61,807 nt of DNA from a virus: positions 1-61,807 of IMG/VR virus record IMGVR_UViG_3300042549_003657; one strand, given 5' to 3'. The number at the start of each line of letters is the position of its first letter. The first letter of the stretch is position 1. The translations under genes were made by a program, and so were the position numbers. Positions 1 through 61,807 of the stretch are shown piece after piece. The notes under the pieces are model-generated. The model did not search any database and had not been told where the DNA came from. It saw only the letters and a list, made by a program, of their open reading frames with translations.

Positions 1-2
1 AG

Positions 3-128
3 GAAACTGTCAGCGGTAAGTGGGTGTTTCCTAAGCCGTCGGATGCGGTGATGGTTGGTGTGGTTGGCTTTGTGGTTGAGCCGTTTGATCCTGCGTGGTT
101 TCCGCCAACACCACCGTTGACCTTATGA
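3..128 (+). CDS. C-terminal fragment of a virion-region protein (5' truncated)
   Basis: An open frame enters from the left edge and ends at TGA 126-128, leaving about 41 residues that end in ...FPPTPPLTL. Only the C-terminus is visible, so no family can be assigned. It lies immediately upstream of, and co-directional with, small virion-associated genes, so a structural or tail-appendage role is a guess. If the genome is circular it could belong to the gene cut at the right edge, but a simple end-to-end join puts the two pieces in different frames. Confidence 0.55.
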   Translation, partial: ETVSGKWVFPKPSDAVMVGVVGFVVEPFDPAWFPPTPPLTL

Positions 129-192
129 AGCACTCCTGCGCACAATCGGGTGGGGGAACATTTCTCCCAAATCTAGGTCAAGGATGGGCATA

Positions 193-465
193 ATGGCAAC
201 AAAACCTGTCTCATTAGCGGTCGGTCGAGGAGAAAAACTCCCGGTCAGCAAAGGCGCAGGTCTCACGGCCAAAGGTCGTGCGAAGTACAACGCGGCCACA
301 GGTTCCAACCTCAAAGCCCCCGCGCCCAATCCCAAGAGCAAGTCCGACGCTGCGCGCAGGAAATCGTTTTGCGCCCGCATGAGCGGGATGCCTGGGCCGA
401 TGAAAGACGAGCAAGGCCGTCCTACACGTAAAGCGGCGAGCCTCAAACGGTGGAATTGCAAATGA
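193..465 (+). CDS. Small conserved phage protein (DUF6321-like)
   Basis: This encodes a 90-residue basic protein with the pattern KPVSLAVGRGEKLPVSKGAG near the N-terminus and KSFCARMSGMPGPMKD in the second half. I associate this pattern with the DUF6321 family of small phage proteins; its function is unknown. An in-frame ATG at 184 exists, but AGGA at 181-184 lies 8 nt before the ATG at 193, so 193 is preferred. It opens a run of small co-directional genes and overlaps the next start by ATGA (462-465). The high Lys/Arg content suggests nucleic-acid or virion association, which is an inference. Confidence 0.8.
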   Translation: MATKPVSLAVGRGEKLPVSKGAGLTAKGRAKYNAATGSNLKAPAPNPKSKSDAARRKSFCARMSGMPGPMKDEQGRPTRKAASLKRWNCK

Positions 466-662
466 GTACGCATGTCGACGAAACCACAAAGCATGTGGTT
501 GATGTAGTTTCAGTTGTAACCGTTGTGGGGACACTCGTGGATAAACTACCTGCGATTGCTGCCATGTTTACAATTGTTTGGACAGTCATCCGCATTTGGG
601 AGACCGAGACTGTTCAGGCGGTTGTTCGCAGGCTTCGATCAAAAATTTGCTCGAAAGAGTAG
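462..662 (+). CDS. Putative holin (small membrane protein)
   Basis: This 66-residue protein has a short charged N-terminus, a hydrophobic stretch from about residue 10 to 45 that can form one or two membrane helices around an Asp-Lys-Leu-Pro turn, and a basic C-terminal tail. Size, topology and the IVWTVIRIWET pattern resemble small phage holins, which permeabilise the inner membrane for lysozyme release. The start ATG overlaps the upstream stop (ATGA), suggesting translational coupling. The lysozyme gene is about 7.5 kb away, and two other holin candidates lie next to it, so the assignment is tentative. Confidence 0.6.
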   Translation: MSTHVDETTKHVVDVVSVVTVVGTLVDKLPAIAAMFTIVWTVIRIWETETVQAVVRRLRSKICSKE

Positions 663-671
663 GAGAAGCAA

Positions 672-992
672 ATGCCTTCTTCATCAACTAAGCAACACAA
701 ATTCATGGCGGCCATCGCGCACAGCCCCGAATTCGCAAAGAAGGCGGGTGTCCCGATGTCTGTTGGTAAAGATTTCGTCAATGCCGATAAGGCACAGAAA
801 GGCACTACTATGGCTACCAAAGGAAAAATGCCCCCCTTCATGGGTAAAGAGTCCAAGGCTGAAGAAGCCAAGGAAATGAAGATGATGAAGAAAAAGCCTG
901 CTGCCAAGTACGCTCGTGGCGGTGGCATCGAGATCAAGGGCAAGACCAAAGGCAAGATGGTCACGATGGCCAGCGGCGGGCGCTGCAAGTAA
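672..992 (+). CDS. Small Lys-rich conserved phage protein
   Basis: This is a 106-residue, very basic protein. Residues 1-40 (KQHKFMAAIAHSPEFAKKAG) look helical. The C-terminus carries a Gly/Lys segment, GGGIEIKGKTKGKMVTM, whose GxxxKGK pattern recurs at the end of the 66-aa protein at 3152-3352. GGAGAAGC lies just before the ATG. No enzymatic motif is visible. The position among virion genes suggests a minor virion or DNA-associated protein. Confidence 0.75.
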   Translation: MPSSSTKQHKFMAAIAHSPEFAKKAGVPMSVGKDFVNADKAQKGTTMATKGKMPPFMGKESKAEEAKEMKMMKKKPAAKYARGGGIEIKGKTKGKMVTMASGGRCK

Positions 993-994
993 TC

Positions 995-1237
995 ATGCGT
1001 GCGTCTAGGGGCATGGGGGCTATCGCCCCCAGCAAGATGCCGAAGGCAAAGAAGATCACCCGAACGGATTCTCCCGAGTCGGTGGATTCCTACGCTCAAG
1101 GCGGTCTCTACGAGAACATCAATGCAAAGCGCAAGCGCATTGCGGCGGGTTCTGGTGAGAAGATGCGCAAGCCCGGCACCCCTGGCGCGCCTACCGCAGC
1201 CGCGTTCAAGCAGTCTGCAAAAACCGCAAAGAGATAA
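995..1237 (+). CDS. Small basic conserved phage protein
   Basis: This encodes 80 residues starting MRASRGMGAIAPSKMPKAKK. A YAQGGLYENINAKRKRI segment sits mid-protein, and the C-terminus is a basic PGTPGAPTAAAFKQSAKTAKR tail. It belongs to a recurrent family of short phage proteins found beside adaptor genes; no function is known to me. It starts 2 nt after the previous stop and ends 2 nt before the homing endonuclease start. That is the ancestral junction into which the endonuclease gene seems to have been inserted. Confidence 0.72.
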   Translation: MRASRGMGAIAPSKMPKAKKITRTDSPESVDSYAQGGLYENINAKRKRIAAGSGEKMRKPGTPGAPTAAAFKQSAKTAKR

Positions 1238-1239
1238 GC

Positions 1240-1896
1240 ATGGCAACCTCCGGCAAAAGTATTTCGCAGACTCGGTACGAAGCGCTTGTTGCAAAAGCAA
1301 AAGCCCGTACCGACGCGGGTACGTATGTCGAAGCGCACCACATTCTCCCCCGTAGCATGGGGGGAGCCGATACAGCAGATAACCTTGTACGCCTGACGGC
1401 GCGAGAGCATTTTCTAGCGCACTGGCTTTTGTATCGCATCTACAAGACTCCCGCAATGGCGCGATCGTTTAAGCTGATGGTCAACGATCAAGCACGCCGC
1501 CGAGGGCGAGACTACGCTGCCGCGCGAGAGATAATGGCGCAGGACATGCGGGGGGATCGGAATGTGTCCAGGCGTCCTGAAGTCCGAAAAAAGCTACGAG
1601 AACACTGCTACAGCGCATTTGCTGGGAAGAAGCGCCCTGAACATGCGGCGTTAATGCGCGAGAAAGGGTTGATACGCGGGGACAAAAACCCTGGGTATGG
1701 TAAAGGTTCGCTACAAGCGGGGGCGCTAAACCATATGGCGCGGAAAGTGGTCGGCCTGCACCCTTGGTACGGAGTATTTGTTTGGGAGACTGCGACGGCC
1801 GCTGCACAACAGCTTGACGTATCATTACAAGCGGTTGCACAAGCTGTTCGGCGAAGCGCTCGGTCTAAAGGTTGGCGTTTGGAGTACGTAAAATGA
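1240..1896 (+). CDS. HNH homing endonuclease (free-standing)
   Basis: This 218-residue protein has an HNH nuclease core at residues 30-62: YVEAHHILPRSMGG (H33/H34), N48 in ADNLVRL, and H57/H61 in EHFLAHW. Two DNA-binding elements follow: a NUMOD3-like motif (GKKRPEHAALMREKG, about 128-142) and a C-terminal helix-turn-helix of NUMOD1 type ending KGWRLEYV. This is the classic architecture of phage free-standing homing endonucleases. Its stop overlaps the next start (ATGA at 1893), so it has been inserted precisely and is translationally coupled to the adaptor-like gene. It probably promotes its own spread into related phages. Confidence 0.92.
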   Translation: MATSGKSISQTRYEALVAKAKARTDAGTYVEAHHILPRSMGGADTADNLVRLTAREHFLAHWLLYRIYKTPAMARSFKLMVNDQARRRGRDYAAAREIMAQDMRGDRNVSRRPEVRKKLREHCYSAFAGKKRPEHAALMREKGLIRGDKNPGYGKGSLQAGALNHMARKVVGLHPWYGVFVWETATAAAQQLDVSLQAVAQAVRRSARSKGWRLEYVK

Positions 1897-2591
1897 CGAC
1901 ATCGGGTACGACGACGTTCAACTTAGATTTAACGGAAATCATCGAAGAAGCGTTCGAGCGATGCGGTTCTGAAGCCAGATCGGGATATGACCTGAGAACG
2001 GCGCGCCGTTCTCTAAATCTCCTATTTGCAGACTTCGCCAATCGTGGCGTGAATATGTGGACGATCGAGCAGGGCTCCCAAGTCCTGACTCCTGGTACAG
2101 CCACCTACACGTTGCCAGCAGATACTGTGGACTTGTTAGAGCATGTGATCCGTACAGGGGCAGGCGTAGCATCTACGCAAGCCGACCTGACAATCACGCG
2201 GATCAGCGTCTCCACCTACGCCACCGTGCCTAACAAGCTCCAGCAAGCTCGACCCATCCAGGTCTACATCAACCGGCAGGCTACGCCTACCTTCACTGTG
2301 TGGCCCGTGCCCGATGACAGCCAGACCTACACGTTCGTGTACTGGCGGTTGCGTCGTCTGCAAGACGCTGGTGATGGGGTGAATACGATGGACGTGCCGT
2401 TCAGGTTCTTGCCCTCGATGGTGGCCGGTCTTGCGTACTACTTAGCGCTGAAGGTTCCTGGCGGGGCAGAGCGTTTGCCTATCCTCAAGGCGCAGTACGA
2501 CGAAGCGTGGGAATTGGCAAGTTCGGAAGACCGTGAAAAGGCCGCAGTTCGCTTTGTGCCACGACAGCAGTTCATAGGTGGCGGCTTCTAA
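1893..2591 (+). CDS. Head-tail adaptor-like virion protein
   Basis: This encodes 232 residues starting MTTSGTTTFNLDLTEIIEE. An upstream in-frame start exists at 1872, but GGAG at 1881-1884 is 8 nt before the ATG at 1893, and the N-terminus starting there is the one typical of the family. The helical N-terminal half (EEAFERCGSEARSGYDLRTA) followed by a beta-rich TLPADTVDLLEHV region resembles adaptor/connector proteins of short-tailed phages that bind under the portal. It is followed by a 1-nt overlap (TAATG) with the Cys-motif gene. A P22 gp4-type role is inferred, not shown. Confidence 0.68.
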   Translation: MTTSGTTTFNLDLTEIIEEAFERCGSEARSGYDLRTARRSLNLLFADFANRGVNMWTIEQGSQVLTPGTATYTLPADTVDLLEHVIRTGAGVASTQADLTITRISVSTYATVPNKLQQARPIQVYINRQATPTFTVWPVPDDSQTYTFVYWRLRRLQDAGDGVNTMDVPFRFLPSMVAGLAYYLALKVPGGAERLPILKAQYDEAWELASSEDREKAAVRFVPRQQFIGGGF

Positions 2592-2980
2592 TGGGGAATC
2601 GGTTTTCCTCGGGCAAGAACTCGATCGCCGAGTGCGATCGGTGCGCATTCCGCTTCAAGCTAAAACTGTTGAGAAGTCTGGTTGTTAAGACCAAGAACAT
2701 CAACATGTTGGTCTGCCGCTCGTGTTATGACCCAGATCATCCGCAGTTGCAGTTGGGGATGTACCCTGTAGATGATCCGCAAGGGGTTCGCAACCCTCGT
2801 CCTGATAGAAGCTACGTCACATCCGGCGTGCTCAGCAACGGTCTCATTGGTGAAGGCAGCCGCATTTTCCAGTGGGGCTGGGCACCAGTCGGTGGCGGCA
2901 ACAGCGCTATCAGCGGCAATACGGCTAATTCCTTGGTTGGTCAAGGAATTGTTGGTACAGTCTCAGTAATCACTACGTGA
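2591..2980 (+). CDS. Zinc-ribbon-like conserved virion-region protein
   Basis: This 129-residue protein has an N-terminal Cys pair (ECDRCAFRFKLK) and a second pair (MLVCRSCYDPDHPQ) about 28 residues on, consistent with a structural zinc site. A conserved LGMYPVDDPQGVRNPRPD segment follows, then a Gly/Ser-rich tail. It overlaps the preceding gene by one base (TAATG). It recurs in phages between the adaptor genes. Function is unknown; a head-completion role is a guess from position. Confidence 0.75.
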   Translation: MGNRFSSGKNSIAECDRCAFRFKLKLLRSLVVKTKNINMLVCRSCYDPDHPQLQLGMYPVDDPQGVRNPRPDRSYVTSGVLSNGLIGEGSRIFQWGWAPVGGGNSAISGNTANSLVGQGIVGTVSVITT

Positions 2981-2991
2981 AGGAGCCAGTC

Positions 2992-3150
2992 ATGGCAACT
3001 ACTAAACAGCCCTCCGCAAGATCCGGCGACAAGATGGCCCCGCAAGATGGTGGCGTAAAGCGCAGCGGAAACACGGGCAAGAGCAACATGGACATGCTCA
3101 AGATGGGACGCGGTTTGGCGAAAGTCGCAGCTCAGAAACGCGGAGGCTGA
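2992..3150 (+). CDS. 52-aa basic small phage protein
   Basis: This short ORF reads MATTKQPSARSGDKMAP... and ends ...GRGLAKVAAQKRGG. It is strongly basic and rich in Gly/Lys/Ser. AAGGAG lies about 7 nt before the ATG, and the TGA stop is followed one base later by the next gene's ATG. Its tight fit between two convincing genes and good ribosome binding site support it as real. It resembles the other small basic proteins in this cluster; function is unknown. Confidence 0.68.
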   Translation: MATTKQPSARSGDKMAPQDGGVKRSGNTGKSNMDMLKMGRGLAKVAAQKRGG

Positions 3151-3151
3151 T

Positions 3152-3352
3152 ATGGCCACCTACCGTACCCCTAAAGCATCAACCCCTGCGGTTGTTGAGA
3201 ACAAGCCCGTCAAGCAAGTCTTGCGGGATACGCCAATTTCCGTTGCGAGCAACCGAAGCGCTGAGTACAAAGCCACCAAGACTGATGGCATTCAGATTCG
3301 CGGATGCGGCGCAGCCACCAAAGGCAAGATGGCACGCGGCCCTATGGCTTGA
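3152..3352 (+). CDS. Small basic protein with C-terminal GxxxKGKMxRG motif
   Basis: This encodes 66 residues starting MATYRTPKASTPAVVENKP and ending RGCGAATKGKMARGPMA. The terminal Gly-Lys motif recalls the end of the 106-aa protein at 672-992. It fits tightly between its neighbours (1 nt before, 6 nt after). There are no catalytic motifs. The recurrence suggests a shared binding or virion-incorporation tag, which is inference only. Confidence 0.7.
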   Translation: MATYRTPKASTPAVVENKPVKQVLRDTPISVASNRSAEYKATKTDGIQIRGCGAATKGKMARGPMA

Positions 3353-3358
3353 TAACCT

Positions 3359-4015
3359 ATGAACTACGCTACGCTGTCTGCGACCATTAGTAGCTATTTG
3401 CAGAACTACGAGACAGACTTCGTAGCGAACATTCCTACGTTTGTTAGACAAGCGGAACAGCGCATCTACAACTCGGTGCAGTTCCCTTCGCTGCGTAAGT
3501 ATTTTTCGGGCAATCTGACGGGCGGGAGTCCGTACCTCAATGCGCCGAATGACTTCTTGGCGCCCTACGCGCTTGCTGTTGTGGATGACACTGGTCGGTA
3601 TAACTTCCTGCTCAACAAGGACGTTAACTTCATTCGTGAGGCTTACCCGACGGTATCAAGCACGGGGCTGCCGAAGTACTACGCGCTGTACGGGCCACAG
3701 ACCGTGGCCACTACGGAGTTGCAGTTGATCATTGGCCCGACACCGACCTCGGCCTACGCCATCGAGCTTAACTACTTCTTCTACCCAGATTCGATCGTCA
3801 CGGCCTCTACAACGTGGCTTGGGGATAACTTCGACACGGTGCTGCTGTACGGATGTCTGGTCGAAGCGTACACGTTCCTCAAGGGTGAGGCTGACTTGCT
3901 GGCGCTCTACGACGGCAAGTACAAGGAAGCTCTGGCATTGGCCAAACGCCTGGGGGACGGTATGGAGCGTCAAGACGCCTACCGTTCTGGGCAGTATCGA
4001 CAGCCGGTAAACTGA
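3359..4015 (+). CDS. Phage adaptor protein (T7 gp11 / SU10 adaptor-like)
   Basis: This 218-residue protein starts MNYATLSATISSYLQNYETD. An amphipathic helical N-terminus with FVRQAEQRIYNSVQFPSLRK is followed by beta segments and a helical C-terminus (LLYGCLVEAYTFLKGE, then KYKEALALAKRLGDGM). This helix-beta-helix layout and sequence match the adaptor family of short-tailed phages, which forms a ring joining the portal to the tail nozzle. The next gene starts 1 nt after its stop. It is one of the better arguments for a podovirus-type tail. Confidence 0.8.
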   Translation: MNYATLSATISSYLQNYETDFVANIPTFVRQAEQRIYNSVQFPSLRKYFSGNLTGGSPYLNAPNDFLAPYALAVVDDTGRYNFLLNKDVNFIREAYPTVSSTGLPKYYALYGPQTVATTELQLIIGPTPTSAYAIELNYFFYPDSIVTASTTWLGDNFDTVLLYGCLVEAYTFLKGEADLLALYDGKYKEALALAKRLGDGMERQDAYRSGQYRQPVN

Positions 4016-4016
4016 C

Positions 4017-4433
4017 ATGGCGCTTACGCAAACCCTCGTCACCAGCTTCAAAAAAGAGAGCTGGCAAGCCATTCACAACCTGGAAACAGACGTCCTCAAG
4101 ATCGCCTTGTATACGGGCGCGGCCACACTTAGTGCGAGCACAACGGCGTACACCGTGACGGGCGAGACGACAGGGCCTGGATACACCGCAGGCGGCAATA
4201 CGCTGACAGGAGTTACGCTCACGACGGACGGGACAACCGCCTACGTTGACTTTGCGGATACGGCCTGGACTGGGGCTAACTTCACGGCTCGCGGCGCGCT
4301 GATTTACAACTCCAGCAAGGCCAACCGCGCAATTGCCGTTCTGGACTTCGGCGCCGACAAGACCGCGATCAACACATTCACGATTCAGATGCCGGCAAAC
4401 GGTGCTAGTACGGCGCTGTTGCGGTTTGCTTAA
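4017..4433 (+). CDS. Conserved virion structural protein (beta-rich)
   Basis: This encodes 138 residues with N-terminal TLVTSFKKESWQAIHNLETD, then ALYTGAATLSASTTAY and a beta-strand-rich body ending in TIQMPANGASTALLRFA. The same pattern is common in tail-fibre-proximal genes of aquatic phages. The position between adaptor and tail fibre suggests a tail or fibre-attachment component. No enzymatic motifs are visible. Confidence 0.72.
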   Translation: MALTQTLVTSFKKESWQAIHNLETDVLKIALYTGAATLSASTTAYTVTGETTGPGYTAGGNTLTGVTLTTDGTTAYVDFADTAWTGANFTARGALIYNSSKANRAIAVLDFGADKTAINTFTIQMPANGASTALLRFA

Positions 4434-4466
4434 TAAGCCTGCGTACCGGGCACACAAGGAGGCGTC

Positions 4467-7091
4467 ATGCCTAGTTCATACACACCATCGCTACGCTTGA
4501 CGCTGCCCGTTACGGGCGAGCTTGCCGGTTCCTGGGGGTCTACGGTCAACACGGGTGTGACGTCTCTGGCTGAAGCGGCGATTGCGGGCACTTCTGCGGT
4601 GGCCATGACAGACGCCAACTACACGTTGACTGTCGCTAACGGCACGACCGACCAAGCTCGGAACATGTTCATCACGCTGACGGGCACTCTGACGGTCTCG
4701 CGCAACGTGATCTGCCCCTCGGTGTCTAAGCTGTATGTGGTGACGAACAGCACGACGGGTAGCCAGTCGATCGTCTTTAAGACTGCGGCGGGCTCAGGCA
4801 TTACGGTCGGTAATGGGCAGCGCAAGATGTTGTACTGCGACGGCACGAACGTGCTGGATGCAACGACGGGCTTCACGTCTCTGCTGTTTGATGCGGGCTC
4901 GGTCAGCGCTCCTTCGATTTCGTTCGTCGGCAACACAACTACAGGTTTCTGGCTTCCGACTACGTCTACCGTTGCCTTGAGCACTGCGGGCGTTGAGCGC
5001 CTTCGTGTAACGTCTGCCGGTAGGCTTGGGATTGCTACGACAGCACCTGCGCAATTGCTGCATGTTGCCGAAGTTCCTGCAGGTTCCGGGATACGTGTTA
5101 GCGGCCCATCTGGCGACAACGCTTGGGGCGGCGGTATCGAGCTCTATTCCAACAACGCGACGACGGTCACTAGCTCTATCCTTGCTTCGTCGGGTGGCAT
5201 GCTGTTCACCTACGGCGGCTCCGAACAAATGCGCCTGACCTCCACAGGACTGGGTATTGGGACGAGTTCGCCCCGAGGGTTGCTTGATCTCAACACAACT
5301 CGTGGCGTCAAGGCCTACTTTGGTACGGCTGGAACGCTTGGTGAAACACAGCAGAACGCTGGCGATTACGTTGCCAACAACCTGTTTGTCTCGGCGGAGT
5401 CTGCCGGGACAATGACCTACACCAAGACAACCAACGACAACGGCAACGCAATCATCCAAGACTTCAGCCGTGGCATTACGTTCTACACGGGCGTAACAGG
5501 GGCAAACACAACCACGGGTACGCTGAACACCTTTGAGTGGATGCGCCTCGACTCCTCCGGCAACCTTGGGATTGGTACGACTTCGCCGGGAGCGAAGCTG
5601 GATGTAACAGGAACTGCTGCAATCTCTGGTGCTGTCACCTTGTCCGGCGGCACAGCCAACGGCGTGGCCTACCTCAACGGCAGCAAAGTCCTGACCACTG
5701 GGTCTGCGCTGACGTTTGATGGGACGAATTTAGCAACTACTGGCACATCAACGGGTCTTCGTCTAATTGCATCGTCTACTGACGCCGGAGGATCAGTTCT
5801 TCAGGTAGACACCACGGCAACCGCCTATGGTCGTGTCGGCGGCTCTACGACGATGGGCTATGTCGCTGGTACGCAGTCGCTTTGGACGATTGGCGGCTCC
5901 GAACAAATGCGCCTGACCTCCACAGGACTGGGTATTGGGACGAGTTCGCCGGGGGCGAGGTTGGATGTTGTTGGCTCTATAAGGGCGCTTGTAAACACTG
6001 GCTACAACTCATCTTCTGATGTTCGCTTTGATATTGGTGCAAGTAATTCTGACAGTGTTAATTCTTCCGCGACGTATGCGTGGAGAGTTCAAACCTCAGG
6101 CGATGCTAACGGACAGTCTTTAACTTTTAGCTCGTATAGGCGCGGTGACACAATGCTCGAACGCGCCCGCATCGACTCCTCCGGCAACCTCGGTCTGGGG
6201 GTGACGCCGAGTGCGTGGGATAGCACATACAAAGCGTTCCAAACCACATACGGTAGTCTTACTGGCGCATCTACAAGTATTCGTCTTTCTGGCAATGCGT
6301 ATGTAGCAGCAGGCACAGGTTCCACATACACCGCAACGGGAGCGGCCACAACTTACATTCAAACCGCTGGACAACACCAGTGGTACACCGCCCCCTCCGG
6401 CACCGCAGGCAACGCGATCAGCTTCACGCAGGCGATGACGCTGGATGCGAGTGGGACGCTGACCGTCAAGGGAATCGGGAGTGGTAACGGCAACCTGATC
6501 TTTGACGACCCCGGCACGGCGATTGTGTCGGCTCAGGGCACGGGAGCGTCATTTTTGACGCTAAACGGTAGAAACGCCATCACGTTTACTACTGGCGGCA
6601 CCCCGGCAGGGACCGAGCGCATGCGCCTCGACTCCTCCGGCAACCTCGGTTTGGGGGTGACGCCGAGTGCTTGGAGTGCCGCAGGCGGCATTGATTTCCC
6701 CGGTGGCGGAGGCGTTGGTAACTGGGGTCTTTCTGGTAATGCGACATGGCTGAACAGTAACACCTACTACGCCAGTGGTAGCTACAGATACAAAGACACA
6801 AACACCGCCGCGCAATACATTGTTGGCAACGGTCAACACCAGTGGTTGACCGCCCCCTCCGGCACCGCAGGCAACGCGATCAGCTTCACGCAGGCGATGA
6901 CGCTGGATGCCTCCGGCAACCTCTTAGTCGGTGTAACCGCAGCAGGGACTACGGCCGCCAAAGTCATCGGCATGGCCAACGCAACGGCCCCAACAACGAG
7001 CCCAGCGGGTATGGGTCAGCTCTACGTTGAAGGCGGCGCTCTCAAGTTCCGAGGCTCATCGGGCACCGTCACAACCATTGCTCCGGCTTAA
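4467..7091 (+). CDS. Tail fibre / appendage protein with repeated modules
   Basis: This 874-residue protein starts [20 protein letters not shown], typical of fibre N-termini. It contains many copies of an M-R-L-(D/T)-S-(S/T)-G-x-L-G-(I/L)-G element (near residues 176, 253, 351, 473, 571, 715), a repeat found in phage fibres and adhesins. Two exact DNA duplications are present (see repeats). The C-terminus, [20 protein letters not shown], is a common fibre ending. No S74 auto-cleaving chaperone or lyase motif is visible. AAGGAGGCGTC precedes the ATG. It probably mediates host adsorption. Confidence 0.85.
5214..5272 (+). repeat. 59-bp direct repeat in tail fibre gene, copy 1
   Basis: This segment is identical, by eye, to 5892-5950 and encodes the [20 protein letters not shown] module. 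The nucleotide identity, including synonymous positions, points to recent duplication or gene conversion within the fibre gene. Confidence 0.85.
5892..5950 (+). repeat. 59-bp direct repeat in tail fibre gene, copy 2
   Basis: This is the second copy of the 59-bp module at 5214-5272, 678 bp downstream (226 codons, so in frame). Recombination between copies would delete or duplicate whole in-frame fibre segments. Confidence 0.85.
6387..6448 (+). repeat. 62-bp direct repeat in tail fibre gene, copy 1
   Basis: This segment encodes [20 protein letters not shown] and matches 6849-6910 base for base. A shared flanking CAACACCAGTGG extends the similarity upstream. It marks a second duplicated module of the fibre. 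Confidence 0.85.
6849..6910 (+). repeat. 62-bp direct repeat in tail fibre gene, copy 2
   Basis: This is the second copy of the 62-bp module, 462 bp (154 codons) downstream of the first and in the same reading frame. Confidence 0.85.
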
Positions 7092-7100
7092 GGAACACGC

Positions 7101-7346
7101 ATGAACCTCCCACAACCCCCACAACTCCCCCAAGACAAAGCCAACCACCTGATCTACGGGTTGGTGATCTTCATCCTCGTGCATTTTTTCTTCGGCGTGG
7201 TTGCGGGCTTGCTGGCGGGCACCGTGGCGGCTGTGGCTAAAGAGGTCTACGACAAGGTATCAAACAAGGGCAACCCAGAACTGCTGGACGCTTTGGCGAC
7301 AATTGCAGGCGCCGTCCTCGGCGCTCTTGCAACCGCACGGATTTAA
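7101..7346 (+). CDS. Small two-TM membrane protein, lysis-associated (holin candidate)
   Basis: This 81-residue protein has a Pro-rich N-terminus (NLPQPPQLPQDKANHLIYGL), a first hydrophobic helix (about 20-45, VIFILVHFFFGVVAGLLAG), a charged loop (AKEVYDKVSNKGNPE) and a second hydrophobic helix (LLDALATIAGAVLGALA). Two helices with a charged loop fit class II holins. It lies about 800 bp upstream of the lysozyme gene in the same operon. Three holin-like proteins in one genome mean one may act as antiholin or pinholin. Confidence 0.6.
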   Translation: MNLPQPPQLPQDKANHLIYGLVIFILVHFFFGVVAGLLAGTVAAVAKEVYDKVSNKGNPELLDALATIAGAVLGALATARI

Positions 7347-7357
7347 CGAAGGCACCT

Positions 7358-7717
7358 ATGGGTCACGAAATCATCGCCATCCTCTTCCTCTCGCGGGACA
7401 TCGCGCACCGGGAACACTTAAGGACAACGTCCTACGCTGCGCACATCGCGCTGCAAGAGTTCTATGAGGGCATCATCGAGGCCGCCGATAGGCTGGCAGA
7501 AGTCTGCCAAGTTCGTCACGGGATGATGAAGCCCATTCCATATCTGGAGCCTGAAGGCGAGCCCAACGTGGCCGACGAACTTGAGTACCAGATGGGCGAG
7601 ATCGAGAGCGCTCGGTACAAAGCCTTCGACAAGACCGACACGCCGATCCAGAACATTGTGGACGAGCTCGTGGCCCTGTACCTGCACACGCTCTTCAAAC
7701 TCCGCCGGTTTAAGTAG
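7358..7717 (+). CDS. Ferritin/Dps-like small helical protein (DUF5856-like)
   Basis: This 119-residue, predominantly helical protein contains FLSRDIAHREHLRTTSYAAH, LQEFYEGIIEAADRLAEV and a C-terminal NIVDELVALYLHTLFKL helix. His/Glu spacing and helix pattern recall Dps/ferritin-like phage proteins of the DUF5856 type. Without a structure comparison I cannot say whether the metal site is intact. It sits between two membrane-protein genes of the lysis cassette. Role unknown. Confidence 0.62.
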   Translation: MGHEIIAILFLSRDIAHREHLRTTSYAAHIALQEFYEGIIEAADRLAEVCQVRHGMMKPIPYLEPEGEPNVADELEYQMGEIESARYKAFDKTDTPIQNIVDELVALYLHTLFKLRRFK

Positions 7718-7725
7718 GAGGCCCT

Positions 7726-8193
7726 ATGCTCAGTGCCCTGATTTCATTCCTTGGCGGCTCAGTTTTTCGCATGCTGTGGGGCGAAATCTCGTCCTTCATC
7801 AACAAGCGCCAAGACAACGCACACGAGTTGGAAATGCTGCGCTTGCAAAGCGATATCGACGACCGCGCTCACGCACGCAACCAAGAGACGTTGCAACTGC
7901 AAGCCCAGCTTGGCATCAAAGTCATCGAAGCGCAGTCCCAGGCGATGGTGGATAAAACCGATGCTGATGCGTTTGGCGCGGCGATGGCCCGTGCTTTTGC
8001 ACCGACCGGCTACTCTGTAGTGGACATCTGGAACGGCGTTGTGCGGCCCGCAGCCGCTACGATCGCGCTGACCCTGTGGGTGTGTAAGCTGGTCTCACAG
8101 AACTTCCAGATGGGTGACTGGGACATGGAGCTGGTAGGCGCCATCCTCGGGTTCTTCTTCGCTGACCGGAGCTTGGGAAAACGTGGAAAATGA
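7726..8193 (+). CDS. Putative holin (GTA holin 3TM-like)
   Basis: This 155-residue protein has a short hydrophobic N-terminus (MLSALISFLGGSVFRMLWG), a long charged helical region (about 25-90), then hydrophobic helices (GVVRPAAATIALTLWVCKLV, and VGAILGFFFADRSLGKRGK at the end). The WNGVVRPAAA and GFFFADRSLGKR signatures match the GTA_holin_3TM family. AGGAGG precedes the ATG. It overlaps the downstream lysozyme GTG start by 11 nt, consistent with a coupled lysis cassette. Confidence 0.75.
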   Translation: MLSALISFLGGSVFRMLWGEISSFINKRQDNAHELEMLRLQSDIDDRAHARNQETLQLQAQLGIKVIEAQSQAMVDKTDADAFGAAMARAFAPTGYSVVDIWNGVVRPAAATIALTLWVCKLVSQNFQMGDWDMELVGAILGFFFADRSLGKRGK

Positions 8194-8638
8194 GCCGCAA
8201 CTGATCATTGCTGCGGGCCTGTGCAGGCGCTTTGAAGGGCTGTTTTTGAAGCCTTATTTGTGCCCGGCCAATGTGGCGACGATCGGTTATGGCTCCACTC
8301 GATATGAGAACGGGGCACGGGTTACGCTGAGTGACCCGGCAATTACCAAGCAACGCGCAGAAGAACTGCTGATGCACGAGCTTCGCGCTGTACAGCCGAG
8401 GGTGTTGAGTCTTTGCCCAGTCCTTAAAGACTGGGGGCCTGGGGCGATTGCTGCGATATTGGATTTTGCTTTCAACCTCGGTACTGGTAACCTGCAATCA
8501 TCCACGCTGCGCAAGAAAATCAACGCAAACGATCCAGAAGCCGCAAAACAAGAACTGCGTAAATGGGTTCGAGGCGGTGGTCGGGTGCTTCCAGGATTGG
8601 TTAGTCGCCGGGCTGCAGAAGCCGCACTATTGGGGTAG
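8183..8638 (+). CDS. Endolysin, T4/lambdoid-type lysozyme (GH24)
   Basis: This 151-residue muramidase hydrolyses the MurNAc-GlcNAc bond of peptidoglycan. The catalytic region is RRFEGLFLKPYLCPANVATI: E18 aligns with T4 lysozyme E11, T33 with T26, and the position of the catalytic Asp (T4 D20) is Cys27. This gives an E-C-T triad, a known functional variant. The C-terminal helical lobe contains AILDFAFNLGTGNLQSSTL. The start is GTG; the ATG at 8190 is in another frame. No signal peptide is seen, so release depends on a holin. Confidence 0.9.
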   Translation: MENEPQLIIAAGLCRRFEGLFLKPYLCPANVATIGYGSTRYENGARVTLSDPAITKQRAEELLMHELRAVQPRVLSLCPVLKDWGPGAIAAILDFAFNLGTGNLQSSTLRKKINANDPEAAKQELRKWVRGGGRVLPGLVSRRAAEAALLG

Positions 8639-8643
8639 AAACA

Positions 8644-10800
8644 GTGACCATTCAAAAACTGCTATTCAAGCCGGGCATCAACCGCGACAACACGGCGCTC
8701 ACTGCTAAGGGCGGGTGGTTTGAGTGCGACAAGATCCGCTTCCGATCAGGCGTGCCCGAGAAGATCGGCGGCTGGACACGCGACTTCACCGTTACCGAAG
8801 AGCCCCTCAAACCGACTAACAACGGGTCGTTCTGGGGCGTCGGGCGCTGGATGTTCACATGGCAGACGCTGGCCGGTACCACGCCAATTGTCTATGGTAC
8901 CAACTCCAAGCTGTACCTGCAGACCGGCACGGGTGGGGCAATCACCGACATCACGCCCCTGCGTTACACCACCAAGGCAGGCGACGTCACATTCACGGCT
9001 AACACGATCGGCCTGACGGCCATCGTCACGGTCAACTGCACGAACCACGGCTGTATCGTGGGCGACTTCGTGACCTTCTCAGGCGCTGTTGGGTTGGGGG
9101 GTGCGATCACGGCCACGGTGCTGAACTCCGAGTTCCTCGTAACGACAATCACCACCAACACGTTCACCATCAACGTGGGCGTCAATGCGACGGTGGCCGA
9201 TACGGGCACAGGCGGAGCGGGCGTTATTGGGTACTTTCAGGTACATGCAGGCCCGACCTACACCCTCCCCGTTGCCGGCTGGGGTACGAATGCTTGGGGC
9301 GACGGCGCTTGGGGCAACACTGCGTCCAACTACGCCAGCTCAAACGCGCAACTGTGGAGCGGGTGCAACTATGGCGAAGCACTGATCTCGAACCCCCGGT
9401 ACTCGGGGCTGTATATCTGGTCACCGGATCCGGGTAACCCCGCGCTTATCAACCGCGCCACGCTGCTTACGCAGCAAGCGTTTACCGTTACGAACGCTAA
9501 CCCCGGCGTCATCACGCTGACGACGGCGCTCGAAGAAAACACGACATTCGTTGCAACAACCAACGGGGCGCTGCCGACCAATTTGGTTCCCGGCACTACG
9601 TACTACTTAGTTAACGTGTCTGGGTTGACGGCGAACTTTGCAGCGACATTTGCTGGCGCCCCGATAAACACTACTGCGGGTACCCAAACGGGTACTCACG
9701 CACTGACCGTTGCCGATTGCCCGACCGTGTGTACACACGCCACTGTGTCTGATGGTTCGCGGTTCATTCTGACTTTTGGCGTCAACGACTACAACGCGAG
9801 TGTGCGTGACCCCATGCTGGTGCGGTGGTCAGACCAAGAGAACTACAACATCTGGACTCCGGCCATCACTAATCAGGCTGGCAGCTTCCGACTCAGCCGG
9901 GGTAGCGAGATCCAGACATCGCAACAAACACGTCAAGAAGTCTTGGTGTGGACGGATGCCGCGCTGTACTCCATGCAGTACCTTGGCCCGCCGTATGTCT
10001 GGAAGTTCGACATCCTGGCCGACAACATCTCAATCGCCTCGCCCAACTCGACGGCAGTGGCCAACAACATCACGTACTGGATGGGCGTAGACAAGTTCTA
10101 CATCTACTCGGGCCGGGTGGAGTCCTTGAGCTGCACGCTTCGGCAGTACATCTTTGGCGATCTGAATCTGAGCCAGCGCTACCAGTTCTTTGCCGGTACC
10201 AATGAAGGGTTCCACGAAATCTGGTGGTTCTACTGCTCTGCGAACTCCACCACGATCGACCGCTACGCCATTTACAACTACCTCGAAGGCGTGTGGGCGT
10301 ATGGCAATCTAGCTCGTACTGCTTGGCTTGACTCGCCGTATCTCGCTGCGCCTATTGCGCTGAACTACGATGGCCAGATCCTGTACCACGAGAACGGCAA
10401 CGACGACGGATCGACGAACCCACCCTCCCCACTGGCGGCCTACGTGCAATCCGCCGACTTTGACATCGGTGAGGGCGACCACTACGCATACGTTGATTCA
10501 CTCATTCCGGACGTTTGTTTTGACGGCTCAACCGCCGTGTCTCCGGAGATAACGCTGACTGTTAAACCTCGGCAGAACCCAGGCGCTGCTTACAACGCTG
10601 CGCCGTCAAACCCCGATGTGGCCAGCGTCAACGACTACTCTGTGCAGAACAACTACCTCGTGCAGCGGTTCACTGAGTTCGTTTACGTTCGGGTTCGCGG
10701 TCGGCAGATGGCGTTCAAGGTGGAGTCCACCGCGCTGGGCACAACGTGGCAGATGGGTGCGACGCGCATAAACATCCGTCCTGATGGGCGCAGGAGATAA
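8644..10800 (+). CDS. Tail hub / nozzle-like virion protein
   Basis: This 718-residue protein uses a GTG start and begins (M)TIQKLLFKPGINRDNTALTA. The N-terminal GGWFECDKIRFRSGVPEKIGG describes a propeller-like tail protein that recalls T7 gp12 and P22 gp10-type nozzle/stabilisation proteins. Residues 110-190 and 270-360 are Thr/Val-rich beta insertions; LVWTDAALYSMQYLGPP and later segments look like repeated propeller blades. Position after adaptor, fibre and lysis genes fits a tail nozzle. The functional name is by family resemblance only. Confidence 0.68.
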   Translation: MTIQKLLFKPGINRDNTALTAKGGWFECDKIRFRSGVPEKIGGWTRDFTVTEEPLKPTNNGSFWGVGRWMFTWQTLAGTTPIVYGTNSKLYLQTGTGGAITDITPLRYTTKAGDVTFTANTIGLTAIVTVNCTNHGCIVGDFVTFSGAVGLGGAITATVLNSEFLVTTITTNTFTINVGVNATVADTGTGGAGVIGYFQVHAGPTYTLPVAGWGTNAWGDGAWGNTASNYASSNAQLWSGCNYGEALISNPRYSGLYIWSPDPGNPALINRATLLTQQAFTVTNANPGVITLTTALEENTTFVATTNGALPTNLVPGTTYYLVNVSGLTANFAATFAGAPINTTAGTQTGTHALTVADCPTVCTHATVSDGSRFILTFGVNDYNASVRDPMLVRWSDQENYNIWTPAITNQAGSFRLSRGSEIQTSQQTRQEVLVWTDAALYSMQYLGPPYVWKFDILADNISIASPNSTAVANNITYWMGVDKFYIYSGRVESLSCTLRQYIFGDLNLSQRYQFFAGTNEGFHEIWWFYCSANSTTIDRYAIYNYLEGVWAYGNLARTAWLDSPYLAAPIALNYDGQILYHENGNDDGSTNPPSPLAAYVQSADFDIGEGDHYAYVDSLIPDVCFDGSTAVSPEITLTVKPRQNPGAAYNAAPSNPDVASVNDYSVQNNYLVQRFTEFVYVRVRGRQMAFKVESTALGTTWQMGATRINIRPDGRRR

Positions 10801-10802
10801 CT

Positions 10803-12176
10803 ATGACGTCTCTAATCGTCACGTCGGAGTACCCCATCAACCAAGTGGTGGCGCCTCGGCTGCCCTCCGCCCCAGGCGAGTACGACTCGCGCTATCAAGA
10901 GCAGTTCGCCAATGTTTTGCGGCTGTACTTCAGGCAACTCGACAACATCTTAGGACAACTCGTGGCTGCTAACACGTCTATACCCATCACTTTCAAAAGC
11001 ACGAGTCTTGATGCTTTCGGGCGGCTCCAAGTCAGCCAGCCATACACGCTCTTTGATAGTCAGAATCGGTACGCAATCGACAATCAGTTCGACACCACAC
11101 TGACCACGGGTGGCACGACGACATACCTACCAAACGAGTCGTCAGTTCAGCTAAATGTAATCACGTCGTCTGGATCCTCGGTTGTGCGGCAGACCTTCCG
11201 CAGCTTCCCGTATCAGCCTGGAAAAGGGTTGATGTTGATGGCCACCTTCGCCATGAATGCGGCCAAGACGGGGTTGCGGCAGCGCGTGGGTTACTTCAAC
11301 ACGCAGAACGGCGTGTTCTTCCAGCAGGCGGATTCCACCAAGTCGTTCGTACTGCGTTCCTACATTAGCGGCGCCACTTCCGATGCGCGCACGGTTACTC
11401 AGGCGAACTGGAACGGCGACAAGCTAGACGGCACGGGTGACAGTGGGCTCGTGCTCGATGCGTCCAAGGCCCAGATTCTGTGGATGGATTTTGAGTGGCT
11501 TGGCGTTGGCTCTGTGCGCTGCGGCTTCATCATCGACGGCCAGTTCATCCTGTGCCATACGTTCCATAACGCCAACAGCATCGCTACGGTCTATATGACC
11601 ACGGCCATCCTTCCCGTCCGGTACGAGATCACCAACACCGCCGCTACTACGACCGCATCCAGCATGCGCCAGATTTGCTCAACCGTGATTTCTGACGGGG
11701 GCTATGAGCAGACATCTATCGAGCATATGGCTCGAAGAACTAGCATCCCTGGCGGCAACTTCATCACAACCGCGTTCTACCCGTTGGCGTCTATCCGAAT
11801 TGCCTCGACCGCTTTGGGCGCTGTCGTTATCCCCATCAGCTATGATTTCTTGCCGACAACTACGGATAGCTACGAAGTCGCGTTGCTCAAGAACACCACG
11901 CTTACGGGCGCAGCTTGGGTAGCGTCAGACACTGACGCAAACGTCGAGGTGGACTACACCGCCACGGCAACAACTGGCGGCACGATAGTTTCTAGTGGAT
12001 ACACCTCGGGCAAGTCCGGGAGAATCCCGCTAAACAGCACGAGCCCGTACAACTGGGATTTGCAACTCGGCGTTTCCTTAGCGGGTGTAAGCGACACTTA
12101 CACCTTATGCGCACGGACACTTGCCAGTACTGGTGGCGGATGGGGCGCAATGTCGTTCTACGACCTCACACAGTAA
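10803..12176 (+). CDS. Conserved virion structural protein
   Basis: This encodes 457 residues starting MTSLIVTSEYPINQVVAPRL. Residues 20-60 (YDSRYQEQFANVLRLYFRQL) form a helical anchor. The centre contains a widely conserved block: FRSFPYQPGKGLMLMATFAM, then RQRVGYFNTQNGVFFQQ and WMDFEWLGVGSVRCGFIIDG. The rest is beta-rich. It begins 2 nt after the nozzle gene stop. Homologues sit near tail genes in many aquatic phages; the exact role is unknown to me. Confidence 0.72.
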   Translation: MTSLIVTSEYPINQVVAPRLPSAPGEYDSRYQEQFANVLRLYFRQLDNILGQLVAANTSIPITFKSTSLDAFGRLQVSQPYTLFDSQNRYAIDNQFDTTLTTGGTTTYLPNESSVQLNVITSSGSSVVRQTFRSFPYQPGKGLMLMATFAMNAAKTGLRQRVGYFNTQNGVFFQQADSTKSFVLRSYISGATSDARTVTQANWNGDKLDGTGDSGLVLDASKAQILWMDFEWLGVGSVRCGFIIDGQFILCHTFHNANSIATVYMTTAILPVRYEITNTAATTTASSMRQICSTVISDGGYEQTSIEHMARRTSIPGGNFITTAFYPLASIRIASTALGAVVIPISYDFLPTTTDSYEVALLKNTTLTGAAWVASDTDANVEVDYTATATTGGTIVSSGYTSGKSGRIPLNSTSPYNWDLQLGVSLAGVSDTYTLCARTLASTGGGWGAMSFYDLTQ

Positions 12177-12184
12177 CTTTGCCC

Positions 12185-12213
12185 TTGACACCCGACATGC
12201 TAAACTTTAACAA
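12185..12213 (+). promoter_or_regulatory. Candidate sigma70-like promoter upstream of internal virion genes
   Basis: TTGACA at 12185-12190 matches the -35 consensus exactly. A 17-nt spacer leads to TAACAA at 12208-12213, a weak -10. It lies in the only gap (58 nt) between 8644 and 19220 and could boost the internal virion gene block. Confidence 0.35.
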
Positions 12214-12234
12214 CCCCTTTTCTGCGAGGCACCA

Positions 12235-14340
12235 ATGAGCCTTCAAGCTGCTGCACAACATCTTGCGTCTAGAGGGAGGGGTGAAGACTCGTTGCTCGTC
12301 CACATGACCCCCGGCGAAGTCAGCGGGTTGCAATCTCTTGCAATGGCTCATGGCGGCTCTCTCACACGCAATCCTGACACAGGATTGCCTGAAGCCGGGT
12401 TCCTGAAGAACATCCTCCCCACGCTGATTGGGATTGGCGCGAACTTTATCGTTCCAGGTATTACGGCAGCAGGCGCGGCGGCTCTCGGCGCAGGTGTCGG
12501 TGCCCTATCCAATAAAGAGAACCCCCTGATGGGCGCTATCGCTGGCGGCCTGGGTGCATATGGTGGTGCCAATATTGGTGCTGGCTTGCAAGCGGCGGGC
12601 ACGGCTGCGGTTACCCCGCCCGTAGTACCCTTCCAGGAGACATTGAGTTCTGAATGGACGCAGGCTGCTGCCGATGCTGCTGCGGCTGCGCCGCCAGTTA
12701 CACCTTCGTTACCAACCGCAGAGCTAGGGCAAGGTCAAGAGTTTTGGCCGCAAACAGCCACCTCGCCCGTTGCGAAGCCGACGTTCTTGCAGAGCGTTGA
12801 TGCTGCCGCGCAAAACCCAGCGGAGTTCATGAAGAGCGTGGGTAATACGTCCGGCCTTATCAGAAGTGCGTCTATGGCTGCGGCTCCGGTCGTCATGGCT
12901 CCGCCCGAGCCGTTCAGTAACCCTGAAGACGAGTACGGCGACGCGCCGCGCTACCGCTATGACGCGGGCTATACCGGCGGAGAGTACTTGCCCGGTTCTG
13001 CTTACACGGGCGAGAAGCGCTATTTCCGGCCCACCTACACGCGATTGGCTGAAGGCGGGCTCGTAAGTTTGGCCGGCGGCGGGCGCGTTGTCATGGAGCA
13101 AATAGCAGCAAAAGAGGCAGCAAACAAGGCTGCGTACAATGCGGCCTTCGCGCAAGCAGGACAGCCTGTTCCCACGGGACGCCAAGTACAAGCTCCAGTA
13201 CAAGCTCCAGTACAAGCTCCAGTACAAGCTCCTGTGCGTATACCTACGCCTGTGCAAGCTCCAGTACAAGCTCCAGTACAAGCTCCAGTACAAGCTCCAG
13301 TACAAGCTCCAGTACAAGCTCCAGTACAAGCTCCAGTACAAGCTCCAGTACAATCTCCAGTACAAGCTCCAGTACAAGCTCCAGTACAAGCACCAGTACG
13401 TACACCTACGCCCGTACAAGCTCCAGTACAAGCTCCTGTGCAAGCAAACGCACCCGCATACTACCCCGGCGCAATGGGGCGTTACGCACGCGGCCCTGCG
13501 CAAGGAATGAGCGGCCCTAGTGCCGACGCCATGATGTATTTGTACGGGCAGTTACCGTCTTCTAGTTCACGCACGAACGCAGGTTACGCACAGCGGTACG
13601 GAGTGCCTGAAAGTAGTGATCGTGTTACTGCGATGCCAGTCAATCCTGCCGGGCCCGGTACGACCGCCCCCTCTCGCAAGCCGTTGACGCTGGACGAGAT
13701 GGTGCAGGCCAACGCTCCAAAAGCTGCGGAGACCGCAAAGGCGGCATCGTCAAGCTGGCTTGATGAGCAGGCGCAACGGTTTACGATATCGCCCGCTGCC
13801 CGTGCGTACTTGATGTCAAAGCCCGACGTACTTGCTGCCGCAGAAGAAAGCGGCATGGATCCGGAGATGTTTGCGTGGAGTCACTACGTCAATTACGGTC
13901 GAAGTGAAAAGAGTCCCGAAGGTCTGGCGTTTGAGCAGGCAAAGGAAGAAGCCCGGATCCGCCAAGAGCGTGAGCGTGACTACGGCGGTGGCAACAAGGC
14001 TGGCGGCATGCTGCGCACAGGTGGGTTCGTTATTCCTGCGGACGTTGTCTCTGCACTTGGTAACGGCAGCACAGATGCAGGGCTGGAAGCCCTCATGCGC
14101 AAGTACAACGCGCAGCCTATCGACGGCCCTGGTGACGGCATGAGCGACTCGATCCCAACCACGATCGAGGGTAAGCAGAAGGCGCGTGTCGCACGCGGCG
14201 AAGCGTACCTCTCTCCAGAGCAAGTTAAACAGGCTGGCGGAACGAAGAAGTTGTACGCCATGCTTGACCGCATTCGCCAGAACGCGCACGGCAAGACTTC
14301 TCAACAGCGCCAGATCAATCCCAATAAGGCGATGGGATGA
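12235..14340 (+). CDS. Internal virion/ejection-type protein with VQAP repeats
   Basis: This 701-residue protein starts MSLQAAAQHLASRGRGEDSL. After SLLVHMTPGEVSGLQSLAM it has a Gly/Ala-rich hydrophobic segment (about 60-125, membrane-active looking), an Ala/Pro-rich region, and LAEGGLVSLAGGGRVVMEQI near 275-295. A Val-Gln-Ala-Pro tetrapeptide repeat spans about 317-405. A globular part follows with AYLMSKPDVLAAAEESGMDP and GMSDSIPTTIEGKQKARV. Its stop overlaps the methyltransferase start (ATGA). Composition and position suggest a DNA-ejection protein; direct evidence is lacking. Confidence 0.7.
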   Translation: MSLQAAAQHLASRGRGEDSLLVHMTPGEVSGLQSLAMAHGGSLTRNPDTGLPEAGFLKNILPTLIGIGANFIVPGITAAGAAALGAGVGALSNKENPLMGAIAGGLGAYGGANIGAGLQAAGTAAVTPPVVPFQETLSSEWTQAAADAAAAAPPVTPSLPTAELGQGQEFWPQTATSPVAKPTFLQSVDAAAQNPAEFMKSVGNTSGLIRSASMAAAPVVMAPPEPFSNPEDEYGDAPRYRYDAGYTGGEYLPGSAYTGEKRYFRPTYTRLAEGGLVSLAGGGRVVMEQIAAKEAANKAAYNAAFAQAGQPVPTGRQVQAPVQAPVQAPVQAPVRIPTPVQAPVQAPVQAPVQAPVQAPVQAPVQAPVQAPVQSPVQAPVQAPVQAPVRTPTPVQAPVQAPVQANAPAYYPGAMGRYARGPAQGMSGPSADAMMYLYGQLPSSSSRTNAGYAQRYGVPESSDRVTAMPVNPAGPGTTAPSRKPLTLDEMVQANAPKAAETAKAASSSWLDEQAQRFTISPAARAYLMSKPDVLAAAEESGMDPEMFAWSHYVNYGRSEKSPEGLAFEQAKEEARIRQERERDYGGGNKAGGMLRTGGFVIPADVVSALGNGSTDAGLEALMRKYNAQPIDGPGDGMSDSIPTTIEGKQKARVARGEAYLSPEQVKQAGGTKKLYAMLDRIRQNAHGKTSQQRQINPNKAMG
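13183..13443 (+). repeat. 12-bp in-frame tandem repeat (CCAGTACAAGCT) coding VQAP
   Basis: About 20 units of CCAGTACAAGCT and close variants encode (P-V-Q-A)n within the 701-aa virion protein. Two interruptions encode R-(I/T)-P-T-P-V-Q-A. Near-identity at DNA level implies recent slippage expansion, so repeat number is probably variable between isolates. Confidence 0.9.
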
Positions 14341-14999
14341 ACGACTACGAGATCGAAACAGCGGAGTATTTGGAGCACGGGCTAAACCTGTTCCAGTGCA
14401 CCCTGTTTGGGTCTTCAGAAGACGCGCACGTTCACTTCTACAACGAACACTTTAAGCCCCGTGGGTTCGTGATCGACATGGGCGCTGGTATTGGCACTAT
14501 GTGCGCGGGGCTTAAAGCAGTGTCGCCAGAGATCACCCGCACGCTGAACATTACTAGCAGCCCAACGCAAGCAGGAATCATGCGCTACTTAGGGCGCGAC
14601 TGCATCTTGTCGGACTATCACCATGTCGAGGACATTCCTGACGCAGTGGCTGACTACGTAATGTTCAACGAGTCGTTGGGCTATGGTGACCTCACGGCGT
14701 TGATGATCGAATCTGCACGGCTGCTTCGTTCTGGCGGTCGGCTGGTAATAAAAGATTTTGCGTCTAGAAAGCAGTTGCTCAAAGACGTGTACGTTCCAGA
14801 GTGGGAGTACCGTGCGCACCCCATGCACAGTGTGCTGTTCTCGGCAGCCAATGCCGGCCTACGCTGCGAAGCTCTGGTGCACCCCGAAGTATTTACGCAG
14901 CACTGGAGCGAGTTCATGCAAAAATCGCGTATGGGTTCTTGGCACGGTCACGAAACGCCGGACACGAGAACGATCGTTTTTGTGTTCACTAAAGGATAG
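14337..14999 (+). CDS. SAM-dependent methyltransferase (class I)
   Basis: This 220-residue protein has a Rossmann-fold SAM-binding motif I at about 43-50 (FVIDMGAGIGTMCAG), a motif II region (DCILSDYHHVEDIPD), motif III-like DYVMFNESLGYGD and GGRLVIKDFASRK (post-III). The substrate is unknown; there is no DPPY/NPPF DNA-methylase motif, so a small-molecule or protein substrate is more likely. It is coupled to the upstream virion gene by ATGA and followed 3 nt later by the small DDxxD-type gene. An enzyme here, inside a virion gene block, is unexpected. Confidence 0.75.
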   Translation: MNDYEIETAEYLEHGLNLFQCTLFGSSEDAHVHFYNEHFKPRGFVIDMGAGIGTMCAGLKAVSPEITRTLNITSSPTQAGIMRYLGRDCILSDYHHVEDIPDAVADYVMFNESLGYGDLTALMIESARLLRSGGRLVIKDFASRKQLLKDVYVPEWEYRAHPMHSVLFSAANAGLRCEALVHPEVFTQHWSEFMQKSRMGSWHGHETPDTRTIVFVFTKG

Positions 15000-15002
15000 C
15001 CC

Positions 15003-15458
15003 GTGTACAGCAACGAAGGCAAACTGGAGTGGTTCGGCGGGAACCAAGACGCACTGGCCATGTACCGCATGTTTGTCGATCTGGCGCACACATGGGACGA
15101 CCTAGTAGACAAGGACAAAGATGTGGCCGCAGACGCTATCAACAATGCGTTTCTCATTTGTCTTGTCTATTTACCGCTGAACCCGTTCTATCAAAAAATC
15201 CAGTCGCAGATAATGCCAATGTGGTTGATGGTAGTTTCTGCGTATCAAACGGCTAATAAGTTCGAGCAAGACAAAGACCCGCACGGAATCGAGATTTCGC
15301 ACAATTTGCGTTACGCTGCTGGCCATATTGTTGCGTATGCCGTGCACGTGTGTCTTGGGCCGCAAGAAGCACAGAAATTTTTACCAGACGTATGGAAAAG
15401 CGTAGTGCATGAACGCTTTGACGACTATCGCAAGGAGCATTTAGATGAGCGTAATTAA
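15003..15458 (+). CDS. Small all-helical protein with DDxxD motif, GTG start
   Basis: This 151-residue, apparently all-alpha protein begins (M)YSNEGKLEWFGGNQDALAM. Residues 28-39 read AHTWDDLVDKDK, an Asp-rich DDxxD pattern reminiscent of isoprenoid synthases, though at half their length. A conserved YLPLNPFYQKIQSQIMPMW segment and an HNLRYAAGHIVAYAV helix follow. The only reasonable start is GTG at 15003. It overlaps the next gene by 14 nt. Function unknown; the pairing with a methyltransferase is noted under findings. Confidence 0.7.
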   Translation: MYSNEGKLEWFGGNQDALAMYRMFVDLAHTWDDLVDKDKDVAADAINNAFLICLVYLPLNPFYQKIQSQIMPMWLMVVSAYQTANKFEQDKDPHGIEISHNLRYAAGHIVAYAVHVCLGPQEAQKFLPDVWKSVVHERFDDYRKEHLDERN

Positions 15459-17607
15459 GTTTCTTTTAGGCTGCCTTAAAGAGTCTGGCGTATTTGGCGT
15501 TTTCTTGGGCGATGGCGGTGGCAGTAGTAGCAGCGGGTCAACAGCGACGTCTTATCAGACCAATATTCCTGAGTACGCAAAAAAACCGTACATGGAGTTG
15601 GTGGGGCAAGCGCAAGCTGTCGCTAATGCACCCTATCAAGAGTACACAGGAGAGCGGGCTGCACAGTTCACCCCTATGCAGCAGCAGGCATTCCAGTCCG
15701 CGCAGAACCAGCAAGTCGCACCCCAGCTTACGGATGCTTCAAATATTGCATACGGCGCTGCTTCGCGTGCGATGGGGCAACAGTACCAACCGAACCAGTT
15801 CTTTGCACAGCAGATTCGTCCTGGGCAGATTGGCGCACAGCAGGTCGGCGCAGGTCAGTTCGGTTTTGAGCGTGTAGGCGCTGGGCCGCAGGTGTACGCA
15901 CCGCAAGTAGGCGCAAGTGGGTTCGGGTTTGAGCGCGTAGGCGGTGGCCCACAAGTCCAGGCGGATCGCATTGCAGCAGGCCAGATGGGTTTTGAGCGCG
16001 TAGGCGGTGGCCCACAAGTTAGCGCCCAACAAATTAGTGCAGGAAATCTAGGTTTTGAGCGCGTAGGCGGTGGCCCACAAGTCCAGGCGGATCGCATTTC
16101 TGGGGGCCAAATCGGTTTTGAGCGGGTTGGAGCTGGGCAGGTCGGTACGCAAGGGTTCACTGCCCCAGGCGCTGCTGAAGCGTACATGTCTCCGTACATG
16201 CAGAACGTGGTCAATACCCAGCAACGCGAAGCACAGCGTCAGGCAGATATTGCGCGTACGCAGCGTGGTGCCCAGGCTGTAGGCGCTGGTGCTTTTGGCG
16301 GGTCTCGCCAAGCCATCATGGAGGCCGAAGCCGCACGTAATCTGGCGATGCAGAAGGGTGATATCCAGTCCCAAGGTCTTCAGTCGGCGTATCAGCAAGC
16401 GCAGAGCATGTTCACGTCCGATCAGGCGCGAGCGCTGCAAGCACAGCAAGCCAACCAGCAAGCGATGATGCAGGCTCAGCAAGCCAACCAGCAGGCTGGA
16501 CTCACTACGGGTCAAGTTGGATTGCAGTCCTATATGCAAGCGCAACAAGCCAACCAGCAATACGGCATGCAGGCGCAGCTTGCTAACCAGCAAGAAGCCC
16601 AACGCGCAGCACTAGCCAATCAGCAGGCTGGACTCACTGCGGGTCAAGCGGGGTTGGGCGCATTTATGCAAGCGCAACAAGCCAACCAGCAGACGGATAT
16701 TCAAGCGCAGCTTGCTAACCAGCAAGAAGCACAGCGTGCGGCTCTGGCCAACCAGCAGGCTGGACTTACTACGGGGCAAACAAACCTGCAGACCATGATG
16801 CAGGCGCAGCAGGCCAATCAGCAGTACGGCATGCAAGCTCAGCTCGCTAACCAACAAGAAGCGCAACGCGCAGCGCTGGCTAATCAGCAAGCAGGTTTGA
16901 CGACCGGACAGGCGGGGTTGCAGTCGTATATGCAGGCGGGGTTGGCCAATCAGCAAGCAAGCATGCAAGCGCAACAGGCTAACCAACAAGAAGCGCAGCG
17001 CGCTGCGCTGGCCAATCAGCAGGCGGGTCTTACCACAGGTCAAGCCGGGCTTGGCGCATACATGCAGGCGCAACAGCTTAACCAGCAGGCCGGATTGACG
17101 GCGGGGCAGGCAAACCTGCAAGCCATGATGCAGGCCCAGCAGCAGAACCAGCAAGCCGGTCTTGAAGCACAGCGGTTGTCTGAGCAGTCTCGGCAGTACG
17201 GCGCAGGGTTCGGGCAGCAAGGGTTACAGACGGCGCTGCAAGGCGCGGGGCAACTTGGGCAGCTCGGCCAGCAACAGTTTGGTCAAGAGCAGGCCATCAC
17301 GGGCCAGCAAGCCGGATTCGGCGGGTTCCAACAGCAGCAGATCCAGGACATCCTCAACCGGCAATACGCTGACTTCTCTGCGGCTCGGAACTACCCAACG
17401 CAGCAGCTCGGGTTCTTGTCCGACATTTTGCGCGGTACGCAAGGCACCACCCGCTCAATTTACGAAGCACCGCCAACCACCGCGCAGAATCTTATCGGGC
17501 TTGGTTCGGCAGCTTACGGTGTCAGCAAGATGGCAGGCATGGCCAAAGGCGGTAGAGTTAAGGCGGCTGGCCTTAATGAGTTGGCATTGTCTCGGATGAA
17601 GGGTTGA
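15445..17607 (+). CDS. Gln/Ala-rich internal virion protein with two repeat arrays
   Basis: This 720-residue protein starts MSVIKFLLGCLKESGVFGVF, followed by a Gly/Ser linker and YQTNIPEYAKKPYMELVGQA. Residues about 130-235 hold repeats of the type G-F-E-R-V-G-G-G-P-Q-V-x-A. Residues about 330-575 hold a long Gln-rich array (QAQQANQQ, LANQQEAQRAALANQQAG), predicted as extended coiled coil. The C-terminus has MAKGGRVKAAGLNELALSRM. AAGGAG precedes the ATG. It is probably an internal or ejection protein, by analogy with large Gln/Ala-rich podovirus core proteins. Confidence 0.72.
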   Translation: MSVIKFLLGCLKESGVFGVFLGDGGGSSSSGSTATSYQTNIPEYAKKPYMELVGQAQAVANAPYQEYTGERAAQFTPMQQQAFQSAQNQQVAPQLTDASNIAYGAASRAMGQQYQPNQFFAQQIRPGQIGAQQVGAGQFGFERVGAGPQVYAPQVGASGFGFERVGGGPQVQADRIAAGQMGFERVGGGPQVSAQQISAGNLGFERVGGGPQVQADRISGGQIGFERVGAGQVGTQGFTAPGAAEAYMSPYMQNVVNTQQREAQRQADIARTQRGAQAVGAGAFGGSRQAIMEAEAARNLAMQKGDIQSQGLQSAYQQAQSMFTSDQARALQAQQANQQAMMQAQQANQQAGLTTGQVGLQSYMQAQQANQQYGMQAQLANQQEAQRAALANQQAGLTAGQAGLGAFMQAQQANQQTDIQAQLANQQEAQRAALANQQAGLTTGQTNLQTMMQAQQANQQYGMQAQLANQQEAQRAALANQQAGLTTGQAGLQSYMQAGLANQQASMQAQQANQQEAQRAALANQQAGLTTGQAGLGAYMQAQQLNQQAGLTAGQANLQAMMQAQQQNQQAGLEAQRLSEQSRQYGAGFGQQGLQTALQGAGQLGQLGQQQFGQEQAITGQQAGFGGFQQQQIQDILNRQYADFSAARNYPTQQLGFLSDILRGTQGTTRSIYEAPPTTAQNLIGLGSAAYGVSKMAGMAKGGRVKAAGLNELALSRMKG
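15850..16140 (+). repeat. Imperfect tandem repeats encoding GFERVGGGPQV
   Basis: About six units of roughly 60 bp share a GAGCGCGTAGGCGGTGG core and encode G-F-E-R-V-G-(G/A)-G-P-Q-V plus a variable spacer. They lie within the 720-aa virion protein gene. Confidence 0.8.
16440..17130 (+). repeat. Gln-rich imperfect tandem repeats
   Basis: Units of about 90-150 bp encode combinations of QAQQANQQ, LANQQEAQRA and LANQQAGLTTGQ. They are diverged at DNA level more than the 13.2-kb VQAP array, suggesting an older expansion. Confidence 0.75.
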
Positions 17608-17609
17608 AA

Positions 17610-19220
17610 ATGATTAACGCGAACCAGATCACGTCCCGTCTTCGGATGATGAGCGACCAGGAACTGCAGCGCTTCGCTGAGATGCACAAGCAGGATCCGT
17701 ACATGTTCCCCTTGGCGTTCAACGAGAGCAACATGCGCAAAGAGCTGCGCTCTGCTCCGCAAGGGCAAGGCGCGGCTCCCCAGGCGCCAGTGAACCAGCA
17801 AGCCTTGGCTGCAATGCAGCCCGCTCAGTTGCCAGAAGACCAGGGTATTGGTGCGCTGAACCCCAACATGCAGTTTGCTGATGGCGGCTTGGTCGCGTTT
17901 GCAGGCGGTGGTGAGTCCACAGCCGGCCCGTATGCCCACGCCGATGATCGCGATTTCGGCACTGGCGGTGTTGCCTACGCAGATGGCGGAGCGATTCGGT
18001 TTCAGAACCGAGGCAGCGTACCGGGTTCCGAGTATTGGCCAGAAGGCGTGTTCGCGCCCACTAAACGCCGGCACTGGACAGCACCGAACCCGGTTCGAGA
18101 CACGCCGCTAATTGGCGAAGAAGATATTAGAAATATCCCTCTCGTGCGTTCCGTGCAGACGTCTGCTGAGATGCAAAAAGCTAACGAGGGGAACCCCGAA
18201 GGGGATTGGACATACGCAAAACTTAAGAATCGTACTGCACCCCCCGTTAGCCCCGTTAGCCCCCTTCCAACCGACTACGCAACACGTACTGGCGGTGGTG
18301 CATCCATGCCCCCTCTCCCAACTTCACCCGGAGGCCCTGGAGCAGCACAACCTAGCGCAGGGCTAGGTGCAATCCCTCGCGCTCCTGCCGGAGCCGCACC
18401 CGTGGCGGCGGATGACAGCTTCATAAAAAGCATACGCAAAGTGTATGCAGACGCTGAAGAAGCGCAAGCAAAGCGCGATGCGCAGCGGGAGATGGAATAT
18501 CTCGCAAACCGCCCTGAGTCCGAGTCGTTCAAAGAACGCAAGGCCGCGCTCGAAGAAGACCGTGCCGATGTAGAGAAAGAGCAGCGAACAAACGAAGGCT
18601 TGGCTTGGCTGACGTTCGCATCCAAGGTTGTGCAGCCCGGTAAGAACGCCATTCAAGCGATTGTTGAAGGGGCGTCTGCTGGAGGCGAGCAGTACTCGCG
18701 CGCGCAGAAAGACCTCAAGAAAGCCGAGAAAGAACGCAAGATGGGCTTGGCCGCGCTTGCCGAAGCGGAACGCTCAGCAAAAGCCGGAGACTTCGAGAAG
18801 GCGCAAGCGCGTAGAGACGCTATGGCTGCCCGTAGCGAGAACAGCATGAAGGCCCAGGTTGATGCTGTTGCAGCCGCTTATGGAATAACGCATAAAGAAG
18901 CGCACGACATGTTGCTTGCGCAAATGCAGATAACGTCTCAAAAAGAAATTGCTGCAGCGGGGAACGCAACGACGCTTCAGGCTACTCAGATGCGTCTGCA
19001 AGCGGAAGAGCGTGCCGATAATTTACGTTACGCAGCAGCACAAGCAAAGCTTGGTGCGGAGGATGTAGAGGGGCTCATGAAGTTTGCGCAGGCAAACCCA
19101 CTGCTAAAACCTCAAGAAGCGGTTGAACAGTACAGAGCGATGCGGGCAACCTTTGCCGCAATGAACAAGGCGTCGGTTTCAGAAACGCCTCCTCCGGTTA
19201 TTCGTCCCCCAAAACCTTAA
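17610..19220 (+). CDS. Virion-associated protein, Ala-rich coiled coil
   Basis: This 536-residue protein starts MINANQITSRLRMMSDQELQ. The ATG at 17610 is preferred over an in-frame TTG 6 nt upstream. Residues 1-50 are helical and contain HKQDPYMFPLAF. Two Gly motifs follow (FADGGLVAFAGGGES and YADGGAIRFQNRG), then a Pro-rich linker and a long charged coiled coil (about 265-480). It is followed by a perfect terminator. Shared Gly motifs with the 12235 gene suggest a common virion compartment, an inference. Confidence 0.7.
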   Translation: MINANQITSRLRMMSDQELQRFAEMHKQDPYMFPLAFNESNMRKELRSAPQGQGAAPQAPVNQQALAAMQPAQLPEDQGIGALNPNMQFADGGLVAFAGGGESTAGPYAHADDRDFGTGGVAYADGGAIRFQNRGSVPGSEYWPEGVFAPTKRRHWTAPNPVRDTPLIGEEDIRNIPLVRSVQTSAEMQKANEGNPEGDWTYAKLKNRTAPPVSPVSPLPTDYATRTGGGASMPPLPTSPGGPGAAQPSAGLGAIPRAPAGAAPVAADDSFIKSIRKVYADAEEAQAKRDAQREMEYLANRPESESFKERKAALEEDRADVEKEQRTNEGLAWLTFASKVVQPGKNAIQAIVEGASAGGEQYSRAQKDLKKAEKERKMGLAALAEAERSAKAGDFEKAQARRDAMAARSENSMKAQVDAVAAAYGITHKEAHDMLLAQMQITSQKEIAAAGNATTLQATQMRLQAEERADNLRYAAAQAKLGAEDVEGLMKFAQANPLLKPQEAVEQYRAMRATFAAMNKASVSETPPPVIRPPKP

Positions 19221-19252
19221 ACAGGGGTTTTTTGCCCACGAACGTTTAAACT

Positions 19253-19280
19253 AAAAACGCCGGTACGTACCGGCGTTTTT
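19253..19280. terminator. Bidirectional rho-independent terminator
   Basis: This is a perfect 28-nt palindrome: five A, a GC-rich 9-bp arm, then the mirror image ending in five T. It lies 33 nt after the 17610-19220 stop and 23 nt before the giant gene. It should reduce read-through into the 2180-aa gene, implying that gene has its own control or is expressed at lower level. Confidence 0.85.
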
Positions 19281-19302
19281 ACACCTAACAGACACCACAG
19301 CT

Positions 19303-22300
19303 ATGGCCTACGTAATTCTTCCTGACGGTTCTGGATATCCTATTCAAGAAGGGCAGTCACCGCAGGAGGCTATGTCGGCTGCGCTGCGGCAGTACCCCGA
19401 AGCCTTCGGTTTTGCCCCGTCGAAACCTAAAGAAGACACCTCCGGCGGGATTGCTGCTGCAAGCGCAGGGCTCAAGCGCCTGAAGGGTGAAGGGGCGCTG
19501 ACTCTAGGCAAGATGGGCTTGATGGGCCTGCCCGAAGCGGAGAAGTACTACAAGGAGCAGGAAGCCGCTGCTGCACAGCGGTTCACCCCAACGCAAGATG
19601 ACTGGTCTACGTCTCCTTGGCTGAAGTTCAAAGAGACGCTAGGCGGCTCGTTGCCCTATATGGCGGCACCACTAGCGGCGGGGTTTGCGGCAACCACACT
19701 GCCGGTGTCTGGAGCTTTGTCGGCGGCAGCGCTGGGTGCTTTGGGTGCTGGCGCAGTGTCTACCGGACAGTTCACAGGCTCGAACTTGGCCGCGCAAATG
19801 GAGACGGGCAAGACGCTGGAAGAAGCCGATCTCGGTAAAGCCGCGTTAACTGCCGTTCCGCAGGCAGCGCTTGATACAGCCGCTATGTTCTTGGCTCCTG
19901 GGCTCGGGAAACTGCTGGGCGCAGCAGGCCGGGAAGTCACGGAAGCGGGCGCTAAAGCGCTGGCTAACCAGACGCTGAAACAGATTGCCTGGGACTACAC
20001 AAAAGCCACCAGTCAGGCTATGACCGCCGAAGGGCTTACCGAAGCAGCACAGCAGCTTCTGGAACGCGCTCAAGCCGGGTTGGACATCAGCGACCCCGAA
20101 GCCCGTAAAGAGTACCTTGAGAGCCTCCAAGGCGGCGCCGCGTTGGCCTTTGTCTTAGGCCCCTTTGGTCGCGCTGTTGATCGCGGAAGTATCAAAGCCC
20201 AGGGCAAGAAGCTAGAAGAAAAACGGCTAGGCGAAGAGCGTGCGGTTGCCGAGGCTAAGCAAGCCGAGGAACGTACTGCGGCCCAAGCCGCTCAAGCCGA
20301 GGCTGACGCAGCGGAAGCGGAGCGCAAGCAGCAGCCTGAGTACCTTCGGGAACTAAACACGCAGTACCAAGCGCTGGAGCGGGAAAAGCAGACGCTGCCG
20401 AAGATAGAAAAGCCCAAGAAGGTCAAGGACGCCTCTGCTGAACAGGAACTCGCGTACGAAGACGCGCTGAAGACTTACGAAGCCGCCGTAGCTGCCAAAA
20501 AGGATTTTATTGAGCGGTACAAACCTGTCAAGCAAGAGTACAAAGAACGGTTCAATGACATCCAGGCGCTGCAAGTAGCAGACCAGACGCAAGAGGCGTT
20601 GCAAGGCGGTGCTGGCCCGATGGCGCAGCCCATGCTGCCTGGGTTTGAGCTTGGCGCTGCACAACCCGGTGCTGCTGAACAACTTGCGGCTGAACAAGAG
20701 AATCAGCAGTACTTCCAACAGCCTGCGGAAGTTACCCCAGCCCCGGCCACCTTGACGCCTACACAGCAGCGCGTAGAGCTAATGCAGCAACGGGACACGC
20801 TCGCTAAAGCCTACACCGAAATCTCTGGGCGGGCGATGAAGAGTGCCGTCCCTGAAGAGCAACGCGCCCTGTTCAATCAGGCGGTGCAGGTCAAGACCGC
20901 GCTGACAGAAGCCGATGCCCAGCTCAAGAATCTTGGCGGTAAATTGCCTACGCTTGAGGCGCTGCAAAAGAAAGAGGTGGAACTCACCAATCTCGCAGAA
21001 AAAGCCAAGACAGCGCCACAGAAACAGGCGGTGTTGGGCAAGCTCGTAGAGGTTCGTCAGCAGATCGCTACCTTTGCAGCGCCTACCGTTGAAGGCCAAG
21101 GCACGCTGGCGTTTAAGCCCACAGCTCAGGAGATTGCGGCTGACAAAACGGCGCGTGCTGAACGCCAGAAACAAGAAGCGCTGGAAGGCGGCGCCGGGCC
21201 GATGCAGCAGACGCTTATTCCTGGTTTAACGGAGCCCGTGCTCCCCACGCGCAAGTTTGATGTTGAGGCCGAGGCTGAACCAACAGCGTTTGATACACAG
21301 GAAGAAGCCCGCAAGCTGTCGATAATGGCGGATCGCAAAGAGGCGCTTTTTAAAAAGCAAGAAGCGGTTGTTGCCGACCTCGACGATAAGGCGTCTACGG
21401 CACCGTTTGCGTCGTATGCAGGGGTGCGCAAAGCCGCCGATGCCGAGCGGAAAAAAGCGGATGAAATGCGTCAAGAAGTTGATGCGATGCGCAAGCAGGT
21501 GGAAGATCTAAAAGCCCAGGCCGCCGTTATTCCGGAAAAAACGGAAGACATGCAGAGGGCCGGTATCGAAAAGAAAATGATGCAGGCCCAGCGCCGGTTT
21601 GAAAGAGCGCAAGCCGTCGGCGATCGAGAAATGGCGGACGCTGAGTACGCCAAGGTCTTAAAACTCCAAGAAAAACTTGCAGAGTTTCCACAGGTCAATC
21701 TTGAACAAGGCGCAGCCGTGCTGCAGGCATACGAAACGGCACTGGCGGAAAAGATTGCCGCAGGTCGTGAGCAGTCGGTTGAAGGTCAACGGGCAGCCAA
21801 TGTTGCGCTGGCAAAGGCCAAGGCCGACATCCAAGCACTGATGGGCACGTCCGAGACCGCCCCGTTGGTTCAAGAAGCCCGTGTTGGTAAGCAGCAAGAC
21901 ATCACGCAACAGCAGCGTGAGCTTGCGCAGTTCGAGGCCGAAGGCCCAGGCGCTGTGACGCCGAAGATGCCTGCAGCCAAGCAAACGGAAGATCTTCGGC
22001 AGGCCCTTCGAGACATTGATCGGTTTGAAGACGAGAGCCCGTCGGTATTCACATCTGCCGCCGATGATGCCAGAGCCGAAGCGCTGCTCAAGTCGATCAC
22101 ACAGTCTCGCAACGTTATGAAGCAACGCACGGCTGCAGCGAATGCCGCCACAAGAGGTCTCCGGCCATTAAACACTGCGGTTGAGCGCGCCGCTAAAGCA
22201 GCCAAGACGGCTCCTGTAAAAGAGAAAGCGGCTCCTACAGCAGCGCCTGCACCCGCACCAAAAACGCCTCAGACACCTGTAGAAAAACGGGAAGAAGCCA

Positions 22301-25300
22301 AGCAAGCTGCGGTAGAGAAACAAGCGGCGGCAAAAAAAGCCGTTGAAGAAAAACGTGCTGCGGCAAAGCGGGCGCAATCGGAAAAAGCAAAGCCTAAAGC
22401 AGAGCCTAAAGCCGCGCCTAAAGCAGAAACCAAGGCTGAAGAAGTAGCCAAAGCTGAGACCGAGACTAGAAGGCTCATGGAAGAGCAGCCGGATCTGTTC
22501 TCAGATGACAAGTTCGACTCGGATACGGACACAGACAACGACGTTGCCTTGCGCGAGAACAATGACCTCTACGACGCTTTCCCGACCAACCTGATAAACC
22601 CTGATGGGGTATCGGCAGCGGAAGACGGGAACTTGATGGGGTTGCTTGAAGCTATCGGGGAGAGTTCTACGCCTTTCAACAGGGCGTTGGTAAAGAACCT
22701 CCAAGATACGCTTAGGGCAGTGGGGCGTCGTCCTAAGCTGATCCTTGTTGAGAACCTCAAAGATAAGGGCGTGAACGTAGCGGGTCTCTACGACCCTGTT
22801 AAGAACCGTATCTACATCGACAATCGCTCGATGCACGAGGAGACAGTACTGCACGAGGCGGTTCACGCAGTGACCCTGGGCGTGCTTCGCGCAGACCCAA
22901 ACACCCTCACCGCAGAGCAACGCGCTGCCCGCTCTGAGCTGGAGTCCCTGTACGCCAAGCTCAAAGACGATCCCGCCTTTGCCAGAGAATACGGCAAGAA
23001 GAACGTCGAAGAGTTCGTCGCTGAACTCATGACAAACGCGAATCTGCGAGAAAAAATCGACGCTGTTAAGCCGGGCTTCTTGCAGCGCTTCTATCAAGCC
23101 ATCATGCGCATGCTGGGCATGGAGCCAAAGAGCCTGTCTGAACAAGCGATGGCTTCAGCGCTCAAGATTTTCCAGCCGCCCAGCCCTATGGCCAAAGACT
23201 CGGTGATGCTGCCGTCGATCATGCGCGGCGTGTTCTCAGGTACCAAGGCCGTTGCAGCAGCAAACGTCGATCCAGGTGCCGTCGCCACGGTCAACGCGTT
23301 GGTGGGTAGATCCGCTTCTCTAGGAGACAAGATCACCGCCTCCGCGATGGGGCTGCGCATGCGCACAATAGCTGCCGACAACTGGGCACCGAGCGAAGCA
23401 CTGATCAAACTCGGCGTATCAAAAGGAAAACTGTCGGAAGCCCAGGCGCTGCAAATGCGGCTCCTGATGCGTGTTTACGACGACACCAGCCGCCTGGCCC
23501 AACGATCGCTTAGTGATGGCCCGCCGAAAATCACACGCAACGCCGATGGCGTGAAAGTCATCGAGGGGCAGACAGATGGCCCCAGCGCAAAGAAGATGGC
23601 CCAGGCGTTGAGCGGATCCAAGCTCGGCAATGCGCACTTTGTGGAAGACTTGTGGACAAGTTGGATGGCTATCCTTCGCGCGGAGCGTGACGGCATCGGC
23701 TACGACAAGCTGAACTACGGCAACGACAAGCAAGGCAACCCGATCCTTAACGCCGAGAAAGCCAAGGCGGTCAAAGCGATTGTCGAGTCTGACGCTGACA
23801 CTAAAAAGGCCTTCGAAGACGCGCGCGCCATCTATCGCCAGTACAACAAAGACTTGCTGCAGTTTTTTGTTGACTCCGGCAGCATGACGCAAGAGAAGGC
23901 CAACGCGCTGACCGCCGGCGACTACGTGCCGTACTACCGCATTACCAAAGGGCTTGTGCAACTATATGTTGGCAGCAGCAAACCTATTACTATTGGCAGC
24001 ATCATTGACCAGCCCCAGCTTAAAGAGCTTGTCGGCGGTGAAGACAAGATCCTGCCCGTCTTCTCCGGCATGGTGCAGAACACGTCGCTCATCGTCCGCT
24101 CGGCTGTGCGAAACATGCAAATGCGTGACGTCGGAAACATGCTGCAAGACATGGGCCTGGCCAAGATCATCCAGGGCGAAGGGCCTCGGGATGTGTTTAC
24201 CGCACGGTTCAGTTCCAAAGGCGAGAAGTACTATGTTCGCTTAGACGAGACCGCGTTCCCACCAGACATCCCCGCCGATGTCGTCATCATGGGGCTGCAA
24301 GGCATCAAGACGGCTATCCCCGCAACCGTGAAGCTGATGGGGCTCCCGGCCAACATTTTGCGCAAGGGCATTACGCGCCTGCCGACCTACGCTTATCGTC
24401 AGCTTATTCGCGACCCGATCCATGCGTACATGACCACTGGCGGTGACTTCTCGGCGGTGATTGATACGTACCGTGAATTCGCCAAGTCTCTCAAAGGCGA
24501 TACGCCTGCAGGTCTGAGCCTTAAGCAGGCCGGGGCGATCAGCAGCGACATCTATCCGGGCAGCCAAGAAGAAATGGCCAACGCGCTGCGCGACGTTACG
24601 AGCGGCAAGAACGGCTGGAATATCAACGGCGTCTTGGCCAAGCTAGACGCGCTGGGGTTGAAGGCCGACACGGCCACACGCGCTGCGCTGTACAACAACT
24701 TCCGCAAGAAAGGTATGTCGCACCTCGAAGCGGTGCTCGGCGCTGCAGAGTCCATGAACTTCTCGCGTCGTGGGACATCCGCCAGCCTGCACTGGCTCTC
24801 CACGATGATCCCGTTCTTCAACTCGCAGATCCAGGGTCTGGATGCGGTCTACCGTGCGGCTATTACTGGCGACACCGCGTTCCAAGCAAAGCTGGATGCG
24901 CGTGCCAAGCTCTGGAAACGTGGCGCACTGATGTTCGGCATGACGTTCGCGTATGCGGCGCTGATGCAGGATGATGAGGCATACAAGACCGCTACACCGC
25001 TGGAGCGTGCGCAGTACTGGTTCTTGCGTATTCCAGGCGTTGATGAGCCGCTGCGCATCCCGATCCCATTCGAGCCGGGGCTTATGTTCAAAGTCATCCC
25101 CGAGATGATCTTCAACACAGCGGCTGGTGACACTAAGGCGCGCGATGCCATGGATGCCTTCGGCAAGATGCTCGCAATGTCGCAACCAATCGGACTCCCA
25201 GCAGGCGTCAAACCGCTCATTGAGCTGGCGGCCAACTACAACTTCTACACCGACGCACCCATCATTTCCGAGCGAGAGTCAGGACTGACAACGGCGCAGC

Positions 25301-25845
25301 AGTTCCGCAATAACACCACGGAGATTGCCAAGATTCTGGGCAAGACGGGCGCTATCTCTCCCGTTAGCGTTGACCACTTGATTCGCGGCTACACAGGCGG
25401 CCTGGGGATATTGCTTGCCAGCATGGCCAACTACCCTCTGCGCCCATTGGTCAGCCCCAACGCGACAGATAAACCTGCACGGGCGCTCAGTGAGATGCCG
25501 GCTATCGGGTCGTTGTTCCAGCCTGCTACGGGCCGGGGCATTGTGGACGCAGCATTCAAGGACGTCGAGGAGTTCCGCAAAGCGGCAGGGACGTATCAAA
25601 GCCTACTCAAATCAGGCAACCGCGCAGATGCCGCAGCTTTCGCTGACAAGTACGCCCGTGAGATTGCGCTGAACTCGACAGGTGGAGCATTCCGGCAGCA
25701 GATGGGTGAGTTGGCGGCTCTCCGACGCCAGATCGAAATGGCGCCTGGGATGTCTTCAGAGCAGAAGCAAGCGCAGATCAAGCGCGTCAAGGAAATGCAG
25801 ATCCAGCTAGCAACGATGATCCGGCAGATGTCTAGCGCACCCTGA
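19303..25845 (+). CDS. Giant internal virion protein with HExxH zincin motif
   Basis: This 2180-residue protein starts MAYVILPDGSGYPIQEGQSP. An Ala/Gly-rich hydrophobic region (about 115-225) could insert into membranes. A long charged coiled-coil and Lys/Ala-Pro linker region extends to about 1060. A zinc protease-like motif follows, LHEAVHAVTLGV (H1184, E1185, H1188), with a downstream EEFVAELM about 50 residues on that could supply a third ligand. The C-terminal part (about 1290-2180) resembles large polyvalent proteins. By analogy with T7 gp16 and similar ejectosome proteins it may be injected with DNA and act on the cell envelope or host proteins. Confidence 0.78.
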   Translation: MAYVILPDGSGYPIQEGQSPQEAMSAALRQYPEAFGFAPSKPKEDTSGGIAAASAGLKRLKGEGALTLGKMGLMGLPEAEKYYKEQEAAAAQRFTPTQDDWSTSPWLKFKETLGGSLPYMAAPLAAGFAATTLPVSGALSAAALGALGAGAVSTGQFTGSNLAAQMETGKTLEEADLGKAALTAVPQAALDTAAMFLAPGLGKLLGAAGREVTEAGAKALANQTLKQIAWDYTKATSQAMTAEGLTEAAQQLLERAQAGLDISDPEARKEYLESLQGGAALAFVLGPFGRAVDRGSIKAQGKKLEEKRLGEERAVAEAKQAEERTAAQAAQAEADAAEAERKQQPEYLRELNTQYQALEREKQTLPKIEKPKKVKDASAEQELAYEDALKTYEAAVAAKKDFIERYKPVKQEYKERFNDIQALQVADQTQEALQGGAGPMAQPMLPGFELGAAQPGAAEQLAAEQENQQYFQQPAEVTPAPATLTPTQQRVELMQQRDTLAKAYTEISGRAMKSAVPEEQRALFNQAVQVKTALTEADAQLKNLGGKLPTLEALQKKEVELTNLAEKAKTAPQKQAVLGKLVEVRQQIATFAAPTVEGQGTLAFKPTAQEIAADKTARAERQKQEALEGGAGPMQQTLIPGLTEPVLPTRKFDVEAEAEPTAFDTQEEARKLSIMADRKEALFKKQEAVVADLDDKASTAPFASYAGVRKAADAERKKADEMRQEVDAMRKQVEDLKAQAAVIPEKTEDMQRAGIEKKMMQAQRRFERAQAVGDREMADAEYAKVLKLQEKLAEFPQVNLEQGAAVLQAYETALAEKIAAGREQSVEGQRAANVALAKAKADIQALMGTSETAPLVQEARVGKQQDITQQQRELAQFEAEGPGAVTPKMPAAKQTEDLRQALRDIDRFEDESPSVFTSAADDARAEALLKSITQSRNVMKQRTAAANAATRGLRPLNTAVERAAKAAKTAPVKEKAAPTAAPAPAPKTPQTPVEKREEAKQAAVEKQAAAKKAVEEKRAAAKRAQSEKAKPKAEPKAAPKAETKAEEVAKAETETRRLMEEQPDLFSDDKFDSDTDTDNDVALRENNDLYDAFPTNLINPDGVSAAEDGNLMGLLEAIGESSTPFNRALVKNLQDTLRAVGRRPKLILVENLKDKGVNVAGLYDPVKNRIYIDNRSMHEETVLHEAVHAVTLGVLRADPNTLTAEQRAARSELESLYAKLKDDPAFAREYGKKNVEEFVAELMTNANLREKIDAVKPGFLQRFYQAIMRMLGMEPKSLSEQAMASALKIFQPPSPMAKDSVMLPSIMRGVFSGTKAVAAANVDPGAVATVNALVGRSASLGDKITASAMGLRMRTIAADNWAPSEALIKLGVSKGKLSEAQALQMRLLMRVYDDTSRLAQRSLSDGPPKITRNADGVKVIEGQTDGPSAKKMAQALSGSKLGNAHFVEDLWTSWMAILRAERDGIGYDKLNYGNDKQGNPILNAEKAKAVKAIVESDADTKKAFEDARAIYRQYNKDLLQFFVDSGSMTQEKANALTAGDYVPYYRITKGLVQLYVGSSKPITIGSIIDQPQLKELVGGEDKILPVFSGMVQNTSLIVRSAVRNMQMRDVGNMLQDMGLAKIIQGEGPRDVFTARFSSKGEKYYVRLDETAFPPDIPADVVIMGLQGIKTAIPATVKLMGLPANILRKGITRLPTYAYRQLIRDPIHAYMTTGGDFSAVIDTYREFAKSLKGDTPAGLSLKQAGAISSDIYPGSQEEMANALRDVTSGKNGWNINGVLAKLDALGLKADTATRAALYNNFRKKGMSHLEAVLGAAESMNFSRRGTSASLHWLSTMIPFFNSQIQGLDAVYRAAITGDTAFQAKLDARAKLWKRGALMFGMTFAYAALMQDDEAYKTATPLERAQYWFLRIPGVDEPLRIPIPFEPGLMFKVIPEMIFNTAAGDTKARDAMDAFGKMLAMSQPIGLPAGVKPLIELAANYNFYTDAPIISERESGLTTAQQFRNNTTEIAKILGKTGAISPVSVDHLIRGYTGGLGILLASMANYPLRPLVSPNATDKPARALSEMPAIGSLFQPATGRGIVDAAFKDVEEFRKAAGTYQSLLKSGNRADAAAFADKYAREIALNSTGGAFRQQMGELAALRRQIEMAPGMSSEQKQAQIKRVKEMQIQLATMIRQMSSAP

Positions 25846-25863
25846 AGAACCACAGACCGAACC

Positions 25864-25889
25864 GGCCACCGCATACCCCTGCGGTGGCC
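25864..25889. terminator. Hairpin between convergent blocks (possible terminator)
   Basis: GGCCACCGCA and TGCGGTGGCC form a perfect 10-bp stem with a 6-nt loop, 18 nt after the giant gene's stop and before the convergent replication genes. No clear T-tract follows on either strand. A second, weaker hairpin (GGCAGGG/CCCTGCC) lies at 25954-25977. The pair probably separates convergent transcription. Confidence 0.5.
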
Positions 25890-25988
25890 TCGGCCTCAAC
25901 ACCGTGGTGAAGCGCTGCTCGTAACCCGAGCAAGCGCATCTTTTCTGTGTCCAGGCAGGGTACGAAAAACCCCTGCCCGGGCAACACT

Positions 25989-28900
25989 TCACTCCACGGA
26001 AATCGTACCCTCTCCATCAAGCAGCTCCTTCGGGACACTGATCTGCATCACCTTCACGCGCATCGCGGGGCCGTCCGTCTTGGCCAGCATGTCTTTGCGC
26101 AGGTACTGAATGCGGAACTGCTGTGGGCCTTTCTGCATGTTCTCCAACTGACGCTTGAAGTCCGTGTAGCCAAAGCTCATAGACGAACAGTGCCGACGCA
26201 GCAGTGACTCCTCCACAAAGTACTCGACGTAGTTGCTGTGGTGCGTCCCATGCTCAATACGGCCCATCACCGTGTTCTTGGTGCTGGTCTTGCCCTGCAG
26301 GTCTTTGCCCAGGTCAGCGATAAGCTGGCCCATCGTGTCGAAGCGCAGCACAACGAACTTGCCGTAGAACTCACGGGTGTACTCGTTGAGCACATCCTCA
26401 GCCGTGCGCACAGACTTCTTGTGCGAAGAACGTGCAAGAGTCACAAGATCCTTCAGTGCGTCCATCACCGCCGCCACAGGCGACTCAATGATGTTGGCGT
26501 ACTTCGGCCCCAGCAGGATAGCGGCGGTCACAGTGGACGTGCAGCCAGCATGCCAGAAGCGCTCCTCATCGGCGAAGTCCATCGCCACGCGCAGCCGCTC
26601 GTGAACCTTGCTCCACATCTCCTTGGCCACGTCATAGTTACGCACAAGCCACCGCACCCAGGCTTCACCCGCCACGCCGTAATTCAGGCTCAACTCACGC
26701 AGGATCTCGCGCTCAGCCTTGTCGAACGACAGTTCTCGCGTTGGGTTCCACTCCAGCATACGCATCAGCTCACCGTGAGAGGAGTGCTTGCGCCCACCCA
26801 CCAACAGGTCAACCATGTGCGTGTTAGCCGTCATCGTGCAGGTCAGCGCCCAGGTGCTGTTGTTGACCCGTTCCCGGTTCGTGCCAGCCTCCATGCGCTC
26901 CTTGCCCTGGCCCTCAGAGATATCGAAAATCAGCTCAGGCGCCCACTCCGTGTCGTTACGAGTCTTGGTGGTGATCTCGTCGATCAACAAAGGCAGGCTG
27001 TTGAGCAGACCCGCACGCTGCTGCAGTGCCACGAACGAGGTGCCCTTACCTGTGCGGTAATGCACAGGATGTCCCCAGACTCCGGCCTTCAAACTCAGGG
27101 ACAGCGACTTGCCCGTGCCGCTCGATGTCGAGCCGATGTGCCACACAAACCCCTTGTGGTCGGAGAAGTGCATGAGCGCAGACCCGAACGAGTCCATGCA
27201 GAGCGCCAGCATCGTGTTCATGCCTCGGCCAATCAACAACTCCCAAGGCTTGCGCCAGTTATCAAGGGATCCTTTGCTGTTGGTGTTGCGGTTGATGTTC
27301 TCCATGCCGGGCATAGGCACCACGATCTCTGAGCCGTTAGGCTTGAAGACACGGTTGTTGTAGACGAAGGACTTGTCCTTCTGCCACCCGAACTGCAGCG
27401 GTACGTCCACCACCTTGCGCTCTTGCGCAGCGCTCTCTACACAGGCCCGAACGTAAGCGTACAGATGCGGGTCTGTCGCCTGTCCAAACGATGCGTAGAT
27501 GTTGTTCGACGCAAGGCACTTGAGCAGCTCATCCTTGGACACCACCGCCTTGCTGGGCATGATGACCTGACGATGCTCCATCGTTGCTGCACGACCTTCA
27601 GGCGCTGGGCCTACGGGGCGGATGGCAATCAGATGCACTTGGTGCTCTTGCTCTTGGCGCAGCATGTCCACCACAAACAGGTCGTGCGGCAGGATCTGAA
27701 TCTGCGTCTTGATCTCTACGCCTGTAGCATCTTTCTCCTTGACGTTGCGGTACACACCCCCGTGCTTGCCGTAGTCGAACCCGCGTGGGGGTGGTGGGCG
27801 CAGAACCGTGCAGGTCTTAAGGTTCTCAGGCAACCCGTCATCGACGTGGAACTCATCCTCAATATGGGTTTTGCTTTGCTCAGGCGCGTCGTCTGTGCTG
27901 TTGTGGATCGGGATCACCAGTTCCTTGGCCCGGTTGTCGGTGATGACTTCCCGCCCCAGCGCCAGGGCGTTAGTGATGGTGCCCCAGAACGGGCACTTCG
28001 GGCAGATACCGGGGTTCTCGCTGTCCATCTTGATGCAGGCGTAGGGGCCTTTGATCTCAGCGAGCTTCTGGTTCATACGCTCAGGCGTATACGGGTGCAG
28101 CTCGGAGAGCTTGTGGGTGAACTGCCCGGCATCCGTACACACCTTGGCCCAGGACAGCAGCCCACGCCACAGCGGCTCCATACCGTCTTGTTTGGCGTTG
28201 TTCTGGTAGAACTCCAACTGACCGCAGCCCACGCCCTTCTCAGACTTGAGCCAGATCGTCTCGAATCGCGTAGCGCTGTTGTTCAGCAAAGCCTCTGCCG
28301 CAGCCGATCGCTTAGCCGCAGCCTTACTAGGCCGTGTGCCCGCCAGATCAACACTGGTCGCTACGAAGTTGTTGCTGATCGGAGCGTTCTCCGCCTTAAG
28401 CACCCCTCGAATAGCCGCCCCAAAATGGCGGATGTCTACCTTGGCCGTACCCTCAAACAGCACCTTGACCGCACGGGGTGTCTCGTACTTGGCCTTGTTG
28501 TTGAACGTACCCGGTATGCGCAAGACTCGCGCAGCGTCAGCCGTCACCGTCATGTCGATCTCCAGCCCCTCCTGCTTGCACAGGCGCTTGAAGTTCTCGG
28601 CGATGGGCTTCCAACTGGTGATGTCGACTTCCTCAGTCAATGGCCAGTAGCAATGCAGACCGCCACCAGAACTGACCATCCACGGAACGCCAAAAGAGTC
28701 GAGGCCCGTCTTCTCAAGGAACGTCCCCAGCGCAACGGCGGCATCACGCTTGGTCGTGTACCCATCCATGTCGATAAAAATCGACTTGATGAACTGAGCG
28801 TTCTCTGCCTTGCGGCTTTTGTTTTCTTTGAACGTAGACAGGGCGAAGTAGATGTCCCTGGATGCGCCTAGCCACGCCTTAACCTTGGGGCGGATGTCGG

Positions 28901-29012
28901 GCAGGTCACTTACAAAAGCGTGCTCTTTTTTAGCTGAGCTGAGTTCCGCAACGCAGTAATACCCATGACCGGGCGACGGAAGCACCTCCGCTAGAAACTC
29001 AAGCGGTTTCAT
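25989..29012 (-). CDS. Primase-polymerase/helicase fusion (AEP + DUF927-like ATPase)
   Basis: This 1007-residue replication protein has an N-terminal archaeo-eukaryotic primase-type domain: FIDMDGY (D81, D83), SSGGGLHCYWPL (about 114-125) and TADAARVLRIPGTF (about 157-170). A Cys-rich segment (ACIKMDSENPGICPKCPFWG) may bind zinc. The C-terminal ATPase has Walker A GSTSSGTGKS (K635) and Walker B LLIDEI (D678/E679), close to DUF927/SF3-type helicases. It should synthesise primers and unwind DNA at the fork. It is the last gene of the leftward replication block. Confidence 0.88.
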   Translation of the reverse strand: MKPLEFLAEVLPSPGHGYYCVAELSSAKKEHAFVSDLPDIRPKVKAWLGASRDIYFALSTFKENKSRKAENAQFIKSIFIDMDGYTTKRDAAVALGTFLEKTGLDSFGVPWMVSSGGGLHCYWPLTEEVDITSWKPIAENFKRLCKQEGLEIDMTVTADAARVLRIPGTFNNKAKYETPRAVKVLFEGTAKVDIRHFGAAIRGVLKAENAPISNNFVATSVDLAGTRPSKAAAKRSAAAEALLNNSATRFETIWLKSEKGVGCGQLEFYQNNAKQDGMEPLWRGLLSWAKVCTDAGQFTHKLSELHPYTPERMNQKLAEIKGPYACIKMDSENPGICPKCPFWGTITNALALGREVITDNRAKELVIPIHNSTDDAPEQSKTHIEDEFHVDDGLPENLKTCTVLRPPPPRGFDYGKHGGVYRNVKEKDATGVEIKTQIQILPHDLFVVDMLRQEQEHQVHLIAIRPVGPAPEGRAATMEHRQVIMPSKAVVSKDELLKCLASNNIYASFGQATDPHLYAYVRACVESAAQERKVVDVPLQFGWQKDKSFVYNNRVFKPNGSEIVVPMPGMENINRNTNSKGSLDNWRKPWELLIGRGMNTMLALCMDSFGSALMHFSDHKGFVWHIGSTSSGTGKSLSLSLKAGVWGHPVHYRTGKGTSFVALQQRAGLLNSLPLLIDEITTKTRNDTEWAPELIFDISEGQGKERMEAGTNRERVNNSTWALTCTMTANTHMVDLLVGGRKHSSHGELMRMLEWNPTRELSFDKAEREILRELSLNYGVAGEAWVRWLVRNYDVAKEMWSKVHERLRVAMDFADEERFWHAGCTSTVTAAILLGPKYANIIESPVAAVMDALKDLVTLARSSHKKSVRTAEDVLNEYTREFYGKFVVLRFDTMGQLIADLGKDLQGKTSTKNTVMGRIEHGTHHSNYVEYFVEESLLRRHCSSMSFGYTDFKRQLENMQKGPQQFRIQYLRKDMLAKTDGPAMRVKVMQISVPKELLDGEGTISVE

Positions 29013-29033
29013 GTACGGGCCTTTTCTTTTGGG

Positions 29034-29192
29034 TTATTCGGAGGCGGCGTCTCTGGCTTCAGCGTCGACGTACTCCTCTAGTCGGAGCATCAGCTCCGAT
29101 ACCCACTGCGCAGAAAGTTTGTCGGCGCCGGTTAGCCAACTGTACTTAAGCAATTCTTCGTTACTCAGGGATGTAGGTTGAATGCCTTGCAT
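29034..29192 (-). CDS. 52-aa acidic small protein
   Basis: This short ORF starts MQGIQPTSLSNEELLKYSWL and ends ...LRLEEYVDAEARDAASE. It is acidic and probably helical. GGAG lies about 7 nt before the ATG, and it overlaps the upstream HTH gene by 28 nt, typical of this compact operon. It resembles no family I can name. It could be a partner or antagonist of the adjacent HTH protein, but that rests only on adjacency. Confidence 0.6.
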   Translation of the reverse strand: MQGIQPTSLSNEELLKYSWLTGADKLSAQWVSELMLRLEEYVDAEARDAASE

Positions 29193-29440
29193 ATCTTGCT
29201 CCACGCTTCTTCAGACGTTTTCGACGTCTGTAATATTTCAACGATCCGCTCTACCGCAGGGCGGTAGGCGACGAATACTTCACCGCCTTTCATCCAGTTG
29301 TAGACCGACTGGCGCGTAGATCCTACGGCTCGTGCGATCTTGGCGACTGGTACATCCAGGAATATGGCCCACTTTGCTAGGCGTGTTCCGAGTGAAAGCG
29401 GCTGATCCTTTATCTGGATAACAAACTTGGGGTGATACAT
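29165..29440 (-). CDS. HTH DNA-binding protein (Cro/CI-like)
   Basis: This 91-residue protein has a helix-turn-helix at about 30-52: VPVAKIARAVGSTRQSVYNWMKGG. The final SVYNW matches recognition helices of Cro/CI-type regulators. C-terminal helices (VERIVEILQTSKTSEEAWSK) may dimerise. No good Shine-Dalgarno is visible. It is a candidate regulator of the dyads described in the 46-50 kb region. Confidence 0.75.
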   Translation of the reverse strand: MYHPKFVIQIKDQPLSLGTRLAKWAIFLDVPVAKIARAVGSTRQSVYNWMKGGEVFVAYRPAVERIVEILQTSKTSEEAWSKICKAFNLHP

Positions 29441-29521
29441 GGCAGCACTCGTGGCGGGGGGCGTTCGTGTGTTTGAAGCGTTTAAAAGTGAGGGCCATAA
29501 GTCCTCCTTCCCCCCAAAACC

Positions 29522-30508
29522 TTACTCGTCGTCCCAGTCACTCACCATGTCAGCAAGGGTACTCTTGCCTTCCACAGCGGGCTTCTTAGGCGCTTCTTTA
29601 CGCACGGCAGGTTCTTCGACTTCTTCCGGCTCCTCAACTACCGGAGCAGGTGCTGCCTTGGCCTTACGTGCTTTCGGCGCTGCAACTGCGGCAACTTCTT
29701 CATCCTCTTCCTCAACTGCAGGAGCGGGTGCAGGGGCAGGCTTGACCTTAGCAGGCGGTTTACCAGCCAGAGCTGCAGGAGCCTCGGGCGCTGCGTCCAT
29801 CTTAGCCACGGTCATCGTGATGGCCTTGAGGGCGTCGTCAGAAGCGGCTTGCTGCTCAACGATCTCGTACTCCTCATCGCTCAACCAACGCATCGCCTTG
29901 AAGTGCAGCTTGGGCGACTCGGACTTGGTGTCGAACTTCATACGGGTAACGACTGCCTCTGGGTTGATGCCTTGGGCCACCAGCCACCGAGCATACTCTT
30001 GCAGTGGGCGGTTATCCCCCTCGGCTTTCCCGAATATCGACGTAGCGGGCAGGGCCAACTGCAACACATCACCACTGATGTCGTTCTCAAGCACCACAGC
30101 CAGACGCTGTTGATAGCGGCAAGCGCGGCTGTTACCTTGGCCAGAGCCTGCGATGTTCTTGGGGCACTCAGCGCAGCGGGATGCCTGGGGGCTGGCTGCC
30201 TCGGAGCTAGGCTTGTCGCCGTCTGCTGACCAGCAGTCAGGGCCGGACACGGACTCAGCGTCATAGCTCTTCATGTAGAACACGCGGCTGACCTTGGAGG
30301 CTGCCTTGACCATGACGATGTCCAGGTGCCTGTCCTCGATGTTGGCAACCTCCTTGCCGCCAGACATCAAGCGGAACACGCCGCCTTTAATAGAGACACG
30401 CTTGCCACCGGCAGCGCCGCCAGCGAGTGCCTTGGCCATGTCCGACAGTTCACCCTTACGGGCGAAGGCTGGGACGTTGGATGGGTTGAAAACGGTTACG
30501 TTGCTCAT
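29522..30508 (-). CDS. Putative ssDNA-binding protein with acidic tail
   Basis: This 328-residue protein starts MSNVTVFNPSNVPAFARKGE. The core (about 40-225) contains a Cys cluster (SGPDCWSADG, then SRCAECPKNIAGSGQGNSRA) that may bind zinc. A low-complexity Ala/Pro/Glu linker follows, and the extreme C-terminus is STLADMVSDWDDE, an acidic-aromatic tail like those SSBs use to recruit partners. It sits between primase/helicase and SNF2 helicase genes. The ssDNA-binding role is inferred from tail and context. Confidence 0.62.
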   Translation of the reverse strand: MSNVTVFNPSNVPAFARKGELSDMAKALAGGAAGGKRVSIKGGVFRLMSGGKEVANIEDRHLDIVMVKAASKVSRVFYMKSYDAESVSGPDCWSADGDKPSSEAASPQASRCAECPKNIAGSGQGNSRACRYQQRLAVVLENDISGDVLQLALPATSIFGKAEGDNRPLQEYARWLVAQGINPEAVVTRMKFDTKSESPKLHFKAMRWLSDEEYEIVEQQAASDDALKAITMTVAKMDAAPEAPAALAGKPPAKVKPAPAPAPAVEEEDEEVAAVAAPKARKAKAAPAPVVEEPEEVEEPAVRKEAPKKPAVEGKSTLADMVSDWDDE

Positions 30509-30666
30509 TGTTGTTCCTCCTTAGTGTTTGCTGCGGCTTCTTCTTGTGTACGGGCTTGTGCGATAAGCGTCTCGATCAGGCCGCTGACTTCAGCGTAAGG
30601 GCGCTGTGCCAAAGCGTTAAGCAAGACCTGGGCTTGCTGCTGGGTGAATGTGAAGTTCATGTTCAT
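30505..30666 (-). CDS. 53-aa small phage protein
   Basis: This short ORF starts MNMNFTFTQQQAQVLLNALA and ends ...AAANTKEEQQ. Its ATG overlaps the upstream stop (ATGA at 30663-30666), and its TGA overlaps the ATG of the SSB-like gene, so it is coupled on both sides. An alternative ATG at 30660 gives 51 residues. The MNFTFT...QAQVLLNALAQRPY pattern recurs in small phage proteins of unknown role. AAGGAGG within its last codons serves as ribosome binding site for the SSB-like gene. Confidence 0.72.
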   Translation of the reverse strand: MNMNFTFTQQQAQVLLNALAQRPYAEVSGLIETLIAQARTQEEAAANTKEEQQ

Positions 30667-31079
30667 TTTGTGGGCTTTCTTACGCTGATCGCGTACTCAG
30701 AGTTACTGTTAAGTCCGGGTGGAACTACCCCGGGGTTATCTCTCAGGAAGGACGCCATGTTGGTCTGCGCGATGCGCTTTTCCAACAAGTCAATCGCATC
30801 GTTCTCAATCATGAACTGCCCAAGCGCTTCCCAGTCCTGGGTCGAGTAGCGCGTCTTGGTTGATAGGATGACGACCCCCTCCGCCGTGTTAACTGACTTG
30901 AGCCCAAGAGCCAGCATTTGGTCTTTGAGCGCCGTCTTCACAGCTTCTTGCTGTGCTTTGAGCGTCTCGACCTCGGTCTCGTAAGCCGTCGTCAGTTCTT
31001 GAATCCGGGCCTGCATCTTGCGATACACCCGGGCCAGCTTGTCCATAGGGATGCTGGCGGATTCGATGTCTTGCGTCAT
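30663..31079 (-). CDS. Conserved phage protein with N-terminal coiled coil
   Basis: This 138-residue protein starts MTQDIESASIPMDKLARVYR. Residues 12-60 form a predicted coiled coil (ELTTAYETEVETLKAQQEAV). A compact region follows with LGLKSVNTAEGVVILSTKTR and YSTQDWEALGQFM, ending LNSNSEYAISVRKP. The N-terminal coiled coil with small C-terminal domain loosely recalls Gam-type nuclease inhibitors, but I would not assign that. AGGAGAG precedes the ATG. Confidence 0.72.
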   Translation of the reverse strand: MTQDIESASIPMDKLARVYRKMQARIQELTTAYETEVETLKAQQEAVKTALKDQMLALGLKSVNTAEGVVILSTKTRYSTQDWEALGQFMIENDAIDLLEKRIAQTNMASFLRDNPGVVPPGLNSNSEYAISVRKPTK

Positions 31080-31160
31080 TTTTCTCTCCTGTCCTTAGTC
31101 TTTATTTGTCTAACCTTTGACAATCATAGCCGTAATTTTGCGGCCTGTATGCCCTCTTTT

Positions 31161-33593
31161 TCAACTATTTTTAACCTCGCTATCGAACATGTCGACGAGT
31201 AGTGCGTGGTCACTTACCTTGGACGCCATAGCCTTGAACATCTTTTGCTCGATGGGGCTACTTTGTATATGCACCACAGTCACTTTGTCGGAGTTCTGCC
31301 CCTTGCGGTCGGCTCGCGCAATACATTGCAGGTACATCTCAACGCTCATCAGCGGGCCATAAAACACTACCGTGTCGGCAGCAGTCAGCGTGATCCCGTG
31401 TGCCGTCGCCTGGGGCTGCATGACCAAGACCTGAACATTGGGCGTGTGCTGGAAGTCGTTGATGATCGCCCCTCGCTTTGTCGCGCTCACGTCGCCGTGA
31501 ATCTGCGCAGTCTTGACGTTATTCTTCTCCAGGTACGTGGTGATCGTGTCGATACTAGAGCGGAACATTGCGAAGATGATGACCTTGCGGTTGGTCTCCT
31601 CGATGACCTCCATCAAGACTTTAAGCCGTGCTGAGGCATCGAATTCCACAATCTCCTTGTCGTCTGTGATCGCCGATCCGCACGACACCTGCAAGAGCTT
31701 GCTGACCATCACGCCCGCATTCACTGCGCTGATCGTCTCGCCGGCAGCCTGCACCAGCATCTGTTCCTTGAGCAGCTTGTAGTACTTCGTCTGCTGCGGT
31801 GAGAGCGCGACTTCGCGGGTGACTGTCGTGACGGGTGGGAGATCCAGGCACTGCTCCTTGGTGAACCGGATGGCGGGCTGCAAGACCTCGTGCACCAGCT
31901 TCTTGGACTCTGGCTTGGGTGCCCACTTGAACTGCGTGATCTTGTTCATCACTTTGTCCCGCCATGCCGTGTAGAACTTCGGCACACCGTTGGGGTTCAC
32001 CAGCTTGGCCAGACCGTAAGCGTCCACAGGCGACTGCGATGCAGGTGTTCCCGTCATCATCCACAGGTAGGTGTGCGGATGAATGATCGACTGCAGGGAC
32101 TTCCAGCGCTGTGTCGTGGGGTTCTTGTATGCGTTGCAGTTGTGGACTAGCCAATGATTCCCAACAAAGTAGTTAGGTGTTCCTTCAACTTCGAGGTTGT
32201 ATACAGGCTCCCCGTTTGGGCATTCGATATACGAAACACTTTCCACCCAAGCTCCGCCAGCTTGGCTTCCTTCTTCCGATCCTGCGCTTGCCGCGCTAAC
32301 AGGGTGTGACTGCCCCCGTCCACTTCCAGCCCCACTTTGAGGTGCGGCCACGCAAAGTCGAGCTTGTAGTTCGTAGGAAAGCCTTGCTGCCTCTTGCCCA
32401 ACGCTACTGGGTAGTTCCATGCCCACCCCACAGGTAAGACCTCGGAAATCAACTGTTCCATCGGCGTCATGCCCGTACCGTTCCCCCCGCGCACAATCGG
32501 CTTGTACCCGTTGGCTTTCGCTACTGCTGACAACTTCGCCCGATGTTCTGGCGTCTTCGGCCCCGACGTTTTCCCCCGTTGATCCGGCAAAATATGGTTG
32601 AAGTAGCTGGCTCCGGGATTCATTAGATGCCACCTCTTCCGTGCGCAAGATCTGGAACAGGTAACCCCAGTCGGAATCCCCTTCGATAGAAACCAAAGCA
32701 TCTGCGCTTTTTTGCGGCGGTATTCCGTCCCGCAAACGGGACAGCTCAGCGCCAGATATAAGCCGTCTTCCCGCAAGATTTTTGGCGCATACCCAACCGA
32801 CATCAGTAAAGAAGGGATGCTCAGGGGTACACCGGACGATTTTGCCGTTTCCAAGTTTGACCTCAACCAATTGCGTAGCAGTGTTGCGTACAAGTCTTTT
32901 TATACGCATTACTCCGTCAGAAGTCAAGACCGCGTCCCCGGCTTCTAGCTGTTCAATCGGGCGTCGCCCCTGCGGGGTGGACACTAGCGTCCCTGCTACA
33001 AAGCACTCATCAACAATGATCAGATCGAACCGGCCATCGTTGAGCACCTCGCGGTTGATAAGGTTCAGCCCTTCATAGTTGGTGATGACGAACTCATAGT
33101 CCCCCTGCACCAGTTCTATTCTGCGCGAGGCTTGCGCATGGTGGGCTACGACAGCGCTGCGGTGCATCACCGAGTTCATGATGTCCCCCATCCAGGCACT
33201 GTGCATGATCGACAGCGGGCACAGTATGAGCACGCGACGCACTTCACCCCGCGTCATCAGGTAGTCAGCCGCCCACAGCGCTGAGAGGGTCTTCCCGGTC
33301 CCAGGTTCGTTGAAACAGAAGGCTCGGCGGTGCAGCGTCAGGAACGACGCGGTGTCTACTTGGTGCTCCATCGGGCGGTAGCGCCCGGGCCAGTTGTACT
33401 TGCGCGTGATCGGCGAGAGTACCTTCTTGACGCCCAGGTTCTTGAGCACCCGCATCTCGTCGAGGCCGAAGAAAACAGCGACGGTGTAGCCGCCATTGCC
33501 GTGATCCTCAACGATGCGGCTCTTGGGTATTACGGTGTACTTCGCAGGGTTGCGCGTCTTGATGAGCACAGCCTTGTTGTCCAGAATCTCCAT
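31161..33593 (-). CDS. SNF2-family (SF2) DNA helicase/ATPase precursor, intein-containing
   Basis: This 810-residue precursor contains about 521 host residues and a 289-residue intein. Helicase motifs: Walker A FNEPGTGKTLSA (K101); motif II LIIVDE | CNAYKN, split by the intein after E196; motif III TGTPASQSP; and motifs V/VI GITLTAADTVVFYGP and QCIARADRKGQ near residue 770, typical of SNF2/Rad54-like helicases. Splicing should restore VDECNAYKN, and without it the ATPase site would be disrupted. It probably acts in replication or recombination. The gene follows a small HNH-like gene by 1 nt. Confidence 0.9.
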   Translation of the reverse strand: MEILDNKAVLIKTRNPAKYTVIPKSRIVEDHGNGGYTVAVFFGLDEMRVLKNLGVKKVLSPITRKYNWPGRYRPMEHQVDTASFLTLHRRAFCFNEPGTGKTLSALWAADYLMTRGEVRRVLILCPLSIMHSAWMGDIMNSVMHRSAVVAHHAQASRRIELVQGDYEFVITNYEGLNLINREVLNDGRFDLIIVDECFVAGTLVSTPQGRRPIEQLEAGDAVLTSDGVMRIKRLVRNTATQLVEVKLGNGKIVRCTPEHPFFTDVGWVCAKNLAGRRLISGAELSRLRDGIPPQKSADALVSIEGDSDWGYLFQILRTEEVASNESRSQLLQPYFAGSTGENVGAEDARTSGEVVSSSESQRVQADCARGERYGHDADGTVDFRGLTCGVGMELPSSVGQEAARLSYELQARLCVAAPQSGAGSGRGQSHPVSAASAGSEEGSQAGGAWVESVSYIECPNGEPVYNLEVEGTPNYFVGNHWLVHNCNAYKNPTTQRWKSLQSIIHPHTYLWMMTGTPASQSPVDAYGLAKLVNPNGVPKFYTAWRDKVMNKITQFKWAPKPESKKLVHEVLQPAIRFTKEQCLDLPPVTTVTREVALSPQQTKYYKLLKEQMLVQAAGETISAVNAGVMVSKLLQVSCGSAITDDKEIVEFDASARLKVLMEVIEETNRKVIIFAMFRSSIDTITTYLEKNNVKTAQIHGDVSATKRGAIINDFQHTPNVQVLVMQPQATAHGITLTAADTVVFYGPLMSVEMYLQCIARADRKGQNSDKVTVVHIQSSPIEQKMFKAMASKVSDHALLVDMFDSEVKNS
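32139..33005 (-). mobile_element. Intein in helicase motif II
   Basis: The intein spans residues 197-485 of the helicase precursor. Block A is CFVAGTLVSTPQGRRPIEQL with Cys1. Block B is VRCTPEHPFFTD, with TxxH at T256 and H259. Blocks F/G are VYNLEVEGTPNYFVGNHWLV, then H484-N485 followed by +1 Cys486. All catalytic residues for class 1 splicing are present. The in-frame middle (about 290-445) is Ser/Gly/Ala-rich with no LAGLIDADG or HNH signature. The endonuclease is instead in the +1 frame. Insertion at the most conserved active-site motif is typical of inteins. Confidence 0.93.
32147..32893 (-). CDS. Nested EDxHD (Vsr-like) homing endonuclease, +1 frame within intein
   Basis: This 248-codon ORF lies wholly inside the intein coding DNA, one base out of frame with the helicase. 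It has a Cys4 finger (C51-P-V-C54 and C79-SRS-C83), a NUMOD3-like motif (SGPKTPEHRAKLS, about 110-122), and a C-terminal Vsr/EDxHD nuclease fold: TPMEQL (E146), NYKLDFAW (D179), GLEVDGGSH (E190, D192, H196) and WKVFRISN. The first available start is TTG at 32893, just after an in-frame stop; the first ATG is codon 31 (32803). Initiation there or frameshifting from the intein frame are both possible. The TAG stop is 8 nt before the intein end. Confidence 0.85.
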   Translation of the reverse strand: MYATLLRNWLRSNLETAKSSGVPLSIPSLLMSVGYAPKILREDGLYLALSCPVCGTEYRRKKAQMLWFLSKGIPTGVTCSRSCARKRWHLMNPGASYFNHILPDQRGKTSGPKTPEHRAKLSAVAKANGYKPIVRGGNGTGMTPMEQLISEVLPVGWAWNYPVALGKRQQGFPTNYKLDFAWPHLKVGLEVDGGSHTLLARQAQDRKKEAKLAELGWKVFRISNAQTGSLYTTSKLKEHLTTLLGIIG

Positions 33594-33594
33594 C

Positions 33595-33834
33595 TTATTT
33601 CCCGTTATCGCTCACGTTAGCTTTCGGACTGCGCAGGCGCAGGTTGCCCTTGGTTGTCTTGCCCCCAGCGCGCAGCGGCTTGATGTGGTCGATGTGCTTG
33701 CCCGTGCGGTCTATGCCGGCCTTGTCGTAAGCTTGTCGAGCCTTCTGGCGCTCAAGCTGATCCTTGGTCTCGCCACTGGCCTTCTGCAAGGCGTAGGCAT
33801 GCTTGAAGTCGCGCTTACCATTCTTCTGGGTCAT
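33595..33834 (-). CDS. Small HNH-like nuclease protein
   Basis: This 79-residue protein starts MTQKNGKRDFKHAYALQKAS and ends with an HNH-type core: GKHIDHIKPLRAGGKTTKGN then LRLRSPKANVSDNGK. The HIDHIKPLRAGG and N-L-R pattern corresponds to the beta-beta-alpha metal finger of HNH nucleases. It has no extra specificity domain. It lies one base upstream of the intein-bearing helicase and overlaps the next gene by 20 nt. It could be a resolvase-like nuclease or a reduced homing nuclease. Confidence 0.75.
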   Translation of the reverse strand: MTQKNGKRDFKHAYALQKASGETKDQLERQKARQAYDKAGIDRTGKHIDHIKPLRAGGKTTKGNLRLRSPKANVSDNGK

Positions 33835-34057
33835 CTTTCAATCCTTTACTTACGTGTGCCAAGTTGTTGAGGGTCTCGATGTCAGGAGCGAATCGCGTTA
33901 GCAAATGCTGCAGAAATAAAACACGCTCTGCTTCAGCGGCCGCTAACATCTGGCTAATATCCTTTGCGTCTAGCGTCACGCACGAAATGCGGTAGCCCAG
34001 CATGCTGCCGCTAACATTCAGGTCTAGCTGTGTTCCGTCTGTCAGGTGAAAACGCAT
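33815..34057 (-). CDS. 80-aa hypothetical protein
   Basis: This protein starts MRFHLTDGTQLDLNVSGSML. An N-terminal beta segment is followed by a helix (DISQMLAAAEAERVLFLQHL) and an acidic C-terminus. No family is recognised. It overlaps the HNH-like gene by 20 nt and follows the Cas4-like gene by 9 nt. Confidence 0.6.
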   Translation of the reverse strand: MRFHLTDGTQLDLNVSGSMLGYRISCVTLDAKDISQMLAAAEAERVLFLQHLLTRFAPDIETLNNLAHVSKGLKDDPEEW

Positions 34058-34066
34058 TTGCTGCCC

Positions 34067-34738
34067 CTAATGTCTAGGGTTAAATTCACACCCCGTCACT
34101 TGGCACCAGCGGCACAGCGGCGTCTGTGTGGGGTTCCATACATTGTTTGCAAAGCTGTTCTCAAGGCGGGCGGTTCGTTCGCGGTATTTCCACCACGCGG
34201 CATCGGCCTGCTCACGCATCATCTGCATCTTCACCATCGTCTCTTTGACGATGAACAACAGAGCGCTGTTCACTTTGCGGATGTGCGGGAAGTGTGCGAA
34301 CACCATGATCGACATGAGCACCAACTGATCTCTGTCGGGGTAGCGGTCATTGCCCGTCTTCCAGTCACCCACCCAGGCCACAAGCCCGTCATCATCCACG
34401 ATCAAGATGTCGGCAATGCCGCGCACCCACACATCTGGAGCCTTCCAATCGCAGGACTGTAGCTGTTTGTTCAGCGCCATCTCATGCTCGGCCAGCTTGC
34501 GCCCAGGCTTCTTGAGAATCGCGTCCACCACCGCCTGGAACTGCGCGTAGGCGGGCGGTATTGGCTTGTTGTCCTTGATGTACTCCTCCAGGGCCTTGTG
34601 CACCTCCACGCCGTAGCGTGTGGCATCGGTCTCTTGGAACGGGTACTTGCCCAGCACCTTGACCTCGTGATACCGCCGCGCACAGCCTTCGTAGTCCTTC
34701 AGCGCGCTGTGCGACCACCGGATGATTTTTTCAGACAT
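34067..34738 (-). CDS. Cas4/RecB-like PD-(D/E)XK nuclease with Fe-S cysteines
   Basis: This 223-residue nuclease has the motif-I helix GVEVHKALEEYI (about 43-54), VRGIADILIV (D110) and AWVGDWKTGN (D125-x-K127), then YPDRDQLVLM with the conserved Q. Four cysteines, C19 near the N-terminus and C209, C212 and C217 at the C-terminus (PLCRWCQVTGCEF), match the 4Fe-4S ligand pattern of Cas4/AddB-type nucleases. It probably processes DNA ends in recombination-dependent replication. No CRISPR array or cas1/cas2 is nearby. Confidence 0.88.
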   Translation of the reverse strand: MSEKIIRWSHSALKDYEGCARRYHEVKVLGKYPFQETDATRYGVEVHKALEEYIKDNKPIPPAYAQFQAVVDAILKKPGRKLAEHEMALNKQLQSCDWKAPDVWVRGIADILIVDDDGLVAWVGDWKTGNDRYPDRDQLVLMSIMVFAHFPHIRKVNSALLFIVKETMVKMQMMREQADAAWWKYRERTARLENSFANNVWNPTQTPLCRWCQVTGCEFNPRH

Positions 34739-34862
34739 TGGCCGTCTCCCTCGATGCGAGCCAGCAGTTCCACAACATCTTCACCAGCGTGCTGTCCCAG
34801 GCTACGCCGTGCGGGACACCGCTCTCGATACTGCACACCCACTGCTTGAACTCGTCGCTCAT
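34731..34862 (-). CDS. 43-aa Trp-rich small protein
   Basis: This short ORF reads MSDEFKQWVCSIESGVPHGV, then AWDSTLVKMLWNCWLASRE, and ends TANV. Four Trp residues in 43 suggest a protein- or DNA-binding peptide. Its 3' end overlaps the nuclease start by 8 nt, and GAGGG lies before the ATG. There is no recognised family. Overlap coupling on one side and near-adjacency on the other support it. Confidence 0.6.
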   Translation of the reverse strand: MSDEFKQWVCSIESGVPHGVAWDSTLVKMLWNCWLASRETANV

Positions 34863-34863
34863 G

Positions 34864-35145
34864 TCATTCCCTCGCGCTGTTGATTGCTTCGTTGAGGAGC
34901 TTTGCAAACTGCGTCACAAACTTCTCGTCGTTGTACAGCTTGTGCTGCATCTCATGCAGAACAGCGTGGGTCATCTCATGCCAGAACGTCTCGGATACGC
35001 TCTCTTCAGCGCGGTTCTTTGTGTAGATGACGATGGCCTTGGTGCCGTAATAGATCGCCCCGTACTCGCGGCCCCTGTCCTCATTGACGTAATGCACTTT
35101 GTACGGCGAGGCACCTACTTTGAAACTGCTTGGTTTGTATTGCAT
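34864..35145 (-). CDS. SprT-like zinc metallopeptidase-type protein
   Basis: This 93-residue protein starts MQYKPSSFKVGASPYKVHYV. GGAG about 6 nt before this ATG makes it preferable to a start 48 nt upstream, which would overlap the polymerase gene. The core is TFWHEMTHAVLHEMQ: H56-E57-xx-H60 forms a zincin site like that of SprT/Spartan-type proteins. The family acts on DNA-bound proteins in some systems. It is compact and lacks a C-terminal zinc ribbon. It sits immediately downstream of the DNA polymerase. Confidence 0.72.
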   Translation of the reverse strand: MQYKPSSFKVGASPYKVHYVNEDRGREYGAIYYGTKAIVIYTKNRAEESVSETFWHEMTHAVLHEMQHKLYNDEKFVTQFAKLLNEAINSARE

Positions 35146-35155
35146 GTGAACTCCA

Positions 35156-37141
35156 CTAGCCTTTTGCAAGGCCATAACGACGGTGAACGCCACCTTCAGC
35201 GGCCAGGGGGATCCCCGGCATGTACTTCGGCTCCATAGTCATCTGCTCCAGCACCCACGGCAGAGCGTCCTGACCCTCTTGTTCAGGTACTACAACAATC
35301 TGTTCATCATGTACGGTGCCTGCCACAGGGTAGCGTTTAGCTGTCCTGAGCATGCCGTCCGTCATCACAATGCGTGCAGTCGCCTGCGTCACATTGTTCG
35401 TAATCTTTCCTGCGTATAGCTTCGTGGCGTCTGAGCCGTACACCCACTGCGGCCTCCCACTAGCATCTTTCTGCTGACGAAGGTTAGGATACAACAGGCT
35501 CATGCCGTTGGGAAGAACAATCTCTTCTTTGCGGAAGACCAAACACTTGTGGCGATACTCTTCGCCATCTGCCAGTGAGCGCTGGATAAGACCGCTGCAA
35601 AGCTCCCAGAAGCCGACAACCGGGTACGCGGTCGAACGATAGATATCAATGATCTTCTTCGCTGCGACGCAGTGGACGAGAAGCTCTTTCGCAGTGCATA
35701 CATGCGGAATCTCCTGCATGCGGAGGATGTTCTCGTCCCACTCCAGAAACCGTTCCACGTAGTCCGCCGTAACGCCCAGCCTCCTGGCGAAGTCCTTGTC
35801 GTACCGAACAGGCGGCGCACCGAGGAAGCCGACCAATAACTGAGCTGCAAAGCTGGCCCAGCCCAGCCCATACCCCGCGCCAAGCAACGCGCTCTTTGCA
35901 GACTGGCGTAAGTCGGGATGGCTTTCTTTCGAGAGCCCCGGTATATTGAACATCTGAGCACCGAACTGCGCATAGGGGTCTCCTTTTGCTCTAAAAATGT
36001 CGAGCATCTCGTCATAGTCAGACAGCCATGCCAGCACACGCGGCTCGATCTGAGACAGGTCACCGACCACCAGCACATGCCCTTCGGGCGCCATGATGGC
36101 CTTGCGCAGGAAGCTCTTACGCTTGAGGTTCTGCATGTTGATCGCAGACCCCTTCGATGCCGTCCACCTGCCAGACAGCGCGCCGTAATAAGACAGCGGC
36201 ACAGGCAGCCGCCCACGCTTCGATATCTCCAGGAACCGCTGTGCCCGTGTGCGCTCAGTCGTTGACTTCACCTTCAGCCGGGCCTCGCACAGCAGCGCCA
36301 CATCCTCGTTAGCGCCGTTGAGCAGCGCCTGGAACATCGCGTCGTTTTTTGCAAAAGCAAAGGTCTTGCCTTCTGGGTTAGGCGTCTTCACTGTCGGGCG
36401 CTTGTTCTTCATCGGGGGATCCACCCCGAGAGTGCGCAGCAGCTCTGCGAACTGTGGGTTACTGGCCAGCGCGCCGTCTGTAATGTTCAGCCGCTTGAGC
36501 AGGGCTTCGCGTTGTTCACGCTCTGCATACAGCGCATCGGTCAGCATGTCCGAGTCCAGCTCCAACAGCGGGCGGGTGTACATCTTGAGCGTCATGTCGA
36601 TGAGGCGCAGCTCGCTCTTGGGGTAGCCCTTGCCCAGGCGCTCGAAGACGTGCTCGCACAGATACACATCATGGGCGCAGTACTCTGCAAGCTCCCGCTC
36701 AACCCGTGGTGACAACTCGATCAGCCCGTCCGTGCTGTTGATGGCATTGCCCTTGGCGGGGAGGCCGAAGTCTTCGGCCAGCTTAGCCAGACTGTTGCCG
36801 ACCTCCACCCCACGCAGCGCCCTGGCCATCGAGAGCGTGTCAAAGATGAACGCGGGGTGTACGTTGTAATGCCAGCCCAGGATCGCCACATCGAACTGCG
36901 CGTTATGGGCCAGCACCGCTGTGCGGTTCCAGTCGATGGTGGCTGCCCAGTCTGAGATGTCCCGGCCCTTGATCCACACAACGGGATCGTTGCTGCCCAG
37001 CTCATGCACGCACAGGCCGAAGGCTTTGAACCGGTTGTCGCGGATGTATTCTTCCGTGGTGAGCTTGCGCAGCGTGTAGTCTTTACTGTCATACACCGTC
37101 TCGAAGTCGATGGCCAGAATTCTGTCGAAGGGTGCGCTCAT
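35156..37141 (-). CDS. DNA polymerase, family A, with 3'-5' exonuclease
   Basis: This 661-residue replicative polymerase has an N-terminal DEDD exonuclease: AIDFET (D12, E14), VLAHNAQFDVAILGW and EYCAHDVYLC. Polymerase motifs follow: motif A VVGDLSQIEPRVLAW (D about 361), motif B RQSAKSALLGAGYGLG (about 410-425) and motif C AGTVHDEQIVVV (H611-D612-E613). There is no 5'-3' exonuclease domain, as usual for phage T7-like or Pol I-like enzymes. Motif B has LLGAGYG where many enzymes have F-x-x-x-YG; the substitution is worth noting for nucleotide selection. Confidence 0.93.
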   Translation of the reverse strand: MSAPFDRILAIDFETVYDSKDYTLRKLTTEEYIRDNRFKAFGLCVHELGSNDPVVWIKGRDISDWAATIDWNRTAVLAHNAQFDVAILGWHYNVHPAFIFDTLSMARALRGVEVGNSLAKLAEDFGLPAKGNAINSTDGLIELSPRVERELAEYCAHDVYLCEHVFERLGKGYPKSELRLIDMTLKMYTRPLLELDSDMLTDALYAEREQREALLKRLNITDGALASNPQFAELLRTLGVDPPMKNKRPTVKTPNPEGKTFAFAKNDAMFQALLNGANEDVALLCEARLKVKSTTERTRAQRFLEISKRGRLPVPLSYYGALSGRWTASKGSAINMQNLKRKSFLRKAIMAPEGHVLVVGDLSQIEPRVLAWLSDYDEMLDIFRAKGDPYAQFGAQMFNIPGLSKESHPDLRQSAKSALLGAGYGLGWASFAAQLLVGFLGAPPVRYDKDFARRLGVTADYVERFLEWDENILRMQEIPHVCTAKELLVHCVAAKKIIDIYRSTAYPVVGFWELCSGLIQRSLADGEEYRHKCLVFRKEEIVLPNGMSLLYPNLRQQKDASGRPQWVYGSDATKLYAGKITNNVTQATARIVMTDGMLRTAKRYPVAGTVHDEQIVVVPEQEGQDALPWVLEQMTMEPKYMPGIPLAAEGGVHRRYGLAKG

Positions 37142-37149
37142 GGTGGGCT

Positions 37150-37437
37150 TCAGTTAAACATCTCTTTGGGCGGTGCGTCTTCCAGCAACACGTCCCCCAT
37201 TGCATCAATAGCGCTCATGAGGATCTCGGTCATGGCCAAATCGTTCGCGTTTACGGACATCACAGCTATGCGCTCTTTGTCTCGCACGAGCAGCACTCCG
37301 GAGGCTTCTGCGCCTTGGCCGTAACAGCTTGATAGCAGACGCACGAGCATCTTGAAGTGTTCCTGTTCTTTCTCGGGCAAGGATGCGAGGTGGGCGAGCA
37401 GCTTCGCGTCGCTCTCAGTGGATTTATGCTCCCTCAT
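37150..37437 (-). CDS. 95-aa hypothetical protein
   Basis: This protein starts MREHKSTESDAKLLAHLASL and ends AIDAMGDVLLEDAPPKEMFN. A helical N-terminus (EKEQEHFKMLVRLLSSCYGQ) is followed by a short beta hairpin (ASGVLLVRDKERIAVMSVNA). It is of unknown family. It overlaps the VRR-NUC gene by 14 nt and precedes the polymerase by 8 nt, so it is probably co-translated with it. Confidence 0.62.
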   Translation of the reverse strand: MREHKSTESDAKLLAHLASLPEKEQEHFKMLVRLLSSCYGQGAEASGVLLVRDKERIAVMSVNANDLAMTEILMSAIDAMGDVLLEDAPPKEMFN

Positions 37438-37720
37438 TGAAGATCCCCTTCAGGTAGTCCAGATCGTTCTCGTTGATGATCAGCGACACGCCGCCGGCTT
37501 GCACAATTTCGGCAAGCTCTCTGTCCTGCAGCGCGGTTGTCGTGCCTCTACCTGCCTTGGCCTCGATGCCGATAAACTTTCCCCGGTAACACACGAGGAA
37601 GTCGGGGACACCGTGGCGTCCCATACCGTTACTGACCGGCATGCAGAAATACGCGCCTGCATCTTTGAGGATCTTCTTGATGTGCTGCTTAACCATTCCC
37701 TCAGGAGTAGTTGATGTCAT
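37424..37720 (-). CDS. VRR-NUC domain nuclease
   Basis: This 98-residue protein starts MTSTTPEGMVKQHIKKILKD, with GGAGC 7 nt upstream. The fold motifs are GVPDFLVCYRGKFIGIEAKA, giving D ... E-x-K of the PD-(D/E)XK VRR-NUC family, followed by TTTALQDRELAEIVQAGGVS (Q at the family position). Stand-alone VRR-NUC proteins in phages are structure-specific nucleases, plausibly for resolving recombination intermediates. An in-frame start 30 nt upstream has no better ribosome binding site. Confidence 0.87.
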   Translation of the reverse strand: MTSTTPEGMVKQHIKKILKDAGAYFCMPVSNGMGRHGVPDFLVCYRGKFIGIEAKAGRGTTTALQDRELAEIVQAGGVSLIINENDLDYLKGIFNEGA

Positions 37721-37901
37721 AGATGTTGCTCCGAGCAAGTTGTAAGTCACAAGTTATGGGGTGAGGGGGGATGTAGATTCCGCGCCCCCTCGTTTCGCGG
37801 TACGTGGAGTCGGCACGCGAACAGAGTTCATCGGGTACGTGCCGATCAGATCTGCGGGTCACATCTACAAGGCTTGCCGCGTTCTGTCATCTACACCCGA
37901 C
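37721..37901 (-). other. 181-nt gap without a supported gene
   Basis: No ORF with a convincing start fills this gap. A short leftward ORF from the ATG at 37829-37831 region (25 codons, to TAA near 37757) has no homologue that I recognise. No clear promoter or terminator is visible. Confidence 0.4.
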
Positions 37902-38210
37902 CTAGAACTTGAAACCTTTACGCAACTCTTCGGCCAGCTTTTTGGCGTAGTGCTTGGCCTTGTTGGCGTCATCCGAGTCTTTCTTACCCTGGCGCATGCC
38001 GTACTTGATGACGTTGCCTTTGAGGTAGCCGATCCACTCGTCGTGCGTCAGCACCGCCTGCATCACAGCCCACGGCTGGATGCCCATGTCCTTGTAGTGC
38101 GAGCCGCCGATCTGTTGCTTGTCGGCGGGGGCTTCTATGTCTAGCTGCACCGAGTGGTTGCCTAAGTCCGGTACTTCAAAATCAAAAATCGAGTCTTTAA
38201 AAGTCGTCAC
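37902..38210 (-). CDS. DUF3310 family protein
   Basis: This 102-residue protein uses a GTG start. The family signature is IGGSHYKDMGIQPWAVMQAV followed by GYLKGNVIKYGMRQGKKDSD and ANKAKHYAKKL, the DUF3310 pattern common in phage replication regions and sometimes fused to nucleotide kinases. Its biochemical role is not established to my knowledge. The GTG overlaps the stop of the upstream wHTH gene (GTGA), indicating coupling. Confidence 0.85.
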   Translation of the reverse strand: MTTFKDSIFDFEVPDLGNHSVQLDIEAPADKQQIGGSHYKDMGIQPWAVMQAVLTHDEWIGYLKGNVIKYGMRQGKKDSDDANKAKHYAKKLAEELRKGFKF

Positions 38211-38533
38211 GATCCGTTCTCCTTTAGCTTCTGTCGTTGCCTATACCGCTGAGATACCTCAGCACGGGTGAACCGCCTGCGCGGCTCGTCTTTGTCAGCC
38301 CCCAGCTCGTACACGGGGATAGCGTCTCTCCCGAGGCTGTCTGGCAGCCAACTGCCTATGTGCACGGTGTTCTCCGCCTTCAATGCGCGGAGCCAATCCT
38401 GTGCCGTTACAACGTGAACCCCGGTCTCGTTTGCCAGCGTCTGTGCTGTCACAGGCCCCGCCTGCAGCATCCTAAAGGTCTGCGCTAAAACTAAGTGGTT
38501 AACCTTTATCGCTTTAGAACCTTTAGCACTCAT
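38207..38533 (-). CDS. Small winged-helix/HTH-like protein
   Basis: This 108-residue protein has a basic N-terminus and an HTH-like region (about 24-52, GPVTAQTLANETGVHVVTAQ then DWLRALKAEN), a wing-like beta segment (TVHIGSWLPDS, then DAIPVYELG) and a basic tail (RRRFTRAEVSQRYRQRQKLK). This resembles small replisome-associated or MarR-like winged helices. It is coupled on both sides by ATGA/GTGA overlaps. Confidence 0.65.
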   Translation of the reverse strand: MSAKGSKAIKVNHLVLAQTFRMLQAGPVTAQTLANETGVHVVTAQDWLRALKAENTVHIGSWLPDSLGRDAIPVYELGADKDEPRRRFTRAEVSQRYRQRQKLKENGS

Positions 38534-39039
38534 CCTGTACTCCCTATCTCTAGCTTTTCGTCCACCTTCGGCAAGCGGATCGCATCAGGCTGGCGGATCA
38601 ACTTTCTGACCAACGCCAGTGCGTTGTCCAGTTCCTTGATAGTGATCACATTCATCTGCTGGTCGTGCAGCTCCAGCAGTTCCTGAATGGCTTTGACCTC
38701 GACCCCCATCGGAACGAAACGCAGCTTGTCCACAGCACGGAAGATGATGCGCAGGATCGCTTCTCGGCCGTCCACGGACACTTTCAGATACTCGCTGCCG
38801 AACCCCATGCTGCACAGAACCTCGACCATGTTGCTCAGGGCCACGAGCGTGTTCATGTCCATCTTTGTCGCGGTTCCCTGCATCAGCGCCACAATTGCGC
38901 CACTGTTGCGGATCTTGAGCGTGCGTAAAAATGACTCGTGGGACTTAACGGATCCCATCCCCTCCATGACATGCCCGATAGCGTTAAGGATCTGCGGCTT
39001 GGGTCGGTACTTCTTGCGGGTCTTCGCGTTTGATGGCAT
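38530..39039 (-). CDS. Conserved phage hypothetical protein (169 aa)
   Basis: This protein starts MPSNAKTRKKYRPKPQILNA. Its basic N-terminus leads into an all-helical body with KIRNSGAIVALMQGTATKMD and MNTLVALSNMVEVLCSMGFG. The C-terminus (ELDNALALVRKLIRQPDAIR) is helical. I recognise the pattern from other phage early regions but know no function. It overlaps the wHTH gene by 4 nt (ATGA). Confidence 0.68.
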   Translation of the reverse strand: MPSNAKTRKKYRPKPQILNAIGHVMEGMGSVKSHESFLRTLKIRNSGAIVALMQGTATKMDMNTLVALSNMVEVLCSMGFGSEYLKVSVDGREAILRIIFRAVDKLRFVPMGVEVKAIQELLELHDQQMNVITIKELDNALALVRKLIRQPDAIRLPKVDEKLEIGSTG

Positions 39040-39052
39040 GGCAGGGGCGGGC

Positions 39053-39205
39053 TTAGTAGCAGTTTGTGGTGCAGTTGCCGCCGTAGCAGCATGTGGTGCA
39101 TGTCACGGATCTGCCGTTGTACCAAGTGGTGTGCGTGGAGCACGTTGCCCAGGCCGCGACGGATGTGAGTGCGGCGATAGCGGCAATGATGATTTTCTTT
39201 CGCAT
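39053..39205 (-). CDS. 50-aa secreted Cys-rich peptide with signal sequence
   Basis: This short ORF reads MRKKIIIAAIAALTSVAAWA (a classic signal peptide: basic start, hydrophobic core, AWA cleavage site) followed by a 30-residue mature peptide rich in Cys and Thr (TCSTHTTWYNGRSVTCTTCC, then YGGNCTTNCY). Six Cys after the cleavage site suggest disulfides or metal binding in the periplasm. GGAG lies 7 nt before the ATG. The function is unknown; envelope action during infection (exclusion or lysis timing) is a possibility. Confidence 0.68.
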   Translation of the reverse strand: MRKKIIIAAIAALTSVAAWATCSTHTTWYNGRSVTCTTCCYGGNCTTNCY

Positions 39206-39233
39206 GATTTTCTCCAATGAAAGGATGTGTTAA

Positions 39234-39428
39234 CTAAGGGGTACGTTTTTGTGCCAGTGCATAAAACCTGTCTAAAAGAGCCCAAGTTTTGTACACGGTG
39301 TGTGTGTCTACGTGAGGGGCGAGCCCCACCTCCAGTGCCAGCGCGTGCAGCGCCTTCATGGTCTCTGTGTATGACGGCAGGTTAGCGTCGAGGAGTACAG
39401 CATCAACGGTCTCTACAGGTTTCGTCAT
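39234..39428 (-). CDS. 64-aa hypothetical protein
   Basis: This protein starts MTKPVETVDAVLLDANLPSY and is mostly helical (ETMKALHALALEVGLAPHVD). No motif is recognised. It lies between the Cys-rich peptide gene and an acidic small protein, each by short gaps. Confidence 0.55.
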   Translation of the reverse strand: MTKPVETVDAVLLDANLPSYTETMKALHALALEVGLAPHVDTHTVYKTWALLDRFYALAQKRTP

Positions 39429-39440
39429 GCTGCGCCCCTT

Positions 39441-39668
39441 TTAGGCTTCGTCTTCGTCTTCTTCTACTTCGGTCTGAACATCTCGCCACTCACCAGGGAC
39501 GATCCCCGCGTAGCGGTGATGCGGCTCGAACCACTGCTGCAGGATCTTGGCGTTTTTATGCTCGTAGCCGTTCGTGCTTATGTCGAATTCGGTGACTCCG
39601 CGAACTACAAACCGCAGGTGCGTTGTAGGCGTCAACAACATCAGTGCGTCATCAGCATCAAAGGTCAC
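39441..39668 (-). CDS. 75-aa hypothetical protein, GTG start
   Basis: The GTG start is supported by AAGGAG about 8 nt upstream. The protein reads (M)TFDADDALMLLTPTTHLRFV and ends in an acidic tail (QTEVEEDEDEA). A FEPHHRYAGIVPGEWRDVQ segment recalls small phage early proteins. It overlaps the upstream gene by 11 nt. Confidence 0.58.
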   Translation of the reverse strand: MTFDADDALMLLTPTTHLRFVVRGVTEFDISTNGYEHKNAKILQQWFEPHHRYAGIVPGEWRDVQTEVEEDEDEA

Positions 39669-39891
39669 GGTAGCGCTCCTTGCGTTCTCTCATGCGTTGG
39701 GAAATGACGGACTCGTGTACGCCGCTGAGCTTGCCGCACGTATCGCATTTGAAGCCCATCATGAGCCGCTCGTTGTTGGAGTCGCCCTCCCACCACGTTG
39801 TGATGGTGCCTGAGTTGTTCCCCAGTCGGTGCTGCATCGCGTGCCCCCATCGCCTGAGTGTGCGCTTAAGCCGCCATAGAAAACCCCTCAT
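39658..39891 (-). CDS. 77-aa basic protein with CxxC
   Basis: This protein starts MRGFLWRLKRTLRRWGHAMQ, a strongly basic amphipathic helix. A GFKCDTCGKLSGVHESVISQ segment provides one CxxC pair, insufficient alone for zinc unless it dimerises. It overlaps both neighbours. There is no recognised family. Confidence 0.58.
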   Translation of the reverse strand: MRGFLWRLKRTLRRWGHAMQHRLGNNSGTITTWWEGDSNNERLMMGFKCDTCGKLSGVHESVISQRMRERKERYRDL

Positions 39892-40085
39892 CTTTGTTGC
39901 TCCTCTTTGATGAACACCGACAAGCGGCGCATGGATGCGATGCAGTACTCGCTCATGCGAGCGTGGTAGTCAGACGCGGCTTGATGTCGAAGGAGGTCTT
40001 TCTTGGCTGCCTCCAACTCTTTGGCCGCCAGCGTGACAGCCGTCGGCGCTCGAAACAACTTGGTCAGATTAAACACTGGTTGCAT
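39888..40085 (-). CDS. 65-aa hypothetical protein
   Basis: This protein starts MQPVFNLTKLFRAPTAVTLA. GGAG about 9 nt upstream favours this ATG over one 72 nt upstream. The remainder is a single charged helix (AKELEAAKKDLLRHQAASDY). It ends in an ATGA overlap with the next gene. It is the first gene after a good leftward promoter (40129-40157). Confidence 0.58.
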   Translation of the reverse strand: MQPVFNLTKLFRAPTAVTLAAKELEAAKKDLLRHQAASDYHARMSEYCIASMRRLSVFIKEEQQR

Positions 40086-40128
40086 AAAGTGATCTCCGAC
40101 TTGTTTAAAGGTTGCTTGACGGTAACGG

Positions 40129-40157
40129 ATTATGCGCCAACGGCTGACCGTGTGCAA
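40129..40157 (-). promoter_or_regulatory. Leftward sigma70-like promoter
   Basis: On the minus strand TTGCAC (40157-40152), a 17-nt spacer and CATAAT (40134-40129) match the bacterial vegetative promoter well. It lies 44 nt before the ATG of the 65-aa gene and just after the gene at 40185-40436. It would restart transcription toward the polymerase and replication genes. Confidence 0.6.
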
Positions 40158-40184
40158 CAGTTGGCGTTGTTCTATTGTCTCGTT

Positions 40185-40436
40185 TTAGTCTGTTTGAGCG
40201 GGCTCGTCCGGATCCCACGGCAGCGGCGTGCCGTTGGCCCTGTATGCCTCGTGTCGCCAGCGTTTCGCTCTGCCTTTGTTGTATTCGCAAGAGGGGCACT
40301 TGCCTCCGTCGATCTGGGCGTCCATCACCAGGGCTGCGAATGCTTCCAGGGAGTTCAGATAAATGCCGTCCTCGTGTGGGTTGGCTCCGATGAGTTGGCA
40401 CTTCTGCGCCAGGGCGATTACTTCGTCTCGTGTCAT
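40185..40436 (-). CDS. Small phage protein, MT(R/Q)DE(V/I)I family
   Basis: This 83-residue protein starts MTRDEVIALAQKCQLIGANP. The N-terminal pattern M-T-x-D-x-(V/I)-I-x-L followed by L-x-x-F-A-x-L-V (EAFAALVMDAQ) is shared with the genes at 40679-40999 and 42246-42542, indicating a paralogous family. A CPSCEYNKGRAKRWR segment adds a CxxC. The function is unknown. Confidence 0.6.
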   Translation of the reverse strand: MTRDEVIALAQKCQLIGANPHEDGIYLNSLEAFAALVMDAQIDGGKCPSCEYNKGRAKRWRHEAYRANGTPLPWDPDEPAQTD

Positions 40437-40439
40437 TCT

Positions 40440-40682
40440 TTATCTCCAAAACCTAAAAGACTCTGTTAACTGCATCCTGATGACGTCGTCTACATGTGCC
40501 GGTAATCCGTCCGTCATCTTATTAACGAGCGCGTGGACGGCTTCCCATATGGCCTCTTTAACTTCGTGTGCTGTATCCCCTTCTTCTTCCGTCAATACGG
40601 GTTCCGCTTCAGCGGATGGCTTCGCGGGTAGTAGCCATGACAGTTCCGTAGCGGCTACCTTCTTGCCTTTCTTTTTAGTCAT
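40440..40682 (-). CDS. 80-aa hypothetical protein
   Basis: This protein starts MTKKKGKKVAATELSWLLPA. A basic start is followed by an acidic linker and a helical C-terminal half (EVKEAIWEAVHALVNKMTDG). It overlaps the stop of the upstream paralogue-family gene (ATGA). No family is recognised. Confidence 0.55.
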   Translation of the reverse strand: MTKKKGKKVAATELSWLLPAKPSAEAEPVLTEEEGDTAHEVKEAIWEAVHALVNKMTDGLPAHVDDVIRMQLTESFRFWR

Positions 40683-40999
40683 TCCTTCCCCCTTGCTTTA
40701 ATTTCGTCAACTATGTACTTGACTACATACCAGTCCAAATCCCCGGCGTAGCAGTCTTCTTTATACGCTTCTGCCACTTTTGCGCAGGCTTCTCGTTCAG
40801 CGGCGACAGCCGCCTCAATGTGGTCGGAAATTTGGCTATCGGTTAACCGTTGAGCTTCCCACAAACCGTTGCAGGCTTCGCGTTCAGCAGCGGCGACTAA
40901 GTCGGCGAACTTCTTAATCCGTTCGCCAAACCCATCTTCTAAATCAACAGCATCCCAGCCAGCCAAATTTACGAGTTCAATAACTTTTGAATCTGTCAT
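40679..40999 (-). CDS. Small phage protein, MT(R/Q)DE(V/I)I family, with duplicated AAEREAC helix
   Basis: This 106-residue protein starts MTDSKVIELVNLAGWDAVDL. It contains FADLVAAAEREACNGLWEAQ and later AAVAAEREACAKVAEAYKED, two copies of the A-A-E-R-E-A-C helix typical of small early proteins in beta-proteobacterial phages. It is a paralogue of 40185-40436 and 42246-42542. Confidence 0.65.
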   Translation of the reverse strand: MTDSKVIELVNLAGWDAVDLEDGFGERIKKFADLVAAAEREACNGLWEAQRLTDSQISDHIEAAVAAEREACAKVAEAYKEDCYAGDLDWYVVKYIVDEIKARGKE

Positions 41000-41010
41000 A
41001 TCTTCTTCTC

Positions 41011-41511
41011 CTATTTCATAAGACCCGCGAAGGGGTTTGCGGATACTGCGCGGTGTGCTTTACCGGCACGGATCAGACACACTAGACCTTTGCTGACACC
41101 GTGCTCTGCTGCGACGGCTCGTGAGGGGCGGGGGTCACTGCGTATCTGTTGTACTTGCTCGTCGGTCAGCTTGCGCCTCCCTCTAGACACTTGCTGTAGC
41201 TTGATGATGCGCAGCATCCCGTTGGGATCCGCGTTCTGGTTCATGATCTTGTGATGCGCTTTTTTTGTTCGAGCAATGGCGTGATCTGGGTTGACGCATC
41301 GGAAATTACCGCATCTTGGCGCGATGTAATAGCCATCCACGTCTTTGCCTTGAAGCTCGAACATCAGGCGCCTTACGGTCATCATCTTGCCGCCATGCGA
41401 CACCTGGGGGGTGTCGTTCGCGATATACCCCAGCCACTCGCGGCATTCGCCGATTTCTACCGTGCGGGCCATCAGCGTTTCGAGCGTGTGCTGCGTGATG
41501 ACACGCCTCAT
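41011..41511 (-). CDS. HNH homing endonuclease with C-terminal HTH
   Basis: This 166-residue protein has an HNH core at about 62-90: YYIAPRCGNFRCVNPDHAIA (C67, C72, H77) followed by RTKKAHHKIM. This fits the CGN-x2-C-x-NP-xH type of HNH nuclease. The C-terminal KLTDEQVQQIRSDPRPSRAV, then AAEHGVSKGLVCLIRAG, is a helix-turn-helix that should give target specificity. It interrupts the small-gene cluster and overlaps the next gene upstream (ATGA). It is probably a free-standing homing endonuclease. Confidence 0.85.
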   Translation of the reverse strand: MRRVITQHTLETLMARTVEIGECREWLGYIANDTPQVSHGGKMMTVRRLMFELQGKDVDGYYIAPRCGNFRCVNPDHAIARTKKAHHKIMNQNADPNGMLRIIKLQQVSRGRRKLTDEQVQQIRSDPRPSRAVAAEHGVSKGLVCLIRAGKAHRAVSANPFAGLMK

Positions 41512-41675
41512 TCCTTCTTCTCCTCTTCGGGGTCGTAAACGACGGGCATTCCCGCCATTGAGTTCAACATCGCAACAGCAACCTTTGCCCGTCGTTCTGG
41601 GGGGATTGTTTCGAGCGCGTCGTTTATGCTTTTCAGGATTCTTTCAATCACTTCTTTGCGTGTAAGTACCGTCAT
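41508..41675 (-). CDS. 55-aa helical small protein
   Basis: This short ORF starts MTVLTRKEVIERILKSINDA and ends ...VVYDPEEEKKE. The body is helical (LETIPPERRAKVAVAMLNSM). It has ATGA overlaps on both sides: its start with the upstream 126-aa gene stop, its stop with the HNH start. AAGGAATGAG at the end supplies the ribosome binding site for the HNH gene. Confidence 0.65.
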   Translation of the reverse strand: MTVLTRKEVIERILKSINDALETIPPERRAKVAVAMLNSMAGMPVVYDPEEEKKE

Positions 41676-42052
41676 TCCTTCTCTCCGATCCCGTGTGCAC
41701 GCTCGATGGCGCGGGCAAATTCGTACTTAGTAGTAAACGGATTGCCTTCAAAAGGTTTCCATGCCTCAAGAATCTCCTCATCCGTCAGCGGCTTGCGCTG
41801 GGGTGGGGTGGTGTAGAAAGCCACACCTTTGTTGTTGATTCGGTTCTGAACCCATGCGTCAAGTTGTATCGAATATTGGAAATAACCAAAAGGCTGATCG
41901 TTGTCCAGTGCTTCGCGTAGTGCGTCGTAACTCTCAAGCCACTCGTCAGACGCATCAATACAAGAGCGGAACTCCATCTCTTCTGTCCACACCTTGATAG
42001 CGTCTTCCAAAGATTTCAGCGCCCGCTCTGCGGCTTCTCGTAGTGTGGTCAT
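41672..42052 (-). CDS. Small phage protein with C-terminal PPQRKPLTDEE module
   Basis: This 126-residue protein starts MTTLREAAERALKSLEDAIK. It ends with the module PPQRKPLTDEEILEAWKPF ... RAIERAHGIGEKE. The same module ends the gene at 42539-43096, and the N-terminal MTTLREA is also shared. The two are diverged paralogues joined to different central parts. The function is unknown. Confidence 0.68.
   Translation of the reverse strand: MTTLREAAERALKSLEDAIKVWTEEMEFRSCIDASDEWLESYDALREALDNDQPFGYFQYSIQLDAWVQNRINNKGVAFYTTPPQRKPLTDEEILEAWKPFEGNPFTTKYEFARAIERAHGIGEKE
41777..41808 (+). repeat. 32-bp exact repeat coding part of the PPQRKPLTDE module, copy 1
   Basis: This segment is identical to 42659-42690. 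It encodes PPQRKPLTDE on the minus strand in two paralogous genes and is a likely site for recombination or gene conversion between them. Confidence 0.8.
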
Positions 42053-42249
42053 TGCTTGTTTCCTCTTAATCTGAGTTCTTCTTTTGCTTGTCTGATAAGT
42101 TCGTGCATGTCAGGAGTTTCGGCGTCTTTGAGCTTTATGCCAGCCACGGTTTCGAGCAGGTCGTCTGACGCATGGCGCCAGACAAACCAGCGACCATTCA
42201 CCACGCCCCAGATCGCCCGTGTGGCCTCGATGATGGAACGAAACATCAT
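42049..42249 (-). CDS. 66-aa hypothetical protein
   Basis: This protein starts MMFRSIIEATRAIWGVVNGR. The N-terminal half is amphipathic and aromatic (WFVWRHASDD), followed by an acidic helical C-terminus (MHELIRQAKEELRLRGNK). It is coupled by 4-nt ATGA overlaps to both neighbours. No family is recognised. Confidence 0.58.
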   Translation of the reverse strand: MMFRSIIEATRAIWGVVNGRWFVWRHASDDLLETVAGIKLKDAETPDMHELIRQAKEELRLRGNKQ

Positions 42250-42542
42250 TCCCCACCCCTTTCATCGCGCAGTCTGTACACGTCAAAGCGCAGATCGGAA
42301 ATCACGCTGCTCAACCATTCGATCTCTCTGCGCAGATCGGCGATCTCTTCCTTCAACGTCTGACTCGATGTCAGATAGCCGGATACCAAATCCGCGCAGG
42401 CTGTACGCTCGGCTTTTGCAACAAGGTCGGCGAAGCGCTCAAGTTCCTCCTGCGTGATCGTCCAAAATCCGTTATGCCACGCGGGTTTCTTGTCGGGGTC
42501 GCAGGCTTGCTGCATTAGCTTGATGATGTCGTCTTGTGTCAT
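42246..42542 (-). CDS. Small phage protein, MT(R/Q)DE(V/I)I family
   Basis: This 98-residue protein starts MTQDDIIKLMQQACDPDKKP. It has LERFADLVAKAERTACADLV, the family helix, then a leucine-heptad coiled coil (EEIADLRREIEWLSSVISDL). It is a paralogue of 40185-40436 and 40679-40999. It has ATGA overlaps at both ends. Confidence 0.65.
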   Translation of the reverse strand: MTQDDIIKLMQQACDPDKKPAWHNGFWTITQEELERFADLVAKAERTACADLVSGYLTSSQTLKEEIADLRREIEWLSSVISDLRFDVYRLRDERGGE

Positions 42543-43096
42543 TCCTTATCTCCTATCCCGTGGGCGGCTTCGATGGCGGCTCGCATACGCTTTTCAAATG
42601 GACGGCCTCCGACGACAGTTTCGGTCGCAAACCAAGCAGCAACCCCTGCATCAATCTGCTCATCCGTCAGCGGCTTGCGCTGGGGTGGGGCGGACACCGG
42701 CTTAGTCTTTGTCGCCCCGCAGTTGCATTCGCTCTTCGGATACGCGGGTTCATTGTGGACATCGCAGTCGCTTGCGTGAAGCACTACCTTGCACTCTGGG
42801 CATTTGCAACCACTCAAGGATTCGTTGTGCATTCTGCGCAGGCAGTCTGCTGCTTTGCCGTGTAGCGGCCACTGCATGGTTTTCTCTAGCATGGCAGCAA
42901 GCCGCAAAGGTTCTGGCATTGCTCCGATGCGAAGTAGTTCTTCGGCGTCGGCTTCACTGCCGTACTCAGCCGGGTGCTGGGGTGGCTCGCTGCTTAGCAA
43001 TTCAAGCGCTTCTGCATAATTTGCATAATCATCGTCGTAAAGATTGTTGCGTAAAAAGCGATCAATCATGTCGTAGGCTTCTCGTAGTGTTGTCAT
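42539..43096 (-). CDS. Phage protein with Cys-rich centre and PPQRKPLTDEQ module
   Basis: This 185-residue protein starts MTTLREAYDMIDRFLRNNLY. AGGAG upstream favours this ATG over one 39 nt earlier. The centre carries GCKCPECKVVLHASDCDVHN and SECNCGATKT, a likely zinc-binding cluster. The C-terminus has PPQRKPLTDEQIDAGVAAWF and AIEAAHGIGDKE, shared with 41672-42052. The function is unknown. Confidence 0.68.
   Translation of the reverse strand: MTTLREAYDMIDRFLRNNLYDDDYANYAEALELLSSEPPQHPAEYGSEADAEELLRIGAMPEPLRLAAMLEKTMQWPLHGKAADCLRRMHNESLSGCKCPECKVVLHASDCDVHNEPAYPKSECNCGATKTKPVSAPPQRKPLTDEQIDAGVAAWFATETVVGGRPFEKRMRAAIEAAHGIGDKE
42659..42690 (+). repeat. 32-bp exact repeat coding part of the PPQRKPLTDE module, copy 2
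   Basis: This is the second copy of the 32-bp segment at 41777-41808, 882 bp away in the paralogous gene. Confidence 0.8.
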
Positions 43097-43186
43097 CTCT
43101 TCTCTCCTGTTTTTAAGTGAGGCACAGCAGCGCACAGCGTATCAATGCGCTTACTGCTTTAACTGCCCCTCAGAGGGGGCTTGGGC

Positions 43187-43420
43187 TCAGGCTTTTGGGG
43201 GTACTGCAACGGGTGCAGGGAGTGCGTTACGTCTTGAGGCTTCTTCCAAGGCGCGGTCGAGCATGGCCGGCTTGCCGATGGTGCCTACGCGCTGCGCTTC
43301 CAACGTCTCGCGGTGGATCACACACCAGTACATCCCCACGCTACTCACACCCCACGGGCCAGCGCGGGAGTCATCGGGGAACCGATCAGGCCTCGGTCTT
43401 GGGTCAGTCATGTCAGGCAT
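43187..43420 (-). CDS. 77-aa hypothetical protein
   Basis: This protein starts MPDMTDPRPRPDRFPDDSRA. AAAGGAGG lies close upstream of the ATG, the strongest Shine-Dalgarno in this cluster. A VGMYWCVIHRETLEAQRVGT core with Trp/Cys and a helical AMLDRALEEASRRN segment follow. No family is recognised. Confidence 0.6.
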   Translation of the reverse strand: MPDMTDPRPRPDRFPDDSRAGPWGVSSVGMYWCVIHRETLEAQRVGTIGKPAMLDRALEEASRRNALPAPVAVPPKA

Positions 43421-43474
43421 AGTGCCTCCTTTGTTACGGTGTACCAGTAAACCGACTGGATTACGGTAACTATA

Positions 43475-43702
43475 TTACCACCGGGTTTCGGGGTCGTCTA
43501 GTCCGTGTGCAGTTTGGCGGAAGTCGAACACGAGCGCGCATATTTGTGCTGCGGCCAGGGCTCCGCCCGATAGCAGTGCCATTGTTGTGATGAGGGGGGT
43601 GTCGGTAACGCTGATGCCGATGAGTAGTAGGTTCCCCCATCCGAGCAGCATGAAAAGGTGGGTCGCGACGTAGATGTAGATGTGTTTTTGGTGGGTGCTC
43701 AT
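43475..43702 (-). CDS. 75-aa membrane protein
   Basis: This protein starts MSTHQKHIYIYVATHLFMLL. It has two hydrophobic helices (about 9-31, YVATHLFMLLGWGNLLLIGI; about 37-60, LITTMALLSGGALAAAQICA) and a polar C-terminus. It is expressed in the early block, so it is more likely to act in superinfection or membrane remodelling than lysis, an inference. Its start overlaps the upstream stop by ATGA. Confidence 0.62.
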   Translation of the reverse strand: MSTHQKHIYIYVATHLFMLLGWGNLLLIGISVTDTPLITTMALLSGGALAAAQICALVFDFRQTAHGLDDPETRW

Positions 43703-43971
43703 GGTTGGGTTCCTTTGGTTGCTTTGTTGATAGCGGCGGTTGCTGCTTTGTGCTCGTCCAAGTCGGGGTGGGTGATGTTCACCAGCGCTTGCAGTGCGGC
43801 CAGAAGGTCGGCGCTTGCGTCGTGTAGTCGCTTGCTCTGTATGTGGTTGATGTACACCTGACAGGGGCGTGCTTTACCTCGGTCTATGCGTGGGTCATCC
43901 CCGCAGTCGTTCAGGCAGTCGCACTGAGGGAGGGGTTTGGTGGGTTGTGTGGTTTTGTTTGTGGTTGTCAT
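43699..43971 (-). CDS. 90-aa hypothetical protein with Cys-rich N-terminus
   Basis: This protein starts MTTTNKTTQPTKPLPQCDCL. The ATG at 43971 overlaps the stop of the upstream gene (ATGA), making the longer form unlikely. QCDCLNDCGDD gives three close Cys residues. C-terminal helices (HDASADLLAALQALVNITHP) follow. No family is recognised. Confidence 0.58.
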   Translation of the reverse strand: MTTTNKTTQPTKPLPQCDCLNDCGDDPRIDRGKARPCQVYINHIQSKRLHDASADLLAALQALVNITHPDLDEHKAATAAINKATKGTQP

Positions 43972-44666
43972 GCTGGTACCTCGTAATCGTGAAAGACAAC
44001 GCCTTTGGTGGCGTCGCCCACTTTGCAAGCCTTAACCCAGCAAGTTTTTCCACTCGGCAATCGTCTCATGTGACCACGGCGATCATGCAACCTGGGGCTT
44101 GCGTGAGTGCCGCCTTGATAGTCGGCCTTTGGCTTTGTTGGTTCAACCTTAACAGTCACCCAGTCGAACGTCGGCGATTTGCCTTCGGCAATCTTGCGTC
44201 GGTTTGTGAAGCTCATCTTCACGCTGGGTTTGTATGCGTCGCTGCCTTGGTTCAGTGTCCCGTACCATAGAGCCACCAATCGCAGCATCACCTCTTTGTC
44301 TGTTGGCTCGATGTGCTCACCGTCTGAATTCCCAGCGTGCAGCACGCCATCCTTTACAACGTATTTGAGCAAGGGAAACCTACGGGGTCTCTGTCCATTT
44401 TTTCCGACCCAAGCCGAAACCACAATGCCATCTTCCGGATCGGTTCCGACTACGCTTAAGAACACATCGTGTTTGCCGCTGTTGTTCTTCCCCTGCGCAA
44501 CCACCGCGCACTTATCAAACGGTGGCCGAGCATGGCTGAGTGTGAGTTGTAGCGCCTGCACATCGTCACGAGCAAACGCCCCGGATATATCGAACCACAT
44601 CAGCTCGGTCGGGTCTATATCGGCCATAGAGCAATACTTCACCCAGTCACGGATTAGAGGCGTCAT
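43968..44666 (-). CDS. Conserved phage protein (232 aa) with basic C-terminal domain
   Basis: This protein starts MTPLIRDWVKYCSMADIDPT. The C-terminal block HASPRLHDRRGHMRRLPSGK, then WVKACKVGDATKGVVFHDYE, is widely shared by phage early proteins of unknown function. The central part (FPLLKYVVKDGVLHAGNSDG) looks beta-rich. The His/Arg-rich end suggests nucleic-acid binding. Confidence 0.68.
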   Translation of the reverse strand: MTPLIRDWVKYCSMADIDPTELMWFDISGAFARDDVQALQLTLSHARPPFDKCAVVAQGKNNSGKHDVFLSVVGTDPEDGIVVSAWVGKNGQRPRRFPLLKYVVKDGVLHAGNSDGEHIEPTDKEVMLRLVALWYGTLNQGSDAYKPSVKMSFTNRRKIAEGKSPTFDWVTVKVEPTKPKADYQGGTHASPRLHDRRGHMRRLPSGKTCWVKACKVGDATKGVVFHDYEVPA

Positions 44667-44680
44667 GTTTTTCTCCAGTC

Positions 44681-45601
44681 TTATATAGAGGGTGTGCGGC
44701 CACGTACAAACTCTTCGCGGCGGTCGGCGGTCATGGTTACGTGTGCGGTCTGGATGGTGGTCAGTTCCTCGGGGGTCAAGAAAAGTGTCCAGTGGGGTGC
44801 GGGCACGATGTAAGGGGCGAGTTGTCCGGCATCGGCTGCGATGTCGAAGCGTTCCTGAGCGAGCGTGAGGAGGGTTACCTTGGTGTCGTAGAACGCGAGC
44901 GTCGAGGCGTGGATGGTCGTGCTGCTGGCCACTTTCTGCCGGGCTAGCTGGGTGCTGCGCGCTGCGGTCTTGAACACTGTCTGCCAGTAGTCGAACACTT
45001 TGGTGAGCATTGCGGGGTCGTTCACAGCGGTGCTCAAGACGCCATTCTTTACAGCCTTCTCGAACGCGGCGCGGGCTTGCTTGGCCAGGGCTCGGTCACT
45101 CTTACGGGCAGCGCTCTGCTGTGCTTTGCTGCGGCAGGTGTTGCAGGTCTTGGCCTTGGTCTTACGCACGGCCTGCGGGTTGTTCCACCCCCAGAGGCGG
45201 CGTTGCGCGGCGCTCACGGTCTTAAGGAACTCGGTCACGGGCTTGATCTCTCGACACTTCGGGCAGCGGTACATCCCCGGGCTACCCTCGACAGGCTGCG
45301 CACATGCTGCGCGTTGCTTCTCGCCCAGGTCAGGGCACCAGTCAGCGGCTAGGGCGCTCTTGCATAAGAGCTTGTGCAGCTTGGGGCCAGGGAACGCCTC
45401 CACCCCCTGGTGGTGGCTGAGGTGGGCGAGTGCTTCTAGTGCTAGCGTGAGGGCTTTGAACCGGGCGGGGTTGTCATTTTCTGGCGCTTGCTTTCGCATA
45501 CGAGCGAACAGGTCTCGTGCAGCTTCATAGGTGTGCACCTCGGTCGGGTAGGCCCATACGTACTTTCGTCGGGCGGGGTAGGGGATCTTTTCGGGGGTCA
45601 T
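44681..45601 (-). CDS. Zinc-finger protein of endonuclease VII-associated type
   Basis: This 306-residue protein has a central four-Cys unit: MYRCPKCREIKPVTEFLKTV ... AKTCNTCRSKAQQ. This (Y/C)-x-C-x2-C-x4-K-P-x3-F ... C-x2-C pattern often precedes HNH/endonuclease VII domains, but no HNH core follows here; instead a long helical region (about 165-240) is present. The N-terminus (WAYPTEVHTYEAARDLFARM) is not recognised. It may be a DNA-binding protein that lacks a nuclease domain. Confidence 0.6.
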   Translation of the reverse strand: MTPEKIPYPARRKYVWAYPTEVHTYEAARDLFARMRKQAPENDNPARFKALTLALEALAHLSHHQGVEAFPGPKLHKLLCKSALAADWCPDLGEKQRAACAQPVEGSPGMYRCPKCREIKPVTEFLKTVSAAQRRLWGWNNPQAVRKTKAKTCNTCRSKAQQSAARKSDRALAKQARAAFEKAVKNGVLSTAVNDPAMLTKVFDYWQTVFKTAARSTQLARQKVASSTTIHASTLAFYDTKVTLLTLAQERFDIAADAGQLAPYIVPAPHWTLFLTPEELTTIQTAHVTMTADRREEFVRGRTPSI

Positions 45602-45615
45602 GTTATGCCTTCTGT

Positions 45616-46233
45616 TTATATCGTGATGGTTGCGTCTACTAGGACGTTGCGCACCTGCTCTGTCAGGTCGATGTCTGCTAGTGCCTCATCTATGCGGGTG
45701 TCTACTAGATCCCTGAGGACGTCTTCACGTTCCTGATCCCGGCTTGCGTTGGCGTGCTGCAGGCGGCCTACTTCATCTTCTAGGACTTGTATGCGAGCGT
45801 TCAGCGCGTCTTCCTGTGCTGTGTTTATCAAGCTGAGGGTGTCTAGGCGCTTCTCTAGTTTGTTGATGCGGTCGCGTAGCTCCAGCTCGACGGCTTCCCG
45901 CTCCGCGAGGGCTGTTACACATCGTTTCTCTAGGAGGCGTATTTGCTCGTGGCATCGCACTACAACGGACTCCACCTCTTTGCGACTGTTGTTGACGTGA
46001 CTCGCGGCAGCTTTTAAATCGTCGAGCCCTTCTTCTATCGCGGCATGCTGCGCATCCGCCTGGGCACGGTTCGTCAGCATGTGCTGTGCGATACCGGCTA
46101 AGTCAGCGTCAAGGGTCGCAATCCTGTCTTCTATCGCGGCCTGAACAGCCGCCTGTATTGTTTGCTTCAGGGCCAGCGTGATGAGGGCGTTCAGGCTGGA
46201 AGTGTCAGTCGTATTGATGATCATTGCATCCAT
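45616..46233 (-). CDS. Coiled-coil protein (205 aa)
   Basis: This protein starts MDAMIINTTDTSSLNALITL; a second ATG 9 nt on is possible. Residues 25-175 form a near-continuous heptad coiled coil (KEVESVVVRCHEQIRLLEKR, ELRDRINKLEKRLDTLSLIN). The C-terminus is DLTEQVRNVLVDATITI. The function is unknown. A TGTGAC hairpin and AATAAACTCTT motif lie upstream. Confidence 0.62.
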   Translation of the reverse strand: MDAMIINTTDTSSLNALITLALKQTIQAAVQAAIEDRIATLDADLAGIAQHMLTNRAQADAQHAAIEEGLDDLKAAASHVNNSRKEVESVVVRCHEQIRLLEKRCVTALAEREAVELELRDRINKLEKRLDTLSLINTAQEDALNARIQVLEDEVGRLQHANASRDQEREDVLRDLVDTRIDEALADIDLTEQVRNVLVDATITI

Positions 46234-46265
46234 GAGGTGTTCTCGATTAAATGGTTGGTTGGGTT

Positions 46266-46276
46266 AAGAGTTTATT
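46266..46276 (-). promoter_or_regulatory. AATAAACTCTT motif
   Basis: On the minus strand this reads AATAAACTCTT, followed by AACC. The same element recurs at 48433-48443, 49008-49018 and 50421-50431 as AATAAACT(C/G)TT. In the best case it runs into a -35 hexamer. It is a candidate early-promoter UP element or operator. Confidence 0.4.
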
Positions 46277-46278
46277 CC

Positions 46279-46305
46279 AGAAGTGTGACATGGTGTCACA
46301 CTTCT
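46279..46305. repeat. TGTGAC/GTCACA hairpin, copy A
   Basis: Arms of 11 bp (AGAAGTGTGAC / GTCACACTTCT) flank a 5-nt loop. Copies B and C have A-T where this copy has G-C in the second arm position, a compensatory change. It lies between the sliding clamp-like gene stop and the coiled-coil gene start. It could be a terminator or a dyad operator; the TGTGA-N7-TCACA core resembles CRP-type sites with one extra spacer base. Confidence 0.75.
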
Positions 46306-46318
46306 TATTTTGTGTTGC

Positions 46319-46984
46319 TTAGATTGTCCAGGCTGGTGAGCTTGGCATCCCTTCCATCGGCCCGTTGATCGGGCTGACCCATGCGCAGGTGGTGCCGTGC
46401 ATATCGAGCCATGCGAAGCCGCACGTCCCCAGCGTACCGGGGCGCACCAGCGTGCCGACGTGTTCCTTTCTGTTGCCTTTGATGATGTGCGCAGCGTTGT
46501 CGATGAGTGCGAGGTATCGGGGATCGTATGCCACGGGCTCGTGGCTGTATTCGTGACGTGCGACACGGCGCCAGTTAACGTACTTCCAGTCCATCTCGGC
46601 TACGCGTTGCTCGTGAATGCCGGTCGAGGTCACGGTGTGGATGCTGGCTATGCGTTGGGTGCCTCCGCCGTATTGGCCGGGCTGATCGGGCAGCGTGATG
46701 CTGAATGCGGCGGTTTTCGTTTTGGCCAGTTTGACAAGATCCGCCACTACATCAGGCGGGAGAATGAACTGCGTCTCGGTTGCCGGGAGAGTGCCGACGA
46801 TGTCGCCGGCGCCCACCTTCGACACGGCCAGCGCGTGGCCATTGGTTGCGATGATGTAAGCCCCCTTAGGGCCTGTCTCAATACACACCCCCGTGAGGTA
46901 CATGCGTATATCTATAGCAGCGCGGATTGAGGCAACAGCCGCGAAGTGCTTAGCGTTGATTGTCAGATTGAGGTGGGTTGTCAT
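46319..46984 (-). CDS. Sliding clamp-like protein (DnaN fold)
   Basis: This 221-residue protein starts MTTHLNLTINAKHFAAVASI. It has GPKGAYIIATNGHALAVSKV, matching the V-A-T-(D/N)-G-H-x-L-A signature of beta-clamp domains, then ATETQFILPPDVVADLVKLA. The C-terminus has YLALIDNAAHIIKGNRKEHV. At 221 residues it is shorter than bacterial DnaN (about 366), closer to two clamp domains as in phage processivity factors. It probably tethers the family A polymerase to DNA. GGAG precedes the ATG. Confidence 0.72.
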   Translation of the reverse strand: MTTHLNLTINAKHFAAVASIRAAIDIRMYLTGVCIETGPKGAYIIATNGHALAVSKVGAGDIVGTLPATETQFILPPDVVADLVKLAKTKTAAFSITLPDQPGQYGGGTQRIASIHTVTSTGIHEQRVAEMDWKYVNWRRVARHEYSHEPVAYDPRYLALIDNAAHIIKGNRKEHVGTLVRPGTLGTCGFAWLDMHGTTCAWVSPINGPMEGMPSSPAWTI

Positions 46985-47074
46985 GGTGTAGGTTCTCCGT
47001 GGGTGGTTGTGTGCGCTGCGTAGCAGCAGCGCGGGGGATTAACACTGGTCGGGCTTGGCCCGATATGGGCGCGG

Positions 47075-47431
47075 TTACCCGCCACAGGCGCGGTCTTCGC
47101 GTTGTGCCTTTGCGTCAATGTCGTTCTGATAGTCGCGCTCCGACTCGCGTAGCTCTTCGTCGCTGAACACCTGATCGGGGCGGTAGCGTATGAAATGCTC
47201 GATAGCGCGGGTGATGTCGGCGCGGGTTGTGTTGCGGTCGGCTAACCATTGCTCGCAAAGATTCCACCCTTCGAGGCATTCGTCCGTTAACTCTTCGGCT
47301 GTGTAGCGTTTGAGAAGGATCGACACGTCCTCGGGGTCGTTGTGCCCGTCTGATGTTATGTAGACGTATGCGATATGGGCGCATAGTTGTGCGGGGGTGG
47401 TGTGAGCCGTGTTTTGGAATTCGAATGTCAT
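47075..47431 (-). CDS. 118-aa acidic hypothetical protein
   Basis: This protein starts MTFEFQNTAHTTPAQLCAHI. It is acidic, with DEELRESERDYQNDIDAKAQ near the C-terminus. A YTAEELTDECLEGWNLCEQW segment is helical. It may be a small host-takeover protein, judged only by acidity and early position. AAGGAACC precedes the ATG, and AATAAACTC lies just upstream of that. Confidence 0.58.
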   Translation of the reverse strand: MTFEFQNTAHTTPAQLCAHIAYVYITSDGHNDPEDVSILLKRYTAEELTDECLEGWNLCEQWLADRNTTRADITRAIEHFIRYRPDQVFSDEELRESERDYQNDIDAKAQREDRACGG

Positions 47432-47449
47432 GGTGTGGTTCCTTTGAGT

Positions 47450-47647
47450 TTATTTAGTGGGGAGCTTTATCGGCTTTGACCTTGTCGCAACGTCGCGTGC
47501 GCCAACACTGGGGACGGGGTTACCCATAGCGCGGCGGCGCATGGCCCAGCAAAACTGCCAATAGTGTTCGGGGATTTCTTTCGGCACGCGCCCGTCGGGC
47601 GTGGTCAGTCTCAAAATGTCGGCGAACGCGTTGGTTTGATAGCGCAT
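47450..47647 (-). CDS. 65-aa hypothetical protein
   Basis: This protein starts MRYQTNAFADILRLTTPDGR. A conserved-looking VPKEIPEHYWQFCWAMRRRA core and a basic C-terminus follow. AAGGAACCC precedes the ATG. No family is recognised. A TGTGAC hairpin lies 47 nt upstream. Confidence 0.55.
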   Translation of the reverse strand: MRYQTNAFADILRLTTPDGRVPKEIPEHYWQFCWAMRRRAMGNPVPSVGARDVATRSKPIKLPTK

Positions 47648-47693
47648 GGTGCGGGTTCCTTGTGGGTGAGTGAAGGTGGTTGAGGTTGTCTAG

Positions 47694-47720
47694 AAAAGTG
47701 TGACGTGGTGTCACACTTTT
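47694..47720. repeat. TGTGAC/GTCACA hairpin, copy B
   Basis: Perfect 11-bp arms (AAAAGTGTGAC / GTCACACTTTT) flank the loop GTGGT, and all 27 nt are identical to copy C. It lies between the stop of the 110-aa gene and the start of the 65-aa gene. Confidence 0.8.
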
Positions 47721-47735
47721 TATTTGTTGATCGAA

Positions 47736-48068
47736 CTAGCGGCAATTCCAGAGTTCTTCGAGCGCAGCATCAAGGCCGATGTTGTCGGTAAAAGGCGCTG
47801 TCGCGCGCTCACCCCACCAAGCCCCCTCAACAGTGTTTGTGCGCGTGTTTATCCAGATATCAGGCCCGCCGAAGGCAACAAGGACTCTCGCGCCCAGGTA
47901 TTCAGCCTTGGCATTGACGACGTATTCGATATCGAGCGCACCTTGCAGGTAGTCAAATGCGCTGAACTCACCCTCTGATTCGACGTCGCGGCCTTCATTC
48001 CACTCAGCGGGGGGGCTGGTCAGATTTTCGGCGATAGACTGGACGTGGCTCTTGAGTTCGTTAATCAT
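47736..48068 (-). CDS. 110-aa acidic hypothetical protein
   Basis: This protein starts MINELKSHVQSIAENLTSPP. AAAGGAAAAC precedes this ATG; a longer in-frame version would read through hairpin C and is rejected. EFSAFDYLQGALDIEYVVNA and RVLVAFGGPDIWINTRTNTV segments suggest an alpha/beta fold; the GAWWGE motif is distinctive. The function is unknown. Confidence 0.62.
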   Translation of the reverse strand: MINELKSHVQSIAENLTSPPAEWNEGRDVESEGEFSAFDYLQGALDIEYVVNAKAEYLGARVLVAFGGPDIWINTRTNTVEGAWWGERATAPFTDNIGLDAALEELWNCR

Positions 48069-48098
48069 GATGTTTTCCTTTGGGTTGGTGGGTGGTTG

Positions 48099-48125
48099 AA
48101 AAGTGTGACGTGGTGTCACACTTTT
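48099..48125. repeat. TGTGAC/GTCACA hairpin, copy C
   Basis: This copy is identical to copy B at 47694-47720. It sits 31 nt upstream of the 110-aa gene start and just after the 79-aa gene stop. The T-run on the plus strand (TTTTTATTT) and the matching A-run allow a bidirectional terminator. Confidence 0.8.
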
Positions 48126-48128
48126 TAT

Positions 48129-48368
48129 TTACAGGGGTTGATAGGCTTTTGCTGCTTTGTGGGCGCCGGAATAACTGCCCCATGTGCGCACACCCCCGGC
48201 GGTGGTGTGCAGGTAGCCGTACTCGGTGCCGCACACTGCATAGCGTACTTCTGGGGCGGGAGCCCATGAAAACTGACTTGTGGGGGTTCTAAAGCGCACA
48301 ACCGTAGGCTTTGCGTACGAGCGGGGGTGGATGTCGGCCCAAAGGGGGATGGTTTTGGTGGGGGTCAT
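48129..48368 (-). CDS. 79-aa hypothetical protein
   Basis: This protein starts MTPTKTIPLWADIHPRSYAK. It is beta-rich and aromatic (SQFSWAPAPEVRYAVCGTEY), ending WGSYSGAHKAAKAYQPL. AAGGAAAACAC precedes the ATG. It is downstream of the AT-rich repeat region and an AATAAACTCTT element. No family is recognised. Confidence 0.58.
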   Translation of the reverse strand: MTPTKTIPLWADIHPRSYAKPTVVRFRTPTSQFSWAPAPEVRYAVCGTEYGYLHTTAGGVRTWGSYSGAHKAAKAYQPL

Positions 48369-48432
48369 AGTGTGTTTTCCTTCGCTTTGTTGATCCGATG
48401 ACTAGATTGTGCCACAGAATAAATTGCTAGGC

Positions 48433-48443
48433 AAGAGTTTATT
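48433..48443 (-). promoter_or_regulatory. AATAAACTCTT motif with possible promoter
   Basis: The minus strand reads AATAAACTCTT and continues into TTGCCT, a 17-nt spacer and CACAAT, a moderate sigma70-like promoter pointing to the gene at 48129-48368. Confidence 0.4.
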
Positions 48444-48515
48444 TCACTTTTTTGTGTTGTATTTTAGCAACATAAAAGGTTCTGTCCGAATGAAAAGGTT
48501 GTGAGCAAAATTGAG

Positions 48516-48556
48516 GAGAGCAAGCGTTCATGCGGGTTTGCGGGGGTTCTGGCTTT
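48516..48556 (+). repeat. 41-bp direct repeat, copy 1
   Basis: GAGAG(C)AAGCGTTCATGCG begins a 41-bp unit that matches 48701-48741 at 39 of 41 positions. A degenerate third relative (ATCCATGCGGGTTA) lies at about 48930-48944. Confidence 0.8.
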
Positions 48557-48678
48557 ATAGACTCGTTTGACATCGAAAACACACGGAATTCTGAGCGTGA
48601 GGATCCACGCGGGTTGGCGGGGAGGTCATAAAAAGAGGGGGGGGGGTACTGGCCTAATATTTCAATTTCGGGCATTCT

Positions 48679-48691
48679 AAAGATTGGCAAG
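48679..48691 (+). repeat. AAAGATTGGCAAG site 1
   Basis: This 13-bp site recurs as an exact inverted copy at 48955-48967, and its 10-bp core AAGATTGGCA recurs at 49025-49034. It is a candidate binding site cluster. Confidence 0.6.
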
Positions 48692-48700
48692 GAATGGCTG

Positions 48701-48741
48701 GAGAGTAAGCGTTCATGCGGGTTTGGGGGGGTTCTGGCTTT
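48701..48741 (+). repeat. 41-bp direct repeat, copy 2
   Basis: This is the second copy of the 41-bp unit, 185 bp after the first and immediately after AAGATTGGCAAG. Confidence 0.8.
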
Positions 48742-48954
48742 CCGACGGACTTTTTCCCCACATTAAAATCAATCCAAAATTTTCTTTCTTTTTTTCTTTT
48801 TCAAACAAACAAACAAACGAGCGCAAAGGAAAAAAAACGAAAAAAGAGGAAAAAGTGGGGCTTATATATAAATCTCTTTTAATAGATATATGTAGATAGG
48901 TAGGAAAGCCAGTTCCCATCGAACACTAGCATCCATGCGGGTTACAGGCCGACG

Positions 48955-48967
48955 CTTGCCAATCTTT
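48955..48967 (-). repeat. AAAGATTGGCAAG site 2 (inverted)
   Basis: This is an exact reverse complement of site 1 at 48679-48691, 264 bp away, flanking the most AT-rich stretch. Confidence 0.6.
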
Positions 48968-49007
48968 AATTGGGATTGTTGAAAAATGAAAACTCTAAAG
49001 TGTATGT

Positions 49008-49018
49008 AACAGTTTATT
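49008..49018 (-). promoter_or_regulatory. AATAAACTGTT motif
   Basis: This third copy of the AATAAACT(C/G)TT element on the minus strand is followed by ACATACAC. No convincing -10 hexamer is seen at standard spacing. Confidence 0.35.
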
Positions 49019-49024
49019 TTGTGT

Positions 49025-49034
49025 AAGATTGGCA
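49025..49034 (+). repeat. AAGATTGGCA site 3
   Basis: This 10-bp core is shared with sites 1 and 2 and lies 7 nt from the AATAAACTGTT element. Confidence 0.5.
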
Positions 49035-49070
49035 TTTTAGCCTTAAGGGGCTGGGCGTTTCCGACCAGTG

Positions 49071-49211
49071 TCATTTTCCGCGGTAGAAAATTCGTTCGAC
49101 GACGTGGGGATGGGTGCGAAAGTGTGCCGCAGTTATGCGCAGAGCGTCGCGATAGGGGGTGCGCTGAATGTTAAGTAAAAACGTGAGGTAGCTATTTATT
49201 TGAGTGTACAT
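49071..49211 (-). CDS. Possible 46-aa basic protein
   Basis: From the ATG at 49211 the frame reads MYTQINSYLTFLLNIQRTPY, then RDALRITAAHFRTHPHVVER, ending IFYRGK. The sequence looks protein-like. No Shine-Dalgarno is visible; a GTG start at 49253 has GAGG 8 nt upstream but follows the terminator directly. An 18-bp dyad (49222-49239) ends 11 nt before the ATG. Confidence 0.35.
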   Translation of the reverse strand: MYTQINSYLTFLLNIQRTPYRDALRITAAHFRTHPHVVERIFYRGK

Positions 49212-49221
49212 AGTGTGAAAA

Positions 49222-49239
49222 TTCAGACACTTGTCTGAA
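49222..49239. promoter_or_regulatory. Perfect dyad TTCAGACA-CT-TGTCTGAA (operator candidate 1)
   Basis: Two exact 8-bp half-sites with a 2-bp spacer. A near-identical dyad (one mismatch) occurs at 50285-50302. It is in the size range of a dimeric HTH repressor operator. Confidence 0.55.
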
Positions 49240-49253
49240 AAATTTGTGGACAC

Positions 49254-49283
49254 AAAAAAGCCCTCACGGGTTGCGTGAGGGCT
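49254..49283 (-). terminator. Leftward rho-independent terminator
   Basis: A perfect 10-bp stem (AGCCCTCACG/CGTGAGGGCT, loop of 5) is followed on the minus strand by TTTTTT. It lies 19 nt after the stop of the 24-aa gene and ends the transcript carrying 50259 to 49302. Confidence 0.88.
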
Positions 49284-49301
49284 GATGGGGGATGGGTAAG
49301 G

Positions 49302-49376
49302 CTAGAGGTACTGAGCGAAAACGTACCCGGCGACTGCGCCTAGAAATAGCGCAAAGAGAACATCGGCGCGGCTCAT
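49302..49376 (-). CDS. 24-aa single-TM micropeptide
   Basis: This short ORF encodes 24 residues, starting MSRADVLFALFLGAVAGYVF and ending AQYL: almost entirely one membrane helix. Its ATG overlaps the stop of the 91-aa gene (ATGA), so it would be translationally coupled, and a terminator follows directly. The size and topology fit phage membrane micropeptides. The function is unknown. Confidence 0.55.
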   Translation of the reverse strand: MSRADVLFALFLGAVAGYVFAQYL

Positions 49377-49648
49377 GCTACGCCATCCTCGCCGTAGGCT
49401 GAAGGGATGGATCGGCCCGAGTGTGCACACTCTATCGGCGCACCCTCCCAATAGATGAACACTTCGCGTGGCTCCCATGCCCTATCACTGCCGGGGCTTT
49501 GCATAGCACGCCGCACAAGGCGGTAATTCTCCCGCGTGCTCTGTGCGTCTATACACGCACCATCGGCCATGAGTAGGGCCATTTGATAGCCCCCCGGCCA
49601 TGCGATACCGCCTGAGCGGACGAAGTTTTGGATCTGTTCTAGTGTCAT
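49373..49648 (-). CDS. 91-aa hypothetical protein
   Basis: This protein starts MTLEQIQNFVRSGGIAWPGG. YQMALLMADGACIDAQSTRE and EPREVFIYWEGAPIECAHSG segments suggest a small alpha/beta protein. GGAG lies about 8 nt before the ATG. It is followed by the coupled 24-aa membrane peptide. No family is recognised. Confidence 0.6.
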   Translation of the reverse strand: MTLEQIQNFVRSGGIAWPGGYQMALLMADGACIDAQSTRENYRLVRRAMQSPGSDRAWEPREVFIYWEGAPIECAHSGRSIPSAYGEDGVA

Positions 49649-49698
49649 GTTGTGATTCTCCGATGGTTTAAGAGGGGGGCATTCGCCCCCGGGGGTGT

Positions 49699-50259
49699 TT
49701 ACTTCGAAGCTTTGATAGTCGCGAAAGCCTTTGAGAGGGCCTTATTCGCAAGCTTACGATCCATGCCATATGCTTGGATCAACTGCAACATAGCAGCGAC
49801 TTGCTCGGGGGATGCCTCGGGGGTAGCTTCTGCCTCGGCTTCGCCCTCTGTGGTCTCTTCGGAGGCTTCCGCAACAGCTGCGGCATGATCGTTCTGTTCC
49901 CCGACAATGACGTTAACCAAACGATCTAAGGCCTTGCCCGCCCGCATGCTGGAGGGCGCAGAAGAAGAGAGCATTTTTTTGCCGCTACTCTTCGCTGTTT
50001 TCCACGGACAGCCATAGTACGCAGCGACCTCGGGGAGGAGCATATCGCGCACAGCCTCGGGAGTCTGACCGACAAAGAACCCTGCGAGTTTATCTCGCAC
50101 AAGGTCGGCGGTGTCCATGCATTCCAGCGCCCGCTTAACGGTCGCTTTGTAGTCCCATTTCCCCTCCTCGAGGGTTGTCATGTGCTTATCGTGGCCACAG
50201 GTGCGCAGGGCTTTGGGGGTGTTGTTTTCAACGGCAGGGAATAGGACGGGCTTAGTCAT
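49699..50259 (-). CDS. 186-aa early protein of unknown function
   Basis: This protein starts MTKPVLFPAVENNTPKALRT. The body contains DTADLVRDKLAGFFVGQTPE and VRDMLLPEVAAYYGCPWKTA, then a Lys/Ser basic patch, an acidic linker (EETTEGEAEAEATPEASPEQ) and a helical C-terminus. It is the first gene downstream of a strong leftward promoter, a structured leader and an operator-like dyad, so it is probably an immediate-early regulator or host-takeover protein (inference). Confidence 0.6.
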   Translation of the reverse strand: MTKPVLFPAVENNTPKALRTCGHDKHMTTLEEGKWDYKATVKRALECMDTADLVRDKLAGFFVGQTPEAVRDMLLPEVAAYYGCPWKTAKSSGKKMLSSSAPSSMRAGKALDRLVNVIVGEQNDHAAAVAEASEETTEGEAEAEATPEASPEQVAAMLQLIQAYGMDRKLANKALSKAFATIKASK

Positions 50260-50284
50260 AGTGAAGTCTCCACAAAGTTAAGTT

Positions 50285-50302
50285 TTCAGACAATTGTCGG
50301 AA
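50285..50302. promoter_or_regulatory. Dyad TTCAGACA-AT-TGTCGGAA (operator candidate 2)
   Basis: It matches the dyad at 49222-49239 in both half-sites except one base. It lies 25-43 nt upstream of the ATG at 50259, inside the leader transcribed from the leftward promoter. Confidence 0.55.
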
Positions 50303-50316
50303 TTTTCGTTTTGCTT

Positions 50317-50362
50317 CGCGTGGTGTGGTGTCGAACCCCTGACACCCCCGAACATCCACGCG
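50317..50362 (-). promoter_or_regulatory. Two-stage hairpin in the leader of the 186-aa gene
   Basis: Outer stem CGCGTGG/CCACGCG and inner stem GGTGTC/GACACC are separated by short bulges, with an 8-nt loop. It lies between promoter (-10 at 50394-50399) and start codon, so would form in the mRNA leader. No named riboswitch class is recognised. Confidence 0.45.
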
Positions 50363-50393
50363 TCGCTCCGAAAACCCTTACAGCGTGGAATAG

Positions 50394-50422
50394 ATCATAC
50401 GCCTAATAAAAGGATCGGTCAA
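50394..50422 (-). promoter_or_regulatory. Leftward sigma70 promoter for the early block
   Basis: On the minus strand TTGACC (50422-50417), a 17-nt spacer and TATGAT (50399-50394) closely match the sigma70 consensus. The -35 is the end of an AATAAACTGTT element (50421-50431). Host RNA polymerase should use it without phage factors. Confidence 0.75.
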
Positions 50423-50431
50423 CAGTTTATT
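50421..50431 (-). promoter_or_regulatory. AATAAACTGTT motif at the -35 of the early promoter
   Basis: This copy overlaps the -35 hexamer of the promoter at 50394-50422 and gives the best clue to the motif's role. Confidence 0.5.
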
Positions 50432-50547
50432 TGTAACAGTGAATAAATTGTTCGTTAACTATTTAACGTCGGGGGTTCGGGGTGGATCGGCTTGCGTGGC
50501 CCTACCCTATTGCCTAATTAGCTACTCAGCTAAATGCCTATGCTGCA

Positions 50548-50622
50548 CCAAGCCAAGCCAAGCCAAGCCAAGCCAAGCCAAGCCAAGCCAAGCCAAGCCA
50601 AGCCAAGCCAAGCCAAGCCAAG
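50548..50622 (+). repeat. Pentanucleotide tandem repeat (CCAAG)15
   Basis: Fifteen perfect copies of CCAAG lie in non-coding DNA between divergent operons. Perfect short arrays change length by slippage, and a 5-bp unit changes helical phase by about half a turn per unit, so it could tune promoter geometry or serve as a protein-binding array. Confidence 0.9.
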
Positions 50623-50740
50623 CGACCGCACAGCGATTCCAGCCAATCGGCCCAGGCGCGACCCCACCGTACCGGCACCCCCCGCTGTATGACGATGGCA
50701 GGGGCGCTTAGCAGGAACAGTATTTCACAACCACGCTATA

Positions 50741-50855
50741 CAGTTATGCCAATTTAAGTAAGATAGAAGCCAGGCGCAGTTATGCCAATTTAAGTAAGAG
50801 CTGCGCAATGCGTGTTATGCCTTTTTAGCTAATGCCCTTGTGGTTCGCGTTATGC
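50741..50855 (+). repeat. Four GTTATGC iterons at 35-36 bp spacing
   Basis: GTTATGC begins at 50743, 50779, 50814 and 50849 (spacings 36, 35, 35). The first two lie in identical 22-bp units (50741-50762 and 50777-50798) containing TTATGCCAATTTAAGTAAG; the third and fourth are degenerate. Regular phasing upstream of terS suggests an origin, late-promoter activator array or packaging site. Confidence 0.75.
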
Positions 50856-50944
50856 TCTTGAGGTTGCATTTTGAATAATTAGACCCCCCACCCCCACTGC
50901 AAAAATTTTGCACAACCTTTTGTAAAACTTTAGACAAGCACAAG

Positions 50945-50973
50945 AAAAAAAGCCCGCTTGAAACCAAGCGGGC
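50945..50973 (-). terminator. Hairpin terminator oriented leftward
   Basis: GCCCGCTTG/CAAGCGGGC forms a perfect 9-bp stem with a 4-nt loop. On the minus strand it is followed by seven T. It would stop leftward transcription entering the iteron region from the terminase side; on the plus strand it would be a leader hairpin without a T-tract. Confidence 0.7.
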
Positions 50974-50984
50974 AACGGAGGAGT

Positions 50985-51089
50985 ATGAAACAGACTAACA
51001 GGAGAGAGATGTGCGCAAAGCGCAAAGTAAATGTACACTGCGGTCAACGAGAAGGCAAATATGTCATCTACGCATACGCAAATGTTTGA
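50985..51089 (+). CDS. Possible 34-aa leader ORF upstream of terS
   Basis: GGAGGAG sits just before the ATG at 50985, and a second in-frame ATG at 51009 has AGGAG upstream. The peptide starts MKQTNRREMCAKRKVNVHCG and ends YVIYAYANV. It is basic and overlaps the terS start by 29 nt, so it could couple or attenuate terS translation. No homologue is known to me. Confidence 0.4.
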   Translation: MKQTNRREMCAKRKVNVHCGQREGKYVIYAYANV

Positions 51090-51699
51090 GAACTTGGTGC
51101 AATTCGAGCCTGAAATATCACCGGCAGGCAACTTCACTCCTATTGAACAGATAGGCGCTTCTACTATGCTCGACGCTCAATTAGAGACGGCGGCATGGCT
51201 GGAAGACCTCGGAGTCCCCTCAGACAAAGACGTAGACGACAAGCAGCAAACCAAAGCCGCACGGACAGCCTTCACCGCGCTTAATTTCGATCTCAGCAGC
51301 GCAACGCAGAAGCAAGCCCTTGCCGCTATAAAGACGCCTGCCGCAGTGCAGCACCTCACAGGAATGCTGACGGCCTATGATTGGGACTTCATCCATCAGG
51401 CCAAGGAACTGCGCGGCTACGCTGTAGCAAAGATTGTCGAAGAGACAACCAACCCCAACGCTAACATCAGGCTGAAAGCCTTGCAGATGCTTGGCAACGT
51501 GACGGAGGTTGCACTCTTTACTGAGCGCGTGGAAGTCACCAAGAAGGACGCCAGCGAAGAAGAGATCGAGAAGCGCCTGCGCGAGCGCTTGGCTAAGTTC
51601 ATCACCAACATCCCGTCCAGCGCCACGCCGGCAGAAGTTATCGACGTGAAGTCCATCGACGCTGAGATCGGTCAAGTCGTAGAGCGCCGGGATGCTTGA
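51061..51699 (+). CDS. terS: Terminase small subunit
   Basis: This 212-residue protein starts MSSTHTQMFENLVQFEPEIS. AAGG lies about 6 nt before this ATG; an in-frame start 30 nt upstream is less well placed. It is mainly helical (QLETAAWLEDLGVPSDKDVD, then YAVAKIVEETTNPNANIRLK) with a charged coiled coil (EEEIEKRLRERLAKFITNIP). Identification rests on immediate linkage and 8-nt overlap with terL, plus size. It should recognise the packaging site, possibly in the adjacent repeat region. Confidence 0.72.
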   Translation: MSSTHTQMFENLVQFEPEISPAGNFTPIEQIGASTMLDAQLETAAWLEDLGVPSDKDVDDKQQTKAARTAFTALNFDLSSATQKQALAAIKTPAAVQHLTGMLTAYDWDFIHQAKELRGYAVAKIVEETTNPNANIRLKALQMLGNVTEVALFTERVEVTKKDASEEEIEKRLRERLAKFITNIPSSATPAEVIDVKSIDAEIGQVVERRDA

Positions 51700-53221
51700 G
51701 GAACTCTCATCAGAGGCGATAGCCGCTTTGGTGGCAAACCTGCCCAGCATGCCGCTGGCAGAGAAGGAAGCCTTGCTGAGCGAGTTGGAAACGCTTGAGC
51801 ACAAGAAGCTCTTAAAGCGCTGCCGTGACGATTTTCTGACGTTCTGCGCCCACCTATACCCTGAGTGGAAAGAAGGCCCCCATCACCGCTATATGAAGCC
51901 GTTGCTGCACAAAGTGCGGGACGGTGAAGAGACGCGGCTGACGGTCAGCATGCCCCCACGCTTCGGTAAGTCGGAGACGATCGCCTATATGTTTGTGGCG
52001 TGGTACTTGGGGCACTTGCCTAGTCATCACATTATGATGGCCACCCACACGGCAGCGCTCTCCGCTGACTTTGGGCGTAAGGTGCGCAACCTGCTCGACA
52101 CAAAAGCGTACCGGGAGATATTCCCCAACACCACCGTCTCTAAAGATAAGAGCGCGGCAGACAACTGGACAACGACCGCAGGCGGCAAGTATCTGGCCAT
52201 CGGTATCGGCGCTAACGTAGCTGGGCACGGCGCCCACCTTCTGGTGGTCGATGACTTGGTCTCGGAACAGTCGGTCTTGGCCAACCCCGATCATGCGTTC
52301 TCCGTGGCGTGGGAGTACATGCAGGTTGGCCCTATACAGCGCTTGATGCCCGGCGGGCGCATTATTATGATCGGCACACGCTGGGGTAAGAAGGATCCGA
52401 TCGGCAGGGCGCTGGCCTGGGCAGAGAACAACCCCAACAGCACGCCTTGGACTGAAGTGCGGTTCCCAGCCATCCTGCCGTCTGGCAAGAGCTTGTGGCC
52501 TGAGCAGTGGCCCGTGGATCAGTTGCTGGCAAAGAAGGCCGGTATGCAGCCCCAGTTCTGGGCCGCTCAGTACATGCAGGAGCCCACCTCGGAAGAAGGC
52601 GCCATCCTCAAGCGCGAGTGGTGGCAGATATGGGAGAAGGACGACCCGCCCGATGTGGAGTTTGTGATCCAGGTTTGGGATACGGCGCACGACACGAAGA
52701 GTCATAATGACTTTAGCGCCTGTATTACATGGGGTGTGTGGTTCAACGAAGAAACCAACCGCCATGAGATCATCATGCTCAACGCGGTCAAGGGGCGTTG
52801 GGAGTTCCCACAGCTCAAGCAAAAGGCGATGGACGAGTACAAGGAGTGGCAGCCCGAGTGTCTGCTGATCGAGAAGAAGGCCGCCGGTGCCCCGCTCATC
52901 CAGGAGCTTCGTCAGATGGAGCTGATTGTTGAAGACTACAGCCCGTCACGCGCAGGCGCAGGTGTGTCCAACGACAAGAGAGCGCGAGTTAACTCGGTAG
53001 CACCCATGCTGTTCGATAAAGTTGTCTGGGCGCCAGACCACCGCTGGGCGTTCGAGGTGATAAATGAATGCGCGGAGTTTCCTCACGGCGAGCACGATGA
53101 CTTCGTAGACTGTGTTTCAATGGCCCTGGCGCGCTATAGACGCGGGGGCTTTGTGTCGCTATCGTCTGACCGCAAAGATGAGCCGCAGTTATTTCGCCGG
53201 CGCTCTGCTGCCTACTATTAA
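51692..53221 (+). CDS. terL: Terminase large subunit
   Basis: This 509-residue packaging motor has ATPase motifs: Walker A SMPPRFGKSET (K93) and Walker B HLLVVDD (D187-D188). The nuclease RNase H-like domain has VIQVWDTAHD (D330) and a C-terminal HGEHDDFVDC (about 465-474). IMIGTRWGKKDPIG is the coupling region between domains. It cuts and translocates DNA into the prohead through the portal. The gene overlaps terS by 8 nt and precedes portal by 8 nt. Confidence 0.95.
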   Translation: MLEELSSEAIAALVANLPSMPLAEKEALLSELETLEHKKLLKRCRDDFLTFCAHLYPEWKEGPHHRYMKPLLHKVRDGEETRLTVSMPPRFGKSETIAYMFVAWYLGHLPSHHIMMATHTAALSADFGRKVRNLLDTKAYREIFPNTTVSKDKSAADNWTTTAGGKYLAIGIGANVAGHGAHLLVVDDLVSEQSVLANPDHAFSVAWEYMQVGPIQRLMPGGRIIMIGTRWGKKDPIGRALAWAENNPNSTPWTEVRFPAILPSGKSLWPEQWPVDQLLAKKAGMQPQFWAAQYMQEPTSEEGAILKREWWQIWEKDDPPDVEFVIQVWDTAHDTKSHNDFSACITWGVWFNEETNRHEIIMLNAVKGRWEFPQLKQKAMDEYKEWQPECLLIEKKAAGAPLIQELRQMELIVEDYSPSRAGAGVSNDKRARVNSVAPMLFDKVVWAPDHRWAFEVINECAEFPHGEHDDFVDCVSMALARYRRGGFVSLSSDRKDEPQLFRRRSAAYY

Positions 53222-53229
53222 GGATCCTT

Positions 53230-55716
53230 ATGGCTACCAATTTCATGGACAAGGGCCTGTACCAAGCCCCCCAAGGTCTAGAGCAAGAAGAAGCGGAACC
53301 GATCGAGATTGAGATCGTTGATCCCGAAGAAGTCTCCATCCACGCTGGAGGTCTAGACCTCACCATTACGCCCAAAGAGCCCAGTGCGGAAGACTTCAAC
53401 GCCAACCTCGCCGAGTATATGGACGCGGGCAAGATGCAGGCGCTGGCCTCTGAGTTGGACTCAGACATTCAGAACGACCGCAGCAGCCGCAAGGACTGGG
53501 AACAAGCCTACGTCGACGGCTTGAAGCTGCTGGGCCTCAAGTATGAGGAGCGCACAGAGCCCTGGAACGGTGCCTGCGGCGTGTTCCACCCCATGATCAC
53601 TGAGGCAGTGGTGCGGTTCCAAAGCGAGATGATCACCGAGACGTTCCCGGCAGCAGGCCCAGTCAAGGCCAAAATCATCGGTAAAGAAACGCCTGCGAAG
53701 AAAGAGTCTGCCACACGTGTCGTCGACGACATGAACTACCAGTTGACCGAGCGCATGCAGGAGTTCAGGCCAGAGCACGAGAGAATGCTGTGGAACCTGC
53801 CGGCAGCAGGCAGCGCGTTCAAGAAAGTGTACTTTGACCCCAGTTTAGACCGTCAAAGCTCGATTTTTATCCCCGCAGAAGACATTTTGCTGCCCTACGG
53901 CGTCACTGATGCACGCTCGTCGTACCGCGTAACGCACGTTATGCGCAAGACAAAAAACGAGATTTTGAAGCTCCAGCAGGCCGGTTTCTACTGCGAAACC
54001 GATATTGGCGAGCCAGAACACACCAAAGACGACATCCAGAAGGCCAAAGACAGCGAGACCGGCTTCAGCGACATCAACGACGAGCGGTTTGTTCTATATG
54101 AGTGCTGCGTTGACCTCGACCTGCCCGGATTCGAGGACGAGGAAGACGGCGAGCCTACCGGCATCGCACTGCCGTACGTCATCACGCTCATCCGTGGCAC
54201 GAACACCGTGCTGGCCATCCGCCGGAACTGGAAAGAAGAAGACGAACTCAAGCTCAAGCGTCAACACTTCGTCCAGTACAACTACATCCCCGGCTTTGGC
54301 CCCTACGGCTTCGGCTTGTTCCACCTGATCGGTGGCTTCGCCAAGTCGGCAACCTCCATCATGCGCCAGTTGGTGGACGCAGGAACACTGTCTAACCTGC
54401 CCGGCGGTCTGAAGTCTCGCGGTCTGCGCATCAAGGGTGACGACACCCCGATCGCTCCAGGCGAGTGGCGCGACGTGGACGTCGGCTCTGGCGCCATGCG
54501 CGACAGCATCCTGCCCCTGCCGTATAAAGAACCAAGCGGCACGCTGTACAACCTGCTCAACACCATCGTTGAAGAAGGCCGTCGCTTCGCAGCTACCGCC
54601 GACATGCAGGTCAGCGACATGTCAGCCCAGGCGCCGGTGGGCACCACCCTGGCACTGCTGGAGCGCCAGCTCAAGGTCATGACGGCTGTGCAGGCACGGG
54701 TTCACTATGCACTCAAGCAAGAACTGGGCCTGATCAAAGACATCATCGCCGACTACGCCGATGAGGACTACAGCTACGAGCCTGAGACCGGTCGCCAGAG
54801 CGCTCGCAAAGAGGACTTCAAGCATGTCGATATCATCCCGGTGTCCGACCCGAACGCGTCCACGCTGGCACAGCGCGTCGTACAGTACCAAGCAGTCATC
54901 CAGCTCGCCCAGAGCGCGCCACAGATCTACGACCTGCCCCAGTTGCACCGAGGCATGCTGGAGGTTCTGGGCATCAAGAACCCCGAGAAGCTAGTCGCGC
55001 TGCCGGACGATCAGAAGCCCGTCGACCCCGTGACCGAGAACATGTTCGTGCTCAAGGGCAAGCCCCTCAAGGCGTTCATTCACCAGGATCACGAGGCCCA
55101 CATCCAGGTACACACCGCGATGATGCAGGATCCCGTGGTTCAGAAGCTGATGGGGCAGAACCCCCAGGCGCAGGCCATGTTTGGAGCCATCCAAGCACAC
55201 ATCGCCGAGCACGTTGGCTATGGCTACCGTCAGAAGATCGAGCAACAGCTCGGTATGGCCCTGCCGCCAGAAGACGAGAAGCTGCCACCAGAAGTTGAGA
55301 TCGCCATGTCCGGCATGATGGCCCAGGCTGCCCAGCAGGTGCTGCAGCAGAACCAAGCAATGGCTGCACAACAGCAAGCCCAGCAACAAGCCCAGGATCC
55401 TGTGCTGCAGATGCAGCAGCAAGAACTGCAGCTTCGCTCCCGCGAGCTGGACATCAAGGAAAAGCAGATGCAGGTCAACGCGGCTGCCGAGTCCGATCGC
55501 ATCGACATCGAGCGCGAAAAGATGGAGAACACGTCCGAACTCAACATGCTCAAGATCAGCAAGGACGTCGAGTACAAGCAGCAGAGTCGCCAAGACCAGC
55601 AACAACGCGAAGGCGTGCGCATGGGCATCGACATCGCCAAGAGCAAACAGCAAGCCGCTATGCAGGCGCGTCAAGCCGCCATGCAGAGCCAACAGAAGAA
55701 AACGACTAAGGAGTAA
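53230..55716 (+). CDS. Portal protein
   Basis: This 828-residue protein starts MATNFMDKGLYQAPQGLEQE. After an acidic N-terminus it has WEQAYVDGLKLLGLKYEERT and EPWNGACGVFHPMITEAVVR, characteristic of large podovirus portals of the P22/SU10 kind. GSGAMRDSILPLPYKEPS and ALLERQLKVMTAVQARVH follow in the stem/clip region. The C-terminal 120 residues form a Gln-rich coiled coil (QQAQQQAQDPVLQMQQQELQ) like a barrel extension. It follows terL directly. AGGATCCTT precedes the ATG. Confidence 0.9.
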   Translation: MATNFMDKGLYQAPQGLEQEEAEPIEIEIVDPEEVSIHAGGLDLTITPKEPSAEDFNANLAEYMDAGKMQALASELDSDIQNDRSSRKDWEQAYVDGLKLLGLKYEERTEPWNGACGVFHPMITEAVVRFQSEMITETFPAAGPVKAKIIGKETPAKKESATRVVDDMNYQLTERMQEFRPEHERMLWNLPAAGSAFKKVYFDPSLDRQSSIFIPAEDILLPYGVTDARSSYRVTHVMRKTKNEILKLQQAGFYCETDIGEPEHTKDDIQKAKDSETGFSDINDERFVLYECCVDLDLPGFEDEEDGEPTGIALPYVITLIRGTNTVLAIRRNWKEEDELKLKRQHFVQYNYIPGFGPYGFGLFHLIGGFAKSATSIMRQLVDAGTLSNLPGGLKSRGLRIKGDDTPIAPGEWRDVDVGSGAMRDSILPLPYKEPSGTLYNLLNTIVEEGRRFAATADMQVSDMSAQAPVGTTLALLERQLKVMTAVQARVHYALKQELGLIKDIIADYADEDYSYEPETGRQSARKEDFKHVDIIPVSDPNASTLAQRVVQYQAVIQLAQSAPQIYDLPQLHRGMLEVLGIKNPEKLVALPDDQKPVDPVTENMFVLKGKPLKAFIHQDHEAHIQVHTAMMQDPVVQKLMGQNPQAQAMFGAIQAHIAEHVGYGYRQKIEQQLGMALPPEDEKLPPEVEIAMSGMMAQAAQQVLQQNQAMAAQQQAQQQAQDPVLQMQQQELQLRSRELDIKEKQMQVNAAAESDRIDIEREKMENTSELNMLKISKDVEYKQQSRQDQQQREGVRMGIDIAKSKQQAAMQARQAAMQSQQKKTTKE

Positions 55717-55919
55717 TGTCCGTCATGATGAAAGACTTCGCACGCGTACTGCGCGATAAGCTACGCACGGACATGAATAACTACGCTGACGACCTCTCGG
55801 GAGGGGGTTGTCGGTCGTTTGACGAGTATCAGAAACTCTGCGGCGTGATTCAAGGTCTAGCGATCGCCGAGTCCCACCTTTTGACCTTGCTAGAGAAAGT
55901 CGAACAATCAGATGAGTAA
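55716..55919 (+). CDS. 67-aa small helical protein
   Basis: This protein starts MSVMMKDFARVLRDKLRTDM and continues SGGGCRSFDEYQKLCGVIQG LAIAES, ending LLEKVEQSDE. It overlaps portal by TAATG and the next gene by 8 nt. This type of 60-70 aa helical protein is common downstream of portal genes. The role is unknown. Confidence 0.72.
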   Translation: MSVMMKDFARVLRDKLRTDMNNYADDLSGGGCRSFDEYQKLCGVIQGLAIAESHLLTLLEKVEQSDE

Positions 55920-56340
55920 CCTCATTTTGCCCCCAGGTGTCAGCCTGCCCGAACCGATTCAACCCATCGACAAGCCGGAAGATGCTCCGCAAGAGCAAAA
56001 GGCCACGCAGGTTCCCCAACCTACGGGCTACAAACTTCTGTGCGTAGTTCCTGATGTTTCAGACAAGTTTGAAAATTCCTCGATCGTTAAGGCCGAGTCT
56101 TTCATGAAGTCTGAAGAGCATGCGACGACCGTGATGTTCGTGTTGAAGGTAGGCCCCGACGCATATAAGGATGCAGCCAAGTTCCCTTCCGGCGCGTGGT
56201 GTAAGGAAGGCGACTTCGTACTTGTTCGTACCTACTCTGGCACCCGGTTCAAGATCTACGGCAAAGAGTTCCGGCTGCTCAACGATGACCAGATCGACGC
56301 TGTTGTGGACGACCCCCGTGGCATTAGCCGCGCTGCATAA
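55912..56340 (+). CDS. GroES-like co-chaperonin
   Basis: This 142-residue protein starts MSNLILPPGVSLPEPIQPID. From residue 38 the sequence matches a Cpn10/GroES-type beta-barrel: PTGYKLLCVVPDVSDKFENS, MFVLKVGPDAYKDAAKFPSG, CKEGDFVLVRTYSGTRFKIY and EFRLLNDDQIDAVVDDP. Phage co-chaperonins (like T4 gp31) pair with host GroEL to fold the major capsid protein. Placement between portal and scaffold fits that role. A mobile-loop equivalent may be SIVKAESFMKSEE. Confidence 0.75.
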   Translation: MSNLILPPGVSLPEPIQPIDKPEDAPQEQKATQVPQPTGYKLLCVVPDVSDKFENSSIVKAESFMKSEEHATTVMFVLKVGPDAYKDAAKFPSGAWCKEGDFVLVRTYSGTRFKIYGKEFRLLNDDQIDAVVDDPRGISRAA

Positions 56341-56349
56341 GGAGCTACC

Positions 56350-57288
56350 ATGACTGAAGAATACAAGTTCCCGGATGAAGAAGACAAGAAGGTCTCCGTT
56401 GAAGCGGATGACGCCTTTGAAGTCGAGATCGTTGACGACACTCCTGCAAAAGACCGTGGCCGCAAGCCGCTGGATCGTGAAGTTAGCGACCCGTCTGATG
56501 ATGAGCTGGAGGCGTACTCCGACGGCGTCAAGAAGCGTATCAAAGAGCTTACTCATGCACGACACGATGAGCGCCGCGCCAAAGAAACGACGCTGCGCGA
56601 GAAGCAAGAACTCGAACGGATCGCCCAAGCGCTGATCGACGAGAACCGCCGACTCAAGAATCAGTACAACGAAGGCGCCAAGCAGTACGCCGAGACCGCC
56701 AGCTCTGCCGCAGAGATGGAGTTGGATAACGCACGTAAGAAATTGAAGGCCGCGCACGAGGCTTTTGATACTGATGCGATTATTTCGGCTCAAGAAGAAA
56801 TGGCGGATGCCAAACTACGTCTTCAACAGGCTAAGTACGCAAAGCAGGTCGCTTTACAGCCTCAAGAAGAAGTGGTACAAATCCCTCAACAAGTGCAACA
56901 GGCACCCCAAGTCGATGACAAGACTCTGCGCTGGCAGGCAAAAAACCAGTGGTTTGGGGCTGCGGGGCACGAGGAAATGACCAGCTTCTCACTAGGGCTG
57001 CATCAAAAACTAGTGAATTCGGGGGTTGACCCTCGCTCTGATGAGTACTTCGAGCAAATTGATGCTCGCATGCGTTCGGTGTTTTCGGATTTCTTTGGCT
57101 CGGACAATACTCAAAAGTCCGGTGATGGATCCAAGCGGCCAGCAACCGTCGTGGCGCCGGGGACTCGCTCCACTGGTGCAAGAAAGATTCAGCTTACGTC
57201 TACGCAAGTCGCGTTGGCACGCAAGTTCGGTCTTACCCCACAGCAATACGCGGCTGAAATCGCAAAAATGGAGAAATCAAATGGCTGA
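56350..57288 (+). CDS. Capsid scaffolding protein
   Basis: This 312-residue protein starts MTEEYKFPDEEDKKVSVEAD. An acidic N-terminus leads to a long coiled coil (about 55-190, KKRIKELTHARHDERRAKET and onwards), a Gln-rich linker, and a basic C-terminal helix region (KIQLTSTQVALARKFGLTPQ) that could bind capsid protein. Acidity, coiled coil and position before decoration and capsid genes are typical of scaffolds. AAGGAG precedes the ATG. Confidence 0.8.
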   Translation: MTEEYKFPDEEDKKVSVEADDAFEVEIVDDTPAKDRGRKPLDREVSDPSDDELEAYSDGVKKRIKELTHARHDERRAKETTLREKQELERIAQALIDENRRLKNQYNEGAKQYAETASSAAEMELDNARKKLKAAHEAFDTDAIISAQEEMADAKLRLQQAKYAKQVALQPQEEVVQIPQQVQQAPQVDDKTLRWQAKNQWFGAAGHEEMTSFSLGLHQKLVNSGVDPRSDEYFEQIDARMRSVFSDFFGSDNTQKSGDGSKRPATVVAPGTRSTGARKIQLTSTQVALARKFGLTPQQYAAEIAKMEKSNG

Positions 57289-57736
57289 AGCAACTTCCCG
57301 CACACCCCGTGATCTGGCATCACGCGAAAAAACTGCTCGTATGGTGTACACACCCCCGAGTACCTTGCCTGACCCTACTCCTGAGCCTGGGTATGTGTAT
57401 CGCTGGGTAGCGACGCACGTTCTGGGACAGTCTGATCCTACCAACGTGTCTAAGAAGTTGCGCGAAGGTTGGGAACCGGTCAAGGCGTCTGACCACCCTG
57501 AACTGATGTTGCTTGGTAGCAAGACAGGAAACGTCGAAATCGGCGGCCTCATGCTCTGCAAGATGGCCAAAGAACGTGCGCAAGCCCGTGACGCTTACTA
57601 CGCCAACCAAGCACAAGCGCAGGTGGACTCAGTCGACAACAACTTTATGCGAAACAACGACCCCCGTATGCCGCTGTTCTCGGAGAAGAAATCTTCGACC
57701 AGTCGTGGCGGCGGGAGTTTTGGTTCTGGTACTTAA
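57281..57736 (+). CDS. Conserved capsid-region protein (151 aa)
   Basis: This protein starts MAEATSRTPRDLASREKTAR with GGAG 7 nt upstream of the ATG and an 8-nt overlap with the scaffold gene. VYTPPSTLPDPTPEPGYVYR, then EGWEPVKASDHPELMLLGSK, form a conserved phage block. The C-terminus is Gly/Ser-rich (STSRGGGSFGSGT). It may be a head-associated or assembly factor. A longer open frame starting at 57026 is rejected as it overlaps the scaffold gene. Confidence 0.72.
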   Translation: MAEATSRTPRDLASREKTARMVYTPPSTLPDPTPEPGYVYRWVATHVLGQSDPTNVSKKLREGWEPVKASDHPELMLLGSKTGNVEIGGLMLCKMAKERAQARDAYYANQAQAQVDSVDNNFMRNNDPRMPLFSEKKSSTSRGGGSFGSGT

Positions 57737-57749
57737 CTAGGAGTCTTAT

Positions 57750-58373
57750 ATGGCCGCAACGCTCTCTCCCTACGGGCTTAAGCCCGTAAACTTGATTGGT
57801 GGGCAGTCTTACGCGGGTTCTACTCGCGAAATCAAGCTGTCTACCAACAACTCCGCCGCTATTTTCAATGGTGACGTGGTTCAACTGTCTTCGGCAGGTA
57901 ATCCGGCAGCTTTGGCTGCGACCCCCACTGCCGGCACCACCGCCGGTATCGTCGGTGTTTGCCTGGGTGTTCGGTACGTTAACCCCGCCACCAAGCAGCC
58001 CACCTTCGCTCAGTTCTTGCCTGCTAACGCGATCACCAACGGCTACACAGACGTGTTTCTCGTTGTTGCGGACGATCCTGATCTGGTGTTCCAAGTGCAA
58101 GGCACTGCCGCTTTCGGCACTCTGACCAACGGCGCTGCTGGCGCAGTCGGCAAGAACGCTGCTCTGGGCTTCTCCACTGCCGGTAGCACGTCCACCGGTA
58201 ACTCTGGCGTCAATTTGGTTGTTGGCGTTAACGGCGCTTCTTTGGCGCTGACCGCTACCTTGGCAATGCGCGTTGTTGGCGTGGTTGCTGGCACTGAGAC
58301 TGATGCTTTCCCAGAACTCCTGGTGAAGTTCAATCACAGCACGCATTCGTACTACCTCGCCACCGGCGTCTAA
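57750..58373 (+). CDS. Putative capsid decoration protein
   Basis: This 207-residue protein starts MAATLSPYGLKPVNLIGGQS. It is Ala/Gly/Thr/Val-rich and beta-strand dominated (TREIKLSTNNSAAIFNGDVV, AGIVGVCLGVRYVNPATKQP). It lies 10 nt before the major capsid gene, the usual site of decoration/cement proteins. AGGAGTC precedes the ATG. It could alternatively be a second head fibre component. Confidence 0.75.
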   Translation: MAATLSPYGLKPVNLIGGQSYAGSTREIKLSTNNSAAIFNGDVVQLSSAGNPAALAATPTAGTTAGIVGVCLGVRYVNPATKQPTFAQFLPANAITNGYTDVFLVVADDPDLVFQVQGTAAFGTLTNGAAGAVGKNAALGFSTAGSTSTGNSGVNLVVGVNGASLALTATLAMRVVGVVAGTETDAFPELLVKFNHSTHSYYLATGV

Positions 58374-58383
58374 GGAGTAAATA

Positions 58384-59316
58384 ATGGCTATTTCACGCGC
58401 ACAACTGCTTAAGGAACTCCTGCCCGGCTTGAACGCACTGTTCGGCTTGGAGTACGCTCGCTACGGCGAAGAGCACAAGGAAATCTACGACATCGAGAAA
58501 TCGGAACGTAGCTTTGAAGAAGAAACCAAGCTGGCCGGTTTCGGCGCAGCCCCGGTGAAGAACGAAGGCGCTGCCATTGCTTATGACAATGCGCAAGAAG
58601 CTTTCACTTCCCGCTACACCCACGAAACCATCGCCCTGGGCTTCTCCATCACTGAAGAAGCTGTGGAAGACAACCTGTATGACAGTCTGTCTGCCCGCTA
58701 CACCAAGGCTCTGGCTCGCGGTATGGCTTACACCAAGCAAGTCAAGGGCGCTTCCGTTCTGAACAATGCGTTCAGCGGCAGCTTCCTTGGCGGCGACGGT
58801 GTCTCCCTGTGCGGCGTCAATTCCGGCGGCTCCCGTGTCGGCCACCCCCTGGTCAACGGCTCTGTTAACTACAACAGCCCCGCCACTGGCGTCGACTTGA
58901 ACGAGACTTCCCTGGAAGCCGCGATCATTCAAATCGCTGCCTGGACTGACGAGCGTGGTCTGCTGATCGCTGCCAAGCCACGTAAGCTGGTCATTCCCCC
59001 AGCGTACATGTTCGTTGCCAAGCGTCTGATGGACACGGAACTGCGCGTCTCGACCACTGATAACGATATCAACGCTATCAAACAGTTGGGCGCCATTCCT
59101 GAAGGCTACTGCGTCAACCACTTCTTGACCGACGTGAACGGCTGGTTCTTGCTGACCGACGTGCCCAACGGCCTGAAGCACTTTGAGCGTTCGCCTATGG
59201 CAACCTCCATGGACGGTGATTTTGATACCGGTAACGTGCGTTACAAAGCTCGTGAACGGTACAGCTTTGGCTGGAGTGATGCGTTGGGGCTGTGGGGCTC
59301 CTCTGGTTCTACCTGA
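58384..59316 (+). CDS. Major capsid protein
   Basis: This 310-residue protein starts MAISRAQLLKELLPGLNALF. HK97-fold-like features: N-terminal helix, EIYDIEKSERSFEEETKLAG, TSRYTHETIALGFSITEEAV (spine-helix region) and PRKLVIPPAYMFVAKRLMDT, ending in ARERYSFGWSDALGLWGSSG, a typical capsid C-terminus. TAAGGAGT precedes the ATG. A strong terminator follows within 40 nt, consistent with abundant monocistronic end-of-operon expression. Confidence 0.92.
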   Translation: MAISRAQLLKELLPGLNALFGLEYARYGEEHKEIYDIEKSERSFEEETKLAGFGAAPVKNEGAAIAYDNAQEAFTSRYTHETIALGFSITEEAVEDNLYDSLSARYTKALARGMAYTKQVKGASVLNNAFSGSFLGGDGVSLCGVNSGGSRVGHPLVNGSVNYNSPATGVDLNETSLEAAIIQIAAWTDERGLLIAAKPRKLVIPPAYMFVAKRLMDTELRVSTTDNDINAIKQLGAIPEGYCVNHFLTDVNGWFLLTDVPNGLKHFERSPMATSMDGDFDTGNVRYKARERYSFGWSDALGLWGSSGST

Positions 59317-59354
59317 TGAAACCCCAGTAAAATCAAGCACTTAGCTAGATTTTA

Positions 59355-59378
59355 AGCCCCCTTGCGGGGGCTTTTTCT
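59355..59378 (+). terminator. Rho-independent terminator after major capsid gene
   Basis: AGCCCCC/GGGGGCT forms a 7-bp GC stem with a TTGC loop followed by TTTTCTTT. It lies 38 nt past the capsid stop codon and is a textbook terminator. Confidence 0.92.
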
Positions 59379-59464
59379 TTGCCTGATAGGTATAAAACCA
59401 GCGAGCGTTACAGATCAAAACAATACCTGTAACTAAGTTTGTAACGTACGTTTTTAGCGGTTGC

Positions 59465-59493
59465 TTGCCCCATCTTCGCCAAAGTGATATAAC
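59465..59493 (+). promoter_or_regulatory. Rightward sigma70-like promoter
   Basis: TTGCCC (59465-59470), a 17-nt spacer and TATAAC (59488-59493) form a good vegetative promoter after the capsid terminator. Initiation near 59500 gives an ~80-nt leader for the gene at 59580. Confidence 0.7.
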
Positions 59494-59579
59494 CGTGTAA
59501 CCCCGGGAACCCCGGCGAGTCTGACAGTCCCGGCTGACGACATGCAGACAGGCTCGCTTAACTCGCATGTGAGATCACC

Positions 59580-60053
59580 ATGAGTTTTTCTACATTTTCC
59601 GGCCCGATCCGTTCTGGCACCGTGCGCGAAGGTGCTGGCCGCAATACCGGATTGGTCAACTTGAGCCAATCCTACGACACGGGTGACCTGACCGGTTCCA
59701 TCGTTGGTAACATCGACGTTGTTCCTTTTATCGTCCCCAAAGGCACCCAGATCATCAACATCTTTGTTGATCAAGTTGTTGCTGCCACTGCGGGTACGAC
59801 GACGATTTCTGCCGGTACGACTGCGGGCGGCGCTGAGTTGATGGCGGCTGTTGCTACGACCGCTGGTGGCCGTTTCACGGGCACTGCTACTGCTGCGACC
59901 CAACTGGCTTGGCAAACCTCCACCACGGCTGACACGACGATCTACGTGCGTATCGCTGTTGGTACGGCTACGTTGACTGCTGGTCGTGCAATCGTCACGG
60001 TCGCTTACGCTCAACGTGCAGACAACGGTGCTCAGAACCCCCCTAGCGCTTAA
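59580..60053 (+). CDS. Virion structural protein (157 aa, beta-rich)
   Basis: This protein starts MSFSTFSGPIRSGTVREGAG. VNLSQSYDTGDLTGSIVGNI and VVPFIVPKGTQIINIFVDQV give a beta-sandwich-like pattern, then Ala/Thr-rich strands. It is the first gene after the promoter at 59465-59493 and is followed by another small structural gene. It is possibly a head fibre or decoration component. Confidence 0.7.
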   Translation: MSFSTFSGPIRSGTVREGAGRNTGLVNLSQSYDTGDLTGSIVGNIDVVPFIVPKGTQIINIFVDQVVAATAGTTTISAGTTAGGAELMAAVATTAGGRFTGTATAATQLAWQTSTTADTTIYVRIAVGTATLTAGRAIVTVAYAQRADNGAQNPPSA

Positions 60054-60066
60054 TTAGGAGCCGGTA

Positions 60067-60321
60067 ATGGCAAAGACTAACTACAGCCCGACGTTCCCTA
60101 TGTACCCGGGCGGGGCAGTCGCTATTACGCCAAGTGACACCGTCAATCTGACCAACCCGGCGGTTGTCTACGCCGGTGTTGCGGGGAATGTGCGTGTGTT
60201 GACAGCGCAGGGCGACGATGTGACGTTTGTTGGCGTTTTGGCGGGTGTCGTGATTCCTGTGCAGGTCATTCGGGTTTTTGCAACAAGCACTACGGCGACG
60301 TCGTTAGTGGGGATTTACTAA
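60067..60321 (+). CDS. 84-aa small structural protein
   Basis: This protein starts MAKTNYSPTFPMYPGGAVAI. It is mostly beta (VYAGVAGNVRVLTAQGDDVT, then FVGVLAGVVIPVQVIRVFAT). Similar small proteins sit between capsid and fibre genes in many phages. TTAGGAG precedes the ATG. Role unknown. Confidence 0.72.
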   Translation: MAKTNYSPTFPMYPGGAVAITPSDTVNLTNPAVVYAGVAGNVRVLTAQGDDVTFVGVLAGVVIPVQVIRVFATSTTATSLVGIY

Positions 60322-60322
60322 A

Positions 60323-61672
60323 ATGTCCTTTGGCTTTGGGTTTGGTTTTCCCAGACGGGTTGGAGCAGCGCTGCGTGCGGCACTGGACTTCAACTTTCTT
60401 AGCGGATTACTTGACCCGAGGATTACGTTCACGCGGGCCAGCACCGGCACCTACGTCAACAGTTCCGGCGTGCTTACGAGTGCGGCAATCGACACCCCAC
60501 GGTTTGACTACGACCCTGTAACGATTGCACCCAAGGGGCTGCTGATTGAGGAGCAGCGGACGAACAGCATTCGTAACAATACGATGCAGGGGGCTGTGGC
60601 GGGGGCGCCGGGGACGTTGCCTACGAACTGGTCAACATCTACTGCGTTGACGGGTTTGACTCGTGAAGTTGTTGGCACAGGCACAGAAACCGGGGTCAGC
60701 TACATTGACATTCGCCTTAGCGGCACACCAAGCGCAGCAGGCACATATTTGCTTTTAGACGAAGCCAATAATGGAGTTGCCGCAATTACAGGGCAGGCGT
60801 GGACGCACTCTTTATTTGTTGCATTGGCGGCAGGATCAACAACAGGCGTAAGTTCAATTGCAACAGTTTTTGAAGAGCGAACAAGCGCAAACGCTTTTGT
60901 TTCGGAACAAGTTTCTACTGCATACACAGTAACGACAACAGCTTTGGGTGGGACGCGCCAAAGTAAAACAGCTACAACAAACGGCGGAGCAACGACGGCT
61001 TTTCTAAATGCGTACTTTAGAATTACGTTAACTGGTGCAGCAATAGACTTTACCATCCGCATTGGCCTACCCCAGCTAGAGCTAGGCGCCTTTGCCACCA
61101 GCGTAATCCCCACCACTACAACCGCAGCAACCCGCGCAGCGGATGTGGCGTCTGTTACGGGAACAAACTTCTCTAGTTGGTATAACCAGACGGAGGGGAC
61201 TGTTTTTGTGGAGCCTACGCTAACGGGGGCGCGCACTTTAGATGTGGCTTTCTTTAGACTTGACGACGGGACAAACGATAACCGTATTCAAAGCGGTACT
61301 GGCGCGGCATTTACGCTAATCAACTCGTTTCTTATCTTTGGCGGTGTCTCTCAAGGCAATAACGTCGTCGCTGTTTTGCCAACCGTTTTAGGTAAGTCGG
61401 CATTCGCTTTTGCAACAAACAGTTCTGTGACGGCGGCCAACGGGATAGTCGGAACAGCCGACACCACAGTCACAGTTCCGACAGGGCTAAACAGATTGCT
61501 TTTAGGTAGAGACGATACAACAGGCTACCTCAACGGACACCTCCGCTCCTTCAAATACTACGCCAGTCGCCTGAACAACGCCCAATTGCAAAGTCTAACG
61601 TATGTGGCAGCACCACAGCCAGGACTGGCACACACGCTACTGCAGATCGGTTTGACTGTACAAACAACGTAA
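60323..61672 (+). CDS. Phage fibre/appendage-type protein (449 aa)
   Basis: This protein starts MSFGFGFGFPRRVGAALRAA. Residues 20-80 carry a recurrent phage block: LDPRITFTRASTGTYVNSSG and TIAPKGLLIEEQRTNSIRNN. The central part is Thr/Ala-rich beta structure, and the C-terminal LLLGRDDTTGYLNGHLRSFK, then YYASRLNNAQLQSLT, resembles a LamG/concanavalin-like carbohydrate-binding fold. It is likely a head fibre or tail appendage that binds surface glycans. It starts 1 nt after the previous stop. Confidence 0.7.
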   Translation: MSFGFGFGFPRRVGAALRAALDFNFLSGLLDPRITFTRASTGTYVNSSGVLTSAAIDTPRFDYDPVTIAPKGLLIEEQRTNSIRNNTMQGAVAGAPGTLPTNWSTSTALTGLTREVVGTGTETGVSYIDIRLSGTPSAAGTYLLLDEANNGVAAITGQAWTHSLFVALAAGSTTGVSSIATVFEERTSANAFVSEQVSTAYTVTTTALGGTRQSKTATTNGGATTAFLNAYFRITLTGAAIDFTIRIGLPQLELGAFATSVIPTTTTAATRAADVASVTGTNFSSWYNQTEGTVFVEPTLTGARTLDVAFFRLDDGTNDNRIQSGTGAAFTLINSFLIFGGVSQGNNVVAVLPTVLGKSAFAFATNSSVTAANGIVGTADTTVTVPTGLNRLLLGRDDTTGYLNGHLRSFKYYASRLNNAQLQSLTYVAAPQPGLAHTLLQIGLTVQTT

Positions 61673-61681
61673 GGAAATAGC

Positions 61682-61807
61682 ATGGCAGATAACATTCAAG
61701 TAAGTCAGGGCTCTGGCACGACGATGGCGACGGACGATATTTCCGGAGTCCAGTACCCGCGTGTGAAGGTGTCTTGGGGGGTTGATGGATCGGCGGTAGA
61801 TGCGTCT
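61682..61807 (+). CDS. Virion-region protein, 3' truncated by the window end
   Basis: An open frame starts at the ATG at 61682, with AAGGAAATAGC before it, and runs to the edge: MADNIQVSQGSGTTMATDDI, then SGVQYPRVKVSWGVDGSAVD. The opening is typical of phage proteins in the capsid-tail interval, but the remainder is outside the window. Confidence 0.65.
   Translation, partial: MADNIQVSQGSGTTMATDDISGVQYPRVKVSWGVDGSAVDAS

Follow-up and report, generated by a model that had tools for sequence, protein, structure and literature searches.

Fractured host genes, in which the nuclease lies between the halves of a split intein, were reportedly described by Dassa et al. in 2009. In canonical homing inteins, nuclease and intein are made as a single fusion protein (review PMC3943268); for fractured genes, PMC12350094 cites split inteins accompanied by an EDxHD endonuclease that stands on its own. 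The ShiLan domain of a phage DNA methylase, described as actively moving, carries an HNH nuclease out of frame (Arsenault et al. 2025, PMC11855218). These two systems, the fractured split inteins with their separate nucleases and ShiLan with its out-of-frame HNH, are the closest precedents of the locus analysed here. For overlapping reading frames, PMC11855218 also cites a preprint on actinobacteriophage inteins of 'non-canonical architecture' (bioRxiv 10.1101/2025.01.02.630785), which, going by that citation, may describe a similar arrangement. A sequence-only reading of the locus, made before this analysis, had held its arrangement to be undescribed; this is only partly right because the 2025 paper describes an out-of-frame HNH, albeit in an insertion that is no intein.

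The window (the whole stretch of DNA that was analysed, 61,807 nt, from the IMG/VR virus record IMGVR_UViG_3300042549_003657) contains a helicase gene (SNF2-rel_dom 1.3e-20 and Helicase_C 4.4e-17 in Pfam; 1.7e-101 against phrog_62) that is interrupted by an intein (Table 1). Helicase and intein form one uninterrupted frame, with no split into separately translated halves. Judging from the sequence, the intein is very probably mobile and contiguous, with a homing endonuclease encoded by a gene of its own that lies within it in the +1 frame. Immediately upstream of the helicase lies a small HNH protein (Pfam HNH, 1.6e-4; window 33595-33834, minus strand).

Table 1. Features of the helicase locus, in window coordinates.
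Feature	Position	Strand	Basis or remarks
SNF2/SF2 helicase gene (phrog_62), intein-interrupted	31161..33593	-	810-aa ORF, Pfam, phrog
Exteins of the helicase	33593-33006 and 32138-31161	-	
Intein, 289 aa, at VDE/C of helicase motif II (Walker B)	32139..33005	-	Splicing residues, Pfam, TIGR01445/TIGR01443, Hint fold, intein-less alleles
N-terminal splicing domain, residues 1-95	32721..33005	-	pLDDT > about 90 across most; single-frame codon-position pattern
Linker, mostly disordered in the intein frame, nuclease fold in +1	32259..32720	-	pLDDT mostly 22-48 (intein model) vs mean 85.5 (nuclease model)
C-terminal splicing domain, residues 250-289, blocks F and G	32139..32258	-	Predicted fold; both frames constrained, intein nt 755-856
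Endonuclease ORF, +1 frame, including stop TAG (32149-32147)	32147..32893	-	248 codons from first TTG; likely protein 235 aa from TTG 32854
Putative internal start: GAGG 32864-32861, 6-nt spacer, TTG 32854-32852	32852..32864	-	Codon conservation, SD energy

The splicing residues of the intein are complete, with Cys1 (CFVAGTLV), TPEH as the TxxH motif, a C-terminal HN and a +1 Cys; C1, T60, H63, H288 and N289 are invariant among 47 inteins. It matches Intein_splicing of Pfam (1.6e-10) as well as the N- and C-terminal splicing models of NCBI, and the boundaries that the sequence-only reading had given it proved exact. In the AlphaFold model, the 108 residues with pLDDT >=90 lie at both ends and form a confident Hint fold, which Foldseek matched to solved inteins (2lwy, gp41-1 and others), while residues 127-249 stay below 50 nearly throughout, predicting a disordered linker of ~150 aa. 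As had been suspected, no nuclease was found in frame within this linker. The element is recognised as a Hint splicing element with intein-less alleles at the same site, splicing itself being predicted.

Relative to the intein frame, the nuclease ORF is in +1 (offset 700 nt); it encodes a CxxC...CxxxC finger followed by the motifs YKLDF, LEVDGGSH and LGWKVFRISN. Its product belongs to DUF559 (PF04480, 6.4e-7, 29.7 bits against a gathering cut-off of 20.6), and relatives reach 51 bits. The AlphaFold model (mean pLDDT 85.5) matches the catalytic domain of I-Bth0305I (3r3p; Foldseek probability 1.00, TMt 0.68) and also 3hrl, both of which were recovered by profile comparison as well. Across 80 nucleases D140, E151, G154, H157, D166 and K169 are invariant and D153 nearly so, although the positions of D153 and H157 differ in the alignment to 3r3p. 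The ORF, its Cys4 finger and its Vsr-like character were thus already correctly described from the letters alone; the proposed EDxHD kinship holds for the Vsr-like fold, the nearest sequence family being DUF559, and a NUMOD3-like motif was dropped as it has no Pfam support in the window protein and appears in one distant relative only (0.069). We also rejected a group I or group II intron, as the region 30400-35000 gave no Rfam match up to E = 1. In all close relatives the nuclease stops 11 nt before the intein end, counted from the last sense codon. The N-terminal extension of the nuclease, ~37 residues ahead of the first Cys, shows no conservation as protein.

Both frames are under selection. 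For a stop-codon test we used 29 distinct loci (the window, relatives without close copies and five cultured loci), shuffled synonymously with the nuclease protein kept, and counted intein-frame stops in the nuclease core: 0 were observed vs 178-193 expected, whereas the third frame held 229 vs 182 expected. By these counts the open dual frames are far beyond chance, with the proviso that combined p-values are indicative only because the relatives share ancestry. Computed over 18 ungapped inteins for codon positions 1/2/3 of the intein frame, nucleotide diversity changes along the element: 0.178/0.120/0.496 ahead of the nuclease ORF, as for constraint on the intein only; 0.426/0.220/0.230 in most of the nuclease core, as for constraint on the nuclease only, position 1 of the intein being the third position of the nuclease; and 0.205/0.209/0.258 in the part shared by the nuclease and blocks F and G, as for dual constraint. 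The constraint in both frames that the sequence-only reading had called for is therefore present, distributed over intein-only, nuclease-only and dual segments. Synonymous sites are also suppressed immediately before the first Cys, where start signal and nuclease coding are inseparable.

The frame relation is conserved among relatives, as should be the case for a +1 ORF that belongs to this family of helicase inteins. Scanning viral sequences with the nuclease returned 31 loci, and all 30 full-length close relatives carry it in +1, with the intein frame open throughout and the third frame broken; the remaining locus (L032) is a fragment that agrees with +1 but is left outside this count. A profile search reached 255 candidates from viruses, of which 80 were kept, and 48 loci from bacteria. 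Of 73 further relatives from both groups, 71 have a +1 nuclease in a continuous intein frame, among them MAGs whose labels span many phyla. The other two are a stand-alone DUF559-like protein (L216) and a free-standing nuclease of the same family (L192:2782-3435), immediately upstream of an intein-less terminase gene. The L192 state could precede or succeed the intein arrangement; a search with this nuclease returned L192 itself as sole match. The insertion sites are mostly DE/C or DE/S of P-loop NTPases, namely helicases, DnaX-like, terminase-like and giant SNF2-like proteins, host names being assigned by motif and partly inferred.

Cultured genomes give the same picture. Forty cultured phage records carry the nested nuclease (37 Vibrio, 2 Corynebacterium and 1 Pseudomonas), and the overlap explains why annotation overlooks it: each of the 40 lists a single gene there (helicase, P-loop, coil-containing or hypothetical). 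The +1 relation was found at all 8 loci of cultured genomes whose CDS coordinates or reading frame were compared, seven from phages and one from a plasmid of Rhodovastum atsumiense, in which a giant SNF2-related gene (L246:1-7718) with the nested nuclease is annotated as one protein. An independent sample, for which 80 inteins were picked by the N-terminal splicing block alone, contained the nuclease profile in 68, always in +1 (68/68), and about 66 of these nucleases are intact. Far from being routinely broken, the +1 frame shows one internal stop, in the nuclease finger of L302, and one reduced element, a 147-aa mini-intein (L280:3501-3941) that has lost the nuclease save for the C-terminal overlap remnant in +1. 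A nuclease in frame 0 was found neither among close or further relatives nor among the inteins picked by their N-block. Recurrence of the same frame in phages, bacteria and a plasmid therefore shows that the architecture is real and widespread and no oddity of a single sequence.

The probable start signal of the nuclease sits in the intein codons GTT GAG GTC AAA CTT GGA, within LVEVKLG. In the close family the Glu codon is GAG in 25 of 25 members (p 4e-5), compared with 67% in exteins, and the Leu codon is CTT in 23 of 24 (p 2e-20 vs extein usage), compared with 12% in exteins and 35% (72/204) elsewhere in the N-domain. In L027, the one of these 24 without CTT, and in the DG-type members, an ATG lies slightly downstream, in the form gATGg in the DG-type. 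The SD energy is -6.3 in the window and reaches -10.6 in relatives, and SD and start together are stronger than in synonymous shuffles (81 loci, an estimate inflated by relatedness). The best-scored start of the window is a TTG with this moderate SD; there is no universally conserved ATG, and several distant members have their best start elsewhere or with a weak SD. The upstream TTG at 32893 was rejected, since the ORF of many relatives opens later and TTG 32854 or an equivalent ATG is the start that they have in common. The nuclease thus likely starts at TTG 32854, giving a protein of 235 aa.

The same signal could be read in another way, as a site of +1 programmed ribosomal frameshifting at GAGG...CTT G, which would make the nuclease a C-terminal extension of the N-extein and the N-intein. 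The layout does recall prfB, with an SD-like stimulator followed by CTT, the near-complete conservation of GAGGT and CTT (25/25 and 23/24) would suit a slippage site, and in most members the +1 frame is open from slightly upstream of it. However, CTT is not followed by a stop codon, distant members place SD and ATG at other points, and the replacement of CTT by a downstream ATG in L027 and the DG-type members fits initiation better than slippage. We consider frameshifting unlikely and prefer internal initiation, because of the ATG in the exceptions and because SD and start outperform the shuffles.

Two further explanations would deny the nuclease its status as a nested gene. The standard account of such a frame mismatch is an indel in sequencing or assembly, with the nuclease truly in frame with the intein, but no evidence in support of it was found. 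Identical offsets in many independent metagenome assemblies, in cultured phages and in a bacterial plasmid argue against it, as does the fact that the nuclease has its own stop while the intein frame runs on into the C-extein; assembly error, which the sequence-only reading had raised against itself, was accordingly rejected and its probability is negligible. Alternatively, the +1 ORF could be the relict of a decaying nuclease, the intein alone being functional, and the mini-intein and the finger stop show that such losses do occur. Yet the nuclease frame is the conserved one across the linker, its catalytic-type residues do not vary in 80 members and the great majority of copies are intact, so that decay as a general account is very improbable. 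A nuclease gene nested in the intein and started internally is the reading that we retain.

Several observations support homing of this element. The 22 intein-less alleles sampled read DE/A at every displayed site vs DE/C in invaded alleles, and the tree requires at least four intein gains or losses. Two pairs of loci, L018/L044 and L016/L041, differ by presence or absence of the intein while their exteins are near-identical, and the inteins of L009 and L015 are 86.9% identical vs 62.8% for their exteins. The window and the intein-less L039 are 98-100% identical in parts of either side but 79-91% identical at -300 to +99 nt around the intein, and the last 200 nt upstream of the window intein are 95-97% identical to L003 and L004. 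The tract around the intein thus looks co-conversion-like and is suggestive of homing, no proof being claimed because the phages are mosaic elsewhere too. Since position +1 is Ala in the empty alleles (L039, L041, L044 and others) and Cys in the invaded ones, the +1 Cys is apparently supplied by the element itself. Empty alleles, repeated gain and loss and the co-conversion tract together lend support to homing.

We propose the following model, in which nested frames, splicing residues, dual selection, predicted folds, the start region, empty sites and the co-conversion-like mosaic are established by sequence analysis, and from which we infer translation by internal initiation, splicing, cleavage and homing. 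Translation of the helicase would yield one precursor, in which both intein ends would form the Hint domains, excise the intein and restore helicase motif II, the ~150-residue middle being a disordered linker maintained merely stop-free. A second ribosome would start at the SD and TTG (ATG in other members) within the LVEVKLG codons and produce a free-standing Cys4-finger/Vsr-like (DUF559) nuclease, its translation ending within the stretch that encodes the last splicing block. This nuclease would then cut intein-less helicase alleles at DE/A, and repair would copy the intein together with a short flank, installing the +1 Cys.

The out-of-frame architecture is not confined to this nuclease. 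Seven of the 80 inteins picked by their N-block (L297, L304, L305, L313, L320, L326 and L328) carry an HNH_3 endonuclease in +2 in terminase-like genes (Pfam 3e-14 to 8.5e-19), and the intein frame of these seven has 0 stops vs about 19 expected. HNH_3 is also found in +2 of terminase large-subunit inteins in three cultured phages, L329 (2354-3028), L330 (2468-2977) and L331 (2144-3058), which are Acinetobacter phage Highwayman, a Rhodobacteraceae phage and Tetrasphaera phage TJE1, where it is annotated as 'terminase large subunit'. The architecture therefore arose more than once. In an ATPase-like gene, another intein holds in its +1 frame a 333-aa ORF (L324:3673-4671) with a weak ROS/MUCR match, possibly a third nuclease class. 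Nesting out of frame is probably a way of building inteins that is general and has recurred: two or more classes of nuclease (DUF559/Vsr-like in +1, for the most part at the Walker-B DE/C of helicases, DnaX-like and terminase-like proteins, and HNH_3 in +2 of terminase inteins) would have become nested independently, with their start and stop signals in splicing blocks, bridging in-frame homing inteins and fractured split inteins. In the window element, one mobile segment would give rise to two separate proteins from overlapping frames, so that splicing and homing could differ in dosage, evolve and disappear independently of each other, while the shared DNA binds the nuclease to the splicing residues. 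Such an arrangement would offer a path to split inteins with free-standing nucleases and a natural test case for the dual coding of two folded proteins.

Compared with known systems, the window element shares with canonical homing inteins (e.g. PI-SceI) a Hint domain, a homing nuclease and insertion in a conserved motif of the host protein; in these, however, the nuclease is an in-frame domain, whereas the window nuclease has an ORF of its own in a different frame. The predicted Vsr-like catalytic fold is common to I-Bth0305I (3r3p) and the DUF559 proteins (3hrl), but I-Bth0305I is intron-encoded and some of its catalytic positions fail to align with the window nuclease, and chromosomal DUF559 proteins stand alone while the window nuclease is nested in an intein. 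ShiLan is alike in that a homing-type nuclease occupies another frame of an insertion through which the host frame stays open, but it has no splicing domain, is no intein and encodes an HNH, whereas the window element has full splicing domains. Finally, the fractured genes likewise combine an intein with a Vsr-like nuclease gene that is no in-frame domain; there the host gene is broken, whereas in the window host gene and intein share a single unbroken frame, which the nuclease overlaps.
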